64,000 nucleotides of DNA, from assembly GCA_903926855.1 (NCBI GenBank), contig CAIYKV010000105.1, forward strand, positions 1-64,000, given 5' to 3'. Each line of letters begins with the position of its first letter. Position 1 is the stretch's first letter. Positions 1 to 64,000 of this stretch are shown here, one piece after another. Under the pieces are notes generated by a model that had not been told where the DNA came from, ran no database searches, and saw only the letters and a list, made by a program, of their open reading frames with translations. Origin of the DNA: an uncultured Bacteroidota bacterium (GTDB lineage: Bacteria > Bacteroidota > Bacteroidia > Chitinophagales > Chitinophagaceae). A program made the position numbers and the translations under genes.

Positions 1-7
1 ACAAGGG

Positions 8-802
8 TCATAATTTCGATAATTGTGGTTTTATGGTCAAAGTTATGCTAGTTCCGGCACCTAATTGGCTTTTTACATCAACGGTGGCCCCTATGAGTTT
101 TGCTCGATTGATAATATTTTGTAACCCGATTCCAGGTCTTAATTTATTCAAAGCATTCGTATCAAAACCAACCCCATTATCTCGAATATAGAAAACAGTA
201 TGGTTAGGATCGCTGGTGATATCTACATGTATTTCCGTAGCAGAAGCGTGTTTAATGATATTATTCACAATTTCCTGGATCATACGGAACAGGATGATAT
301 CCATATTTGTGTCAAGTATATGAAAATCATCTGAAGTTTGGAAAGAAGTTTTGTAATGACCGGTTTTTTCCAGAGAAACCAATAATTGCCGGATGGATTC
401 TACAATACCAATGTCATAAATACGGTTGTTTTGCAGATTATGGCTGATTTCCCTCAAATCCTTAATCGCCTTGCCCAGTAATTCATCTGTCTGAGTAAGC
501 TTGGCCTCATCTGTATTGGTTTTATGAAAAGTGTTGAGGTTTAACCTGGCAAGGCTTAATATCTGGCCGATATTATCGTGAATTTCCTGACTGATATAGG
601 TAAATGCCTGTTCCTGTATCTCCAGCTGGGTTTGCAAAAGGGTTTGGGCAAACCGGTTTTTCATCTCTTCCTTCTCTCGTTTATTCTTTCTTTGCCTGCG
701 AAGAAAAACGAATACGATCAATAATACAAAGCTGCCGATTAATATAAAAAAAACGGAGGCGATTACGATAGTGATGAGGATATCTTCTTGTTGCTTGGGC
801 AT
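8..802 (-). CDS. Sensor histidine kinase (HisKA_3/LytS-NarX-like, HATPase_c)
   Basis: ORF 264 aa; N-terminal TM helix, 'SQEIHDNIGQILSLARLNL' H-box and 'DNGVGFD...GIGLQNI' N/G boxes. Confidence 0.9.
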   Translation of the reverse strand: MPKQQEDILITIVIASVFFILIGSFVLLIVFVFLRRQRKNKREKEEMKNRFAQTLLQTQLEIQEQAFTYISQEIHDNIGQILSLARLNLNTFHKTNTDEAKLTQTDELLGKAIKDLREISHNLQNNRIYDIGIVESIRQLLVSLEKTGHYKTSFQTSDDFHILDTNMDIILFRMIQEIVNNIIKHASATEIHVDITSDPNHTVFYIRDNGVGFDTNALNKLRPGIGLQNIINRAKLIGATVDVKSQLGAGTSITLTIKPQLSKL

Positions 803-1428
803 AGAATAAAGGCAATACAGAATGAACCGTATAAAATTACGTTTAAACTATGATTGATGATGCCGTAAATTTTGATCCCCTGCGCCTGAAGATCATTGCT
901 TCTCAGGTATTCAAATAATGCGTTGATAATTACAGAACCCAGATAAAATATCAGTAAACCACTCGAAATCCAGAAAAAAGGTTGTTTAGATAGCTGTTGG
1001 TCTATATTTTCTGGTAAAACGGACTCGTAGAAATAGCAGCAGCAGAAGATGACTATAAAGAAAGAGCCTAGCAGGAAAGTATAGGTATTAAAAGTTTTAT
1101 TAAACCCTTGCTTAAATAAAATATTCAGGATTACCAGTAATACAAAAATAGGGATGAACCATACTACGAGTTTTTTAAAAACCACTTTTTTGAGATGTAA
1201 ATAGAAAAGAATAGAATAAAAGACAAATTCAATGGTTGTGAAAACATTATATATCCAATAATTACGAATAAATTTTGATATATACCAGGTACCTACACAT
1301 TCAACGACTATCGTTAAAAATAGAAACGGAATAAAATATAGTAATAATTTATTCCGTTTCTTTCTATAAAGAATGATAGCCGTAAAAAAACTTAACACCT
1401 GAAAGTAAAAATAGATACCCAATTGCAT
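763..1428 (-). CDS. Hypothetical multi-pass membrane protein
   Basis: ORF 221 aa, strongly hydrophobic with several TM segments; co-oriented with flanking genes, overlaps start of kinase ORF by 40 nt. Confidence 0.7.
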   Translation of the reverse strand: MQLGIYFYFQVLSFFTAIILYRKKRNKLLLYFIPFLFLTIVVECVGTWYISKFIRNYWIYNVFTTIEFVFYSILFYLHLKKVVFKKLVVWFIPIFVLLVILNILFKQGFNKTFNTYTFLLGSFFIVIFCCCYFYESVLPENIDQQLSKQPFFWISSGLLIFYLGSVIINALFEYLRSNDLQAQGIKIYGIINHSLNVILYGSFCIAFILCPSNKKISSSLS

Positions 1429-1434
1429 ATTATA

Positions 1435-1929
1435 TTATGGCCAGATAGCTCCGTGATTGAGCGAGTTATAACTTGTATCACCCCCATCGTTACTATTCGT
1501 TTTAATAAAATTACCTTTTGATGGTAAGTTATTATTTACAGTAAAGAAAATGGTTGTTTTGCCAATTTCACTTTTGTCAGCGGTTGGATCTGTGTTATAA
1601 TCGTATACACCAAAGTTAACATAAACCGAGTCTGATTTATATTTTGATTTCATCGAATTTAGAAAATTCGTAATGTCTTTGAGGCTAAAAGCAACATATT
1701 GCGTTGCATTAGGGCCGGCTACGTTGATGTAGACTGTACGTAACTCATTTGCATTAGCACCGGAGATTAAGCCGGGTATAGTAGCTGTAGAGGCAGTATT
1801 CATTATAGTACTCTCGTCACCTGCTGCTACACTAGCAGTATTTTTAGCCTGATCTTTCTGGCAGGCTATTAAGATGATTACGGTTACTGTAAGAAATGCT
1901 GCAAAACCTAAATAAGAATTTTTTTTCAT
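1435..1929 (-). CDS. Hypothetical lipoprotein
   Basis: ORF 164 aa with signal peptide and lipobox-like 'LIAC'. Confidence 0.7.
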   Translation of the reverse strand: MKKNSYLGFAAFLTVTVIILIACQKDQAKNTASVAAGDESTIMNTASTATIPGLISGANANELRTVYINVAGPNATQYVAFSLKDITNFLNSMKSKYKSDSVYVNFGVYDYNTDPTADKSEIGKTTIFFTVNNNLPSKGNFIKTNSNDGGDTSYNSLNHGAIWP

Positions 1930-2096
1930 AAGTCTGGGGATTTAAAAATCATGGTTAGTTACATTTATATCAATTGAACACAAGCAAGTTAAGTCAATGG
2001 TATTTTTTATTAGATGACAAACGATCTTCTTAAAAAGAATCATTTTTCTAAGTTAATGAAAGACAAATAGTTAGATCCAGTTATTTAATAAAAAAT

Positions 2097-2130
2097 GGTG
2101 TTTTTACTGGAAGAATACCGTGAAAACACC
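2097..2130 (-). terminator. Putative rho-independent terminator downstream of the FtsX-like permease
   Basis: Inverted repeat GGTGTTTTtACtGG / CCGTgAAAACACC; on minus strand followed by ATTTTTTATT. Confidence 0.5.
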
Positions 2131-2264
2131 GCATAGTTTTAGCTGTTTTAGGGGTGTTTATTTGGTTTGTAATCTGTATTGGGGAATTACTCTAACCGGG
2201 CAAGAAGCATAAGTAAGTAACAGGTTATTGAATATAAAAAAATACTATTTATTTCTAATGATGT

Positions 2265-3455
2265 TCAATTAACCTTATTGATATAACTCCGTATAGTTAC
2301 CCGGTTTACCCACCAGATAACCATTAATAAAATAGCAGCAGTAAATAAAGTAAATATTGATGGATATGCATTTATGAAAATGCCCTGTGATTGTAACAAA
2401 CCGTGTGTGTAAAATTGCAGTAATGAAATCACTATCACTGAAATACATATGATTAGCAGATTGATAGGGAAGAATTGGCGTATCAGAAATTTTTGTAGCT
2501 GGTATGGCGAAGCACCTAATATGATCAATAAACCGATTTCTTCTTTACTAGAAGCAATGGTTAGCTGTATAAACAATGTAAATACCAATAATGCAAATGC
2601 AAGCATTACTGCTCCTGATAGCCATGAGATACTTACTACAATATCCACTACTTGCCTATACCTGCTGAAGCGGGTTTTTTCTGCATCGGTAACCAGTTGC
2701 TTTGAATGTAAATATTTGGTCAGTTGCGGATTTCCCGGATCTTTTGTTTTAATAATCACACGGGATGGTTTTGTATGTTGATCTTTTCCAAATCTTGTAT
2801 TACTCCAGCGCATAAATTCTTCGGGAACCAATAAAGAAGAAATCCTGTCGCTAAAACCAACCACTTTCCCCTGCAAACTGATCATTCCATTGTTTCCATA
2901 AATGTTTACTTTAAAAAGGATCATTTTTACCACCTGCTGAGTTAATTGAGGTAAATTTTGCGAAAAGGAAAACTGGAAATTGTAAAAATCAAGAAACATA
3001 TTGGGAACAATCAATGGAATATAGGGCGAATTTTCTGTCCATTGCCAATCCTTACCAGCAACATCAATAAATGAATCCGGAACACTTTCAAAAGCGATAT
3101 CCGTATAAAATGGGAACCGGTCACTATTACTTTGAATAGAAGCTTTGAAACGGCTTGGACTTAACAAGCCTATCGATTCTACAAAAGCCTGATTTTTGAG
3201 GTCATTGATATCGCTATCCGATAAAGCCGTGTTTCCCAGATTCTGATCGGTGAGCGATTTATTCACTACCAGGAAATTGGCAATACTATCCTGGTTCGAT
3301 TTGCTAACCAGTAATTCATTATAATCTGCCTGTATCTGCACTGCTGCTAAAATCAAGAGCATGGCAACAGACAATCCGATTACCGCCAGCACAAATCTTT
3401 TACGACCTGATGCTGTTCTGATCAATTTTTTCAGTAGTACATTCAATCCCTCCAT
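2265..3455 (-). CDS. FtsX-like ABC transporter permease
   Basis: 396 aa, N-terminal TM, periplasmic domain, C-terminal three TM FtsX-like region; adjacent to ATPase. Confidence 0.8.
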   Translation of the reverse strand: MEGLNVLLKKLIRTASGRKRFVLAVIGLSVAMLLILAAVQIQADYNELLVSKSNQDSIANFLVVNKSLTDQNLGNTALSDSDINDLKNQAFVESIGLLSPSRFKASIQSNSDRFPFYTDIAFESVPDSFIDVAGKDWQWTENSPYIPLIVPNMFLDFYNFQFSFSQNLPQLTQQVVKMILFKVNIYGNNGMISLQGKVVGFSDRISSLLVPEEFMRWSNTRFGKDQHTKPSRVIIKTKDPGNPQLTKYLHSKQLVTDAEKTRFSRYRQVVDIVVSISWLSGAVMLAFALLVFTLFIQLTIASSKEEIGLLIILGASPYQLQKFLIRQFFPINLLIICISVIVISLLQFYTHGLLQSQGIFINAYPSIFTLFTAAILLMVIWWVNRVTIRSYINKVN

Positions 3456-3471
3456 TCGAAAAATTATCCGT

Positions 3472-4119
3472 TTATAAATTCAGCTCTCTGCTATAGGAAA
3501 AATGAGTATCATGTTCCAAATCTGTAATAATCAATCCGGCCCCTCTTTTTTTGCATTCTCTGTCAATCAAGTTAGCCGCCCGTTGAATATTTTCATTATC
3601 CAGGTGACTAAATGGTTCATCCATTATTAACCAGCTAAAAGGTTGAATCAATGCACGAATGATAGCTATTCTTTGTTGTTCTCCATAGCTGCATAGTCCT
3701 GCTCTTTGCTCCAGAATATGGGTAACACCTAATTCAGCAGCCATGCTATCAATCATTTCCTTTGGATAATATGGATCCTGAAGTATTCTTTTCAATTCTA
3801 TATTCTCTCTCGCTGTCAGATCGGGAAACAAACGAAGATCCTGGAAAACGATACTCAGTTTTTGCTGGCGAATTGTAGCAAGGTCAAAGTCTTTTAATTC
3901 TTTGATAAGATTTGAATCAAAGAGGATAGCTCCTTCATAATCATTGCGAAGCCGGTAAAGGATATGTATTAAAGTGGTCTTACCTGTTCCGCTTGGAGCT
4001 TTGATCTTAATAAATGCTGATTCCTCGAATTGGATAGTAGTGTTCCAAATATCTGAACTCCTTTGCAGGAATCTGTCTTTTAATGGGATGGGTAACAGAT
4101 TTTGGAATGTGATTGTCAT
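3472..4119 (-). CDS. ABC transporter ATP-binding protein
   Basis: Walker A 'APSGTGKTT', signature-like 'CSYGEQQRIAIIRAL', Walker B 'WLIMDEPF'. Confidence 0.92.
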   Translation of the reverse strand: MTITFQNLLPIPLKDRFLQRSSDIWNTTIQFEESAFIKIKAPSGTGKTTLIHILYRLRNDYEGAILFDSNLIKELKDFDLATIRQQKLSIVFQDLRLFPDLTARENIELKRILQDPYYPKEMIDSMAAELGVTHILEQRAGLCSYGEQQRIAIIRALIQPFSWLIMDEPFSHLDNENIQRAANLIDRECKKRGAGLIITDLEHDTHFSYSRELNL

Positions 4120-4149
4120 GCAGCCCGATTGATCATTTGATCAGGTAGC

Positions 4150-4193
4150 GATGGATAAAAACAGCTTGTTTAGTTAAGCTGTTTTTATCCATC
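4150..4193 (-). terminator. Hairpin terminator (likely bidirectional)
   Basis: Perfect 18-bp stem GATGGATAAAAACAGCTT / AAGCTGTTTTTATCCATC, 8-nt loop; downstream of the DUF4836-like gene stop. Confidence 0.7.
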
Positions 4194-4207
4194 TGCTAAT
4201 GAAAAAA

Positions 4208-5938
4208 TTAGTTTGTGCGTATAATTGCCGGCACTCCACCTGGAAATATTTTTTCGTCCATCTCCTTTTCTTTTCTTGCCTTTACGCGCATATCAACAGC
4301 AATATCAGTTAGTAAACTGGTTAAGGTAACCAGGCTATTCTGCTTTTCATTTTGCATCCTTATTTCGAAAGAAGCTTTCAGGCTTTTTCCTTCAAAATTA
4401 TCGGATGTGGCTATGATATCTTTAAAAGTAGCTTTGGCGGTGGTAAGAGAATGGTTAAACGATCCGGAAGATTCTTTAATAAACCCATTGAGTGTAGTAG
4501 CAATATCTACATAAAAAACAGTTGATTTTCCTTTAAACCGGTCCAATGCATCTTTCGCAATGGTTGCGTTGCTACTGCCGGCTATATACTGTGTATATGT
4601 AAGAGAATCACTGGCTATAATCAGATTCTTATCATCGGCCACAATAAACAAACCCATAAATGAAACCAACCCGCCAGCCTTATAAGTATCTTTTTGTTTC
4701 ACCAGGATGCCTTGCTGAACTGCTTTGTCCATGATTTTGGTAAAACTGGCTTTATCACCCACGGGGGCACTGATGATCATTTTTCCGAAAGGTTTACTTC
4801 TCATCTTATTCTTTTCATCCGTTTTCTGCAAGGGATCTGAATCAGTTCTGCCCAGATCAGAAATCACCACAGCGATATCGCCTTTTAAGGATTTATACAA
4901 ATCCTGGCTCGTAAATCCAACCTTTTCTAAAGCATTATTTACCAATCCCTCTACTTCGAGTTGTTTCAGAATACCTCCAAATATTTCCGGGTTAAATGAA
5001 GCGAGTATAATGCCATTGATATTTTGGGATGGATAATGTTCTATCATCGACAGATTCACGGTTGGTCCTGCATATTTAGAAAGCACGCTCCCCAGTAATT
5101 CATTGGTATAAGCGGTTGATTTGGCAACAATTTTGCCATCATCAAAACTTAATGTAGCCGTTGAATAATTGTTTTTTAATAATTCTTCCAGTTTTGGAAT
5201 CTGGAATGGAAACATATTTAAAGCTGCAATCGAAGAATTCCCACTGGTAAAAGTATAACCATCTGCTTTTTCTTTAAACATGCCCGTAAAAATTTCTACA
5301 TCTGCCAGCGACTCGGTTAGCTTTTGCGTGAAATAATGATCCACTTCCTTCTTCATTTCTGCTTCTGTATTTGCTTCGGCATGTTGTTTAAATGTCATTG
5401 CCAGGGTATCATAAACAGGCTTCAGGTGATGATTATACAGGGTGGTAATTACCTGTTCATTGTTCCAAGCAATCATCGTTTGATCATTTGTGATGAGGTA
5501 GCTATAATCTTTCTCTTTTTTAACCTCTTTGCCCTTCAGGTAGTCCTGTTTTTTCAGGAAGGTTTCCAGTTTTGCGGCATCATCAAGACTGCCCATAACA
5601 CTGATAGTGGTTGACTGACTATTATCCGGCTTTGTTTTTGTAAGTGCAAAAAGAAATACCTTTTCACTCCATTTTATTCCGGCATTTTCTTTTATATCAT
5701 TAAAAAATGCTTTCTCTTTGGCATCAATAGAATCATTTTTGAAAACCCGCGTCAAGAGGGTATCCATATTGATTCCCCCTTTCTGCAATTTATCCTGCAT
5801 CTGGTTGGGATCAACTACCACTACAAAGCCAACATCTTTGGGAATATATTTAGCTTCTTTTGGGGTATTGTTTTTGCAGGAAGATATAGTAGCTGCAATA
5901 ACGATTAGCAGTAAAAATGAACGTAGGAACTGATTCAT
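4208..5938 (-). CDS. DUF4836-like lipoprotein
   Basis: 576 aa, lipobox 'ISSC', 'YIPKDVGFVVVVDPNQM' typical of this Bacteroidota family. Confidence 0.75.
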   Translation of the reverse strand: MNQFLRSFLLLIVIAATISSCKNNTPKEAKYIPKDVGFVVVVDPNQMQDKLQKGGINMDTLLTRVFKNDSIDAKEKAFFNDIKENAGIKWSEKVFLFALTKTKPDNSQSTTISVMGSLDDAAKLETFLKKQDYLKGKEVKKEKDYSYLITNDQTMIAWNNEQVITTLYNHHLKPVYDTLAMTFKQHAEANTEAEMKKEVDHYFTQKLTESLADVEIFTGMFKEKADGYTFTSGNSSIAALNMFPFQIPKLEELLKNNYSTATLSFDDGKIVAKSTAYTNELLGSVLSKYAGPTVNLSMIEHYPSQNINGIILASFNPEIFGGILKQLEVEGLVNNALEKVGFTSQDLYKSLKGDIAVVISDLGRTDSDPLQKTDEKNKMRSKPFGKMIISAPVGDKASFTKIMDKAVQQGILVKQKDTYKAGGLVSFMGLFIVADDKNLIIASDSLTYTQYIAGSSNATIAKDALDRFKGKSTVFYVDIATTLNGFIKESSGSFNHSLTTAKATFKDIIATSDNFEGKSLKASFEIRMQNEKQNSLVTLTSLLTDIAVDMRVKARKEKEMDEKIFPGGVPAIIRTN

Positions 5939-6006
5939 ATAATAGATATTAAAATGATTGAATACGAAGTTAGCTTTTGCTTTCGACTTATCCTTTCTTA
6001 TTGATT

Positions 6007-8988
6007 TTAGTGGATTATTGACTGATAAATGGCTTCCTGGATGTTTGAACGCACGTTTAACTGGCTTATTTTATTATTATCCCTAGTAGGCGTTACCCTG
6101 TTGGAAAGGAAAATATAGACCAGATGATACTTTGGATCTACCCAAACACAGGTGCCGGTAAAGCCAGTATGCCCAAAAGTTTCAGGTGAAACGCTGCGTG
6201 ATGGGTAGGGGTCTTTTCGGGTAGTATTATTTTTTTCGGGCTTATCAAATCCGATCCCTCTTCTGCTCACATCTGATCCGTAGGCTGTAAACTTATCTAT
6301 GGTTGATTTTTTTAGTATCCTCACACCATTTAATTCGCCGCCATTCAACAGCATCTGGTAAAGCTGTGCCAGATCATAGGCATTGCTGAATAAACCCGCA
6401 TGGCCGGCTACTCCGCCAAACATGGCAGATCCTTCATCATGCACATCGCCACGTAACAGTTGCTGGCGAAAATGTTTTTCTAATTCAGTAGGAGCGATTT
6501 CGCTAACCGGCATTTTCTCACGTGGCAGGAATGTAGTCGTACTCATTTGCAAAGGATCATAGAAAGTTTCTTTTGCATATTCATTTAATGGTTTGCCGCT
6601 TACCGCTTCTACAATTTTGCCCAGGAAAATAAAATCATTGTCGCTATACACATATTTGCCCGGAGCTGTTAGTTTGCTTTGTAGAATACGTTTCAAAAGG
6701 GTATCCTCCCAATCATTTCGCAGGTAATACCCTTCCGCTACACGATACTGATGCTGATCATCTTTTTCATTGGTAAAATAACCAGACAAAGGTTTACCAG
6801 TTGTGGTATCCAGTACCTCGCGATAAAAAGGAATAAAAGGCACTAATCCCGCCTGGTGTAATAATATATCATTCAATTTTAGGGAAGCTTTATTACTGCC
6901 TTTTACCCAGGGAAGATAATCACCCAGTGTTTTGTTAATATCCACTTTCCCTTCTTCATATAGTTTCATGATCGAAACATTGGTAGCAGAGATTTTGGTA
7001 ACAGAGGCAAGATCATAAACCATCTCTTTGGTAACCGGCTCTTTCTGATCAAAATTAGTATAGCCAAATGCTTTATGGTATACCAGTTTTCCATCTTTGG
7101 CTACCAAAACCACGCAGCCAGGTGTTGCACCTTTGGCAACGGCATCACTGGCAATGGCATCTATCTTTGCCAATGAATCAGCTGCCAAACCAACTGACTC
7201 AGGAGTACTGAGTGGAAAATAATTATGATACAAAATACCGTCACCAAATTTTAAGTTCTCTGCAACTGTTACGGGTAATTTTCCTTTAGCCTGTATCTTA
7301 CCTTGTAAAAAAGCAACAGCTGCTTCCTGTGTAATATCATCGTCCTCATAGCAGGCAATCAGGTTGGGAGCATAATTGATGTTTTTAATAGCATACGGAT
7401 TGCCAAAAATCAATGTAATAGTCTGAAACTGTTGCAATGCATTTAATAAATAAAGAGAGGGACTGCTTAATCCGAAATTATTAGCAGGCCTGCGACTATA
7501 ATTATGCAGCCCAACAATAATCAGATCATATTTTTTTTGGTTGAGTGTATTCAGTAATTGTACTACAGAAGCGGTATCTGTTTTTTCCAGGGGAATCAGG
7601 TTTGTCTTATCATCCATTAATTGTTTTCCTATCTGTGGCTTACTGCCAAACAAGTAAACATCTGCCTGATTCTCGGTTCTTAATTTTGCAGCAATCGTAT
7701 TTTCAGTTGGTGCACCAATGCTGATATAGGCAATTTTTTTTCCACTTTTAATAGGGAAGATATCCGGATTTTGTTTGTGTAAAAGAGTCAGCGCATTTTG
7801 ACTTAATAAAGTCCTGATGCGCGTGGTTTGTTTATTCAAATCTTCTACAAGGCCTTCAGTCTGAATAGGCGTTATTTTATTCAGCCCCAGGTGATATTTT
7901 GCCAATAATACTTTTTTTACTTTGGCATTGATAATATCCCAGCTAAGTTTCCCTTCTTTAATGGCTTCTTTTATCTTGGCAATGCTACCGGGTATATCGC
8001 CGGGCAGACATAACATATCATTTCCGGCAATCAAGGAGAGTACAGAAGCATCTCCTTTTGGAAAATATTTGGTAACACCCTGCATTTCCAATGCATCCGT
8101 AAATGAAATGCCTTCAAATCCAAGGTCATTGCGCAGAACACCCGTTACATTCAGATAAGATAATGAACTGGGTAAATGCGTAGTGGTATCAATAGCAGGA
8201 ATTGAAAGGTGTGCCGTCATAATACTTCCCACTCCGGCTTTTATCAACTCTCTGAAGGGGTATAATTCCAGATTATCCAATTCCACCCTGCTTTTAGTAA
8301 TAACAGGAAGATCTTTGTGTGAGTCAACCGAAACATCACCATGACCAGGAAAATGCTTGGCTGTGGCCATCACACCTACATCCTGCATACCCCGCATATA
8401 TTCAACTCCATATAAAGCTACTTTGTATTTGTCTTCTCCAAAACTTCTGTCATTGATCACCGGGTTCATTGGATTATTATTGACATCCACATCTGGGGCA
8501 TAGTTTACCTGAATACCCATGCGTTTACATTGTTCCCCGACAGCTTTACCAAATTGATAGATCAGGGTCGCATCCGTTGTAGCACCCATCATTAACTGCC
8601 TGGGATAACTTATTACACTATCTAATCGCATGCCTAGTCCCCATTCTCCATCAATTGAGATCATGATAGGGGTTTTGGCAATGGATTGGTATAAATTGGT
8701 AAGCATTGCCTGCCTTACCGGCCCTCCCTGAAAAAAGCAGATGCCACCGACATTGTATTTTTTAATCTGTTCAATTACTTCCGCCACATGCTCGGGACCC
8801 TGGTTACTCAAGCCACGAATGATCATTAATTGCGCAATCCGCTCATCTTTACTCAGCTTCCGGAATTTCTTTTTTACCCATTTTAAAGCCGCTTTATCTT
8901 TTTCATAGAAATGTTGGGCCTGCACAGAAATGCCGGCATACATACTGAATAAAACACAAAGAATAGTGCAATAGAAGGTTCTTTTCAT
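6007..8988 (-). CDS. GH3 (NagZ-like beta-N-acetylhexosaminidase) / serine beta-lactamase-like fusion protein
   Basis: 'KHFPGHGDVSVDSHKDLP' NagZ-type loop in N-terminal half; 'SVTK' SxxK, 'YSDN' and 'HTGFTG' motifs in C-terminal half. ORF track start is 9012; ATG at 8988 (MKRTFYCTILCVLF) gives a better signal peptide. Confidence 0.9.
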   Translation of the reverse strand: MKRTFYCTILCVLFSMYAGISVQAQHFYEKDKAALKWVKKKFRKLSKDERIAQLMIIRGLSNQGPEHVAEVIEQIKKYNVGGICFFQGGPVRQAMLTNLYQSIAKTPIMISIDGEWGLGMRLDSVISYPRQLMMGATTDATLIYQFGKAVGEQCKRMGIQVNYAPDVDVNNNPMNPVINDRSFGEDKYKVALYGVEYMRGMQDVGVMATAKHFPGHGDVSVDSHKDLPVITKSRVELDNLELYPFRELIKAGVGSIMTAHLSIPAIDTTTHLPSSLSYLNVTGVLRNDLGFEGISFTDALEMQGVTKYFPKGDASVLSLIAGNDMLCLPGDIPGSIAKIKEAIKEGKLSWDIINAKVKKVLLAKYHLGLNKITPIQTEGLVEDLNKQTTRIRTLLSQNALTLLHKQNPDIFPIKSGKKIAYISIGAPTENTIAAKLRTENQADVYLFGSKPQIGKQLMDDKTNLIPLEKTDTASVVQLLNTLNQKKYDLIIVGLHNYSRRPANNFGLSSPSLYLLNALQQFQTITLIFGNPYAIKNINYAPNLIACYEDDDITQEAAVAFLQGKIQAKGKLPVTVAENLKFGDGILYHNYFPLSTPESVGLAADSLAKIDAIASDAVAKGATPGCVVLVAKDGKLVYHKAFGYTNFDQKEPVTKEMVYDLASVTKISATNVSIMKLYEEGKVDINKTLGDYLPWVKGSNKASLKLNDILLHQAGLVPFIPFYREVLDTTTGKPLSGYFTNEKDDQHQYRVAEGYYLRNDWEDTLLKRILQSKLTAPGKYVYSDNDFIFLGKIVEAVSGKPLNEYAKETFYDPLQMSTTTFLPREKMPVSEIAPTELEKHFRQQLLRGDVHDEGSAMFGGVAGHAGLFSNAYDLAQLYQMLLNGGELNGVRILKKSTIDKFTAYGSDVSRRGIGFDKPEKNNTTRKDPYPSRSVSPETFGHTGFTGTCVWVDPKYHLVYIFLSNRVTPTRDNNKISQLNVRSNIQEAIYQSIIH

Positions 8989-9109
8989 ACGAATGATCTT
9001 GAGACAGCACAAGTTAGGAATAAAGAAGGAGTTATGGTTGGGTTCAGACTAGCTGGTTATGGGTTACTTGTTTCGGGTTTAGTGAAGCAGCGTATGGTAT
9101 TCTTCAGAC

Positions 9110-9499
9110 CTACACATATTGTTGTAGCCATTGCCGGGCTTCATTTTCATTGGTAAAACTTTTCATTGGGATGGGTGGTTTTTTGAATTTGAACAATAAA
9201 CCCAGAATAAAACTCGCTAAGCCCGGTTTCGATACCATGGCCATAGCTATATAAACGGAAGCCAATTGTTCTGTGGCAAATTTTTGTGTTTCTCTACTGG
9301 GTACGGGAGAATTGCACAAATGGATAAGTAAGGGAACTCTTTTGTTATGGGTGATTTGTTTTACCAGGGCAATATTCGCCGTAATATTGGCAATCGTTCT
9401 TTTTGGGTTTTTGGAAAACGAAACCAGTATACCATTGTCTTCCATACAATAATCGGCTATTTCACCTTCAACAATATTTTTATTCGCTCCCAGTGTCAT
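9110..9499 (-). CDS. Hypothetical protein (possible STAS/SpoIIAA-like fold)
   Basis: 129 aa ORF, co-oriented, no strong antisense competitor. Confidence 0.6.
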   Translation of the reverse strand: MTLGANKNIVEGEIADYCMEDNGILVSFSKNPKRTIANITANIALVKQITHNKRVPLLIHLCNSPVPSRETQKFATEQLASVYIAMAMVSKPGLASFILGLLFKFKKPPIPMKSFTNENEARQWLQQYV

Positions 9500-9610
9500 T
9501 AGTTACCGGTTATATTTTTAATTAACGGGCTTTTTTCTAAAGGCAGATAAATTCCAATTAATAAGTAAGTAGAAAATTAATGATTTATGGTATATCAATC
9601 TACTAAAATA

Positions 9611-9644
9611 AAAAACCGCGAATCAATCTGATTCACGGTTTTTC
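9611..9644 (-). terminator. Rho-independent terminator
   Basis: AAAACCGcGAATCA-atc-TGATTCaCGGTTTT hairpin followed on minus strand by T-rich tract; 3' of the DUF5606-like gene. Confidence 0.8.
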
Positions 9645-9665
9645 AAACATTATTTAATGATACGA

Positions 9666-10082
9666 TCAGGCTTTGTTTTCTTCCTCTTCTTCTTCGGTCT
9701 CACTCAAAGTCGGGTCAATATTATTTTCTTTAATAATACTGTACCATTTTACCATTTTTTTCATATCGCTGCTATATACACGTGAAAAGTCCATATCAGG
9801 ATATACTTTCTGAAAATAAGCTTTTACGGCAGCGGTATCTTTATCAGAAGGCAATGCCTCTTTACTTTTTCCCATGGCCTGAAACACTTCAGTCAGATTC
9901 ACATTATCGCGGACAGTATACACTTCAATACTTTCCAGATGTGAAAAATTGTGAACCCTGCTGCTTACAAAGCGGGTGGTTTTATCATCCAGCGATTTTA
10001 CAATTGCGCCATCTGTTTTGCTACCCACTAGTTCAAATAACCCGGGTAACCCGGTAACCGATATTAATTTACTATACTCCAT
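9666..10082 (-). CDS. DUF5606-like protein
   Basis: 138 aa; 'LISVTGLPGLFELVGSKTDGAIVKSLDDKTTRFVSSR' characteristic N-terminus. Confidence 0.8.
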   Translation of the reverse strand: MEYSKLISVTGLPGLFELVGSKTDGAIVKSLDDKTTRFVSSRVHNFSHLESIEVYTVRDNVNLTEVFQAMGKSKEALPSDKDTAAVKAYFQKVYPDMDFSRVYSSDMKKMVKWYSIIKENNIDPTLSETEEEEEENKA

Positions 10083-10241
10083 AATACTTGCTTTAAGAGG
10101 TGCAAAGTAAAGGTAAAATGAATAAAGATGCCAGAAGAAGCTGTGCGTATCGATTTTTTAACGAAATTAAATTCCGCAAACCGGGGTATGGATAATAGTC
10201 ACCTCAATTTTTTCAAATGGTTGATTGTAAAAACAGTAGAT

Positions 10242-10754
10242 ATGAGAAAGTATGCTAGTTTGTTGCTTATACTGGTCAGTGTGTATGCCGCAGCGCAAAC
10301 TCCGGAAGAAAAACTGGCTGCAAAAGGTATTCAGTTACCTAAAGTGGCTGCTCCGGTAGCCAATTATGTAAATGTGGTAAGGGTAGATCATTTACTGTTT
10401 CTTTCAGGAAAAGGCCCGGTTTTACCAGATGGGAAATATGTTACCGGGAAACTGGGTAAGGATTTAAACATTGAACAGGGGTATGAAGCCGCCCGACTAA
10501 CTGCTTTTGTACAAATTGCTGTGTTAAAAAATGAGCTGGGTGATCTTCGGAAAGTTAAGCGTATTGTAAAAGTTTTGGGTATGGTAAACAGTGACAGCAA
10601 TTTTACTGACCAGCCAAAAGTGATTAATGGATTTTCAGACCTGATGGTAGAGATTTTTGGTGAAAAAGGCAAACATGCCAGATCTGCGGTAGGCGTAGCT
10701 TCTTTGCCTTTTAATACCGCCGTAGAAGTAGAATTGATTGTAGAGGTGGAATAA
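10242..10754 (+). CDS. RidA family protein with signal peptide
   Basis: Internal ATG start MRKYASLLLILVSVYAAAQ (ORF opens at 10128); 'TPEEKLAAKGIQLPKVAAPVANYVNVVRVDHLLFLSGKGP' RidA/YjgF signature. Confidence 0.85.
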   Translation: MRKYASLLLILVSVYAAAQTPEEKLAAKGIQLPKVAAPVANYVNVVRVDHLLFLSGKGPVLPDGKYVTGKLGKDLNIEQGYEAARLTAFVQIAVLKNELGDLRKVKRIVKVLGMVNSDSNFTDQPKVINGFSDLMVEIFGEKGKHARSAVGVASLPFNTAVEVELIVEVE

Positions 10755-10794
10755 CAAATTTCTACAGTTTCATTGTCAGGATAAAAGATTGCCA

Positions 10795-11439
10795 TCACTC
10801 TTGCTCATTTAAAGCCTTATCCAGCCTGGATTTCAGGGTTTCATAATCTGTATAGCCTTTGGCAAGCATCGTAAACCGGGTATCTGAGTTTTGTAAAAAA
10901 ACACAAGGGAATCCGGTTACCTGTAATTGTTTGCAAAGCTGAAATTCGTAATGAGCCTGCTCTTTATACTCTTCGCTTTTTAATTTCGTATAAAACACCT
11001 CTGGCTGAATACTGTATTTTTCAAGTAAGTGTCTATAGGCTTCATCATCTGTCAGGTCTCTGCCCTCATAATGTAAGGCAAATTGAAGATCGGAAGCAAA
11101 TGCCACCTGCCTCTCAGGATAGTATTCTTTGAATATGCATAAGGCGATGGCAGGTTTTTCAGAGTTGGGATACCAATCACTAAGATCCGGGTGATTAATA
11201 TGCCATAAATAATCTTCCCCAAACCGGATGCCGGTATATTCTTCAACCGTAGGGTAGGCTTTCTGAATAAATCCTGCAGTAGCACTGATATGTACAGGTT
11301 TATCGGGTAAAACCATCCCACCTGATAATACTTCGATGGTTACGGAAGGATAATTTTCGGCAATTTTCTGCATCACAGGACTAAATCCATAGCACCAGCC
11401 ACAATAAGCATCATAACAATAAAAAAGGGTCGGAATCAT
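10795..11439 (-). CDS. DsbA family protein (FrnE/DSBA-like thioredoxin fold)
   Basis: 214 aa, 'CYDAYCGWCYGFSPVM' CxxC active site and 'VTGFPCVFL' cis-Pro region. Confidence 0.85.
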   Translation of the reverse strand: MIPTLFYCYDAYCGWCYGFSPVMQKIAENYPSVTIEVLSGGMVLPDKPVHISATAGFIQKAYPTVEEYTGIRFGEDYLWHINHPDLSDWYPNSEKPAIALCIFKEYYPERQVAFASDLQFALHYEGRDLTDDEAYRHLLEKYSIQPEVFYTKLKSEEYKEQAHYEFQLCKQLQVTGFPCVFLQNSDTRFTMLAKGYTDYETLKSRLDKALNEQE

Positions 11440-11581
11440 TGGGTAAAAATAGGAAGTTTCTCTATCCTATTTTAACGTTTGTAATCTGACCTGACTGACT
11501 CAGTTATGGATTCTTTTGTACCTTTACCCCCGTTCTTTACAGGACCTATCACCTTAAACGTTCAACTTTAAACTATCGCAT

Positions 11582-12799
11582 ATGCCCGGGTTTGAATTAT
11601 TTGGCGAAGAAGAAAGAAAAGAAGTAAATGATGTGCTGGAAACAGGCATCCTGATGCGGTATGGATTTGATGGTCCACGCAATGGGATCTGGAAAGCCAA
11701 AGAGTTGGAAACCGCTATTATGCAGGTATTTGGTTGTGAATATGCACAACTTACTTCCAGTGGTACATCTGCACTAACCACCGCGATGGCTGCATTGGGT
11801 ATTGGTGCAGGGGATGAGGTAATTATGCCTGCATTTACATTTGTCGCCAGTTTTGAAGCAGTTTTAAGTGTTGGTGCTGTGCCGGTTCTTGTGGATATTG
11901 ATGAAACACTTACGTTAAGTCCGGACGCGGTTCGTGCAGCCATTACATCCAAAACAAAATGCATAATGCCGGTACATATGTGCGGAAGCATGGCTGATCT
12001 CGATGCCTTGAAACAGATTTGTGCTGAACATAAATTGATCTTACTGGAAGATGCCTGCCAAAGCATCGGAGCAACTTACAAGGGTAAATCATTGGGCACT
12101 ATTGGAGATGCGGGAACTTTTTCTTTTGATTTTGTAAAAACGATTACTTGTGCAGAAGGGGGTGTTGTAATGACCAATGATAAGCATGTGTATATTAAAT
12201 CAGATGGGTATACTGATCATGGTCATGATCACCTCGGAGCTGATCGTGGTGCGGATTTGCATCCTTTTATTGGCTATAATTATCGCATAAGTGAATTACA
12301 TGCAGCAGTAGGATTAGCCCAGATAAGAAAACTGGATACTTTTTTAGCTATACAAAAAAAGAATAACCTGGTATTGAGAGCTTATCTGGAACAGATACCA
12401 GAAATTTCGTTTCGCGTAATTCCGGAAGGTGGTGTGGACAGCTACAGCTTTATCAGTTGGTTTCTTTCCACAGAAGAACTGACTCGGGCTGTAGTAGCAG
12501 AAATGAAAACGCAGGGGATATTGGCGGGTAATTTTTATTGGTTCGTGAATAACTGGCATTATATCAGCAAATGGGATCACCTGAAGCAGGCGGGAACCTT
12601 ACATGGTATCAGTAATGAACAAAAAGCCGCTCTGACGAAATTACAATCAACACAATTTTCTGCGAGCGATGCGATCATGAGCAGATGTATTTCTACATCG
12701 ATAAGTCTTGTTTGGACTGATGAACAGATTCGCGAAAAAGGAGAGAAAATGGTGGCTGCAATTAAAAAAGTATTGCAAACACAAATGGCAGGTGTATAG
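11582..12799 (+). CDS. DegT/DnrJ/EryC1/StrS aminotransferase, KdnA-like (8-amino-3,8-dideoxy-manno-octulosonate transaminase-like)
   Basis: 405 aa; PLP lysine in 'SFDFVKTITCAEGG'; 'MPGFELFGEEE', 'HMCGSMADLDALKQIC', 'DHGHDHLGADRGADLHP', 'NFYWFVNNWHY' and 'SDAIMSRCISTSISLVWTDEQI' resemble KdnA as I recall it. Confidence 0.85.
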   Translation: MPGFELFGEEERKEVNDVLETGILMRYGFDGPRNGIWKAKELETAIMQVFGCEYAQLTSSGTSALTTAMAALGIGAGDEVIMPAFTFVASFEAVLSVGAVPVLVDIDETLTLSPDAVRAAITSKTKCIMPVHMCGSMADLDALKQICAEHKLILLEDACQSIGATYKGKSLGTIGDAGTFSFDFVKTITCAEGGVVMTNDKHVYIKSDGYTDHGHDHLGADRGADLHPFIGYNYRISELHAAVGLAQIRKLDTFLAIQKKNNLVLRAYLEQIPEISFRVIPEGGVDSYSFISWFLSTEELTRAVVAEMKTQGILAGNFYWFVNNWHYISKWDHLKQAGTLHGISNEQKAALTKLQSTQFSASDAIMSRCISTSISLVWTDEQIREKGEKMVAAIKKVLQTQMAGV

Positions 12800-12840
12800 C
12801 AGTAATTTTTGGAAAATAATAAGTCAAGCCGCACAAACTT

Positions 12841-13314
12841 ATGCCCATATTTTTTATCCATCCAAAGGAACAGCAATCAAAAAGGGAAGTGTTTTTGAAT
12901 TGGGCATTGATTATGATTGGGTTTGTTTTATTTTTTATGAGTTTCCTTATTAAATGGCAAATCCTTCCAATATTGGCAAATTCTTTAGTGGCAGGGAATT
13001 TTGTTTTTTTGGGACTGAACCGATTGTTGACAAATAAAAATGATTGTTTTCTTCAAATTAATGAGACTGGACTTGAATGGCGCTTGGCAGAATATTTGGA
13101 TAGCAAAAATAGCTCGATAAAAATATCAATCCCCTGGGACGAAATACAATGGATAAAGAAGGAAGGACCGGATGTGGGAATTACGATCTATGAGGAAAAT
13201 TCTTTTAGTAATCATATCCCATTAAATTTTTTTTCAACACAAGAAAAGGATACTATTCTCAATACCGTGAAAGAAATATCCCTGTCCAGAAAAATAAGAC
13301 TTGTTAATTTTTAA
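12841..13314 (+). CDS. Hypothetical membrane protein (two TM segments and a soluble C-terminal domain)
   Basis: 157 aa ORF, hydrophobic hairpin followed by a beta-rich tail. Confidence 0.65.
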   Translation: MPIFFIHPKEQQSKREVFLNWALIMIGFVLFFMSFLIKWQILPILANSLVAGNFVFLGLNRLLTNKNDCFLQINETGLEWRLAEYLDSKNSSIKISIPWDEIQWIKKEGPDVGITIYEENSFSNHIPLNFFSTQEKDTILNTVKEISLSRKIRLVNF

Positions 13315-13322
13315 CAGGTCTT
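13296..13322. terminator. Inverted repeat spanning both stop codons of convergent genes; putative bidirectional terminator
   Basis: AAGACTTGTTAA-TTT-TTAACAGGTCTT (one G-T wobble). Confidence 0.55.
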
Positions 13323-13669
13323 GTATTGGAGGGTTGTCTAAATCCTGTACCTTTTCCTTCCAGGTTATTTACATAATCCAGACCGCCTAAGCGTATTCTA
13401 ATGGGGAGTTTTGTTATTTTTTCTACCTGCAATTCCTTTTTGCAAAAAAATCCCAAGTGATTGCTATAATAATCATAAGGGAGAAGGCGTACAGGTATAT
13501 TACGCATACTGTCTAACCGCTTCTGTTTATCGCCTATAAAAGGTTGATTCTTTTCAGCGTGAGCGGTAAAAGAAGCCATTAGCAATAAATTTACAAACAA
13601 ACAAATACTTTTCACCCTTGCGTTACTTTGATTTGTATGTAAATTTACAGTGTTTAACCAAACCAGCAT
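13304..13669 (-). CDS. Hypothetical secreted protein
   Basis: 121 aa ORF with hydrophobic N-terminal segment ending '...MASFTAHAEKNQ'; start codon uncertain. Confidence 0.55.
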   Translation of the reverse strand: MLVWLNTVNLHTNQSNARVKSICLFVNLLLMASFTAHAEKNQPFIGDKQKRLDSMRNIPVRLLPYDYYSNHLGFFCKKELQVEKITKLPIRIRLGGLDYVNNLEGKGTGFRQPSNTRPVKN

Positions 13670-13709
13670 TCAAACCTTCAGTGTTTTACACTGGCAGTCT
13701 GATTAAAGT

Positions 13710-15200
13710 ATGTCGCTCAGTCAATCATTACAGCAGAAGTTATTACAAAAACTGTCGCCTCAGCAGATTCAGTTAATGAAACTGTTGCAGGTACCTACTG
13801 CTAATCTGGAAGAAAGGATCAAAGAAGAATTAGAGGAAAATCCTGCGTTGGAAATGGATGAAGAAGCCCATGAAGATGAATACGCAGAAGACATACAGGA
13901 TGAGTTTGATAATGCAAATGATGATGACGCGGATTTAGATGGGAGTGCAGAAGAGTATGAAAACCTGGATATCAGTGAATATGTAGTAGATGATGATGGG
14001 GAGATAGCGGATTATCGGATGAAAGATGATAATTATCCTGAAATGGATGATCAGAAAGTGATTCCTATGAAGGTGGAGAGCAGTTTTCATGAAATGCTGC
14101 TCGATCAGTTAGGTATGCTGGAACTGGATGAAAGAAACTTTAAAATAGCCGAGCAGATAGTAGGCAGCCTGGATGATGATGGCTACCTGCGAAGAGAGCT
14201 CTCTTCCATAGCAGATGATCTTGCTTTTCGCCAGAGCCTGGTGGTGGAAGAAAAAGAAATCGAAGACCTTGTTTTGCAAATACAACAATTTGACCCACCC
14301 GGCATTTGTGCAAGAAATCTGCAGGAATGTCTTTTATTACAGCTAAAAAGAAAATTGAGTGAGGGGATAGGAGTTGCTTTAGCAGTTCAGATACTAAGTA
14401 AGTATTTCGAAGAATTTACCAAAAAGCATTACGAGAAAATTCAACGGAGTCTGAATCTGACAGATGATCAAATCAAAGATGTCATAAACCAGATTATTAA
14501 GCTCAACCCGAAACCTGGGGGTAATATTGGTGAGATCAATAAAGCGGAAAGCTATATTGTACCTGATTTTTTTGTGCTAAATAATAATGGCAAGCTGGAA
14601 TTAACCCTGAATTCTAAAAATGCTCCGGATTTGCGTATAAGTGAAGGGTACCGGGATATGCTGAAAGATTATGATAAAGGAAGTAAAAAAGATAAAAGGC
14701 AGAAAGAAGCAGTATTGTTTATTAAACAAAAGATCGATTCTGCCAAGTGGTTTATTGATATGATCAAACAAAGACAGGAAACATTGGTTAATACCATGAG
14801 TGCCATCATGCGTCACCAGCAGGAGTTTTTTCTTACAGGTGATGAAACCACTATGCGACCTATGATTCTGAAAGATATTGCAGAATTAACGGGACTGGAT
14901 ATTTCTACGGTTAGTCGTGTTGCGAACAGCAAATTTGTTCAGACGGAATTTGGAACTTACCGGTTAAAATTCTTTTTCAGCGAATCACTAAGTACAGATA
15001 GTGGGGAAGAGGTAAGTACCAGAGAAGTGAAAAAAATATTAAGTGATATGATTGGTGCTGAAGATAAGAAAAGGCCACTCAGCGATGAAGTATTGACAGA
15101 TATGTTACAGGAAAAAGGATATAATATTGCACGCAGAACAGTGGCAAAATACAGGGAGCAATTAAATGTACCGGTTGCGAGATTGAGGAAAGAGTTGTAA
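13710..15200 (+). CDS. rpoN: RNA polymerase sigma-54 factor
   Basis: 496 aa; N-terminal Q-rich 'SLQQKLLQKLSPQQIQLMKLLQVP', RpoN box 'ARRTVAKYRE'. Confidence 0.97.
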   Translation: MSLSQSLQQKLLQKLSPQQIQLMKLLQVPTANLEERIKEELEENPALEMDEEAHEDEYAEDIQDEFDNANDDDADLDGSAEEYENLDISEYVVDDDGEIADYRMKDDNYPEMDDQKVIPMKVESSFHEMLLDQLGMLELDERNFKIAEQIVGSLDDDGYLRRELSSIADDLAFRQSLVVEEKEIEDLVLQIQQFDPPGICARNLQECLLLQLKRKLSEGIGVALAVQILSKYFEEFTKKHYEKIQRSLNLTDDQIKDVINQIIKLNPKPGGNIGEINKAESYIVPDFFVLNNNGKLELTLNSKNAPDLRISEGYRDMLKDYDKGSKKDKRQKEAVLFIKQKIDSAKWFIDMIKQRQETLVNTMSAIMRHQQEFFLTGDETTMRPMILKDIAELTGLDISTVSRVANSKFVQTEFGTYRLKFFFSESLSTDSGEEVSTREVKKILSDMIGAEDKKRPLSDEVLTDMLQEKGYNIARRTVAKYREQLNVPVARLRKEL

Positions 15201-15331
15201 GGGGTAATGGTCATTAGTCATTTTGGGGAATCGAAGGTGTATACCTAGAGATCAATTATGTAACCATTCAGCCAGGTAACAGTCTGACCCTTTTTTGATA
15301 AAACTATCAGCAAGAAAATAATCTAAGCCAA

Positions 15332-15991
15332 ATGCCCGAACCACAAGTCAGTACCATTCAAAAAAACTCTTTACTCCTTCGCATACCTGCCCAGATTATA
15401 TCCTATGTGTTTCACCCATTATTTCTGCCAACCTATCTATTTATTTTTCTGATCAGGTGGGTACCTTTTGATTTTCCGAGTATTACTGATTGGATTTTGA
15501 AAATGAGGGTATTTAGTGTTTTCTGGTTTACTGCTTTTTTCCCGGCTTTTGCCGTTTTCCTTTTATGGAGACTAAAATTTAGTGAGAATATTTATTTGCG
15601 TACCCAAAAAGAAAGAATCGTTCCCTATATAATTATCATGTTTTTTTATTGGTGGATGTATTATTTGAGCAGAAATTTTACTGACCAGCCTGCTGTTCTG
15701 AAATTCTTTTATATGGGCATCATGCTGGCTTCTGTTTTTGGGCTGATACTGAATAATTATTATAAGATTAGTATGCATGCTATGGGAATGGGGGGAATAG
15801 TAGCTGCCGTTATTTTGTTTTCATTTTATTACCGGATACCTATGGGCATTCAGATTAGCGCTGTACTATTTATTGCCGGAACCGTTTGCACGAGCCGTTT
15901 TCTGGTAAGTGATCATACCAATAAAGAAATATATGCGGGTTTATTTGTGGGTATTCTCAGTCAACTGATTACCTATATTTTTGTGATGTGA
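15332..15991 (+). CDS. Integral membrane protein with degenerate PAP2-like motifs
   Basis: 219 aa, polytopic; 'QKERIVPY', 'SMHAMGMG', 'SRFLVSDHTNKEIYAG'. Confidence 0.7.
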   Translation: MPEPQVSTIQKNSLLLRIPAQIISYVFHPLFLPTYLFIFLIRWVPFDFPSITDWILKMRVFSVFWFTAFFPAFAVFLLWRLKFSENIYLRTQKERIVPYIIIMFFYWWMYYLSRNFTDQPAVLKFFYMGIMLASVFGLILNNYYKISMHAMGMGGIVAAVILFSFYYRIPMGIQISAVLFIAGTVCTSRFLVSDHTNKEIYAGLFVGILSQLITYIFVM

Positions 15992-16012
15992 CCAGCGAAT
16001 GACAATGGTTAA

Positions 16013-17041
16013 TTATTTTGCTTCATCGTCTTCTTCAAATTCATTTAGATAGATTTTTACCAGCAGAATAAAGAGAGATATTAATATCGGCCCAAATATC
16101 AATCCGATAAAACCGAAAAGATTAATACCCACAATTACCCCAAAAGTAGTAACCAGTGGATGGGTATTTCCGAATCTTTTTTGAATAGATATTCTGAAAA
16201 CACTGTCCAGTACATTCATAATAGCCCCACCATATAATAATATCAGGATTCCCTTGGTTGTATGCCCCTCTGCAAAAAATAAGATAGCCAGAGAAATATA
16301 AGCCAGCGCAGACCCGATCATGGGTACCATTGCCGTAATGCAGGTAACTACAAACCAGAAAGGAATATCATCCACCCCCAAAAAATAGTATCCAATAGCG
16401 CCAATAATTCCCTGCAATATGGCTGTGACCGGAATGCCCAGCGCGTTGGAAAAAACCAGTGTGTTAATTTCTTTACCTACTAAACGAATATTTTCATTGC
16501 GTAATGGTACATGCGTATATAGCCAGTCTTCCATTTCCTTGCTGTTTACCAACAGAAAGTATAAAATAAAATACAGAATTAGCACAATGATTACAGAGTT
16601 AAAAGTGGCTCCCAGTAATTTAGGTAATACTTCTGCAACTGCCATTCCCAGGCTTTCAATATTCTTATCGCTAATAAGTGTTACATGATAATCTTTCTCT
16701 ATCCGTTCGATAAAGATTTTTAGGCCTGTCATCACTTCATTCGAGTGCTGGACCGCGAAGCCTATCTTGGCGTAGAGAATATTGACAAACAAACTTACAG
16801 GTAATAAAACCACCACAAAAGAGGCCAGCATTAATAAACAAGCGGCCAAACCCTTATTCCATTTTTTCTTGTAAACGAGATAAGTCATGGGGCGCAGCAT
16901 GAGTATATAAAAAGTAACTGCCCCTAATAATGCGGGTAAGAAAGAGGATAACTGTAGAAAGAGGAAAATTCCCAGGAAAACCAGGATTGCATAAAAACTA
17001 AGTTGCCGAATTTTTCCGTGATTAACTTGTTGCATAAACAT
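16013..17041 (-). CDS. AI-2E family transporter
   Basis: 342 aa polytopic; 'PVTAILQGIIGAIGYYFLGVDDIPFWFVVTCITAMVPMIGSALAYI...' typical of the family. Confidence 0.9.
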   Translation of the reverse strand: MFMQQVNHGKIRQLSFYAILVFLGIFLFLQLSSFLPALLGAVTFYILMLRPMTYLVYKKKWNKGLAACLLMLASFVVVLLPVSLFVNILYAKIGFAVQHSNEVMTGLKIFIERIEKDYHVTLISDKNIESLGMAVAEVLPKLLGATFNSVIIVLILYFILYFLLVNSKEMEDWLYTHVPLRNENIRLVGKEINTLVFSNALGIPVTAILQGIIGAIGYYFLGVDDIPFWFVVTCITAMVPMIGSALAYISLAILFFAEGHTTKGILILLYGGAIMNVLDSVFRISIQKRFGNTHPLVTTFGVIVGINLFGFIGLIFGPILISLFILLVKIYLNEFEEDDEAK

Positions 17042-17175
17042 TTCTTAGACAATGAAAATACAACTATTCCCGGATCTGTGTTTTATTAACTAATTAAATA
17101 GATTACATAAGCATACATCATTAGAAAAATTTGCATCATAATTATGTTAATTCACCGGTTCTAAGCAATAAAATA

Positions 17176-18195
17176 TTAAAATCGGATACACCGAACCCTG
17201 TCCAAAGTGGAATTCCTTATTTTCAGAAAACCCCTATATGAAGCTGTGAGTTCAAGACCTCCACGCCAATTGGTAGCAGTATTTAATTTTGAAACATTGA
17301 CATCATAACTTACTCCGATACTCATATGATTGAAATCCATTTTCACAGCAGGAATAATGGCATCTCCCCATCTTAGAAAACTGCCGGCATAAAATATTAC
17401 GGGCTCTTCATCTTCGTATTGACGCACTTCCATGCCAAATAATGCACCTCCTAATATCTGTCTGCTACCATTTTGTGTGATATAATCTGCAAAGCTGATA
17501 AAATGTCCTCTTTCTCCCAGCATCCCACTCAAGCCAAAATTCAGAGAGAATTTTGGAGATAAAAAATCTGCAGAAGTGGTTGTTAAGGAATGGATAACTG
17601 GTTTGGCAAAATGGGCTAATCCGGCAGCCATATAAAACCTGTTTTGATTTCCTAATTGTGTACTAAAGCAAAGCCCTGTAGATACATCCCAATAGGAATA
17701 ACCGGTATTGGTCAGGATTTGTGAACTGGCGTTTGAAGCGCTATACGACCCGTTCACAAATTGATCCCCAAATTTCAATTGAGTTGGATCGAACTGGCTG
17801 AAAACAGGGCCGCCCATAAATGCCAGTGATAGATACGTATCTTTTTCATCATCTAGTGATTTATGAAAATTAATGACAGGTAGAATCTGTGTTCTTTTGA
17901 GGCGGATATCTCCTGCAGCATCCATACTCATCTCAGAACCGATGGTGAGAACATCATTGTGTTGGCCGATAGGTATTTTATGTTCAATGCCAAGTGCTGT
18001 TGTTCTGAATGGAACTGTAATACTCGCCCATTGATCGCGGTAAGCCATAGAAACACGCAGGTCGCCGGTAAAAACACCGGCCAGAGCAGGGTTGCGCAAT
18101 AGGGGCTGTTCATAAAACTGAGAAAAAGTAAAATCCTGTGCATGACACAGGGTAAACAGCCCGATTGTTACGATGAAGAGTAGCGCTTTTTTCAT
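17176..18195 (-). CDS. PorP/SprF family type IX secretion membrane protein
   Basis: 339 aa, 'QDFTFSQFYEQPLLRNPALAGVFTGDLRVSMAYRDQWASI' family hallmark. Confidence 0.93.
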   Translation of the reverse strand: MKKALLFIVTIGLFTLCHAQDFTFSQFYEQPLLRNPALAGVFTGDLRVSMAYRDQWASITVPFRTTALGIEHKIPIGQHNDVLTIGSEMSMDAAGDIRLKRTQILPVINFHKSLDDEKDTYLSLAFMGGPVFSQFDPTQLKFGDQFVNGSYSASNASSQILTNTGYSYWDVSTGLCFSTQLGNQNRFYMAAGLAHFAKPVIHSLTTTSADFLSPKFSLNFGLSGMLGERGHFISFADYITQNGSRQILGGALFGMEVRQYEDEEPVIFYAGSFLRWGDAIIPAVKMDFNHMSIGVSYDVNVSKLNTATNWRGGLELTASYRGFLKIRNSTLDRVRCIRF

Positions 18196-18212
18196 GATGG
18201 TACTTTTAAGAT

Positions 18213-18500
18213 TTATTTTATGATTGCCACATTCCCTTTAAATACAAATGAGTTTCCTTTATCACAAACTGCCTCACACAAGTAAACAAATACATCAGTG
18301 TTAGATAATTTGCCTCTTACCCTTCCATCCCATCCGGCAGATTTATCACCAGTCTGGAAATTTGTTTTTTCAAACACCAATTCCCCCCATCTGCTGAATA
18401 TTTTCATACTTTTTATTAGTTTGATACCCCGACCCTGAACAATTAGTACATCATTGACACCATCACCATCTGGTGTAAATGCATTTGGCACAAATAATTC
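18213..18500 (-). other. Type B T9SS C-terminal sorting domain (approximate limits)
   Basis: 'FVPNAFTPDGDGVND...FSRWGELVFEK...AGWDGRVRG' motif. Confidence 0.85.
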
Positions 18501-21500
18501 TGAACCGGAACAAAATGTTTTTATATTGATAGTATCTGTAGTTATACAACCGAATTGATTGGTTGCCTTACAGGTAATAGGCTCATCTAAAACTACTTTA
18601 GCTTCAGGCGAAGCACAATTCATACAACTAAACTCCGCCACCCCGCCCCATTGCCAGGCTACGATATCTGAAGGAAGAACACCCGTATTCAATTGAATAG
18701 TAGCTCCTGACGGAATTGTAGTATCCTTGCCAATATGTATAGGAGTTGGCTCTCCAACTACTATTTTAATAGATGCTGTATCAGCAAAACATTGAAGGGC
18801 GTCTTTACCAATTACATGATAAACTGTTGTACTGGCGGGTGATGCATAAGTGGAGGAACTATTGTATCTACTAAGACCAGGTGCAGGTAGCCATTCATAC
18901 GTAGCAGCTCCTGAAACATTTATTAATTTATTGCTACCGATGCAGATTGAATCAGCAGGTTTCAAGGTTAATTTAAAGGGTTCTATCACATGAACACTTG
19001 TAGATATCGTATTACTGCATCCATATTGGTTATACCCGATAACAGTGTATTGAGTACTCTTTAATGGTAGAATAGAAACACTAGTACAATTGCTGCAGAT
19101 CATGCTATCATTTTGATCTTTCCAGATATAACTCATAGCACCTGTAGCAGACAATTCTAGCGCATTACCTTTACAAACATAGTTATTGGCAGGAAGCGAA
19201 ATGGTAGGTAATGAATGGATACTCAATTGTTTGTAGGCAGAGTCATAGCAACTATTCACCGTTGATACAACCAGCTGTAAACTATATTGACCAGCTGAAT
19301 AATATTGAATACTGATAACCGAATCAGTTGCCGTAGTTCCATTGCCTAAATTCCAATACGTTTTTGAAATGGAGTCTTGAGAATTCACAATCGATTTAAT
19401 CTCCATTAATTTATAGGCGCAGGCATCGTTGATGGCATTGATATTTGCCTGTGGATATTGATAGATTTGAACATTGAACTTTGCACTTAGCGTAGCACTG
19501 CATCCAATGCTATTTTCAACTGTAAGTCCCGCTTCATAATTTCCCGCTTGCGTATACACCTGTTGAACTGATTTTTGGTTCATCAATCCGGCAGCCGTTG
19601 GTTGTAAACTTGTATTTACCATCCAGTTCCTTTTTGTGATTGGGAAAAATGAGGAACTGGTATCAGTAAATGTGTAATTGGTTTTTGAACATTCATTCAA
19701 TGCGGCGACAGTAAAGCCTGTTTTTATTGAATCTATTTGAATCGTATCTTTTGCAGGAACGGATATGGCACAATGGTTAGCACTCAGCAGCGTAAGCTTA
19801 GGTAAATAAACACCAGGAGTAGTGTAGGTATGGTTGATTTTTTGTACCGGGCTGGTTAATATGGTTCCATCCCCAAAATTCCAACGGATAGAATCAGTAA
19901 GTGTGGTAACTGGTGTAAAAGCAATCGTTGTGTTAGATCCGCAAAAATTTCCTCCTTTGTATTGAAGGGCTATTGAGGGTGCATTTATATGAACTATGGC
20001 TGTATCCAGATAACTACAACCACCTGGTTGTATTGCCAGCATGGTTACTGTATAATCTCCATTTGTAGAAAAAATATGTGATATGGTATCGCCAGCACCA
20101 ACACTGCCATCTCCCCAGTTCCATTTTGTTTGGGAACTGGCAGTATCCATATTGGTAAATGAAACCGTAAATGGCAGGCATCTTCCTATAGTATCTGATA
20201 TTGATACATGACCAGGTTTTTGTGATACAATTGAAATAGTTTTTTGTATCGAATCCGAACAGGTAATATCAGGATGGGTACTCCATACTTTTAATTGCGT
20301 ACTATAATTTCCTGGCAAACTAAACGAATGCGTAAGTGTAGAAGCACTTGATATAGATCCGTCACCCAGATTCCACTGGAAAGAAAGAGTGCTGTCTGAA
20401 AGATTCTGAAGTTGTATAGGTATTCCAATACAATTATTATTAACCAGAGAATTGAATACTGATTTAACGGAAGGATAGATTTTTAATTTTCTATTGATGA
20501 CCGAATCGCTGCAAACGCCGTTTATCGTATTAGCGATTAAATAACTACCTGACTGTTGATATGTGTGTGAAATATCGCCAGGTGTATTGGTGGTTTGTAT
20601 AGATGAGCCATCGCCAAAATCCCATTTGTATTGGGTGGAAGTATTCGTTTGGTTATGCAGAACCAGGGTAAACGGAGTTCCACAGGCGGCCGTGTCTGCC
20701 AGTGTAAGATCTGTTTTCAGCTGATTGGGTAATGCGGTAATAGGGAAGGTTGCTGAATCCGTTCCACAACCATTAGTTGCCAGTATTCTTGCTAAGAAAA
20801 CTGTTTGGTTCCCTGTATGATATATATGTAAATAGGAGCCCGTAGAACCTGTGATACTATCTACCCCATCTCCATAATTGATCTGATACTGAGCCTGACT
20901 GCTGGCCGATTGATTAGTAAAGATTACTTTCATTGGAGAACAACTATTCAGAATTTTTCCCGTAAAAGCGGGTTTTATTTTGGTGGTAACGATAATCTGT
21001 TTTTGAATAGTAAGGGTATCGCAATACTGGAATGCTTTCAGCGAAATAGTATAAGTAGTGTCTCTTCTGTTTATTGATGAAGGAAAGCTTATAGAGCCAG
21101 GCTGAACCAGATTAGATGACTGATTGTTTCCTAAATTCCACTGATACTGAAAGCCAGCTAATTGAGGAGTTGCATTAGTGATGGTAACAGAAAGCGGGCC
21201 GCAACCTGCTGTATCACTCAGGGTAAAAGAAGGCTGAGGCGAATCAAATAATTTTACAATGGTTATTGTACTATCAACACCACAATTAAACAGGCTGGTT
21301 GCTTTTAGTTTAATGATGGCAGAATCTTTTGATAATAGTATACCTGGGAAGCGATTACCAGACCCTGTATATTTTTCATTCGTATACCAATCATAACTCA
21401 TCTCGCTAAGCACCAGCGGGTTGATAATACTGCTATCAACCGTAAATGGGCTACAACCCTGCAACCGGGAGGTTATCACGCTTGCTTTAGCAAGAGGATG

Positions 21501-24500
21501 TACAAAAGCAGTTACACTGAAGATTGATCCGATACAACCATTTGATACCGGGGTTACCATATAAGTAACTGTTTGGCTGACAGAAGTTGTATTTATTAGG
21601 TTACCATTGATAACAGAATTATTTAGAGCACTGCTTGTACCGGTTACGCCGTTGCTTGGGGTAGGGCTGTTCCAACTAAATAGAGTTCCTGCTGGCAAAA
21701 TCCCATTGACTCCGTTTACTGGAGTGATTGCAAATACTGAACCACTGCAGCTTGCTAAACTTAAAGGGGAAATAGAGGGAGCAGGGTTTATTGTGACTGT
21801 TACCGTAAAGGTGTTACTTATGCAATTCCCGTAAACCGCAGATACCAGATAAGTGGCTGTCTGAGGAATATTTGTTGTGTTAATAAGACTACCATTAATC
21901 GATTTTGCATTGGTAGCCCCCATCCCTCCGCTGATACCTTCTTTTACAGAGGGTGCAGACCAGGAATAATTTGTATTGTTCGGTATAATACCATCAACTC
22001 CATTAGCCGGACTAATCGTAAATATTGTACCACTGCAAATAGTAGTAGAGAGAGAAGTGATGGCAGGAACCGGGTTATTATAAACAGTTGTGGTAAATGG
22101 CGAGCCAAAACAAGATCCTGAAACAGGAGTGATGATATAAGCTACAGACTGAATAGTACTCGTACTATTCACTAAGGAATCAAAGATGAATGTAGCATTT
22201 GAAACACCGCTTCCACTGGATACTCCATTTGTAATGGAAGGAGCAGACCAGCTATATAGTGTTTGGTCAGGTATATTTCCATTGATGCTGTTAACCGGAG
22301 CAATGGAGAATGCTGCCCCATTGCAAATCACAGCGCTCATTGGAGAGATTGAGGCCACAGGGTTAACGGTTACGGTTAGTGTAAATGAGGATCCATTGCA
22401 GGAACCTGAAATGGGTGTTATACTGAATGTGGCTGTTTGAGATTGATTGGTTGGATTGGTAAACAAGCCAGTGATGATTGTGGAATTAACTCCACTCAGC
22501 CCACCTGATAAACCTCCAGTTACGGAAGGGGCGCCCCAACTATATAAAGTCCCATAAGGAACACCATTATTTGAGCCATTAGATGGACTCAGGCTGAATG
22601 CTACTTCACTGCAAATAGTATTACTCATAGCATTGATCGCAGCTATTGGGTTTACACTGACAGTTAATGTGAAAACTGTTCCTGTACAATTACCTGAAAC
22701 AGGAGTTATCATGTATGTGGCAGTTTGGGCAGTTGTGTTAGAATTGATCAGAGAGCCAGAGATGATAGCTGAATTAGTGGCGCTATCTCCATTAGTTAAA
22801 GTGCCAGATACAGCAGGAACAGCCCATCTGTATAGAGTACCTGCCGGAATAACACCCTGTATTCCGTTTACCGGATTAATAGTAAAGGAGCTGCCATTGC
22901 AGACAACAGCAGTCAAGCTAGTAATAGAAGCAGATGGATTGATATTTACTGTTACGGAAAATGTATTACCAATGCAATTGCCGGAGATAGGGGATATGGT
23001 ATAAATAGCAGTTTGAAGACTATTTGATTGATTGAATAAAGTGCCACTGATGAGTGTAGACATAGTTGAACTGCTAAACCCAGTTACACTAGCTGTTACG
23101 GATGGGGAAGACCATAAGTAATTGGTTCCTGCTGGAATAACCCCATGAATTCCTTCAAGTGGTGTAATTGCGAAATCAGTACCCGTACAGATGGTAGCAG
23201 TTAATTCGGTAATAGAAGCCACTGGGTTAATGGAAACAATAAGTGTAAAAGGAGAAGCTGTACAATTTCCGTAAACAGGTGTTACAGAATAGGTAGCTGT
23301 TTGAACAGTATTTGAATTATTAACCAGTGTTCCTGTAATAGTAGCAGCGGAGTTTCCGGATAATCCCCCATTCAGATAACTGGTAAGGGATGGAGCAGGC
23401 CATGTATATAAAGTTCCCGGAATTACGATCCCATTCATGCTATTTGCAGGGTTCACACTGAATGGTGTATTACTGCAAGTAGTGGCTGTTATGGCACTTA
23501 TCGTATTTACCGGGTTAATTGCTAAGGTTATCGTGAATGATGCACCAATACAATTTCCGGATAGTGGACTAATAGAATAAGTTGCTAGTCCAAGCTGGTT
23601 GCTTGTATTCAGTAAAGTGCCGGTAATACTATTGCCTGCTCCACTATTGCCACTTGTAAAACCAGTACCTGTTGGAGTTAACCAGGTATAGCTTGTTCCG
23701 GTAGGTATAGTCCCGTTTATACTATTGGTGGGTGTGATGGAAAAACTGGCACCGCTGCAAATAGTGCCAGATATAGCAGAAATCGTTGCTACAGGGTTTA
23801 CGGTAATGATTAGTGTGAATGGGATACCTGCACAATACGTACCGCCAGGTAATTGAGAATACGGGGTAATTGTATAGGTTACAACAGCATTCGTATTTGC
23901 AGAAGTATTCACTAGTGTGTCATGTATATTTCCAGTTCCGCTTGCCGTGTTTCCCGTTACAGAACCCGCGTTAATGGAGGATACCCAGGAGAATGTACTT
24001 CCGGGTAAGGAAGAAATGGGTAAATATAGTAAGGCCTGATTGGAACAAATGGTTTGAGTTGTATCGGTACCTGTGTTATTTGGAAGTATTCTGATGATGA
24101 TTGAATCGATAGCTGGTGATGCGGGGCAAGATCCTGTTGTATTTATATTTCCTGATCCGGTTAAATACAAAGTGATGTTATTTTTTGCTTTATCATTTGC
24201 GCTGAATGAATAATTTGTGGTAAGCAAATTAGGGTTAGAAAATGTTCCGGTTCCATTGGTAGACCATGCGTAAGTGTTGGTAACAGCAGAAATTTTTGCA
24301 GATAAATTGATAACAGTTGCTTGATTACAAAAGGTGATATCATGAATCCCCTGAATAGTATCGGATGGGATGATATTTTTATAGATAAGCTGTGTATCTG
24401 AACAGGTAATGCCATTGGTAGTATATTGAATAGCTACTGAATAAGCGTAACCATCTGAAAGTTGTACATACGGAAATTGTGCATTTGCAGAACTTCCGGT

Positions 24501-26111
24501 TTCATAAGCAAAGCTTCCACCATTTGATTGAATACTCCATAGGTAGGTATCAGACAAAAGAGCAGCACTGTATACTGGTGTAAAAGGATTCTGATCAAAA
24601 TGAATGGATCCGTTATTACAGGCAATCACATCGTTTTGTAACCGAACACTTGCGGTTGTGAGTATTTTAGTAACTCCTTGTGTGCATCCATTAGAGGTTA
24701 CTGAATAACTGATCAGTGCAGATCCAGCGCTAAGCATGGTAACCAAACCTGCATTTGTAATAGCAGCTACTGCGGTATTATTACTGGTCCAGATTCCCCC
24801 AGGTGTTATATCAGTAAGCGTTAGAACGCTTCCTATACAAGCTCCGTTGCCACCATTGATCGCGGCAACAACAGGTGTTGAATTAATCGATACTGTGGTA
24901 GTTGAAGTTGCAGTACATCCTTTCGCATCGGTAAGTGTGAGTGAGTAGGTGCCCGTAGCGGCAGTAGTTACAGATGGAACAGAGGGTGCGGAAATAGAAG
25001 ATGAGAAACCATTTGGCCCGCTCCATGTATATGAGTAAGGGGTAGTGCCACCAAGTGCTGTAGCACTTAATGGCAGATTATTGCCAGAACAAATCGGGCT
25101 ATTACTGCTGATATTGACAGTGGGAACTGTGTTTACCCTCAATGAAATGGCATTGGAAGCAGTAATGCAGGTATTACTTGATAAGCTGGACACATCTGGC
25201 CCAACCAGAACCCTGTAATAAGCCCCATCGGTTGCACTGACATTTGATAAGGAAAAATTATTGGCTGAGGGTCCGGGTGTACCGATATTGTTCCATGTAA
25301 CCCCATTATCTATACTTTTCTGCCATTGGTAAGCAGGGCTGGTAAACGGACTGTTAATAAGGGATGTGGAGATGGTGGTACTAGATCCGGAACAAATACT
25401 AGAAGAAGTATTCAATGAAATGGTTGCCTGTGGTGTACAAGCAGTAAAAAGAATATCATCCAAAGCAAGATCATTGCCACAGGCATTAGCTCCACCCCAA
25501 AAATCAACCATTTCCAGTACAAGAGAAGTTGTTCCGGCAGGTAACGTAAATTGAAAGCCATATTGTTGCCAATTTGCCGGGCCGTTATTTGGGGATAATG
25601 GAAGATTACCAGTGTTATAAGTTGCAAGCAGAACACCTGAAGTATTTTTGATATTGAATATAACGTTTGCATACACAAGGCCACCACCACAAACTCCAAT
25701 AGTATTGGGGGTATTTGCATTAGCGAGCCAGGCTGAAAAATTAAAAGTGGATCCAGAACAAAGGCCGGTAACGGTTTCTTTAAAAAAAAGTGATTTCCCG
25801 CCTCCCGCATTTACCAAAAACATATTTCCATTGGTATTCCCTGTATGATCACCACCTTTTGTCCATTCGGCTTTACCTGCATTTTGAAAAAGCGGGGTTA
25901 ATACATAATTGCCATCAGTTCCAACATTTCCAAAATTATAATTGGTAGTACCAGCTGGTGCAGTAGAGGTAGAAGAACTGGTTGCGCCCTGCCCAAAATC
26001 CTGCTTAAAAACAGGCGCCAGCGCGTTGTTGGGACAGAGTTGTGGTAATACACGAAAGCAGAACCACAACATACAGATCCCTGTTAACAGGATGTGTTTG
26101 TAGGCTTTCAT
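18213..26111 (-). CDS. Giant PKD/Ig-repeat surface protein with gliding motility-associated (type B T9SS) C-terminal domain
   Basis: 2632 aa; signal peptide; tandem ~96-aa repeats; PKD-type 'WNLGDGS...HSFSLPGNYSTQLKV' modules; C-terminus 'LFVPNAFTPDGDGVNDVLIVQGRGIKLIKSMKIFSRWGELVFEK'. Confidence 0.95.
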   Translation of the reverse strand: MKAYKHILLTGICMLWFCFRVLPQLCPNNALAPVFKQDFGQGATSSSTSTAPAGTTNYNFGNVGTDGNYVLTPLFQNAGKAEWTKGGDHTGNTNGNMFLVNAGGGKSLFFKETVTGLCSGSTFNFSAWLANANTPNTIGVCGGGLVYANVIFNIKNTSGVLLATYNTGNLPLSPNNGPANWQQYGFQFTLPAGTTSLVLEMVDFWGGANACGNDLALDDILFTACTPQATISLNTSSSICSGSSTTISTSLINSPFTSPAYQWQKSIDNGVTWNNIGTPGPSANNFSLSNVSATDGAYYRVLVGPDVSSLSSNTCITASNAISLRVNTVPTVNISSNSPICSGNNLPLSATALGGTTPYSYTWSGPNGFSSSISAPSVPSVTTAATGTYSLTLTDAKGCTATSTTTVSINSTPVVAAINGGNGACIGSVLTLTDITPGGIWTSNNTAVAAITNAGLVTMLSAGSALISYSVTSNGCTQGVTKILTTASVRLQNDVIACNNGSIHFDQNPFTPVYSAALLSDTYLWSIQSNGGSFAYETGSSANAQFPYVQLSDGYAYSVAIQYTTNGITCSDTQLIYKNIIPSDTIQGIHDITFCNQATVINLSAKISAVTNTYAWSTNGTGTFSNPNLLTTNYSFSANDKAKNNITLYLTGSGNINTTGSCPASPAIDSIIIRILPNNTGTDTTQTICSNQALLYLPISSLPGSTFSWVSSINAGSVTGNTASGTGNIHDTLVNTSANTNAVVTYTITPYSQLPGGTYCAGIPFTLIITVNPVATISAISGTICSGASFSITPTNSINGTIPTGTSYTWLTPTGTGFTSGNSGAGNSITGTLLNTSNQLGLATYSISPLSGNCIGASFTITLAINPVNTISAITATTCSNTPFSVNPANSMNGIVIPGTLYTWPAPSLTSYLNGGLSGNSAATITGTLVNNSNTVQTATYSVTPVYGNCTASPFTLIVSINPVASITELTATICTGTDFAITPLEGIHGVIPAGTNYLWSSPSVTASVTGFSSSTMSTLISGTLFNQSNSLQTAIYTISPISGNCIGNTFSVTVNINPSASITSLTAVVCNGSSFTINPVNGIQGVIPAGTLYRWAVPAVSGTLTNGDSATNSAIISGSLINSNTTAQTATYMITPVSGNCTGTVFTLTVSVNPIAAINAMSNTICSEVAFSLSPSNGSNNGVPYGTLYSWGAPSVTGGLSGGLSGVNSTIITGLFTNPTNQSQTATFSITPISGSCNGSSFTLTVTVNPVASISPMSAVICNGAAFSIAPVNSINGNIPDQTLYSWSAPSITNGVSSGSGVSNATFIFDSLVNSTSTIQSVAYIITPVSGSCFGSPFTTTVYNNPVPAITSLSTTICSGTIFTISPANGVDGIIPNNTNYSWSAPSVKEGISGGMGATNAKSINGSLINTTNIPQTATYLVSAVYGNCISNTFTVTVTINPAPSISPLSLASCSGSVFAITPVNGVNGILPAGTLFSWNSPTPSNGVTGTSSALNNSVINGNLINTTSVSQTVTYMVTPVSNGCIGSIFSVTAFVHPLAKASVITSRLQGCSPFTVDSSIINPLVLSEMSYDWYTNEKYTGSGNRFPGILLSKDSAIIKLKATSLFNCGVDSTITIVKLFDSPQPSFTLSDTAGCGPLSVTITNATPQLAGFQYQWNLGNNQSSNLVQPGSISFPSSINRRDTTYTISLKAFQYCDTLTIQKQIIVTTKIKPAFTGKILNSCSPMKVIFTNQSASSQAQYQINYGDGVDSITGSTGSYLHIYHTGNQTVFLARILATNGCGTDSATFPITALPNQLKTDLTLADTAACGTPFTLVLHNQTNTSTQYKWDFGDGSSIQTTNTPGDISHTYQQSGSYLIANTINGVCSDSVINRKLKIYPSVKSVFNSLVNNNCIGIPIQLQNLSDSTLSFQWNLGDGSISSASTLTHSFSLPGNYSTQLKVWSTHPDITCSDSIQKTISIVSQKPGHVSISDTIGRCLPFTVSFTNMDTASSQTKWNWGDGSVGAGDTISHIFSTNGDYTVTMLAIQPGGCSYLDTAIVHINAPSIALQYKGGNFCGSNTTIAFTPVTTLTDSIRWNFGDGTILTSPVQKINHTYTTPGVYLPKLTLLSANHCAISVPAKDTIQIDSIKTGFTVAALNECSKTNYTFTDTSSSFFPITKRNWMVNTSLQPTAAGLMNQKSVQQVYTQAGNYEAGLTVENSIGCSATLSAKFNVQIYQYPQANINAINDACAYKLMEIKSIVNSQDSISKTYWNLGNGTTATDSVISIQYYSAGQYSLQLVVSTVNSCYDSAYKQLSIHSLPTISLPANNYVCKGNALELSATGAMSYIWKDQNDSMICSNCTSVSILPLKSTQYTVIGYNQYGCSNTISTSVHVIEPFKLTLKPADSICIGSNKLINVSGAATYEWLPAPGLSRYNSSSTYASPASTTVYHVIGKDALQCFADTASIKIVVGEPTPIHIGKDTTIPSGATIQLNTGVLPSDIVAWQWGGVAEFSCMNCASPEAKVVLDEPITCKATNQFGCITTDTINIKTFCSGSELFVPNAFTPDGDGVNDVLIVQGRGIKLIKSMKIFSRWGELVFEKTNFQTGDKSAGWDGRVRGKLSNTDVFVYLCEAVCDKGNSFVFKGNVAIIK
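21501..23798 (-). repeat. Eight tandem ~96-aa (~287 bp) Ig/PKD-like repeats inside the giant protein
   Basis: Units begin 'NP[VISA]xxIxxxxxxxCxxxxFxIxPxNxxxGxxPxGTxYxWxxP' and end 'QTATYxxTPVxGNCxGxxFTxTVxx'. Confidence 0.9.
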
Positions 26112-26267
26112 AGGAATAGGATACCCTAATTTACGAAGGAAATAGTCCTTGAGTTTCCTCTGAAAACAATCTCAGTTAAAATACATTTTAGGTGGGTTTA
26201 ATCACCCTTTTTTAGCATTGATATTTTATCGCTTTCTTTGTAGTAGTTTATCTATCAATTCGTCGCT

Positions 26268-28589
26268 ATGTGGTATAAAACAGGAAGGTTCATTCTACAA
26301 CAAAGAATTATTTTATTGGTAATACTGATTGCAGCAACCTTTTTTATGGGTTGGAAAGCATCAAAAATTCAGTTGAGCTATGATTTTACAAGGGCTTTGC
26401 CAACCGATAATCCCAAATACCGCGATTACCAGCTTTTTCTGAAAAAGTTCGGGGCAGACGGTAATACGCTTGTTGTTGGGATATCTTCAGAGCAGTTCTA
26501 TACTCCTGCTTTTTTTAATGCGGTGGGCAGTCTTCACCAGCAAATCAAAAGAATACCCGGAGTAACAGAAGTACTCAGTATTCCTGAAGTCATTAATCTC
26601 AAAAATGATACAGTTCATCACCAGTTGAGTCCGGTTAAAATTTTCCATTATCCGGTTAGCAGTCAGGCTTCACTGGACAGTGCAAAAAGAGAATTTGAAA
26701 ATCTCCCATTTTATAAAGGCCTTTTGTATAATCCGGAATTACATAGTTACCTGATGGCGATAACCGTTAATAAGGATACCATTAACAGCAAAAGCAGAAC
26801 CAGGCTGATCGCGGATATCAACAAAGAAATCAGTGAATTTGAAAAAGAAACCCGTACTACCGTTTTTACCAGTGGTCTGCCTTTTATCAGAACCACCATG
26901 GGTAACCGGATTAAGGACGAAATGAACTGGTTCTTATTGGGCTCTTTGGTATTTTCTGTGATTACCCTATTTGCTTTTTTCCGTTCAATCAGCGCTACCC
27001 TGATGAGTTTGTTGGTTGTGGGTATGGGCGTAATCTGGAGTTTGGGTACCATTGTTTTATTGGGATATAAAATCACGCTGTTAACTGCCTTAATCCCGCC
27101 ATTGGTAGTGGTTATCGGGATACCGAACTGTATTTATTTTTTGAATAAATACCATACCACCTATCGAGAAGTAAATAACAAGGAAGAAGCATTGGTTACT
27201 ATGGTAGGCAGAATGGGCATTGTAACTCTTTTTTGTAATATAGCTGCTGCCATTGGGTTTGCTGTGTTTGCCCTAACACGGAGCGACTTGTTAAAAGAGT
27301 TCGGCCAGGTTGCAGGGATCAATATCATGGCTTTGTTTTTTATCTCATTAATTTTTATTCCTTCTATTCTTAGTTATTTGCCTCCACCCAGGCCAAAACA
27401 TATGCGTTACCTGGATAATCGATTCCTTGAACAGGTATTGCTAAAAGTAGAAAAATGGGCATTTCACCATGCTAAGTGGGTATATAGCATCACGCTGGTG
27501 ATTACCGTTTTCGCGATTTTAGGAATTTTCCGCTTAAAAAGTGATGGATTTATTGTTGATGATCTTCCGCAAAGCGATAAAATCTTTACAGACCTGAAAT
27601 GGTTCGAAAAAAATTTTGGTGGCGTAATGCCTTTGGAAATTATGGTAGATACAAAAAAGAAAAAAGGGTTATTCAGGATTAAACCTATTGAAAAAATTGA
27701 ATCACTATCTGCCTATATCGCATCAAACCCTGCTACTGCCCGACCATTATCTTTTGTGGAAGGATTAAAATTTGCCAAACAAGCTTATTTTGATGGCGAC
27801 AGCCTTAGTTATGCCATACCCTATGAATCGGATATGGCATTTATGGCCCCTTACCTGCAAACGAAAAACGACAGTACGGCAAAAACCGGAAAAGGGTTTA
27901 CCAATCTGCTAAACAGTTTTATGGATAGTAACAAACAGGTTGCGAGAATCAGTGTAAATATGAAGGATATCGGCAGTGCACGTTTGCCAGTTTTACTAAA
28001 AGAATTCGAGGCCAAAGCCAATGAATTGTTTGATACAGCCAGTTATCAGGTAACCTTTACAGGAAGTAGTATCAGTTTCCTGGAAGGATCGGGTTTTATT
28101 ATCAAAGGACTCAAAGAAAGTATCCTATGGGCTTTTTTGCTGATCACTTTGTGTATGTTTTACTTGTTTCGGTCATTTAGGATATTAGTATGTTCATTGA
28201 TTCCTAATCTGGTGCCCTTACTGGTAACTGCGGGTGTTATGGGCTGGGTAGGTATTTCTCTGAAACCCTCAACTGTGATTGTATTTAGTGTGGCATTGGG
28301 TATTGCGATTGATGTTACGATCCGTTTTCTAATTAATTATAAGCAGGAACTGCCATTGCGAAAGAATCATGTTGCAGAAACCTTGATTCAGACTATTCGC
28401 CATACGGGCATCAGTATTATTTATACTTCACTGGTGCTGATTGCCGGATTTGTTATCTTTTGTTTCAGCGATTTCGGCGGTATCAAAGCATTGGGATGGC
28501 TTACTTCTCTCACCCTGGTTGTGGGTACAGTCACCAATCTGGTATTACTACCGGTTTTAATTCTGGGAACTTCAAAGAAACCGATCTAG
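26268..28589 (+). CDS. MMPL/RND family transporter
   Basis: 773 aa; two repeated 6-TM blocks, 'VVVIGIPNCIYFLNKYHTTYRE' and 'VFSVALGIAIDVTIRFLINYKQE'. Confidence 0.9.
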   Translation: MWYKTGRFILQQRIILLVILIAATFFMGWKASKIQLSYDFTRALPTDNPKYRDYQLFLKKFGADGNTLVVGISSEQFYTPAFFNAVGSLHQQIKRIPGVTEVLSIPEVINLKNDTVHHQLSPVKIFHYPVSSQASLDSAKREFENLPFYKGLLYNPELHSYLMAITVNKDTINSKSRTRLIADINKEISEFEKETRTTVFTSGLPFIRTTMGNRIKDEMNWFLLGSLVFSVITLFAFFRSISATLMSLLVVGMGVIWSLGTIVLLGYKITLLTALIPPLVVVIGIPNCIYFLNKYHTTYREVNNKEEALVTMVGRMGIVTLFCNIAAAIGFAVFALTRSDLLKEFGQVAGINIMALFFISLIFIPSILSYLPPPRPKHMRYLDNRFLEQVLLKVEKWAFHHAKWVYSITLVITVFAILGIFRLKSDGFIVDDLPQSDKIFTDLKWFEKNFGGVMPLEIMVDTKKKKGLFRIKPIEKIESLSAYIASNPATARPLSFVEGLKFAKQAYFDGDSLSYAIPYESDMAFMAPYLQTKNDSTAKTGKGFTNLLNSFMDSNKQVARISVNMKDIGSARLPVLLKEFEAKANELFDTASYQVTFTGSSISFLEGSGFIIKGLKESILWAFLLITLCMFYLFRSFRILVCSLIPNLVPLLVTAGVMGWVGISLKPSTVIVFSVALGIAIDVTIRFLINYKQELPLRKNHVAETLIQTIRHTGISIIYTSLVLIAGFVIFCFSDFGGIKALGWLTSLTLVVGTVTNLVLLPVLILGTSKKPI

Positions 28590-28899
28590 AATAAATCCGG
28601 GGTCAGTAAATTCTCGCAAATGTTTTCTATCCTATTTATCAGGAGGGATGTGATTTATTGCTGTATTTTGTGGGATTAAAAATTGGTTAAAAGGCCAAAA
28701 AATTAAACATATATAAATAAATGTATATTTTATAGGCAACAAGATTAATTCTGGTAAATGCCGGTAAGAATATTTTTATTGTCAAAAAACTGTCATTTGT
28801 GATAGATATTAATAATTAAATTAATTTAATATTATATTGGTTATCAATTAGTTATTATTTTTATCAAAGTAAACAAAATTTTTTAGTTAAAAAAAATGC

Positions 28900-28943
28900 A
28901 GCATAACAGAACATTAAAATGTCATTAATGTTAATGTTATGCT
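28900..28943. promoter_or_regulatory. 44-bp imperfect palindrome upstream of susC-like gene
   Basis: AGCATAACAGAACATTAA-AATGTCA-TTAATGTTAATGTTATGCT. Confidence 0.5.
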
Positions 28944-28988
28944 TTCATTAACTAAATTGCACCCCCTCACATCAACAAAAATTAAATT

Positions 28989-31900
28989 ATGAGAAAATTA
29001 GTCACAATGTTATTGTGCACTGTGCTGGCTATCACGCAATTGGCAGCGCAGACGCGTACCGTAAAAGGTAAAATCTCTGATGAAAAGAATAATCCTTTGG
29101 GCAATGCAACAGTCGTTGTTAAAGGAACTACATCAGGTACTACTTCTGGTGCAGATGGTAGCTTTTCTATTAATGTACCCGCCAATGGAAAGATTTTGGT
29201 GATCAGTTCCCTGAATTTTATCAGTCAGGAGGTTTTGATTGGAAATAAAACAACCATCAGTGTTTCTTTGGAGTCTTCTTCAGAAAATCTTCAGGAAGTG
29301 GTTGTCGTGGGATATGGTACTCAAAAGAGATCTGAAGCCACTTCAGCCGTTTCTAACGTAAGTGGTGAAAAAGTAGCGAATGTTCCTTTGTCATCAGTAG
29401 ACCAGATTTTACAGGGTAAAGTTGCCGGTTTGCAATCGATTACTTCCAGTGGTCAGCCAGGTGCTAACCAGGCGGTAAGGATCAGAGGTATTGGCTCTTA
29501 TTCTGCATCCGCTCAACCTTTGTATGTTGTAGATGGTATACAAATTAATAGTGGTGATTTGTCTCGTGAAACGACAACCACAAACGTATTGGCTCAAATG
29601 AATCCGGATGATATCGAATCTGTTTCAGTGTTGAAAGATGCATCAGCTACCTCTATATATGGTGCAAGAGGTGCTAATGGTGTTATTGTAATTACCACTA
29701 AACATGGTAAAGCAGGTAAAACCCGCTTTAATGCTACTGCAGAAGTAGGAAGCAATTCTCCTGGAGATATACCTAAATTAGGAACACCAGTTAGAGCCAA
29801 CGATTGGTTAACTACTTTTAAAGAAGCGTATGCCAATGCGTACCTGATATCTAATCCTGCTGCTTCACTTGCTACAGCTCAGGCTGCCGCATTAACTGCA
29901 GCAAACAGTTATGGAGATGGAACTGTTGACACAGACTGGAAAAACCTCCTGTTAAGAACCGCACCTCAAAGCCAGTATAATATTTCTGCTTCCGGTGGAG
30001 ACGCTAAAACTCAGTTCTTCGTTTCAGGTGGTTATTTCAAACAAGTAGGTACTACTATTGGAGCAGATCTGACCAGATATTCAAGTGTGTTGAATTTGAC
30101 ACATATTGTAAGCCCTAAGATTAAATTCTCTCTTAGCTTACAACCTACGTACAGTCATCAAACAACCTTTATCAGTAACTCCAGTGCTTTTTCAAGTCCA
30201 ACTATGGAGTTCTATTTCGCAAGACCAACCATCAACCCATATAATGCCGATGGTACTTATAATATTGACAGAACCCAGTCTAAGAACTTTAATAACGTAT
30301 TCAATCCTTTATATGTAGTAGCGAATGATATCCACTCATTGGATAATTTTTCTACAGTTAGTAAGGGTGAATTGACGTATTCAATTCTTAGAAATCTGAA
30401 GTTTACTTCTTCTGTAGGTATGCAATACAATAACCTGGAAGAATATTACTATAATAACCCTAATCATGGTGATGGTGCTACTAGTAATGGTAGAGCCTAT
30501 GCTTATTATACCCGATATTTTCTGTATGATGTTACCAACCAGTTAAACTATCATGCTAATTTAACCAAGAGCAATGACCTTGCTTTGGATGCAACAGTAG
30601 CTTATGAAGGTATTTCATCAAAAGGATATTTTGTTTCTTCCGCTGCTCAGAACTTCCCGACTGCTTTGTTAACAGCTGAAGGAACAGCATCTGTTCCCAC
30701 AGTTGCTTCAAGCAGTGGGTCTAACTATACATTCGCTTCTTTGATTTCAAGAGCTTCTCTTAATTACAAAGGAAAATATATCATCAATGGTACTTTCCGT
30801 AGAGATGGTTCATCCAGATTTGCAGCAAGCAATGCATATGGTAATTTCCCTTCAGTAGGTATTGCCTGGAATGCAAGCAAAGAAAATTTCTTATCAGGTG
30901 TTAATTTTTTATCTGATCTGAAACTAAGAGCTTCTTATGGTACCTCCGGTAATGCGGAAGTAGGTAACTATGCTGCACGCCAATTATATGGGTTTGGCGC
31001 CAACTATAATAACCAGCCAGGTGGCGTGTTCAATGGTATCGGAAATACTGATCTTCAGTGGGAGCGTGCTATTATGACAGACGCAGGTATTGAAGCATCT
31101 GTATTAAAAAACAGACTGACCTTTATAGTAGATTATTACAATAAAAAAAGTGATAAGTTATTATTTGCTCAGCCTTTGTCATTAACAACAGGTTTTAGTA
31201 CCATCACCAAAAATATCGGAGCACTTGAAAATAAGGGGATAGAAATCACTATCAATGCAACTCCGATTTCAACTAAGAATTTTACCTGGGATCTGAGTTT
31301 CAACTTTACACATAATAAAAATACAGTTACTCAATTACCAGCTGGTCAAAAGCAGATCATCAATGGAGTTCAATATGTTGCGCCAGGTCACGATATCTAC
31401 GAGTATTATATGCGTGAGTGGGCTGGGGTAGACCCAACAACAGGTAACCCATTGTGGTTGGTTAACAATGGAGATAAAACCACAAAAACTACTAACTATG
31501 GTAATGCCGGTTTAGCTGTTCCTAATGCTTTAGCAGTGGCTACAGGTAAAAGTGCAAGTCCTAAATATTATGGTGGATTTTCAAACACTTTTACTTTCAA
31601 AGAATTTAGTGTTTCCGGTGATTTCTATTATAACTATGGTAATTACGTAAGGGATTCATGGGCTAACTACTTCAATGACGAAGTAAACCCTTCTTATGGT
31701 AAACTGGCTTCTGTATTAAACAGATGGCAAAAACCTGGTGATATTACAGATGTACCTAAATTGATTTATGGTACTACGAATACTTCATCTACCATAACCA
31801 ATGCACAGTCAAATGCAACTTCTACCAGATTCCTTTATAAAGGAGATTTCATCAGACTGAGAAATATTACGATAAGCTATAACGCAAATCCTAAACTGGT

Positions 31901-32072
31901 TAAGAATCTCAAATTGGCTTCTTTGAAATTCTATGTAAGAGGAACCAATCTTTGGACCAAAACATACGATCCAAGACTTCCATTTGATCCAGAGCAAGGT
32001 GTAAGTAGTCAATCTAACCTGAATATATTGTATAACAAATCAATAACCGCAGGTCTGAGCGTAGGCTTCTAA
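28989..32072 (+). CDS. SusC/RagA family TonB-linked outer membrane protein
   Basis: 1027 aa; carboxypeptidase-regulatory-like N-domain, 'VVVVGYGTQKRSEATSAVSNVSGEKV', 'GVIVITTKHGK', C-terminal aromatic 'GLSVGF'. Confidence 0.97.
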   Translation: MRKLVTMLLCTVLAITQLAAQTRTVKGKISDEKNNPLGNATVVVKGTTSGTTSGADGSFSINVPANGKILVISSLNFISQEVLIGNKTTISVSLESSSENLQEVVVVGYGTQKRSEATSAVSNVSGEKVANVPLSSVDQILQGKVAGLQSITSSGQPGANQAVRIRGIGSYSASAQPLYVVDGIQINSGDLSRETTTTNVLAQMNPDDIESVSVLKDASATSIYGARGANGVIVITTKHGKAGKTRFNATAEVGSNSPGDIPKLGTPVRANDWLTTFKEAYANAYLISNPAASLATAQAAALTAANSYGDGTVDTDWKNLLLRTAPQSQYNISASGGDAKTQFFVSGGYFKQVGTTIGADLTRYSSVLNLTHIVSPKIKFSLSLQPTYSHQTTFISNSSAFSSPTMEFYFARPTINPYNADGTYNIDRTQSKNFNNVFNPLYVVANDIHSLDNFSTVSKGELTYSILRNLKFTSSVGMQYNNLEEYYYNNPNHGDGATSNGRAYAYYTRYFLYDVTNQLNYHANLTKSNDLALDATVAYEGISSKGYFVSSAAQNFPTALLTAEGTASVPTVASSSGSNYTFASLISRASLNYKGKYIINGTFRRDGSSRFAASNAYGNFPSVGIAWNASKENFLSGVNFLSDLKLRASYGTSGNAEVGNYAARQLYGFGANYNNQPGGVFNGIGNTDLQWERAIMTDAGIEASVLKNRLTFIVDYYNKKSDKLLFAQPLSLTTGFSTITKNIGALENKGIEITINATPISTKNFTWDLSFNFTHNKNTVTQLPAGQKQIINGVQYVAPGHDIYEYYMREWAGVDPTTGNPLWLVNNGDKTTKTTNYGNAGLAVPNALAVATGKSASPKYYGGFSNTFTFKEFSVSGDFYYNYGNYVRDSWANYFNDEVNPSYGKLASVLNRWQKPGDITDVPKLIYGTTNTSSTITNAQSNATSTRFLYKGDFIRLRNITISYNANPKLVKNLKLASLKFYVRGTNLWTKTYDPRLPFDPEQGVSSQSNLNILYNKSITAGLSVGF

Positions 32073-32091
32073 ATCGTTAACCGTTAAAAAA

Positions 32092-33522
32092 ATGAGTATG
32101 AAATCAAAAATAAATATATATACGCTCCTGGTAGTAGCTGTTTCTTTGGTTGCATCATCCTGCACCAAAACCTACCTGGATCAAAAACCTACTACTTCGG
32201 TTTTGTTAAGCGATGCGATCAAAACAGAAGCCGATTTACTGGTAGCAACAACCGGTATGTATGGGTCACTTAGAAATACCGACTTATATGGTCGTACATT
32301 ACCTGTAAAGGGTGATTTGATGGCAGATAATACTTTTGTGATTACTGCTAATTCAGGTCGTTATATTTCTTTCAACACCTACATCTTTACCAATGCGGAT
32401 GCCTATGCATTGAATATGTGGACTGCAGGTTATGTAGCTATCAATAATGCCAATACAGTTATTGCCTATGGCTCAAAATTGACAGCTACCACCAATATCA
32501 ATCAATATTTAGGTGAAGCATACGCTACCCGTGCATTGATGCATTTTGAATTGGTTAGAAACTATGCACACCCTTATACAGTTGCACCTACCGATCCAGG
32601 TATTCCTATTGTAACAAGCTTTAATCAGAATGCATTGCCTTCACGTAATAGCATTAAAGATGTATATACCCAAATCATTGCTGATCTGGAAAAAGCATAT
32701 TCTTTGATGACTGTATACAGAGGCTCAGCTTATTTTTCTAAATATGCTGCACGTGCATTGGAAGCCAGGGTTTACCAAACAATGGGAGACTGGGCAAATG
32801 CAAAAACAACTGCCCTTGATGTAATTAATAACAGTGGTGTTACAATGGTTCCAAGTGCCTCATATGTTGGATATTGGAATAACCCTGCAGTTCAAACCAG
32901 CAGCAGCAAAAATGAAACCCTGTTTGAAGTTGCGAGTGATGTATCTAATAACAATGGTTTTGATCAGCTTGGATATATTTACCTGATCAGCGGTTATGGA
33001 GATATACTTGCTACATCTGATTTGTACAATTCATATTCAGCAACAGATGTCAGGAAGAACTTTATTACCCCTGGTACAAGAAGCGGTCAATCCGGTACAG
33101 CTTACCTGGTATTTAAATACCCCAATCCAGGTAATGCTACTGATAAAGATGATACCAAAGTGCTTCGTTTATCAGATATACTGCTGATTGCTGCAGAAGC
33201 TTACTATAATACAGCTGATCCTGTCAATGCCAATTTGTACCTGAATAAAGTGGCACAACAACGTGATCCTTCTTTTGCAGGTTGGGCAGATTCCGGCTCT
33301 CAGATTCTGGACGATATCTTAACTGAAAGAAGAAAAGAACTGGCTTTTGAAGGAAGCAGGTATTGGGATCTGGTGAGGTTACAAAGAAGCTTTACAAAAG
33401 TGTCTAACCAAAGTCCTGTAAACACGATTTCGGTAACACCTTCTAACACTTCTTTGATATTCCCAATTCCATTGACTGAGCTTAATGCAAATCCGAATAT
33501 TGCGCAAAATCCTGGTTACTAA
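32092..33522 (+). CDS. RagB/SusD family nutrient uptake outer membrane lipoprotein
   Basis: 476 aa; lipobox 'ASSC', 'YLDQKPTTSVLLSDAI', 'ERRKELAFEGSRYWDLVR', 'FPIPLTELNANPNIAQNPGY'. Confidence 0.97.
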   Translation: MSMKSKINIYTLLVVAVSLVASSCTKTYLDQKPTTSVLLSDAIKTEADLLVATTGMYGSLRNTDLYGRTLPVKGDLMADNTFVITANSGRYISFNTYIFTNADAYALNMWTAGYVAINNANTVIAYGSKLTATTNINQYLGEAYATRALMHFELVRNYAHPYTVAPTDPGIPIVTSFNQNALPSRNSIKDVYTQIIADLEKAYSLMTVYRGSAYFSKYAARALEARVYQTMGDWANAKTTALDVINNSGVTMVPSASYVGYWNNPAVQTSSSKNETLFEVASDVSNNNGFDQLGYIYLISGYGDILATSDLYNSYSATDVRKNFITPGTRSGQSGTAYLVFKYPNPGNATDKDDTKVLRLSDILLIAAEAYYNTADPVNANLYLNKVAQQRDPSFAGWADSGSQILDDILTERRKELAFEGSRYWDLVRLQRSFTKVSNQSPVNTISVTPSNTSLIFPIPLTELNANPNIAQNPGY

Positions 33523-33560
33523 TCAACCTGGTTGTATGATATAATATTCAAAAGTTTACC

Positions 33561-33595
33561 AAACCCCTTCAGTTATCTGAAGGGGTTTGGTTTTT
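33561..33595 (+). terminator. Rho-independent terminator of the SusC/SusD unit
   Basis: AAACCCCTTCAG-TTAT-CTGAAGGGGTTT followed by GGTTTTT. Confidence 0.92.
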
Positions 33596-33636
33596 GTGAA
33601 TATGTAAATGGATTCAGTTAATTTAGTAAAACAAAA

Positions 33637-34326
33637 ATGACGGGTATGAAGCAGCTAATTTTTTGCATAAGCTTTTTTTTGCTGAGCCTGGCAGTATCTG
33701 CTCAAGCAGATGATCATAAAGTGATTGATCGATCTGGTGAAAACGGAACCATTATGTATTTTTTCCAAAAGGAAGAGATACAGGGTTCTCAGTTTTTAAA
33801 AGATGATTGGATGAAAGCCGCATTATATGGTGACCGGGGTATTAAGTTTGAAAGCGCAAAAGTTAAGTTCGATAGCTATAATAATAAGTTCGTGTTTGAC
33901 AGACATGATACTACCTATGAATTATCATCAATGATATATACTTTGTATCTGTATCCAAACGAGGATGATACTGCCAAAAAAATTGTTTTCAAAAAGGGAT
34001 ATGCTATCAACAATAGGATTAATGCAAATAAATTTCTCCAGGTAATAGCAGAAGGGAAACTAAGTTTGTTGAAATATTATTCTAAAGATTTGGAAGAATA
34101 TACTGAATATGGGAATGCTACCAAATTCAAACGATTTAAAGATATGGAGCAATACTATGTTTTACAAAACGGCCAGTATTCTCCTATATCCATATCTCCT
34201 AAAAACCTGGAGAACCAGATGCAATCTAAATGGACAGAAGTGCAGGCTTATATGAAAAAAAACAATCTTTCCGCTAAAAATGAAAAAGACTGGGCTACAC
34301 TGATCAGTTATTATAACTCATTATAA
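33637..34326 (+). CDS. Hypothetical secreted protein
   Basis: 229 aa with signal peptide 'LIFCISFFLLSLAVSAQA'. Confidence 0.75.
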   Translation: MTGMKQLIFCISFFLLSLAVSAQADDHKVIDRSGENGTIMYFFQKEEIQGSQFLKDDWMKAALYGDRGIKFESAKVKFDSYNNKFVFDRHDTTYELSSMIYTLYLYPNEDDTAKKIVFKKGYAINNRINANKFLQVIAEGKLSLLKYYSKDLEEYTEYGNATKFKRFKDMEQYYVLQNGQYSPISISPKNLENQMQSKWTEVQAYMKKNNLSAKNEKDWATLISYYNSL

Positions 34327-34334
34327 GGTGCTTG

Positions 34335-34370
34335 AAAAAAAGCGATTTACCGATAGGTATACCGCTTTTT
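34335..34370. terminator. Bidirectional terminator between convergent genes
   Basis: AAAAAGCG...TTACC / GGTA...CGCTTTTT hairpin. Confidence 0.65.
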
Positions 34371-34386
34371 AAATATCAGTTTTATT

Positions 34387-35508
34387 TTATTTAAGTACTT
34401 CCTGTAATTTTTTCTCCAGTTCTTCTCCCCTTAGAGAAAAAGCAATGATTTTTCCTTGTGGATCAACCAGTACATTAAATGGTATCCCGTCAAATTTATA
34501 TAAAGGAACCATACTGCTTTCCCATTGTTTCAGATCACTTACATGTGTCCAGCTTAGATTATCATCCTTAATTGCTTTTACCCATTCGTCTTTGTCTTTA
34601 TCCAGCGATACACCAAGTATGGTAAAATTTTTATCCTTGAATTTATTATAGGCAGCTACTACATTTGGATTCTCTTTTCTGCATGGACCACACCAGCTTG
34701 CCCAGAAATCGACCAATACATATTTACCTTTCAGACTGCTCAAAAGAAATGGCTTACCATTTACATCGGGTAAATTGATTTCGGGGGCGAACTGGTTTAA
34801 TAAAGCATATTTCGGTGATTCGGGCTTTTGAACAGTTAATAGGCTTTTGATTTTTGCCAACCCACTGTGTTCTTTAAATTTATCAGCTGAGGAATTGGCT
34901 AATACCAAAACTTCTTCCTGACTCATGGTTCGGGATGCCATTCCAAGCGCATAATACCTCGCTGCCGGACTGGCTGATCCATTGATAAAATCGGTTACGA
35001 GTTTATTCATTTTCTTTAACAGATCATCTCTTTGTAAGCGTACTACTGTTATGGCACTATCGCTTGCTCTGAGTTTTTGTAGGGTATCTATCTGCATAAA
35101 AATGGAATATAGCGCAGAGTCTTTTTTGCGATAATCCTCGAATAACACATGTAAGCTTTCACTTGCCGGCGAGCCTTCGAGAGTGTATGCTTTGTATTGA
35201 GTGATATCCAAATCAAGTTTGATCGTATTATTATCATTCACAAGAAGTACATCCGGGCCATTTTCTACCACCAAACGGTAGAGACCTTCTTCTTTTCCGA
35301 TTGCGTGCAAATTGAAATCGCCGTTTTGCTGTATCGATCCGGAATCAAGAATTACCGGCTGTTCGCCACCAAAAGGCAATTCTTCAAGGAACACTTTTTT
35401 TGCAGGCGCATTTTGGATTTTTCCAGATACTGTAAAAGCTCCGTACTTTTTTTGCTGGCAGGAAATAAGGATACTTGTTAGGAAAAGAAACAGGAGTATT
35501 TTTTTCAT
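34387..35508 (-). CDS. TlpA/AhpC-TSA family thiol-disulfide oxidoreductase lipoprotein with N-terminal DUF4369-like domain
   Basis: 373 aa; lipobox 'LISC', 'LVDFWASWCGPCRKENP' CxxC motif. Confidence 0.92.
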   Translation of the reverse strand: MKKILLFLFLTSILISCQQKKYGAFTVSGKIQNAPAKKVFLEELPFGGEQPVILDSGSIQQNGDFNLHAIGKEEGLYRLVVENGPDVLLVNDNNTIKLDLDITQYKAYTLEGSPASESLHVLFEDYRKKDSALYSIFMQIDTLQKLRASDSAITVVRLQRDDLLKKMNKLVTDFINGSASPAARYYALGMASRTMSQEEVLVLANSSADKFKEHSGLAKIKSLLTVQKPESPKYALLNQFAPEINLPDVNGKPFLLSSLKGKYVLVDFWASWCGPCRKENPNVVAAYNKFKDKNFTILGVSLDKDKDEWVKAIKDDNLSWTHVSDLKQWESSMVPLYKFDGIPFNVLVDPQGKIIAFSLRGEELEKKLQEVLK

Positions 35509-35555
35509 GATGATTTGTTTACTTACCTGCCCGGTAGATGGGAGGAATATGGATA

Positions 35556-37001
35556 TTACTTGTTTAATTTTTGTTCTAATATTTGTGTTACCAGCTTAGG
35601 ATCTGCTTTACCCTTACTTCTTTTTTTTACTTCGCCCACAAACAATCCTATCAATCCTTTTTTGCCTTTTTGGTATTCGCTTATTTTATCCGGCATAGCT
35701 TCTATTACTTGATTTACCCAGTTTTCCAGTTCAGTTGTATCGCTTGTTTGCACTAACTCTAATTGCTCTGCAATAATTATTGGAGGGCGATTATCAGTAA
35801 AAAGCAATGGCAATATCTTTGAAGACGCTGCAGAAAAGCTAACCTTACCATCTTCTACCAGGTTAATTAATTCTGCCAGTATATTTGGAGTTAGTGAAAT
35901 GGATTCAAATGTTAAACCCGTTTCGTTCAGGTATTGGCGTAATGGACCCAGAATCCAGTTGGTAAGGGCTTTATAATGTGTTGTGAAGGGGATCACTGAT
36001 TCGAAATATGCAGCAGTGATTTTTTCATCACATAACTGACTGGCATCATAATCATTTAACCCAAATGTAGTTTGGTATTTAGCCGTCAGCTCATTTGGAA
36101 GAGCCGGTAATGACTGTTTGATTTGATGTACAAATTCGTCGGTTATATGAAACGGAGCGAGATCCGGATCGGGGAAATACCGGTAATCATTCGCTTCTTC
36201 TTTATCCCTGATTGCAAAAGTGGTATCTGTGGCAGCATCAAAACTGCGGGTTTGTTGTTGAACCTTTCCACCACTTTCAACGAGGGCTATCATTCGGTCA
36301 ATTTCGTATTCAATGGCTTTTTTTACATTTCGGATTGAATTCAGGTTCTTTACTTCAACTTTGGTTCCTAACCGAGTTTCTCCTTTTAGCCTGATGGAGA
36401 TATTGGCATCACATCTCAAACTGCCTTCTTCCATATTCCCATCACAGATACCAATCCATCTTACCAGTCTCCTTACTTCTGTAACATATTGCCAGGCTTC
36501 TTCAGCAGAAAATAAGTCTGGTTCCGTAACAATTTCAACGAGTGGTGTGCCGGCGCGATTCAAATCAATACAGGTAAAATCAGCATTCAGATCATGAATA
36601 CTCTTACCTGCATCCTCCTCCATATGTATTCGGTTAAGACTGATGTTCCGTTTACCCGAAGCCGTTTTGATGGTTATGAATCCCCCTTTACAAATAGGAG
36701 TGGTATGTTGTGAAATTTGGTACCCTTTTGGTAAATCGGGATAGAAATAATTTTTTCTTGCAAAATAATTATCATTTTCTATAGCACAATTACAAGCCAG
36801 TCCTAAGCGTATTGCATATTCAACCGCCTTTTTATTGGTTTTGGGTAAGGTACCCGGATGTCCCATGGTTATTGGACTGATATGTGTGTTGGGCTCTGCT
36901 CCAAATGCAGTACTATCACCACAAAACAACTTTGAGGCTGTTGCCAGTTGCGCATGTACTTCCAGCCCTATTACTGCTTCGTATTGATTACTGCCTGCCA
37001 T
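35556..37001 (-). CDS. gatB: Asp-tRNA(Asn)/Glu-tRNA(Gln) amidotransferase subunit B
   Basis: 481 aa; 'YEAVIGLEVHAQL', 'FYPDLPKGYQISQ', 'DLNRAGTPLVEIVTEPD', 'RSFDAATDTT'. Confidence 0.97.
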   Translation of the reverse strand: MAGSNQYEAVIGLEVHAQLATASKLFCGDSTAFGAEPNTHISPITMGHPGTLPKTNKKAVEYAIRLGLACNCAIENDNYFARKNYFYPDLPKGYQISQHTTPICKGGFITIKTASGKRNISLNRIHMEEDAGKSIHDLNADFTCIDLNRAGTPLVEIVTEPDLFSAEEAWQYVTEVRRLVRWIGICDGNMEEGSLRCDANISIRLKGETRLGTKVEVKNLNSIRNVKKAIEYEIDRMIALVESGGKVQQQTRSFDAATDTTFAIRDKEEANDYRYFPDPDLAPFHITDEFVHQIKQSLPALPNELTAKYQTTFGLNDYDASQLCDEKITAAYFESVIPFTTHYKALTNWILGPLRQYLNETGLTFESISLTPNILAELINLVEDGKVSFSAASSKILPLLFTDNRPPIIIAEQLELVQTSDTTELENWVNQVIEAMPDKISEYQKGKKGLIGLFVGEVKKRSKGKADPKLVTQILEQKLNK

Positions 37002-37052
37002 ACTACTGCAAAAATAGCTTTCCTGAGGCAGAGGCGAATGGTAAAAATAAAT

Positions 37053-38066
37053 TTAGAGGGAAAGTATTTTTTTAAGGTCGTCATCCGAAACAGTTAGAAG
37101 ACCTGCTGGGGGTAAACGTTTGGTGAGTTCTTTCCAGTTATTATCTGTGTTGAATACATATTTCAGCATGAGCAGGGCTTTGCCCATCTGTTTATTATTG
37201 GCCAGGGTAATTGCCGTCCAGTATTGCATTTCAAGGTTTCCCGGGAATAACTTCATAGCGGCATTGTATTCAGACATAGCAGCGTTGATATCATTTTTAT
37301 CGGTGGCCAGATTGGTATTATGCATTTGCTCATATGCCAGATCACCACTATTCATATGTTCATAGGCCAGTTGTACCATGTATAATCGTCGAAGTTCCTG
37401 AAGGGGCTGGGAACTATCATCTACTCGCAGATCTACGGTTTTATTATTCCAGCTTTCCATGATTCGGCCAGGAACAACGGTTAGTGCTGCAGATTGCATA
37501 CCTCGTATATCGCCACCTGCTTTTTGAGCAGCTTCCAAGGCTAGTAATATTCTTTCTACAAAAGGTTTGCCGGCACTATGCTCATAGGCTTTTGCCATGT
37601 ATTCACAAACAGAATCACTCAGCATCATATTACTCTGAACGCTAAACCCCCTTCCTTTTACATGCTTGGCTACCTGGATACAGTTTTTACCAGTATGGGC
37701 TGCAACATTTCCTTTACTATCTATAATAGCGATCTGCCTGAGTTGGCGGCCGCTGTCTATTTTTGTAAGGCTATCCAGGGCTTCCTGTGCAGTATATCCT
37801 TTTCTAAGCAGTGCCAATGCTCTTGGACCATATGATTTATCAACGAAAGATTGTGTTGCCACGGCTCCCACACCAGCTTCTGCCCAGGGAACAGTAGTTC
37901 CCACCCCAAACCAATGACTTTGTACGGCAATGGCCATATCACCGGTTTTTTCGTCCCGGGCCACAATGGAAAAAGTATGTACCAAGGGTTGTTTGATTGA
38001 GTATACCTTTTGAGCCTGGGCTATAACCGCTGAGAGGATAAATAATAAAAAGAGACTTCTTTTCAT
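37053..38066 (-). CDS. DUF1028 (Ntn-hydrolase-like) secreted protein
   Basis: 'HTFSIVARDEKTGDMAIAVQSHWFGVGTTVPWAEAGVGAVATQSFVDKSYGPRAL'; internal ATG at 38066 (MKRSLFLLFILSAVIAQA) preferred over 38135. Confidence 0.88.
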   Translation of the reverse strand: MKRSLFLLFILSAVIAQAQKVYSIKQPLVHTFSIVARDEKTGDMAIAVQSHWFGVGTTVPWAEAGVGAVATQSFVDKSYGPRALALLRKGYTAQEALDSLTKIDSGRQLRQIAIIDSKGNVAAHTGKNCIQVAKHVKGRGFSVQSNMMLSDSVCEYMAKAYEHSAGKPFVERILLALEAAQKAGGDIRGMQSAALTVVPGRIMESWNNKTVDLRVDDSSQPLQELRRLYMVQLAYEHMNSGDLAYEQMHNTNLATDKNDINAAMSEYNAAMKLFPGNLEMQYWTAITLANNKQMGKALLMLKYVFNTDNNWKELTKRLPPAGLLTVSDDDLKKILSL

Positions 38067-38213
38067 AATGGATAGTTGATAGCCTGGTTTCCTGTGGAGG
38101 AACCCAACAGAACAAGAACGTTCACTTGTTATCAAATGTTGTGATACGGCTACTAATCATGAGCTGTTTTTTAGGTTATTTTTTTGCCTAAAGGGGCATA
38201 TATGTAAAAGAAA

Positions 38214-38235
38214 ACCGCGCCAGGAATGGCGCGGT
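38214..38235 (-). terminator. Rho-independent terminator of the PDZ protein gene
   Basis: ACCGCGCC-AGGAAT-GGCGCGGT; minus-strand readout followed by TTTCTTTTAC. Confidence 0.8.
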
Positions 38236-38292
38236 GAACACATGAGAAAAATCAAAAAAAGATAGAATTACGACAATACCACCCCATTACTA

Positions 38293-39252
38293 CTACAGGT
38301 CGGCTGTTTTTATTTTTTTAGGAAATTTTATATCGACAGTCTGGGTTTTTCCATTACGTTGAAAACTGATCTTAATCGTCTCGCCTTCTTTCCAGCTTCT
38401 GAGTTTTTCTTTCAGATCATCAACTGAGTCAACAATATTGCCATTGATTTCTGTAATAATATCGTCTTTCAGGAAACCGGCTTTAGCGGCGGGAGAATCA
38501 TTATTTACTTCTATTATTTTAACCCCTTTCCCTTCTTCCATATCCTGGATTTCAACACCTAGTCTGGGTTTAGTAGTATAATGGATATCCATGTTCTGCA
38601 GGCCTTTTAGTTCAGGCATATTGAAATTAAAATCATCCCCATTGAATGTAAAAGATTGCAATCCTGTATCCGGATTTTTTCCGAGAGTAGCTGTGGTGGT
38701 GGCTTCTTTGCCATTACGTAAATAAGTAACCAAAACTTTATCACCCGGCTGATGGTCGCCAATGGCATTATAAAGATCCTGGCTGTTTTCAATCGTATGC
38801 TTGTCACCCAAACGGATAATAATATCATCTTTTTGTAATCCGGCTTTCTCTGCCGGACTATTCTTATTTACGGAAGTAATTCTGGCACCCCTTTCATCTT
38901 TTTCCGATACCACACCTAATAGGGCCCGGTTAGAGGGGCTTACCTGTAAGTCACGCAGCATTTTCATACCTCCCATTTGGGCAATCTGGGCTTTGATTTT
39001 CGGCATGATGGGCCCAATCTCTTTGTTACTGAGTACCTGGATATCGGCATCTTTCAGCTCATCCAATGGCTTTCCATTTACCGTAATCTTATCTCCGTCT
39101 ATCACAATGGTTAATTTTTCATCTGTTCCTTTCTTTTTTCGGATAGTGATGCTTTCCTCTTTTTCCTTTTTAGGGGCCTCGGTGGTTTGTGCACCGGCAG
39201 ATAGGGTAATGCCTAATCCCAGTAAAGCAAGGGAGGTTATTTTTGGTTTCAT
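38293..39252 (-). CDS. Secreted protein with two PDZ domains, no protease domain
   Basis: 319 aa; 'ARITSVNKNSPAEKAGLQKDDIIIRLGD' and 'VKIIEVNNDSPAAKAGFLKDDIITEINGN'. Confidence 0.88.
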   Translation of the reverse strand: MKPKITSLALLGLGITLSAGAQTTEAPKKEKEESITIRKKKGTDEKLTIVIDGDKITVNGKPLDELKDADIQVLSNKEIGPIMPKIKAQIAQMGGMKMLRDLQVSPSNRALLGVVSEKDERGARITSVNKNSPAEKAGLQKDDIIIRLGDKHTIENSQDLYNAIGDHQPGDKVLVTYLRNGKEATTTATLGKNPDTGLQSFTFNGDDFNFNMPELKGLQNMDIHYTTKPRLGVEIQDMEEGKGVKIIEVNNDSPAAKAGFLKDDIITEINGNIVDSVDDLKEKLRSWKEGETIKISFQRNGKTQTVDIKFPKKIKTADL

Positions 39253-39413
39253 GGCGAAGATTTTGATGATGTACGAATAGTTTAGTAGATTAAAAGTAGT
39301 GACTTTTTTAAATACGAAGGTCTTCGGAAATGTTAAAAAAGGTTAATAAATTTGGATGGGAAATAGCCAAAAGATAAGGGGGCCAAAATCGGGTTTAGCA
39401 ATATATTTTAGTA

Positions 39414-42032
39414 CTAGACAATCAGCGCTTTTACCTTTTCAATAACCAGGGTAAGGTTACTTGCATCCTGCCCGCCTGCAGTAGCCAGGGTTTTTTGTCC
39501 GCCGCCACCGCCTTTGATCAGTCCGGCAACCTGCTCTTTAATGATTTTGGGTGCATCCAGGTTTCGGGTATTGCTTACGGCTTCATCAAGCAGGATGGCT
39601 ACCTGGGCTTTGCCTTCTATATTGGCGGCTAAGACAACTATATAATTCCTGAGATCATTTTTTAATTCGAAGCAGAGCTTTTTAATACTATCGGCATTAT
39701 TTACGTCTACAACAGCTCCCAGGAAGGTGATTCCCTGGATGGTTTCGGTTTTGGTTAGCAAATCATTTTTAAGGATAATCAATTGTTTTGCTTCCAGGCT
39801 TTCCAACTTTTTTCTCAGATCTGTATTGTCAGATAGTAAACTTTCGACTGCTTTATGAATTTCCTTGGGATTTTTCAGTGACTCACGAACCAGGCGTATC
39901 TGATTAAACTGGTCATTTACGAGTGATTCAGCGGATCCGCCACTAACGGCCTCAATTCTTCGAACACCTGCCGCAACTGCAGTTTCGTGTTTGATCTTGA
40001 AAAAGCCCAATTCTCCGGTATATCCAACATGGGTTCCTCCGCATAATTCGATAGAGTATTTTTCATCCATAATCACAACACGTACGATATCTCCATATTT
40101 TTCTCCAAATAATGCCATTGCCCCGGATTTCAATGCTTCTTCCTTACTCATTTCTTCGATATGTACCGGAATATTGGCCCGTATCTTTTCATTCACAATG
40201 GCTTCAATAGCGGAAATTTCTTCTTCACTTAGTTTTGCAAAATGTGAGAAATCGAAGCGGAGCTGTTCCTCATTCACCAGGCTTCCTTTCTGAGCCACAT
40301 GGGTACCCAATACTTTACGTAAAGCAGCATGTAGCAGGTGAGTGGCACTATGGTGAATGGTGATGGCCTGTCTTTTATGTAAATCTACTTTTGCCAGAAG
40401 CGTTGCCTGTACATTGACCGGTAAGGATTCCGTAAAATGAATGATGAGGTTATTTTCCTTTTTTGTATCAATAACCCTGATGATTTCGCCAGTAAAATCC
40501 AGTATGCCAGTATCGCCTATTTGTCCACCACTTTCTGCATAAAAAGGAGTGGCTTCCAGGACCAATTGATAAGCTTCTTTGCCTTTGGCTTTTACCTTTC
40601 GGTATTTTACCACTTTAGTTTTTACTTCCAAAGAATCATATCCGATAAAGTCATTAAAAGAATGTGTAGAAAGAACCACCCAGTCTTCAGTATCCACTGT
40701 TCCCGCTGCACGACTCCTGTTTTTTTGTTGCTGCATTTCTGCCTTAAATCCTTTCTCATCAACGCTTAGGTGATTTTCTTCTGCAATTAAACGGGTAAGG
40801 TCTATCGGAAAACCAAATGTGTCGAACAGTTCAAATGCGGCTTTCCCTTCTATCTGTTTACCGGAGCTGGCAATGATATCATCTATTCTTTTCAATCCTT
40901 TATCAAGTGTTTTCAAAAACGCATCTTCTTCCTCTTTTATCACTTTGGCAACAAATGTTGACTGCTGTTTCAGTTCTGGAAACACATGTGTAAACTGGTC
41001 AGCCAATAGAGGGATTAATTGAAAAAGTAAAGGCTGTTTATAATCGAGATAGGAATAATAATATCTCACGGCTCTTCTTAATATTCTCCGGATTACATAA
41101 CCGGCTCCATTATTGGCCGGCAACTGGCCATCACCAATCGTGAATGCAATGGCCCGAATATGGTCGGCCAAAACCCTGAAAGCAATGGCTTCTTTTGTAT
41201 TACTATAATCGTATTTTTTACCAGTAATTTTTTCAACTGCAGCTATGGTTCCGGTAAAAATATCTGTATCGTAATTGCTTTGTTTGCCCTGTATTACACG
41301 AACCAATCTTTCAAAACCCATTCCAGTATCTACATGCTGTGCGGGTAGGGTTTGCAGGCTGCCATCTTTCTGGCGGTTAAATTGCATGAATACATTATTC
41401 CAAATCTCAATTACCTGGGGATGATCATTATTTACGAGTGATTTGCCACTGATTTCTTTTCTTTCTGCTTCAGTTCTGCAATCCACATGTATTTCTGTGC
41501 AGGGTCCGCAAGGGCCGGTATCGCCCATTTCCCAGAAATTATCTTTTTTATTACCCAGTAATATCCTTTCCTCGGGTATCCACTTTTTCCATTCGTTAAA
41601 GGCTTCTTCATCACGGGGTAGTCCTTCTTTTTCATCCCCCTGAAAAATGGTTACATATAAACGTTCTTTATCCAGTTGATACACTTCAGTAAGCAATTCC
41701 CAGCTCCACGCAATGGCATCGGCTTTAAAATAATCGCCAAAACTCCAGTTCCCCAGCATTTCAAACATGGTATGGTGATAGGTATCTACCCCTACTTCTT
41801 CGAGGTCATTGTGTTTGCCACTTACCCTAAGGCATTTTTGGGTATCGGCTACTCTTGGATACTCAGGCTTTTTATTTCCCAGGAAAAAATCCTTAAACTG
41901 GTTCATTCCGGCATTCGTAAAAAGCAGGGTAGGGTCATTTTTTACAACGATGGGTGCAGATGGCACGATATGATGCTTTTTGGAAGCAAAAAAATCGAGG
42001 AATTGTTGTCGTATCCCGGCACTGGTCATCAT
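39414..42032 (-). CDS. alaS: Alanine--tRNA ligase
   Basis: 872 aa; 'IRQQFLDFFASKKHHIVPSAPIV', 'FTNAGMNQFKDFFLG', 'HSATHLLHAALRKVLG', 'CGGTHV'. Confidence 0.98.
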   Translation of the reverse strand: MMTSAGIRQQFLDFFASKKHHIVPSAPIVVKNDPTLLFTNAGMNQFKDFFLGNKKPEYPRVADTQKCLRVSGKHNDLEEVGVDTYHHTMFEMLGNWSFGDYFKADAIAWSWELLTEVYQLDKERLYVTIFQGDEKEGLPRDEEAFNEWKKWIPEERILLGNKKDNFWEMGDTGPCGPCTEIHVDCRTEAERKEISGKSLVNNDHPQVIEIWNNVFMQFNRQKDGSLQTLPAQHVDTGMGFERLVRVIQGKQSNYDTDIFTGTIAAVEKITGKKYDYSNTKEAIAFRVLADHIRAIAFTIGDGQLPANNGAGYVIRRILRRAVRYYYSYLDYKQPLLFQLIPLLADQFTHVFPELKQQSTFVAKVIKEEEDAFLKTLDKGLKRIDDIIASSGKQIEGKAAFELFDTFGFPIDLTRLIAEENHLSVDEKGFKAEMQQQKNRSRAAGTVDTEDWVVLSTHSFNDFIGYDSLEVKTKVVKYRKVKAKGKEAYQLVLEATPFYAESGGQIGDTGILDFTGEIIRVIDTKKENNLIIHFTESLPVNVQATLLAKVDLHKRQAITIHHSATHLLHAALRKVLGTHVAQKGSLVNEEQLRFDFSHFAKLSEEEISAIEAIVNEKIRANIPVHIEEMSKEEALKSGAMALFGEKYGDIVRVVIMDEKYSIELCGGTHVGYTGELGFFKIKHETAVAAGVRRIEAVSGGSAESLVNDQFNQIRLVRESLKNPKEIHKAVESLLSDNTDLRKKLESLEAKQLIILKNDLLTKTETIQGITFLGAVVDVNNADSIKKLCFELKNDLRNYIVVLAANIEGKAQVAILLDEAVSNTRNLDAPKIIKEQVAGLIKGGGGGQKTLATAGGQDASNLTLVIEKVKALIV

Positions 42033-42208
42033 CTGTAAAAAATTTTAAACAAATAGTTAGGTCGTTAGAAACTATATTTGGCCTTATTTTAAGGGCACCA
42101 AAGGTAAGGATTTGGTGCCGGAATTGTGAACTGAACGGTGGATACCGCTTATTTATCATTCAGGATTTTTACAGGGTAAATCAGGTTTATCCCTATTGAA
42201 ACGGAATA

Positions 42209-43180
42209 ATGAAGAAAATAAAGTACTACTATAATACCCATACACTCCGCTATGAAAAGCTGGATACCCCTTTACGGGTAAGATTGTTGCAGGCTATTGG
42301 GTTTATTGCTGCCTCGATTGTAACGGGTATGATCATTTTTGCGATTACTTTTCGTTATATAGATTCTCCCAAAGAAAAATACCTGCGTCAGCAGAACGAT
42401 GACCTGCAAGAGAATTACAGTGTATTTGTTGAGCGGGTAAAACAACTGGAATTACAAATGGATGAGCTGGAGAACAGGGATAATGATATCTATCGTTCAA
42501 TTTTTTCAGCCAATCCTGTACCTGATAGTGCACGTATCAAAGATATTGAACAGAAAAAAGAGGTGAAACTGGTACAAACGATGGGGGAATCTGAATTGGT
42601 GAAAAGCATCGGTAGTCAATTAAACAATTTATCGCTTCGCACTGCGTATCAGACCAAATCATTTGATGTGATTGGTGATTTGATCAAGAATAAAGAAAAG
42701 ATGCTTGCATCCACCCCATCTATTCAACCCATCAGTAATAAGAACCTGACGCATATTGGTTCTGGGTTTGGGTACAGGATTGATCCCATCTATAAAGATT
42801 TACGTGCGCACAAGGGAATGGATTTTAACGCACCGTTAGGAACACCGATTTATGCTACTGCTGATGGAAAAGTAATTGATGCCGGATTTAATACAGGAGG
42901 CTTTGGTAACCGTGTGGTGATCAATCACGGGTATGGTTATCAGACTTTATATGGACATATGCTGCGGATCAAAGCGAGGGTAGGGCAGGAAGTGAAAAGA
43001 GGAGAGCTGATAGGCTATGTGGGAAATACGGGGAAGAGTACCGGCCCGCATTGTCATTACGAAGTACATCGAAATGGTTACCCGGTAGATCCTATCTATT
43101 ATTTTTATAATGATCTTTCTCCTGGTCAATTTGACCGTATTCTGAAACTTGCAGCGGCCAGTAACCAGAGTTTTGATTAA
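42209..43180 (+). CDS. M23 family metallopeptidase
   Basis: 323 aa; N-terminal TM, coiled coil, 'GFGYRIDPIYKDLRAHKGMDFNAPLGTPIYATADGKV...YGHM...PHCHYEVHRNG'. Confidence 0.95.
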   Translation: MKKIKYYYNTHTLRYEKLDTPLRVRLLQAIGFIAASIVTGMIIFAITFRYIDSPKEKYLRQQNDDLQENYSVFVERVKQLELQMDELENRDNDIYRSIFSANPVPDSARIKDIEQKKEVKLVQTMGESELVKSIGSQLNNLSLRTAYQTKSFDVIGDLIKNKEKMLASTPSIQPISNKNLTHIGSGFGYRIDPIYKDLRAHKGMDFNAPLGTPIYATADGKVIDAGFNTGGFGNRVVINHGYGYQTLYGHMLRIKARVGQEVKRGELIGYVGNTGKSTGPHCHYEVHRNGYPVDPIYYFYNDLSPGQFDRILKLAAASNQSFD

Positions 43181-43299
43181 CCTTTGTATAGTATAAAATG
43201 ATTTGTTTCATACCCAGGTTTTCTATCTAACCTTAGATTGTGGAGTAAGAACAAAACCGCTGAATATTTGTAAATTAGTTTTTATCATTAATCAATTCT

Positions 43300-43530
43300 G
43301 TGGAACCAGGTATCAGGGAATATCTTATCCGAATCATCAATACCATTTCACTGGCCTTGCTATGGATGGGGATAAATACTACAGCTGGTATCATGTTTGA
43401 TTATGCATTTATTCATGAGCATATTAGTACAGGGAATATAATTTTCTATATTTGGTTTGTGGTGAGCCTGTCTTTATTCCTTTGGAGGATTATTAAAATC
43501 TGGAGCAAGCCGATCAATTTCGATGAATAA
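43300..43530 (+). CDS. Small hypothetical membrane protein (GTG start)
   Basis: 76 aa, two TM segments; lies in the gap between M23 and VanZ-like genes. Confidence 0.6.
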   Translation: MEPGIREYLIRIINTISLALLWMGINTTAGIMFDYAFIHEHISTGNIIFYIWFVVSLSLFLWRIIKIWSKPINFDE

Positions 43531-43599
43531 GATGGGATGAGTTTTTTAGATAATTTCTTTTGACTGAGTTTTACTTTCAATATTGAAATTTTTGGATGT

Positions 43600-44004
43600 A
43601 TGCGGCTAAGGAAAATTTCGAAATGGACTGTGATTGCGGGTACGCTGATAATATGGGCGATTAAGTTTATTATACGCCCATTTGTGCATATTTCTACTTC
43701 TGTAAAACCATTTGTTGGTTTAGCACCCAACCTGATCGGTTCTTTTCTATTACCGTTTGGAGCCTGCTGGCTTTTTCAAAAATTTTTTCGGTTACAGACA
43801 ACAAAAGATCTTAGCATCACCTGTTTCTTTGGATTATTGCTGGTGATTATTAATGAATACCTGCAATTAATCCCTTTTTTTGGAAGAACCTTTGATTACC
43901 TGGATATTCTGGCTTCTGTGGTTGGTGTTTGTATGGGGTATCTGATTTTTGCAAGACTAATGACAGCCGGAATAGTAAAAATTTCTGCAATAGTGGAGAA
44001 ATAA
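43600..44004 (+). CDS. VanZ-like membrane protein
   Basis: 134 aa; 'PNLIGSFLLPFGACWLFQKF', 'NEYLQLIPFFGRTFDYLDILASVVGVCMGYLIF'. Confidence 0.75.
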   Translation: MRLRKISKWTVIAGTLIIWAIKFIIRPFVHISTSVKPFVGLAPNLIGSFLLPFGACWLFQKFFRLQTTKDLSITCFFGLLLVIINEYLQLIPFFGRTFDYLDILASVVGVCMGYLIFARLMTAGIVKISAIVEK

Positions 44005-44044
44005 AAAACTGCGAAATTCCAGCATTGGAAAGACGCAGTTTTTT
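44003..44044. terminator. Bidirectional terminator between convergent genes
   Basis: AAAAAACTGCGaaaTTCCA-gcat-TGGAAagaCGCAGTTTTTT. Confidence 0.88.
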
Positions 44045-44053
44045 ATTGGTGTA

Positions 44054-44959
44054 TTAATTTTTTCCATCCAGTATTACGGGAGTTTTTCCGCCACCCATAA
44101 TAATTACTTTGGCATTGGGTGAAGTGATCAATCCTTTCATTACCTGAATTTGTTCATATTGTAATTGTTTATCTCCAAGTCCTGAACTAATGATTTTTTG
44201 ATAATCAGCAATACCCTGGGCTTCTACTCTTTTTCTTTCCGCTTCCTGTTTTTCTTTCTGTAATACGAATTCCATTTTCTGTGCATCTTGTTCTGCTTTG
44301 ATTTTTTCTTCAATAGAACTTTTTACTGTAGTCGGAAGGGTAATATTTCTAACCAACAATTGCTCAAGCACCAAACCTCTTTTTTTGAAATCTTCTTCAA
44401 TACTTTTAAAAATTCTTCCTTGAAAAAGATCTCGTTTGGTTGAATACAGGTCAATAGCAGTAAAGTAAACTGAGTTATCCCTGATTTTAGTACGGGTTAA
44501 CGGGCGAACGATTTTATCGCGATAATCCATACCGGTTTCTTTGACAATTCTCGGGGCTTCTGTAGCAATCACCCGATATAATACGGTAAGGTCAATGACT
44601 ACTTCCAGTCCATCAGCTGTTAGTACACGTATGGCATCATCGCCTGCTTTATCACCCTCATCATGCACACCACTCATGGTATAGTTCTGGGTTTTGATAT
44701 CAACGATCTTTACATCAACCAGCGGGTTTACAAAATTCAAGCCACTGGTAAGTACCTCATCGTCAACTTTACCAAAAAGTGATTTTACGCCGATTTGCCC
44801 GGCATCAATCTGCTTGATACAGGAGGTCAAAAAGCCTATTAAGCCCAGTGCCAGGCCTGCAAAACGAAGACCAGTAGCAACTTTATGCAGGTCTTCTCTT
44901 TGTGTTCTTAAAATGATCCCGGCAATAACAAGGATTAAACCGAATATGATAAGTGCCAT
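44054..44959 (-). CDS. Prohibitin/SPFH (Band 7) domain protein
   Basis: 301 aa; 'IDAGQIGVKSLFGKVDDEVLTSGLNFVNPLVDVKIVDIKTQNYTM'. Confidence 0.9.
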   Translation of the reverse strand: MALIIFGLILVIAGIILRTQREDLHKVATGLRFAGLALGLIGFLTSCIKQIDAGQIGVKSLFGKVDDEVLTSGLNFVNPLVDVKIVDIKTQNYTMSGVHDEGDKAGDDAIRVLTADGLEVVIDLTVLYRVIATEAPRIVKETGMDYRDKIVRPLTRTKIRDNSVYFTAIDLYSTKRDLFQGRIFKSIEEDFKKRGLVLEQLLVRNITLPTTVKSSIEEKIKAEQDAQKMEFVLQKEKQEAERKRVEAQGIADYQKIISSGLGDKQLQYEQIQVMKGLITSPNAKVIIMGGGKTPVILDGKN

Positions 44960-45016
44960 TGTATATAGATTTAGATTGTTTCAAGTATTAGTCGCAGGAA
45001 ATTATAAAATATTACA

Positions 45017-45436
45017 TCAACTGCTATGGTCAACCACAATTACCCATTCCCCCTTTATCTTTTTGAATAGTAAAGTATAATATCCACTTAGGTTTCCAAT
45101 GGTTCTTTGTAGCATAAATTTGCCCACTACAAAGTAGGTGTCTGCAGATAAAGGCTGGACTTTTAGTATCTCAAAAGCCAGTTTTCCCATTACAATTGTA
45201 TCCGGATAGTTTTTTTTATAGTTAGCAAGAGTAGTGGCATATCCGTATTTAGGCCCTGATTTCCCTAAAAATAAAAGGCTGTCATTTTCCCAGTAACCTT
45301 TCATGAATCCGTCGATATTGCCTTTATTCCATTCGGTAATCTGGTGAGTTAAGATGTTTCGGATAGCTTGTTCGTCTTTATTCTGGGCATTGGCAGATAA
45401 AGAGAGCAGTATAAAAAAACTGATTAGGTATCTCAT
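45017..45436 (-). CDS. SnoaL/DUF4440-like NTF2-fold protein, secreted
   Basis: 139 aa; signal peptide; 'ILTHQITEWNKGNIDGFMKGYWENDSLLFLGKSG'. Confidence 0.8.
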   Translation of the reverse strand: MRYLISFFILLSLSANAQNKDEQAIRNILTHQITEWNKGNIDGFMKGYWENDSLLFLGKSGPKYGYATTLANYKKNYPDTIVMGKLAFEILKVQPLSADTYFVVGKFMLQRTIGNLSGYYTLLFKKIKGEWVIVVDHSS

Positions 45437-45562
45437 AGTGCAATAGTAAGCTGTTAAGCTACTTAAAATTTCGCTGTTAAATTTTTTCTGGGTTAGTTTT
45501 TACTGATTGTATGCTAATCGCTTAGCTAAACCGACTATTATTAGGAACTCTATTGGTAACCT

Positions 45563-46228
45563 TTAACGTTTTTCTGCTCTAATCATTTCTCTTTTACCTC
45601 TCGGCCCAGGTATTTTGGTAACCAAAAACCCCGCTGCAGTCATGTCGTGGCGCACACTGGATTTGCTACAATAGGTAAGCAGTATACCACCTGGTAATAG
45701 AACAGATAATAGTTTTTCAAAAACCGGTTTTGTCCATAGCTCTGGTTGTACAGATGGGGCAAAAGCATCGAAATAGATGCAATGGAACAAACCGGCTTCT
45801 GTAAAATCGAGTAAGGAGATCTTTTTTTTATGGAGGGTGAATACTTTACTTAAAGAATTTTCCTTTTCCCATGCACAAGTATGAATTTGTGTAAACTCCG
45901 GCTGCATGGATAACAGCGTGCCATAATTTAAGGAACTAGGTTCAGAATCTGACAGGGGAAAGGGTTCTAGACTGGTAAAATGAACCGACTTATTGCATTG
46001 GCTGGCAGCCTGCCAACTTAGTAGAGCGTTTAACCCGGTGCCAAGTCCTATTTCAAGAACACGAATGGTTTCAGTTGGTTTTGCTGAAAGTAATACAGAT
46101 AATCCTGGATTAATAAATACCTGCATACTCTCCTGGAGTGCACCATGTTTACTATGATAAGTTACCTGTAACTCAGGTATGGAAACGGTATGAGATCCAT
46201 CTGCGGTTAATTCGATTTCTCTGCGCAT
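45563..46228 (-). CDS. tRNA 5-methylaminomethyl-2-thiouridine methyltransferase, MnmD-like
   Basis: 221 aa; 'VLEIGLGTGLNALLSWQAA', 'LLDFTEAGLFHCIYFDAFAPSVQPELWT', 'LLTYCSKSSVRHDMTAAGFLVTKIPGPRGKREMIRA'. Confidence 0.9.
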   Translation of the reverse strand: MRREIELTADGSHTVSIPELQVTYHSKHGALQESMQVFINPGLSVLLSAKPTETIRVLEIGLGTGLNALLSWQAASQCNKSVHFTSLEPFPLSDSEPSSLNYGTLLSMQPEFTQIHTCAWEKENSLSKVFTLHKKKISLLDFTEAGLFHCIYFDAFAPSVQPELWTKPVFEKLLSVLLPGGILLTYCSKSSVRHDMTAAGFLVTKIPGPRGKREMIRAEKR

Positions 46229-46332
46229 ATTTCCGCGTTTTCCTTTTAGTAGCTAACTTATTACGGGCATACAAAACTAAGATTTCTTTTATGCTCAAAG
46301 ATGATAAACCGTCTTTTGCCTAACTTGGCTGA

Positions 46333-46938
46333 ATGGAATATGTAAAGCATTTGCAAAAGGACAAAAAACTGGCCATTACGATTGGAAAGGATTTGCATGA
46401 ACTAAAATTGCATCCAAATATTCCCGTTCGAATGATGGCAAGCATTATCAGCCAGCAATTGAGCACAAAAGTAGCCAGGGTGATTTTTCAACGTTTTCTG
46501 GATTTGTATAAAGGGAAAGAGCCGAAGCCCCAACAAGTATTTGATACTCCTGCTGAAGTACTTCGGTCTATCGGGCTTAGTAATGCAAAAGTGAGTTATG
46601 TGCATAATGTAGCTGCTTTTTGTATTGAACATAAGATAACAGATAAAAAATTGCTGAAAATGAGCAATGAGGAAATCATCGACCTGCTTGTACAGATTAA
46701 AGGTATAGGAAGATGGTCTGTTGAGATGTTACTGATGTTTACACTTGGCAGGGAGGATGTATTTGCTGTTGATGACCTGGGTATTCAACAGGCCATGACC
46801 AAGATATATAAACTGGAACACCTAGATAAAAAATCGCTAAAAGAAAAAATGCTCAAATTGTCTGACAAATGGAGCCCGTATCGAACCTATGCCTGTTTGC
46901 ATTTATGGAAGTGGAAAGACAATACTCCGAATGCCTAA
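46333..46938 (+). CDS. DNA-3-methyladenine glycosylase II family (HhH-GPD)
   Basis: 201 aa; 'LVQIKGIGRWSVEMLLMFTLGREDVFAVDDLGIQQAM'. Confidence 0.92.
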   Translation: MEYVKHLQKDKKLAITIGKDLHELKLHPNIPVRMMASIISQQLSTKVARVIFQRFLDLYKGKEPKPQQVFDTPAEVLRSIGLSNAKVSYVHNVAAFCIEHKITDKKLLKMSNEEIIDLLVQIKGIGRWSVEMLLMFTLGREDVFAVDDLGIQQAMTKIYKLEHLDKKSLKEKMLKLSDKWSPYRTYACLHLWKWKDNTPNA

Positions 46939-47010
46939 CATACCGGGTCTATTTATGATTAGTAAGGTTTTTCTTATCCATAGTAACTGCTTTCTAACGA
47001 TAAATCCTGG

Positions 47011-49596
47011 TTAAGCTGAATTTCTGGCTGCATTAATAATACCAAACATGCTTCGCGTAATTAATTTTTCATAGGTTTCTTTCAATACCGGTGAAATATC
47101 CTGGTGGTGAATCTGGTGCAGTGCATATTGCTGTATGGTTAACAAAGGCAATACTATTTTATCTCGCATTTGTATAGATGCCCGTGCTGTTTTATCATCC
47201 TGCATCAATTCGGTGGTGTCTGACAACTCTAATACAAGGCTGGTTGTAAGATCAAATTCTTTTTTGATTAATTCCCAGATTGGTCCATATTGGGGATTTT
47301 CCTTAATATATTGGGTTAAAGAAAATGAGGATTTCAGCATACTCATCATACTGTTATCAATTAATGTACGGAAGAATTGAACATTCCGGAACATGGCTTT
47401 AACATCTTCCCATAAGCCTTTTTCTTTCATTTGTTGTAAGGCAGTGCCTACTCCAAAATAACCCGGTACGTTTTGTTTTAACTGACTCCAGCTTCCTACA
47501 AAAGGAACAGCACGAAGGTCCTCAAATCGTAAGCCCCCACCACCGCCACGTTTGGCGGGTCTGCTGGCAATATTACTCTTGCTATAGTAATCTAATGGAC
47601 TGAACTCTTGGAGATAACTGAGAAAAAGCGGGTGTATTTTGAAAGACTGGTAGGCTTCATAGCTTAGTTTTCCTAATTCATCCAATAAATGCCTGTCATG
47701 TTGGGATAGTTGCATGCGGGTATCTGCAAATAATTCATTGCTGATGCCGGCACTCAATAATTGTTCGAGGTTAAATTGAGAAGACTGGATCGTTCCAAAA
47801 TTGGAAGTAATGGTTTGCCCTTGAACAGTTAACTGAATTTCCTCATTCTCTATTTTATTTCCGAGTGAAGCGTAGAATTTATTGGTTTTACCACCTCCAC
47901 GAGAAGGAGGACCGCCGCGGCCATCAAAAAATTTGGCTTTGATATTATATTTCCGGGAGATGGCAGTCAGGTTTTCTTTGGCGGTATAGATACTCCAGTT
48001 GGCCTGCAGGTAACCACCATCTTTGGTACCATCACTGAAACCTAGCATGATCGTTTGTTGCTGCTGTCGTAATTGCAAGTGTTGATTATAAACAGGCAGG
48101 GTGTATAAATATTCCATGATCTTTTCCGCATCTGCCAGATCATCGATGGTTTCAAACAATGGAATGATATCAATAGTAAGAGTTTCTGATTTCCACCCAC
48201 ATAAGCGAAGCAGCGCATACACTTCCATAACATTTAGAGCAGACTGGCAATTACTGATAATGTATCTTTGACAGCCAGCTTCTCCATTGGTTTGCTGAAT
48301 AGTTTGTATCGCATACATACTCTGGAGGGTGTCTTTAATAATACTGTCTGTAAATAGATCGGGATCAAGCGTATTACTCAGAGAACAGAGGATATTTATT
48401 TTTTCGTCCTGAGAAAAGTTGCTGTAGTTATCCGGTAAAATACCCGGTAAAGATTTTTCTTTTAATTCTTTATCTGCCAGTAAAAGCACTTGTGTATGAA
48501 TACGACTATCCTGTCTGATATCCAGAGATGCGAAATGGGTTCCAAATATTTTCACTTTATGTATCAGACTATCAATCCAGCTTACATACAATGAATGATG
48601 ATGGGAAGTCACCAACAACCGGATTGCACTTAGTTGATCTAGCAGGCCATCTTTACGAATTCTTTTTCCTTCTTCTGGTCTGAACACATTTTCGTATAAT
48701 TCTTCCTCCAAAGCCTGCACAAGCGTTTCTACTCCAGTGAAAGTGAGCCTCCGCTTTAATTTGCGGATATCCCGGTAATAACAAACAATGATGGCGCTTC
48801 GCAAAGCTTCAGCCACTTTAACAGTGGTGGCAGCGTTTACAAATGGGTTTCCATCTCTGTCGCCGCCCGGCCAAAAGCCTAATTCAATAAAAGGGTTATC
48901 ACCATCATATTCATTATTAAAAATCTCGCGTTCAATAAAATTGTAAATATTACCTATTGAATGATACAGGATATTTTCCAGATACCACATCAGGTTAATG
49001 GCTTCATCGTAAGGAGTAGGTTGTTTTTTATTAAAAAACGGAGTAATACCTAACTGTTGAATATACAGGTTAATGGTATGAAAATCATTTCTCGCAATCG
49101 CTTCACTCAGATCATGAATAATACCGAGTACAGATCCCGGATAGAATTGAGTAGGATGTGCAGTAAGGACTACGCGTATTTTGAATTTACGCAATTTACT
49201 TTTTAGTAACTGTGTTTTTCCGGAAAAAGCAGCTTCATTATACAGGGCCTGTAAACTTCCTGATCCGGTAATATTATTCACTGTGGTAAAAGCCGCATCT
49301 TCAATCGCATCAAATAACACAACCTGTCTTTCTATGTACTGAGCAAATTTGAATAAGCGATCCAATTTTTCTGCTTCCGTTTTTACATTGGTATGTTGCT
49401 GAAAAAAATGATCAATGATCTGCATCGGGGTTTTTCCCTCTGCATAACCATCTATACATGCCTGAAGTAATATGGGTAATAACGCCCCTACATTGGCAAT
49501 ACCGGAAAAAGGTAATGCCCCAAACAGGCTATTGTAAATAGTGTATTTATCGGTTACATTCCGCCTGAAATTGTTGATATACTGAGATGATGACAT
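47011..49596 (-). CDS. ppc: Phosphoenolpyruvate carboxylase
   Basis: 861 aa; 'VLTAHPTQFYPGSVL', 'GFSDGTKDGGYLQANWSIYTAKENL', 'FFDGRGGPPSRGGGKTNKFYASLG'. Confidence 0.93.
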   Translation of the reverse strand: MSSSQYINNFRRNVTDKYTIYNSLFGALPFSGIANVGALLPILLQACIDGYAEGKTPMQIIDHFFQQHTNVKTEAEKLDRLFKFAQYIERQVVLFDAIEDAAFTTVNNITGSGSLQALYNEAAFSGKTQLLKSKLRKFKIRVVLTAHPTQFYPGSVLGIIHDLSEAIARNDFHTINLYIQQLGITPFFNKKQPTPYDEAINLMWYLENILYHSIGNIYNFIEREIFNNEYDGDNPFIELGFWPGGDRDGNPFVNAATTVKVAEALRSAIIVCYYRDIRKLKRRLTFTGVETLVQALEEELYENVFRPEEGKRIRKDGLLDQLSAIRLLVTSHHHSLYVSWIDSLIHKVKIFGTHFASLDIRQDSRIHTQVLLLADKELKEKSLPGILPDNYSNFSQDEKINILCSLSNTLDPDLFTDSIIKDTLQSMYAIQTIQQTNGEAGCQRYIISNCQSALNVMEVYALLRLCGWKSETLTIDIIPLFETIDDLADAEKIMEYLYTLPVYNQHLQLRQQQQTIMLGFSDGTKDGGYLQANWSIYTAKENLTAISRKYNIKAKFFDGRGGPPSRGGGKTNKFYASLGNKIENEEIQLTVQGQTITSNFGTIQSSQFNLEQLLSAGISNELFADTRMQLSQHDRHLLDELGKLSYEAYQSFKIHPLFLSYLQEFSPLDYYSKSNIASRPAKRGGGGGLRFEDLRAVPFVGSWSQLKQNVPGYFGVGTALQQMKEKGLWEDVKAMFRNVQFFRTLIDNSMMSMLKSSFSLTQYIKENPQYGPIWELIKKEFDLTTSLVLELSDTTELMQDDKTARASIQMRDKIVLPLLTIQQYALHQIHHQDISPVLKETYEKLITRSMFGIINAARNSA

Positions 49597-49753
49597 AATC
49601 TGCTTGCTGGCTTTGAAGTTAACTCATTTATGTTATTTCGAAAGAACAATACATACTGATAAGCCGAGATCAATGATTCACTAATGATTGTTAGTAAACA
49701 AAATATATTTGATTCGTTTTTTTAGTTTATTTGTGAAAACCTTGATTATTCAA

Positions 49754-49782
49754 TTTGGCTAACGAGGGGTTTGGTATATTTA
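49754..49782 (+). promoter_or_regulatory. Candidate Bacteroidota-type promoter (TTTG-17-TATATTTA) for the ECF sigma gene
   Basis: TTTG at 49754-49757 and TATATTTA at 49775-49782; near but not exact match to TTTG/TAnnTTTG consensus. Confidence 0.3.
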
Positions 49783-49797
49783 TAAAAATTCCACTGC

Positions 49798-50346
49798 ATG
49801 CATCCTGACGACAAGGAATTATTGTTAGAGTTTCGAGACCCATCCCAAAAGGAGCGTGCTTTTACTGCCATTATCAAAAAATATCAGGAAAAACTATACT
49901 GGCATATCAGAAGGATGGTAGTTAACCATGATGATGCGAATGATGTATTGCAAAATATGTTTATAAAAGTGTGGAAGGGGCTGGATAATTTCAGAGAAGA
50001 CAGCCAGCTCTACACCTGGCTATACCGGATCGCTACCAATGAATGCCTTACATTTCTGGAGCAGGAAAAGAAGAGAAGTGTGGTAAGTCTGGAGGATGAA
50101 ATGGACAGCGGTCTGAGTAATAAAGTAAAAGCAGATTCCGAATTTGATGCCAATAAATTGGAATGGAGATTGCAGGTAGCAATACAACAATTACCTGAAA
50201 AACAGAGAGTTGTATTCAATTTGCGGTATTATGATGAAATGCCTTACCAGGAAATGAGCCGGATTTTGGATACCAGTGAGGGGGCTTTAAAAGCCAGTTA
50301 CCATCATGCCGCCAAGAAAATCGAGGAATTCTTAAAAAATTATTAA
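49798..50346 (+). CDS. ECF-type RNA polymerase sigma factor
   Basis: 182 aa; 'DDANDVLQNMFIKVWKGLDNFREDSQLYTWLYRIATNECLTFLEQE', 'LPEKQRVVFNLRYYDEMPYQEMSRIL'. Confidence 0.95.
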   Translation: MHPDDKELLLEFRDPSQKERAFTAIIKKYQEKLYWHIRRMVVNHDDANDVLQNMFIKVWKGLDNFREDSQLYTWLYRIATNECLTFLEQEKKRSVVSLEDEMDSGLSNKVKADSEFDANKLEWRLQVAIQQLPEKQRVVFNLRYYDEMPYQEMSRILDTSEGALKASYHHAAKKIEEFLKNY

Positions 50347-50381
50347 ACTTGGCAAATAAATAGCAGTCATAAGTATTGAAA

Positions 50382-51167
50382 ATGCAAAAAGCAAGCGAAA
50401 TATCAGTTGAACTATTATCCGTCAGCCCTTTACTGGCTGAAGCGGTAAAAATCAACCCCTATCGGGTTCCCGCCTGGTATTTTGATACGCTTGCTGAAGA
50501 AATAAAGGCAGAAATTTTGATTCCGGTAACCCTGCCCAATTCTGCTTTCTCGGTTCCTGGCGGATATTTTGAAGGATTGGCCGGACAAATCATGGACAAG
50601 GTTTCCAAAGAATCCAATGTTACAGAAACAGACGAGGAATTAGCAGCAATAGCTCCTGTATTATTGTCAATAGGCAAAAGGAATGTGTATTCTGTTCCAG
50701 ATGGATATTTTGAAAAGGATCTGGCGGTTTCAGTGAACCGATTATCGGAAAAGAAGCCAGCCAGGGTGGTAACTTTTCAACACTACAAGCGTTTTATACA
50801 ATATGTTGCTGCGGCTATGGTGGCAGGGGTATTGGTAACCGGTGCATTTATGTATACAGATTCCAGGGCTTACCTGAAAACTGAAAAAGAGAATCATTTT
50901 GGAAATTCTGTTACTGATACACTGAAAGAGGAAAATGCATCTAAAGAAACAGTTGGACAGCAATCGGATACTATTCAGGATACAGAAGAGGAAGCGGCAC
51001 TTATTCCTGAAAATAAAATGGGAGAAAAGAAGTTACATGATTTTAATAAGAAGATCCAATTATTGAGTGATGAAGAATTAAAGCAATACCTGGATGAAAA
51101 CCTGGTTCCAGAACCCATTATTGAGGAATCGGATAGTCTGGAAACGATTGATACAAAGGAAATTTGA
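50382..51167 (+). CDS. Putative membrane anti-sigma-like protein
   Basis: 261 aa; ATG at 50382 just after TTG used in ORF track; three 'VPxxYF' motifs, central TM 'YVAAAMVAGVLVTGAFMY', acidic C-terminus; directly downstream of sigma gene. Confidence 0.75.
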   Translation: MQKASEISVELLSVSPLLAEAVKINPYRVPAWYFDTLAEEIKAEILIPVTLPNSAFSVPGGYFEGLAGQIMDKVSKESNVTETDEELAAIAPVLLSIGKRNVYSVPDGYFEKDLAVSVNRLSEKKPARVVTFQHYKRFIQYVAAAMVAGVLVTGAFMYTDSRAYLKTEKENHFGNSVTDTLKEENASKETVGQQSDTIQDTEEEAALIPENKMGEKKLHDFNKKIQLLSDEELKQYLDENLVPEPIIEESDSLETIDTKEI

Positions 51168-51168
51168 T

Positions 51169-51564
51169 ATGAAAAGATTAGCTACTATAACCTTCGTTAT
51201 TGTTTGGATGTTTGTTGTATCTCCTAATACTATTCATGCCCAGCAACGGGGTGGTAATATTCAGGGATTGCGAATAGAGTTTATCACCAAATATTTAAAG
51301 CTAACGCAGGAAGAAGCTTCATTCTGGACAGTTTTCTATGATTATAATGATGAGGTAAGAAAAGCCAGGACAGAAGCACCGGATGATATTATTACAACAG
51401 AAGAAAAAGTGCTAATTATCCGAAAAAAATACAAGGACGCGTTTAAAAAAATATTGATTTCAGATGATCGTGTATTAAAGGTTTTTACGATAGACCGAGA
51501 TTTTAATAATCTTTTGAAAGCAGAGATGGAAAAAAGAAATGCTGATAAAAAGAATAACCAATAG
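51169..51564 (+). CDS. Small periplasmic protein, Spy/CpxP- or 'sensor of ECF sigma'-like
   Basis: Start ATG 51169 (MKRLATITFVIVWMFVVSPNTIHAQ signal peptide); 'FITKYLKLTQEEASFWTVFYDYNDEVRKARTE' helical LTxEE motif. Confidence 0.75.
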   Translation: MKRLATITFVIVWMFVVSPNTIHAQQRGGNIQGLRIEFITKYLKLTQEEASFWTVFYDYNDEVRKARTEAPDDIITTEEKVLIIRKKYKDAFKKILISDDRVLKVFTIDRDFNNLLKAEMEKRNADKKNNQ

Positions 51565-51580
51565 CCTGGAATACCTTGTT

Positions 51581-52327
51581 TTAAATAGGGAACACAGGCG
51601 ACTTGATATCATGATAAAAAAGGAAGGTCCATTTTTCTGCTTCACCTTCTAACCACCATTGTTTACGCAGCTCCATACATTTTTTTCCATCATAATCATA
51701 TTTAGCAACAAATCGGCTTTTCATTTGTTGTAATTGTGGTGCTACATCCCCTCCAAAAAAATATTTTTTTCCTGTTTCATCTATCCAAAATACCTGGTGA
51801 TATTTGGAATGCGCTCCTGTTAGCTGGTAGCGAATATAACCGTCAATCAGGCCTTCATCTTCATCTAACCATTCTACCCTGCTGAATTCTGACAAGAGGC
51901 TAAAATAATCAACAGTATATGAAGAGCTGGTTCCCTCCATCGCGAAATTAAACTCTCTTTTTTGAACATAATAAGTTGCATAAGGGAAACTGATAAACCT
52001 TTCTTTACTGGCAGGGTCTTCGAAACTAATTCCTCCGGAATGATCGCGGTGCAAATGACTCATCAGCACTTTTGTAACCTGTGAGGGATTGATTCCCGCT
52101 TTTTCAAGATGATTGTATAAACTTAATTTACCATTGGAATCGGTTAGTCCGAGCCCTGTATCTAATAAGATTACATCGTTCTCTGTAATGAGTACAAAAG
52201 GTTGTATTTCCACCAGCAGGCTACCAATAGGTCTTCTGTTAAGTTCATCCCGGTTAATATCGAACGGAACAAATACTTTGGATTTATCGATGGTAAATGC
52301 TCCTTCTGAAAGCGGGATAACGGTCAT
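51581..52327 (-). CDS. MBL fold metallo-hydrolase
   Basis: 248 aa; 'LMSHLHRDHSGGI' HxHxDH motif, 'LLDTGLG'. Confidence 0.92.
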   Translation of the reverse strand: MTVIPLSEGAFTIDKSKVFVPFDINRDELNRRPIGSLLVEIQPFVLITENDVILLDTGLGLTDSNGKLSLYNHLEKAGINPSQVTKVLMSHLHRDHSGGISFEDPASKERFISFPYATYYVQKREFNFAMEGTSSSYTVDYFSLLSEFSRVEWLDEDEGLIDGYIRYQLTGAHSKYHQVFWIDETGKKYFFGGDVAPQLQQMKSRFVAKYDYDGKKCMELRKQWWLEGEAEKWTFLFYHDIKSPVFPI

Positions 52328-52446
52328 TATTGCTGATTTACTATTCTGGTAAAGATAATACTGTTACTAACTAAATGGGTATCCGTAAATAAAACTGCTT
52401 AGTGATACAAAAATAAACTGAAGAAAATTTTTATCTGGATGTTAGC

Positions 52447-53793
52447 TTATCGTAAAACCATTTGCCTGTCAGCATCCAAGCGTAACAGAATAAAAATCAG
52501 GATGGTAAAAGTTAATAGAGAAGATCCACCATAACTAATCAATGGCAAAGGAATGCCAACAATCGGGAATAGGCCGATAGTCATACTAACATTAACGGCA
52601 ATATGAAAAAAGATAATACTGGCAACACTATATGCATATACCCTGCTGAAAGTACTTCGCTGTCGCTCTGCCATTTTTACGATTCTAAATAACAGGAAAA
52701 GATAAATAGACAAAAATGCTATACAACCAATAAACCCAAATGCTTCACCGAGTGATGTAAATATAAAATCAGTATGTTGCTCAGGCACGTATTTACCCCT
52801 GGTTTGTGTTCCTTTCAAAAAGCCCTTGCCGGTTACTCCGCCTGAACCAATGGCAATCTTACTTTGTCGTACGTTATAATCATCCGGTTTACGGGCAGCT
52901 TTTTCTCCTGCTTTCTTTTCTGATTTTTTATTCTTAGTACAATCGTATTCTTTACCCACCATGCTATATATACGGGTACTTTGGTAGCATTCAAGAACAT
53001 TATTAAAAATATAGGGTACCACAAATCTTTGCGTGCCAACACAAAACAGCCAGATACCAATAATAAGTACCAATAATCCTTTTGTTTTCTTCAATTGTTT
53101 TCGAAGCAGGAAAAGTAAAAACGCAGCTATTGCAGTAAGCGATAATGCCAAAGTGTTTGGTTCAACAACCAGGGTGGCAATTACTAAAATGGCAAAGGAA
53201 GAACCAAATATCAGGATCTGAGCAGGCAACCCTTCACGGTACATGGCAACCAGGAATGCTGAGTATACAAGGGCAAGGCCTAACTCATGTTGCATGATAG
53301 ATAAGACAGCGGGTAAGGATGCAATCACGCCTGCCAGCAATTGCGATTTTAATTTGCTGAAATCTGTTTCCTGCCTTGATAAAAATTTTGCAAGCGCAAG
53401 CGCAGTAAATATTTTACATACTTCGGCTGGTTGCAGATTAAATCCACCCCCAATCGGTATCCAACTTTTTGACCCATTGATGCTCTTACCCAGTACAAAA
53501 GTTGCCAACATTAATAAGATTCCAAATCCATATAATAAATTGGCAAATGCTGTAAACAATTTACTATCGGTAAGCAAGATAAACATAGCTACGATTGCAC
53601 AAAAACCGGCAAATATCAATTGCTTGCTATAATTGGTTTTACCACCCAAAAAACTTTGAAACCAATTGGTATCTGGTCGGTACTCTACCATAAAAATGCA
53701 AAGTATCCCAATGCTTACCAATATGGCGTATAGCCAGATAATTGTCCAGTCAAGCCCCTGAGATATGGTATTTTGGTTATTACGACTGCTCAT
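52447..53793 (-). CDS. rodA: Rod shape-determining protein RodA (SEDS glycosyltransferase)
   Basis: 448 aa polytopic; 'IAIGSGGVTGKGFLKGTQTRGKYVPEQHTDFIFTSLGEAFGFIG', 'GLFPIVGIPLPLISYGGSS'. Confidence 0.96.
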   Translation of the reverse strand: MSSRNNQNTISQGLDWTIIWLYAILVSIGILCIFMVEYRPDTNWFQSFLGGKTNYSKQLIFAGFCAIVAMFILLTDSKLFTAFANLLYGFGILLMLATFVLGKSINGSKSWIPIGGGFNLQPAEVCKIFTALALAKFLSRQETDFSKLKSQLLAGVIASLPAVLSIMQHELGLALVYSAFLVAMYREGLPAQILIFGSSFAILVIATLVVEPNTLALSLTAIAAFLLFLLRKQLKKTKGLLVLIIGIWLFCVGTQRFVVPYIFNNVLECYQSTRIYSMVGKEYDCTKNKKSEKKAGEKAARKPDDYNVRQSKIAIGSGGVTGKGFLKGTQTRGKYVPEQHTDFIFTSLGEAFGFIGCIAFLSIYLFLLFRIVKMAERQRSTFSRVYAYSVASIIFFHIAVNVSMTIGLFPIVGIPLPLISYGGSSLLTFTILIFILLRLDADRQMVLR

Positions 53794-55898
53794 TATCTGT
53801 TATACTTTTTGTATTTTTTGTCTTCGTTTACTAATACAGCGGCTTTGTTAGTGATTTGCTTTTTGGGAACCTGTTTTTTTATCGGCGCTGAAGGGATCAC
53901 TTTGGGATCTGTCTCGGAATTTTCTTCCTGATCGGATGAGTCATTCAATTCTTTATTCATTTTTTGTTGCTGGATTAGCTGGTTGATTCGGATTTGTTTC
54001 AACGAATCCATTTTAGCCATCTGCATCCGCATTAATCGGGGTATCAGATTTTTGTTCTTAAATTCCTCTAATTTTTCTTTTCTTTCCTGGCCTGTGATAG
54101 AATCTCGTAAATATTTCTCAACCATCAGGCTGGCAATTGGGGCGGCATTCCATGCACCCTGACCAGCATTTTCACAGATAACTGCTATGGCAATCCTTGG
54201 ATTATCTCTCGGGGCGAAACCGCCAAAGAAAGAATGGTCTAGTTGCTTTTCAACTCTGCCATTTATTTTAGCATAGTTTTCAACTGTCCCTGTTTTCCCG
54301 CACATCACAATGCCCGGTATTCTTGATGCTACTGCAGTTCCATATTCTACCACAGCCTGCATACCATCCTGAACCGCATCAAAAATAGAATCCGGGATAC
54401 GCTGATCTGTATAGTGTTTTACGGTAAACGGCTCCAACATTTTATTCTCATCTCCTCCTTCAATAGAATCTACAAAATGGGGTGTATAATACCATCCTTT
54501 ATTTGCGATAATAGCCATTACATTTGCCAGCTGTACCAGGGTTGTGTTTACTTCTCCTTGTCCGATAGCATTTGAGATAACATTGCAAGAATACCATTTG
54601 GGGCCAAAGATTTTTCTATAATCCGCTGAAACTGGAATATTCCCTTTTTTTTCGGAGGGCAGATCTATTCCGAGTCTATGTCCTAGGCCAAATGAATAAG
54701 CGTATTGATTAAATACGTTTAGTGCGCTGTCAGCCCCGCCATATTTGGATTGATCCAACGTCCTTTTATATACAGTTGAAAAATAAGTATTATCACTATG
54801 TGCAACAGCTTCTTTAAAAGAAAAAGTTCCTTTGTCCAAACATTTGGGTTTGCCAGTGCCGCAACCTGTGAAATAGCCAGGACAGGTAACCGTTGTTCTT
54901 TCAGTGATGACTCCTTCGGTTAAACCCACAATACCCACTACGGTTTTAAAAGTGGAACCGGGAGAATAGGTGGTACCTAATCCTCTGTTATTAAAAGGTT
55001 TTCTTGGATCAAGAATCATTTCTGCAATATGTCTTTTCCTTTGGTTCCCTGTCAGGTAATTTGGGTCATAGGTCGGGGCGCTCACCATACATAAGATACC
55101 TCCTGTTTTAGGGTCAATGGCTACAATGCTTCCTACTTTATTCGCCATCAATTGTTCGCCCATCTTCTGTAGCTCCACATCTAAACTCAGGTGAATATTT
55201 TTACCGGCAACAGCAGCCGTATCATACATTCCTTTTTCATAATCGCCCTGAATACGACTTTTGTTATCTCTTATATAGTTCTTAACTCCTCTTTGCCCCA
55301 TCAATACCTTTTCATAATATCTTTCCAGTCCCGTGTATCCGGCATAATCTCCCATCTGATAACCTTCATCTTTATGTTTACGCAAAAAAGAAGTGTCTAC
55401 CTCTGCGGTATAGCCCAATACATGCGCGGCAACACTATACGGATAACTTCTAACGGTACGTAAGCTTAAATCAAAACCCGGAAATTTATAAATATTCTCA
55501 TTCAGGTGGGCATACATTTCCGGGGTAAGCAGGGCTTCAAAAACACCGGTCCTTACATTACCTGTTTTGATGATGATATCCCGCATTCTTCTTTTATATT
55601 CAATAGTATCAATATTCAGCAATGTGCAAAGTGAAAACGTATCAACGCCTTTTGTTTCGGCAGGAACCACTACCAGATCATAGCTATTGATATTTTCCAG
55701 TATAGCCCTTTGTTTTCTATCAAAGATGATACCTCTGTCAGGATAAATGATTTTTCGGAAAAGTGCGTTACTTTCTGCGGCCTGCTTGTATTTAGCGGAA
55801 AACAATTGCAGGTTAATCAATTGACATACGATCACGAAAAATACCGATGCGAATATGATTTGGACAACCCGCCCCCTGCTTTGATTAAATACCGGCAT
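53793..55898 (-). CDS. mrdA: Penicillin-binding protein 2
   Basis: 701 aa; 'TYSPGSTFKTVVG' SxxK, 'AHSDNTYF' SxN, 'CGKTGTVEN' KTG. Confidence 0.96.
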   Translation of the reverse strand: MPVFNQSRGRVVQIIFASVFFVIVCQLINLQLFSAKYKQAAESNALFRKIIYPDRGIIFDRKQRAILENINSYDLVVVPAETKGVDTFSLCTLLNIDTIEYKRRMRDIIIKTGNVRTGVFEALLTPEMYAHLNENIYKFPGFDLSLRTVRSYPYSVAAHVLGYTAEVDTSFLRKHKDEGYQMGDYAGYTGLERYYEKVLMGQRGVKNYIRDNKSRIQGDYEKGMYDTAAVAGKNIHLSLDVELQKMGEQLMANKVGSIVAIDPKTGGILCMVSAPTYDPNYLTGNQRKRHIAEMILDPRKPFNNRGLGTTYSPGSTFKTVVGIVGLTEGVITERTTVTCPGYFTGCGTGKPKCLDKGTFSFKEAVAHSDNTYFSTVYKRTLDQSKYGGADSALNVFNQYAYSFGLGHRLGIDLPSEKKGNIPVSADYRKIFGPKWYSCNVISNAIGQGEVNTTLVQLANVMAIIANKGWYYTPHFVDSIEGGDENKMLEPFTVKHYTDQRIPDSIFDAVQDGMQAVVEYGTAVASRIPGIVMCGKTGTVENYAKINGRVEKQLDHSFFGGFAPRDNPRIAIAVICENAGQGAWNAAPIASLMVEKYLRDSITGQERKEKLEEFKNKNLIPRLMRMQMAKMDSLKQIRINQLIQQQKMNKELNDSSDQEENSETDPKVIPSAPIKKQVPKKQITNKAAVLVNEDKKYKKYNR

Positions 55899-56124
55899 AA
55901 TGGTTTACTGTGAAATATGAGCTGATCATTTGAAGTATACTTACAAAGTTGCCGAATTGGTAAGCAACTTGTATCAATAGGTTTTAAAAAAGTTATTCAT
56001 AGATGTGGACAGGGATAGTGGTAGTGGCTTTAGCTATTGGCTATTTGGCATTTTTGGGTGACATAGAATTTTAAGGTAAGCAATTGAGGGTTGTGTTGAA
56101 AGGATGATAGCTTGGAGTAAAGAA

Positions 56125-56655
56125 TTATTTATTGGTGCGGAATTTGGCTTTTCGGGTAAACAGAATTTCTGCAATAAAAATCATGAGCAGGCTGATAGCG
56201 GAAGTGGCAGCAACTTTACCAATAAAATAGAAGAAGTTTCCAAATTGAAGCCATTCAATCAGAACCAGGTAGAAATGGTGTACAAAAGTGAGAATACCTA
56301 CATATACGCCATAGGGGGCCCAGCCCATGCTCGTATGACTGGGTTCCACATAGCTTTGTTCAGCAGTTTCCTGCGGAATGAGCAGGTTGAGCAGGAAGGG
56401 TCTGATATAGGCAATCAATACACAGGGTGCTGCATGCAGGCCGGGTGTTCCGGTAAAATAATCAAGGGTTAGCCCAAAAACAAAGGAAATAAACAATAAT
56501 AAGAGCCGGTTTATATTAAAAGGCAGCCATAGAATGAATAAGAAATAGATATAAGGAATGATAAACTGGTGCAATGGGGGAACTTCATTCAGAATGAATT
56601 TCTGAAAAAGAATAAAAAAAATAAAGCGGATAATATTTTTCAGCAGGGTACTCAT
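56125..56655 (-). CDS. mreD: Rod shape-determining protein MreD
   Basis: 176 aa polytopic; position immediately after mreC, 'LFISFVFGLTLDYFTGTPGLHAAPCVLIAYIRPFLL'. Confidence 0.88.
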   Translation of the reverse strand: MSTLLKNIIRFIFFILFQKFILNEVPPLHQFIIPYIYFLFILWLPFNINRLLLLFISFVFGLTLDYFTGTPGLHAAPCVLIAYIRPFLLNLLIPQETAEQSYVEPSHTSMGWAPYGVYVGILTFVHHFYLVLIEWLQFGNFFYFIGKVAATSAISLLMIFIAEILFTRKAKFRTNK

Positions 56656-57503
56656 GGGTTCTTTGAGGGGTTCGTTTCTAACTGCACCTGTTCCGAATAC
56701 CGCACATTTTCGATCAGGTATACATATTGAATACTGGAAAAATTAGTAGCTGTTTTTATTTTAAGGGTATAAAAATTACTGGCTGACTCTGAACTGATCT
56801 CTGCAACGGTGCCTACCATTAAACGGGAAGGGAAATTAGCAGAATAGGTGCTGGTAACCACCGTATCTCCCTTCGAAACTTTGGCGCTTTTCGTAATATT
56901 TTTCAGGGTAAGATAGGAAGGGTCTGTTCCATCCCATTCTATGCTTCCTGAATTATTGTCTTTTTTAAGCATGGCACTTACTTTACTGTTACGATGTAAG
57001 AGACTCATGACTTTACTGATATTGGGACCGGTTTCTACAACCACACCAACAATACCTTCCGGACCATACACCGCCATCCCTTTTTTTGCCCCCTGGTTGG
57101 TTCCCCTTTCAACAAACAGGAAATTGGTTTGCAGGGTAACGGTATTCCCAATTACTTTGGCGGGGAGGTAAGTGTATTTTCTATAACGGCCCAAACTATC
57201 CCGGATCAGGCTATCTACAAAGATTTTTTTGCCTTTCTCTACAATAAGAAAATTATCAGCTAATTGATTTCTCAGGCGCGCATTTTCTTCTGCCAGCTGG
57301 CGATTGGTTTCCTTCAGATTGAAATAATCTCTAAGACCGCTGTATTGATGATTAATAACTCCGGTAACTTCATTGGCGCCGGAAGCCAGAAAAGACTGGT
57401 GCGTTTTACTGGAACTGCTTAATAAAATGATCGCAAATACCTGAAGCAGCAGAAAGCTGAAAAAGGTAAAGTATCGCTGTATGAAAAGAAAGATGTTTTT
57501 CAA
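56652..57503 (-). CDS. mreC: Rod shape-determining protein MreC
   Basis: 283 aa; N-terminal TM, coiled coil, 'FLFVERGTNQGAKKGMAVYGPEGIVGVVVETGPNISKVMSLLHRNSKVSAML'. Confidence 0.95.
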   Translation of the reverse strand: MKNIFLFIQRYFTFFSFLLLQVFAIILLSSSSKTHQSFLASGANEVTGVINHQYSGLRDYFNLKETNRQLAEENARLRNQLADNFLIVEKGKKIFVDSLIRDSLGRYRKYTYLPAKVIGNTVTLQTNFLFVERGTNQGAKKGMAVYGPEGIVGVVVETGPNISKVMSLLHRNSKVSAMLKKDNNSGSIEWDGTDPSYLTLKNITKSAKVSKGDTVVTSTYSANFPSRLMVGTVAEISSESASNFYTLKIKTATNFSSIQYVYLIENVRYSEQVQLETNPSKNP

Positions 57504-57578
57504 GGTACAAAGATGTTAGCCGGGTTAATAACTATTAGCCCTGTCAGGCATGCAATCAATAGTGTATCACTAGCTAAA

Positions 57579-58604
57579 TTATCTCATAATAAATGGAAAG
57601 CGCTGGTAATTCTTTAAAGCAAGTCCTGTACCACGAACCACACTTTTTAAAGGATCATCTGCCACATGAACAGGTAATTTGATCTTGGCACTGAGTCGTT
57701 TATCCAATCCGCGAAGTAAAGCGCCCCCTCCAGTAAGATAGAGACCCCTGCGGTAAATATCTGCGGCTAATTCAGGCGGAGTAGTTTCCAGGGCTTTTAA
57801 AATGGCTTCTTCAATCTTGAAAATACTTTTATCAAGGGCTTCTGCAATTTCCTGGTAGCTTACCATGATCTGTTTGGGGATACCAGTAACCAGGTCACGA
57901 CCATTTACTGGCAGATCCTCAGGCGGATTATCCAGATCCTTCATAGCGGCACCCACATTGATCTTGATCTGTTCGGCAGTACGTTCACCTATCAGTAAGC
58001 TATGGTAGCGGCGAAGGGCTTCCATGATATCGGCAGTAAATTCATCACCGGCAATACGGATACTCTGGTCGCAAACAATCCCAGCCAGGGCAATTACGGT
58101 AATACCGGTAGTACCACCACCAATATCAATGATCATATTACCAACAGGTTCTTCTACATCTATCCCAATACCCAGGGCAGCGGCCATGGGTTCATGAATC
58201 ATATATACTTCCTTGGCTCCGGCTTGCTCTGCACTATCCCTAACGGCCCTTTTTTCAACCTCAGTAATAGAAGAAGGAATACAAATCACCATCCGCCAAC
58301 TTGGGGGAAAATGAGGTTTTTTAGGGTAAATCATTTTGATTAACTCCCTGATCATCAACTCCGCGGCATTAAAATCGGCGATTACTCCATCTTTCAGGGG
58401 TCTGACTGTACGGATACTTTCGTGAGTTTTTTCATGCATCATCAGGGCTTTCTTGCCCACAGCCAGCACTTCCTTCATATTATTACGGTTTAGGGCAATA
58501 ATAGAGGGCTCATTTACTACCACTTCATCGTTATGAATGATTAGGGTATTGGCAGTACCCAGATCCATGGCAATCTCTTGTGTGAAAAAGTTAAACAATC
58601 CCAT
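57579..58604 (-). CDS. mreB: Rod shape-determining protein MreB
   Basis: 341 aa; 'AMDLGTANTLI', 'GNMIIDIGGGTTGITVIALAGIV', 'LYLTGGGALLRGLDKRL'. Confidence 0.98.
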   Translation of the reverse strand: MGLFNFFTQEIAMDLGTANTLIIHNDEVVVNEPSIIALNRNNMKEVLAVGKKALMMHEKTHESIRTVRPLKDGVIADFNAAELMIRELIKMIYPKKPHFPPSWRMVICIPSSITEVEKRAVRDSAEQAGAKEVYMIHEPMAAALGIGIDVEEPVGNMIIDIGGGTTGITVIALAGIVCDQSIRIAGDEFTADIMEALRRYHSLLIGERTAEQIKINVGAAMKDLDNPPEDLPVNGRDLVTGIPKQIMVSYQEIAEALDKSIFKIEEAILKALETTPPELAADIYRRGLYLTGGGALLRGLDKRLSAKIKLPVHVADDPLKSVVRGTGLALKNYQRFPFIMR

Positions 58605-58886
58605 TGTATATAAAAAGTTCGAATGTGTTAATCAATGTTTGCAAAGGTGGTTGAAAATACTTGAATTAAAAAGCCTAAAATACTGATTTTTCCAGTGTTT
58701 TAGGAATAATAGAAAAAGAGGATAGTTGCGGGTTTTGTGTTGCGGGTTTCGGGTTGGGGTAAATAATGGGTTAGTGGTTAAAAAAGCGAACTTGTTTTTT
58801 TTCTAAAACTGTCAGTTATTTTCAAATCCAAACCAACAGGAATAGTCTTGAATCACAAGCATTCTGCAATGAAAAAATAATAACAC

Positions 58887-60167
58887 TTACTCAAATTCAA
58901 AACCAATATCTTTTCTGTAATATATTCCTTCGAAGGAAATTTTTTCCAATACTTTTTTGGAAGTAGCTACCGCTTCGGGAATATTATTTCCATAAGATGT
59001 TACAGCCAATACCCTTCCTCCATTTGTTACAATTCCGTGTTCAGTTTGTTTAGTACCTGCATGAAAAATAATTGATTGATCAGGTACGATTTCTGTTAAC
59101 CCGTGGATAGAAATATTTTTTTGATAGTCGCCAGGATAACCGCCACTTACCGCCATTACCGTAGCACAAGATTGTTCACTAAATGAAATATTTGCATCTA
59201 TCAATGTTCCATTATCCATGGCAGCAAATAATGCAACAATATCTGTTTGTAACATCGGCATCACTACTTCTGTTTCCGGATCGCCCATCCGGCAATTGTA
59301 TTCAATTACCCAGGGTTCACCATGTACATTCATTAATCCAAAGAAAATAAACCCATGGTAATTGATATTTTCCTGGGCCAATCCGTTTACCGTTGGGCGT
59401 ATAATTCTTTCTTCAACTTTTTGCATGAAAGAGGCATCCATAAATGGAACCGGACTCACACAACCCATACCACCTGTATTTAAACCGGTTTCCCCTTCAC
59501 CAATTCGTTTATAATCTTTTGCATGACCAATCACCTGGTATACTTCTCCATCTGTTAATGCAAATACACTTACTTCTATTCCTTTCAGAAATTCTTCTAT
59601 TACTACTTTATTTCCTGCCTCACCAAACTGTTTATGGATGATCATTTCCTCAAATGCCTGTAATGCTTCTGTATGTGATAAAGCAATCACTACGCCTTTG
59701 CCTGCAGCCAATCCATCTGCTTTTAATACGATTGGTAAACTATGCTGCTGAATATATTTCTTTCCCTCTTCATATTCCGAAACTGTAAACTCCGCATACG
59801 CAGCAGTAGGTATTCCATGTCGTTGCATGAATTTTTTGCTGAAGGCTTTACTGCCTTCTAATTGTGCACCTGCTGCTGACGGACCTACTACATTAATATG
59901 TTGTAATTGGGTATCCTGCTGAAAAAAATCATAGATTCCTTTTACCAGGGGTTCTTCCGGACCCACCACCACCATATTAATTTTTTTATCCAGACAAACC
60001 GTTTTCAAGGCAGTAAAATCAGTAGGGGAAACAGCCAGATTGGTTCCATATGCAGAAGTACCCGCGTTACCGGGTGCAATAAATAGCTGGTCGCAATGAT
60101 GACTTTTTACCATCTTCCATGCAAGTGCATGCTCTCTTCCTCCGGATCCAAGTAAAAGAATATTCAT
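58887..60167 (-). CDS. purD: Phosphoribosylamine--glycine ligase
   Basis: 426 aa; 'MNILLLGSGGREHALAWK', 'IVLKADGLAAGKGVVIA', 'NTGGMGCVSPVPF', 'EYNCRMGDPETEVVMP'. Confidence 0.98.
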   Translation of the reverse strand: MNILLLGSGGREHALAWKMVKSHHCDQLFIAPGNAGTSAYGTNLAVSPTDFTALKTVCLDKKINMVVVGPEEPLVKGIYDFFQQDTQLQHINVVGPSAAGAQLEGSKAFSKKFMQRHGIPTAAYAEFTVSEYEEGKKYIQQHSLPIVLKADGLAAGKGVVIALSHTEALQAFEEMIIHKQFGEAGNKVVIEEFLKGIEVSVFALTDGEVYQVIGHAKDYKRIGEGETGLNTGGMGCVSPVPFMDASFMQKVEERIIRPTVNGLAQENINYHGFIFFGLMNVHGEPWVIEYNCRMGDPETEVVMPMLQTDIVALFAAMDNGTLIDANISFSEQSCATVMAVSGGYPGDYQKNISIHGLTEIVPDQSIIFHAGTKQTEHGIVTNGGRVLAVTSYGNNIPEAVATSKKVLEKISFEGIYYRKDIGFEFE

Positions 60168-60249
60168 CCTTTAGTAATAGAGTTAAAATGAATGTATAGG
60201 GTTCGTGTCAATAAAATAAAATGCAAGATTAAAGCTTAAACCCTAGACT

Positions 60250-61686
60250 TTATACCGTTTCTTCTACTCCCACATAACTTTTTTCCGGTAGTCTTTTGGC
60301 AATAAAAAGATACAATACAAAAAACACGGTGATAATACTTATAAACAGCCAGTAATAATTAGCACCGGTATATTTTGCAAAGAAGCCGTTGTTGGCAATA
60401 CTTTTGTTTACCAGGCTATCAAAATAATTACCCAGCGAAATACCCAAGAGATAAAGTGCACTCATGGTGCTTTTCATGGATTTGGGAGAATGTGTATATG
60501 CATATTCGAGACAGGTAACAGAAACAAGTATTTCAGCTACAGCCAAAATCAGGTAAGCCAGAATCTGCCACCAAACGCTGGGGTGACCACCTTTGTCGAT
60601 ATTTTCTTGCAAAAGGGCAATGATTATAAAAGTAATGGCAGTTAGAAATAAACCTGCACCAATTTTGCGCAAGGGAGTTACGTGTAAACCCATTTTTTCG
60701 AACAATGGGAATATGCCATAGGTCATAACAGGAATCATACTTACCAGAAAAATTGGGTTAAAGGTTTGAATTTGTTCAGCAAATAGCTGGAATCCGAATA
60801 AATGTAGGTCCAGTTTTTTAGCCTGCAATACCCATTCAGCGAGGTTTTGATCCCAAAGTGCCCAGAAAATAGGAGTGAAAGCGAAAATCATCAGAATGCG
60901 GTAAACGGCTTGTACACCATCTATAGATGCAGCTGAAAACTTCTTTCCTACAGCTTCCCAAACAGTTAAACCATTTCTGTTGGAAAAGGATTGTGCAATG
61001 GCATAAGCAGAGATACTTACAAAATTTTCTTTTTTGCTTCCTGATGGAGGAACCCGTACATACTTTTTCCTCCCCATCCAAAAAATAGCAGTTGCAAGAC
61101 ACATTAATATACCCGGAATTCCAAAAGCCAACTCAGGTCCATATTTATTATATACAATAGGGATAAGAAGTGTGGAAACAATTGATCCGGTATTGATCGT
61201 AAAATAGAACCAGCCATACATTTTAGATAAAAGATGCTCATTAGATTTATCAAACTGGTCTCCTACATTGGCAGAAACACAGGATTTAATTCCCCCTGCG
61301 GCAGCAGCAATTACTACCAATCCAATTGAGAATAGCGTTAGGTTATGGGTTGATAAGGCAAGTACCAGATTGCCTATCGCATAAAGGATGGAAACGTATA
61401 ATATAACCTTATACTTACCAAAAAACCAATCAGCAAGAATACCCCCAACCATCGGCATCAAATAGGCAAAAAATACAAACATGTGTACCATTTCATTGGA
61501 TTTTGCTTCTGCCACATTTTGTAAAAGGGGATTCATAGTGGGGTTAAAGAACTGAGCCACCAGGAATGTACTCATAATAGAGCGTATACCATAAAAGCTG
61601 AATCTCTCGGCTGCTTCGTTCCCGATGATATAAGGAACCGCTTTGGGCATCCCTGTTTTCTTAACCTCGTTCTGTATTTCGGTCAT
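60250..61686 (-). CDS. POT (PTR2) family proton-dependent oligopeptide transporter
   Basis: 478 aa; 'IIGNEAAERFSFYGIRSIMSTFLV', 'GGILADWFFGKYKVILYVSI', 'FYFTINTGSIVSTLL'. Confidence 0.95.
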   Translation of the reverse strand: MTEIQNEVKKTGMPKAVPYIIGNEAAERFSFYGIRSIMSTFLVAQFFNPTMNPLLQNVAEAKSNEMVHMFVFFAYLMPMVGGILADWFFGKYKVILYVSILYAIGNLVLALSTHNLTLFSIGLVVIAAAAGGIKSCVSANVGDQFDKSNEHLLSKMYGWFYFTINTGSIVSTLLIPIVYNKYGPELAFGIPGILMCLATAIFWMGRKKYVRVPPSGSKKENFVSISAYAIAQSFSNRNGLTVWEAVGKKFSAASIDGVQAVYRILMIFAFTPIFWALWDQNLAEWVLQAKKLDLHLFGFQLFAEQIQTFNPIFLVSMIPVMTYGIFPLFEKMGLHVTPLRKIGAGLFLTAITFIIIALLQENIDKGGHPSVWWQILAYLILAVAEILVSVTCLEYAYTHSPKSMKSTMSALYLLGISLGNYFDSLVNKSIANNGFFAKYTGANYYWLFISIITVFFVLYLFIAKRLPEKSYVGVEETV

Positions 61687-61748
61687 AAGTTGTATTTTGG
61701 GTTTTTAAAGATATTGGAAAAACAAGTATTCTGATTAAACCCTCTTTT

Positions 61749-63803
61749 ATGTCCGAAACCAAAAAAGCCTTCAAACCTTTTGTATCGCCCGAAACGAATA
61801 TGAAAGAGCTTACTCTAAAGTCAATATTAGTAGGTAGTTTATTCGGGGTCATTTTTGGTGCTTCTACTGTTTATCTTGCCTTAAAAGCAGGGCTAACCGT
61901 TTCAGCCTCCATACCCATAGCTGTGATTGCCATTACGCTGGGCAGAAGATTTCTCAAAACCACTATTCTTGAAAATAATATTATTCAGACCACAGGCTCA
62001 GCAGGAGAGAGTATTGCAGGTGGTGTGGCATTTACTTTACCAGGCTTTTTGTTTCTTTCCTCCCCGTCTAGTGCAGAATATTTCAATTACCTCACGATCC
62101 TGATCCTGGCTATTGTTGGAGGCTTATTGGGTACTTTATTGATGATTCCACTCAGAAAAGCCTTGATCGTTAATGAACATGATACCCTTCCTTATCCGGA
62201 AGGAACTGCTTGTGGAGATGTATTAAAAGCAGGTGAGAAAGGGGGTGATTTTGCCAAAACTGCTTTCTGGGGTTTGGGCGTGGCGTTTACCTATGCCATA
62301 TTGCAAAAAGTATTGCATGTAATTGCCGAAACACCTTTCTATGCTACCAAACAAATCAATAAATTTTTTCCATCCGCTAAAATCAGTGGTGAAATCACTC
62401 CTGAATATATGGGTGTGGGATATATTATTGGTCCGCGTATTGCCGGTGTATTGGTAGCAGGTAGTGTATTAAGTTGGCTGGTATTTATTCCATTACTATC
62501 TTCTCTTGTACCTGCAGATACTATTGCCAGACAATTAATGAAACTGGGTTATCTGGCTGATATCACCAAACCTGGTGGTAAAGGTGGCTGGGATCCGGTT
62601 ACCCATAGTTTTGCTGATTATGCTTCTGCAGTGTATTATGCTTTTGTAAGACAGGTAGGTGCCGGAGCAGTTGCGGCCGGAGGTATCATTACTTTATTCA
62701 AAACGATACCTACCATTATCAAATCTGTAAAAGGTAGTTTGACATCCCTCAATGCAGAAAAAGAAGTGAATGCACCCAAAGTATTGCGTACAGAAAAAGA
62801 CCTTAGTCTGAAACTGGTAGGCTTTGGCAGTTTGGCACTAGTTGCATTGATCGCATTCCTGCCGCAGGTTCCGGGTGATACGATTTTACAGAAATTATTG
62901 ATAGGGATACTGGTGCTTTTCTTTGGTGCATTATTTGTAACCGTTGCTTCGCGTATTGTGGGATTGATTGGTACATCCAATAGTCCGATTAGCGGCATGA
63001 CCATTGCAACAGTTATGGGTACCAGTCTTATTTTTTTAAGTGTGGGATGGTCTGGACAGGCATTTGAACCATTGGTATTAGTTGTGGGTGGTATGATCTG
63101 TATTGCAGCTGCGAATGCAGGCGGTACTTCACAGGATCTGAAAAGTGGATATATTGTAGGTGCTACACCACGTAACCAGCAGATTGCATTATTTATTGGC
63201 GCCATTGTTTCATCCATAGTAATCGGGATTACGGTTAAATTTCTTGATAAACCCACTACAGAAATGTTGCAACAGGGTATTCATCATGCGATAGGAACTG
63301 AAAAATATCCGGCACCTCAGGCTACATTAATGGCAACGCTTATTAAAGGAATTTTATCACAGAATCTTGACTGGCAATATGTAGTAGTTGGTATATTCCT
63401 TGCTATTACCATGGAGCTTTGTGGTATCAAGGCATTGAGTTTTGCGATAGGCGTATACCTGCCTTTGGCAACTACCTTGCCGATTTTCATCGGCGGCGCC
63501 ATACGTGGTATTGTAGAAAGAAAACAGAAAAAAGAAAATATTCAAGTGAATGCGGAAGAAGAGGAGTTGGGTAAAGGCAATCTGTTTGCAACCGGACTGG
63601 TGGCAGGTGGTGCAGTAGCTGGCGTTATCATTGCATTTTTTGCCGGATCGGATACAGGAGAAAAATTGTTAAATAAAATTAGCCAGGAGGCAGGTATTAC
63701 AGGTGCCTTATCACAAAGTGGTTATTTTTTAATGGGTACTATTTTCTTCGCGCTGATGGGATGGATATTATATAAAGTAGCCATTAAAAAAGTGGAAGCC
63801 TGA
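61749..63803 (+). CDS. OPT family oligopeptide transporter
   Basis: 684 aa polytopic; 'GASTVYLALKAGLTVSASIPIAVI', 'IIQTTGSAGESIAGGVAFTLPG', 'PYPEGTACGDVLKAGE'. Confidence 0.96.
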   Translation: MSETKKAFKPFVSPETNMKELTLKSILVGSLFGVIFGASTVYLALKAGLTVSASIPIAVIAITLGRRFLKTTILENNIIQTTGSAGESIAGGVAFTLPGFLFLSSPSSAEYFNYLTILILAIVGGLLGTLLMIPLRKALIVNEHDTLPYPEGTACGDVLKAGEKGGDFAKTAFWGLGVAFTYAILQKVLHVIAETPFYATKQINKFFPSAKISGEITPEYMGVGYIIGPRIAGVLVAGSVLSWLVFIPLLSSLVPADTIARQLMKLGYLADITKPGGKGGWDPVTHSFADYASAVYYAFVRQVGAGAVAAGGIITLFKTIPTIIKSVKGSLTSLNAEKEVNAPKVLRTEKDLSLKLVGFGSLALVALIAFLPQVPGDTILQKLLIGILVLFFGALFVTVASRIVGLIGTSNSPISGMTIATVMGTSLIFLSVGWSGQAFEPLVLVVGGMICIAAANAGGTSQDLKSGYIVGATPRNQQIALFIGAIVSSIVIGITVKFLDKPTTEMLQQGIHHAIGTEKYPAPQATLMATLIKGILSQNLDWQYVVVGIFLAITMELCGIKALSFAIGVYLPLATTLPIFIGGAIRGIVERKQKKENIQVNAEEEELGKGNLFATGLVAGGAVAGVIIAFFAGSDTGEKLLNKISQEAGITGALSQSGYFLMGTIFFALMGWILYKVAIKKVEA

Positions 63804-63826
63804 TCATAGATAAATAAATCATATTC

Positions 63827-63864
63827 AGATCTCGATACCTTTTGGTAATCGGGGTCTTTTTTTT
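63827..63864 (+). terminator. Rho-independent terminator of the OPT transporter gene
   Basis: AGATCTCGATACC-TTTT-GGTAATCGGGGTCT followed by TTTTTTTT. Confidence 0.8.
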
Positions 63865-64000
63865 AAACTCCTCTGCGTAAACTCTTTTTCTCCAGTTCTC
63901 TGCGGTAAAAATGATTGCTTTCATTTTCCTCAGAGAGCAGGAGGTAGGAAAGCTTGTTCGGTGGAAACATGATGGAAACTTTTTAACTTCATTAAACTAT

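Follow-up and report, generated by a model that had tools for sequence, protein, structure and literature searches.

A giant putative type-B T9SS adhesin and its adjacent PorP/SprF-family carrier in an uncultured Chitinophagaceae bacterium

Described type-B systems and the two-gene locus

In Flavobacterium johnsoniae, the substrate genes of type-B T9SS pairs, Fjoh_3952/Fjoh_3951 among them, lie directly upstream of their PorP/SprF-family carrier genes, and the putative adhesin Fjoh_3952 has a type-B CTD (PMC12618676). A PorE gene follows Fjoh_3951, and PorE-type anchoring to peptidoglycan has been proposed for Fjoh_3952/Fjoh_3951/Fjoh_3950 (PMC12618676). In SprB/SprF, a very long type-B adhesin is paired with a carrier whose periplasmic C-terminal tail bears a Cys-X-Cys motif. 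In F. johnsoniae, disulfide bonds join SprF (through this motif) and PorG to Cys343 of GldK, and both SprF cysteines are required for gliding (PMC12635249). In PorP-PorE-PG1035 of Porphyromonas gingivalis, a protein with a type-B CTD is bound by a barrel of the PorP family, which also anchors it (PMC9143113). The giant T9SS protein GhpA of Aureispira (PDB 9flp) has a stalk of Ig-like repeats and ends in a CTD that can be recognised as such.

The window analysed here is a 64,000-nt stretch of DNA from an uncultured member of the Chitinophagaceae, and its substrate and carrier genes have the same order, CTD type and carrier family as the F. johnsoniae pairs (Table 1). Unlike Fjoh_3951 and PorP, the window carrier has no adjoining PorE gene; its substrate, unlike PG1035, is a giant, and its tail bears a single cysteine (RCIRF) where SprF has Cys-X-Cys. 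The arrangement itself is thus of a known, published kind, of which the window is an ordinary, well-supported example; the new element is a comparison of tail cysteines across carriers.

Table 1 Features of the two-gene locus (positions in the window)
Feature	Position	Strand	Basis
Type-B T9SS substrate, putative adhesin, 2632 aa: signal sequence, CBM-like head, Ig/PKD stalk, type-B CTD	18213..26111	-	ORF and domain profiles
Head, residues about 24–232, CBM4/16/MAM-like jelly roll (predicted)	25416..26042	-	AlphaFold2, Foldseek, Pfam, homologue alignment
Ig-like domain(s), residues about 313–440, resembling GhpA grappling-hook stalk repeats	24792..25175	-	Sequence match
Nine PKD_5 repeats, residues about 686–1555, period about 96 aa	21447..24056	-	Profile matches; limits approximate
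Seven PKD_4 repeats, residues about 1600–2290	19242..21314	-	Profile matches; limits approximate
Type-B C-terminal sorting domain (TIGR04131 / CHU_C), residues 2540–2632	18216..18494	-	Profile matches
Intergenic gap between substrate and carrier genes, 17 nt	18196..18212	-	ORF limits
PorP/SprF-family outer-membrane carrier, 339 aa; predicted 14-strand barrel, N-terminal helices, disordered C-tail	17176..18195	-	Profiles, model, Foldseek
Codon for residue 336 (RVRCIRF), the only cysteine of the C-tail and a candidate GldK tether	17188..17190	-	Sequence, carrier survey

The original prediction, a 2632-aa ORF with a type-B CTD and a PorP/SprF gene 17 nt behind it, was borne out by coordinates and profiles. 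The TIGR04131 match of the long protein was marginal, since its 35.2 bits barely exceed the cut-off of 35, and CHU_C (PF13585) matched residues 2540–2629 with 44.1 bits (cut-off 27). The carrier scored 121.2 bits against TIGR03519 (T9SS_PorP_fam, cut-off 90.55) and 93.8 bits against PF11751, well clear of the threshold of 22.3. Residues 1–24 of the long protein form a putative Sec-type signal sequence, as judged by eye. A terminator-like site was sought in the gap between the genes and none was found; gene order and spacing suggest that the substrate gene is transcribed ahead of the carrier gene. Recent repeat expansion of the stalk was rejected, as a search for near-identical DNA repeats in the PKD array found none.

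We consider it likely that the two genes encode a type-B T9SS substrate and an outer-membrane carrier dedicated to it. Sec would export the substrate, which would then cross the outer membrane through SprA; its CTD would be taken over by the adjacent barrel and remain bound. The long Ig/PKD stalk would then project from the cell and display the carbohydrate-binding-like head.

The window neighbours of the pair are genes for an AI-2E transporter, a 219-aa protein and RpoN; rpoN (sigma-54; 13710–15200, + strand) is also a frequent neighbour of the orthologous pair in congeners. Elsewhere in the window, a gene at 6007–9012 (- strand) encodes a 1001-aa protein in which a family 3 glycoside hydrolase domain is fused to a beta-lactamase/PBP4B-like domain.

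Conservation and co-diversification of the pair

A contig scan found only two close relatives, an uncultured Bacteroidetes MAG with a near-identical carrier (98%) and a Chitinophagaceae MAG with one of 74% identity. Orthologous carriers with 58–65% identity were present in eight of the 36 congeners searched. The giant gene lay directly upstream of the carrier in six congeners and both MAGs, giving eight further adjacent copies among contigs that reach far enough; two more copies of the pair were broken by contig ends. Since the same adjacency recurs in congeners, it is not a matter of chance. At the extremes, the two genes overlapped by 4 nt or stood 19 nt apart. The same 219-aa membrane-protein gene lay near the orthologous pairs, as did rpoN in most cases and, on the far side where visible, an MMPL gene.

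The giant protein has 1506 aa in congener G021, 2632 aa in the window and 5164 aa in G010, a genome that consists of a single contig. Compared with G021 and G010, respectively, the window protein was 65% and 64% identical in the head and 63% in the CTD for both, and the carriers were 62% and 63% identical. Identity fell to 40% and 27% in the PKD_4 region and to 50% and 48% in the stretch just before the CTD. Head, CTD and carrier are equally conserved (62–65%), while the Ig/PKD stalk diverges (27–50%). The high identity of head and CTD, the low identity of the stalk and the varying lengths indicate that both ends are constrained and that the stalk can vary freely, as for a spacer that evolution would have lengthened and shortened. 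The comparative value of the locus lies in this combination of a fixed head and anchor with a stalk whose length varies more than threefold between congeners.

In four congeners (G010, G033, G027, and G035; loci L054, L055, L059, and L060), a convergent second type-B module adjoins the orthologous pair. Its CHU_C protein of ~770 aa (kelch-like in the one scanned) is accompanied by a PorP and by a TPR/PD40/OmpA protein resembling PorE. No such second, PorE-bearing type-B module was found beside the window pair.

For a mirror-tree analysis, we used 73 adjacent substrate-carrier pairs from Chitinophagales, flavobacteria, and other families, with 2000 partner shuffles within each genome as the control. 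The distance matrices of CTDs and carriers correlated with r = 0.771, and none of the 2000 shuffles (0.574 ± 0.031) reached this value. The shuffle controls for genome background and not for gene linkage, and linked genes co-diversify by common inheritance even without contact. This co-diversification supports the dedicated pairing of substrate and carrier, although part of it could come from linked inheritance alone. Together with the conserved synteny, diversification beyond the within-genome shuffle supported the proposal of a dedicated pair.

An improbable alternative is that the pairing is non-exclusive, with the carrier serving several substrates or the substrate using another carrier. 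The window genome (3.54 Mb, 275 contigs) has five PorP/SprF genes and eight type-B CTD genes over the cut-off; besides four adjacent pairs, four substrates and one carrier are orphans. This set resembles that of F. johnsoniae, in which three orphan type-B substrates share one orphan carrier and in which carrier sharing and crosstalk are known (PMC12618676). However, crosstalk in F. johnsoniae was between similar CTDs, and the window CTD and carrier, besides co-diversifying, are far from those of the other three pairs in the genome (normalised distances of 0.60–0.70 for CTDs and 0.83–0.88 for carriers). The orphan genes are located on contigs C72, C275, C44 (two), and C223.

The predicted head fold and GhpA

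The head is 58–69% identical in the five closest homologues. Its AlphaFold2 model (pLDDT 90.1, pTM 0.88) had CBM4-2 as the best Foldseek match in the PDB (E 2e-6); CBM16, CBMs that bind porphyran and alginate, and MAM domains were also among the best matches, which had TM scores of about 0.4–0.6. In an alignment of 32 heads (the window and homologues from the order), weak Pfam matches were found to CBM_4_9 in 13 and to MAM in 11. The window head scored 15.0 bits against CBM_4_9, under the gathering score of 25.9, so that the match is one of fold likeness only; no Pfam family covered the window head above its cut-off. The head thus shares a predicted jelly-roll fold with CBM4/CBM16 and MAM, with weak sequence matches in many members, but differs from them in falling under the Pfam cut-off. 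These models agree with the jelly-roll-like N-terminal head that had been proposed, and a carbohydrate-binding-like domain that may bind sugars is the fold type predicted. The same head was also found on a conserved orphan type-B protein of roughly 650 aa that is widespread in the order; in the window genome, this short protein is encoded on contig C72 (L020:7309-9228; 38% identical).

GhpA was the only PDB sequence match to the window CTD and the main match to an Ig-like domain, and GhpA and the window protein are both giant T9SS proteins. A grappling-hook-like filament catching prey or particles, as GhpA does in Aureispira, is nevertheless very improbable here. The 405-bit score (5.6e-120) arises from one Ig-like region matching some 30 GhpA repeats, and kinship with GhpA as a sign of common function was rejected on this ground. 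The window head is unrelated by sequence to GhpA and is not present in it, and the likeness is confined to the CTD and one Ig-like region. The CTD match is generic, because a second giant of the window genome matches GhpA in its CTD alone.

T9SS genes, the carrier tail and GldK

T9SS core genes, whose absence would have refuted the original prediction, were present in the window genome. Profile searches detected SprA (2396 bits), GldK (561 bits), GldL, and a GldJ-like protein (338 bits, under the curated cut-off of 458); PorU- and PorV-like genes adjoin the GldJ-like gene by inspection, and ten type-A CTD matches exceeded the cut-off. The congener G021, which has the pair and is 98% complete, gave no match to GldK, which may reflect an assembly gap or true loss.

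The carrier model had a pLDDT of 74.9 (moderate confidence), and its best Foldseek match in the PDB was chain F of 8gl6, a substrate-bound T9SS complex (E 4.6e-7). We take this chain to be PorV. A separate search of the carrier against solved structures gave chance WD-repeat matches only.

Each of the five carriers in the window genome has one tail cysteine, and none has Cys-X-Cys. The cysteine is conserved in all window-type carriers, including that of G035. Of 39 carriers from Chitinophagales, 34 have it at position -4, counted from the C-terminus, whereas cysteine has a frequency of 0.0005 elsewhere in these barrels. On the GldK side, Cys302 of the window genome aligns with F. johnsoniae Cys343 and is invariant in nine of nine GldKs, two flavobacterial ones carrying it at number 343 itself. 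At the nadK-porG-uppS locus, PorG has Cys-X-Cys in most Flavobacteriaceae and a single cysteine in Chitinophagales, the latter counted from syntenic genes that read cleanly, with a few loci left out. The single tail cysteine of P. gingivalis PorG is essential, and a lone SprF Cys326 forms the GldK bond in a minority of molecules only (PMC12635249).

On the periplasmic side, a disulfide between the single tail cysteine of the carrier and Cys302 of GldK may bind the carrier to this ring/track component of the T9SS. Given the aligned residues, such a single-disulfide tether of the window carrier is a real possibility, at somewhat less than even odds. We advance with equal caution the wider idea that, across Chitinophagales, the single -4 cysteine attaches type-B carriers to the track or ring of GldK without SprF's exchangeable pair, that their adhesins would be clients bound covalently, and probably irreversibly, to the T9SS energy chain, and that cysteine loss may mark the PorE-anchored static carriers of flavobacteria. 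The cysteine pattern makes the disulfide-track model (PMC12635249) testable outside Flavobacterium and bears on the distinction between mobile and static type-B adhesins.

A true gliding adhesin, equivalent to SprB/SprF and moving along a track, is doubtful. The long stalk, the type-B CTD, the tail cysteine, and the GldJ-like protein would fit it, but the GldJ score lies under its cut-off and the Cys-X-Cys of SprF, both cysteines of which are needed in F. johnsoniae (PMC12635249), is missing from all five carriers. Membership of the window carrier in the SprF group was rejected for lack of the motif, which also speaks against movement of the adhesin. The CTD had been called "gliding-motility type": the family match stands, while the name is historic and implies no motility here. 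For the PorP/SprF protein, the family assignment was likewise confirmed, and "carrier" or "anchor" is a better term than the "receptor" first used.

A static anchor, in which the carrier is held to peptidoglycan by a PorE-type protein and the cysteine plays no part, appears unlikely, though less so than gliding. A static type-B adhesin has been reported (PMC12618676), and four congeners carry the PorE-linked module beside the orthologous locus. In our survey, PorE-linked carriers outside Chitinophagales were without the tail cysteine: a PorE-like gene lay downstream of 29 of 35 Cys-less carriers, compared with none of five Cys-bearing ones (p = 0.0007, relatedness ignored). The latter count argues against static anchoring of a Cys-bearing carrier, and a search of the locus found no PorE-like gene adjoining the window pair. 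PorE-linked membership was rejected on this basis for the window locus only, not for the whole genome. Inside Chitinophagales, 8 of 36 Cys-bearing and two of three Cys-less carriers were PorE-linked (p = 0.16, relatedness ignored), which leaves the cysteine unsupported as a mobile/static marker within the order. Because most PorE-linked carriers of Chitinophagales (8/10) keep it, the tail cysteine alone is no sign of a mobile or static adhesin.

The tail ends also differ between groups. Most PorE-linked carriers of flavobacteria have P-R-F/Y-F as their last residues, often as S-P-R-F-F, with serine often at the cysteine position; Chitinophagales carriers end in C-P-R-F.
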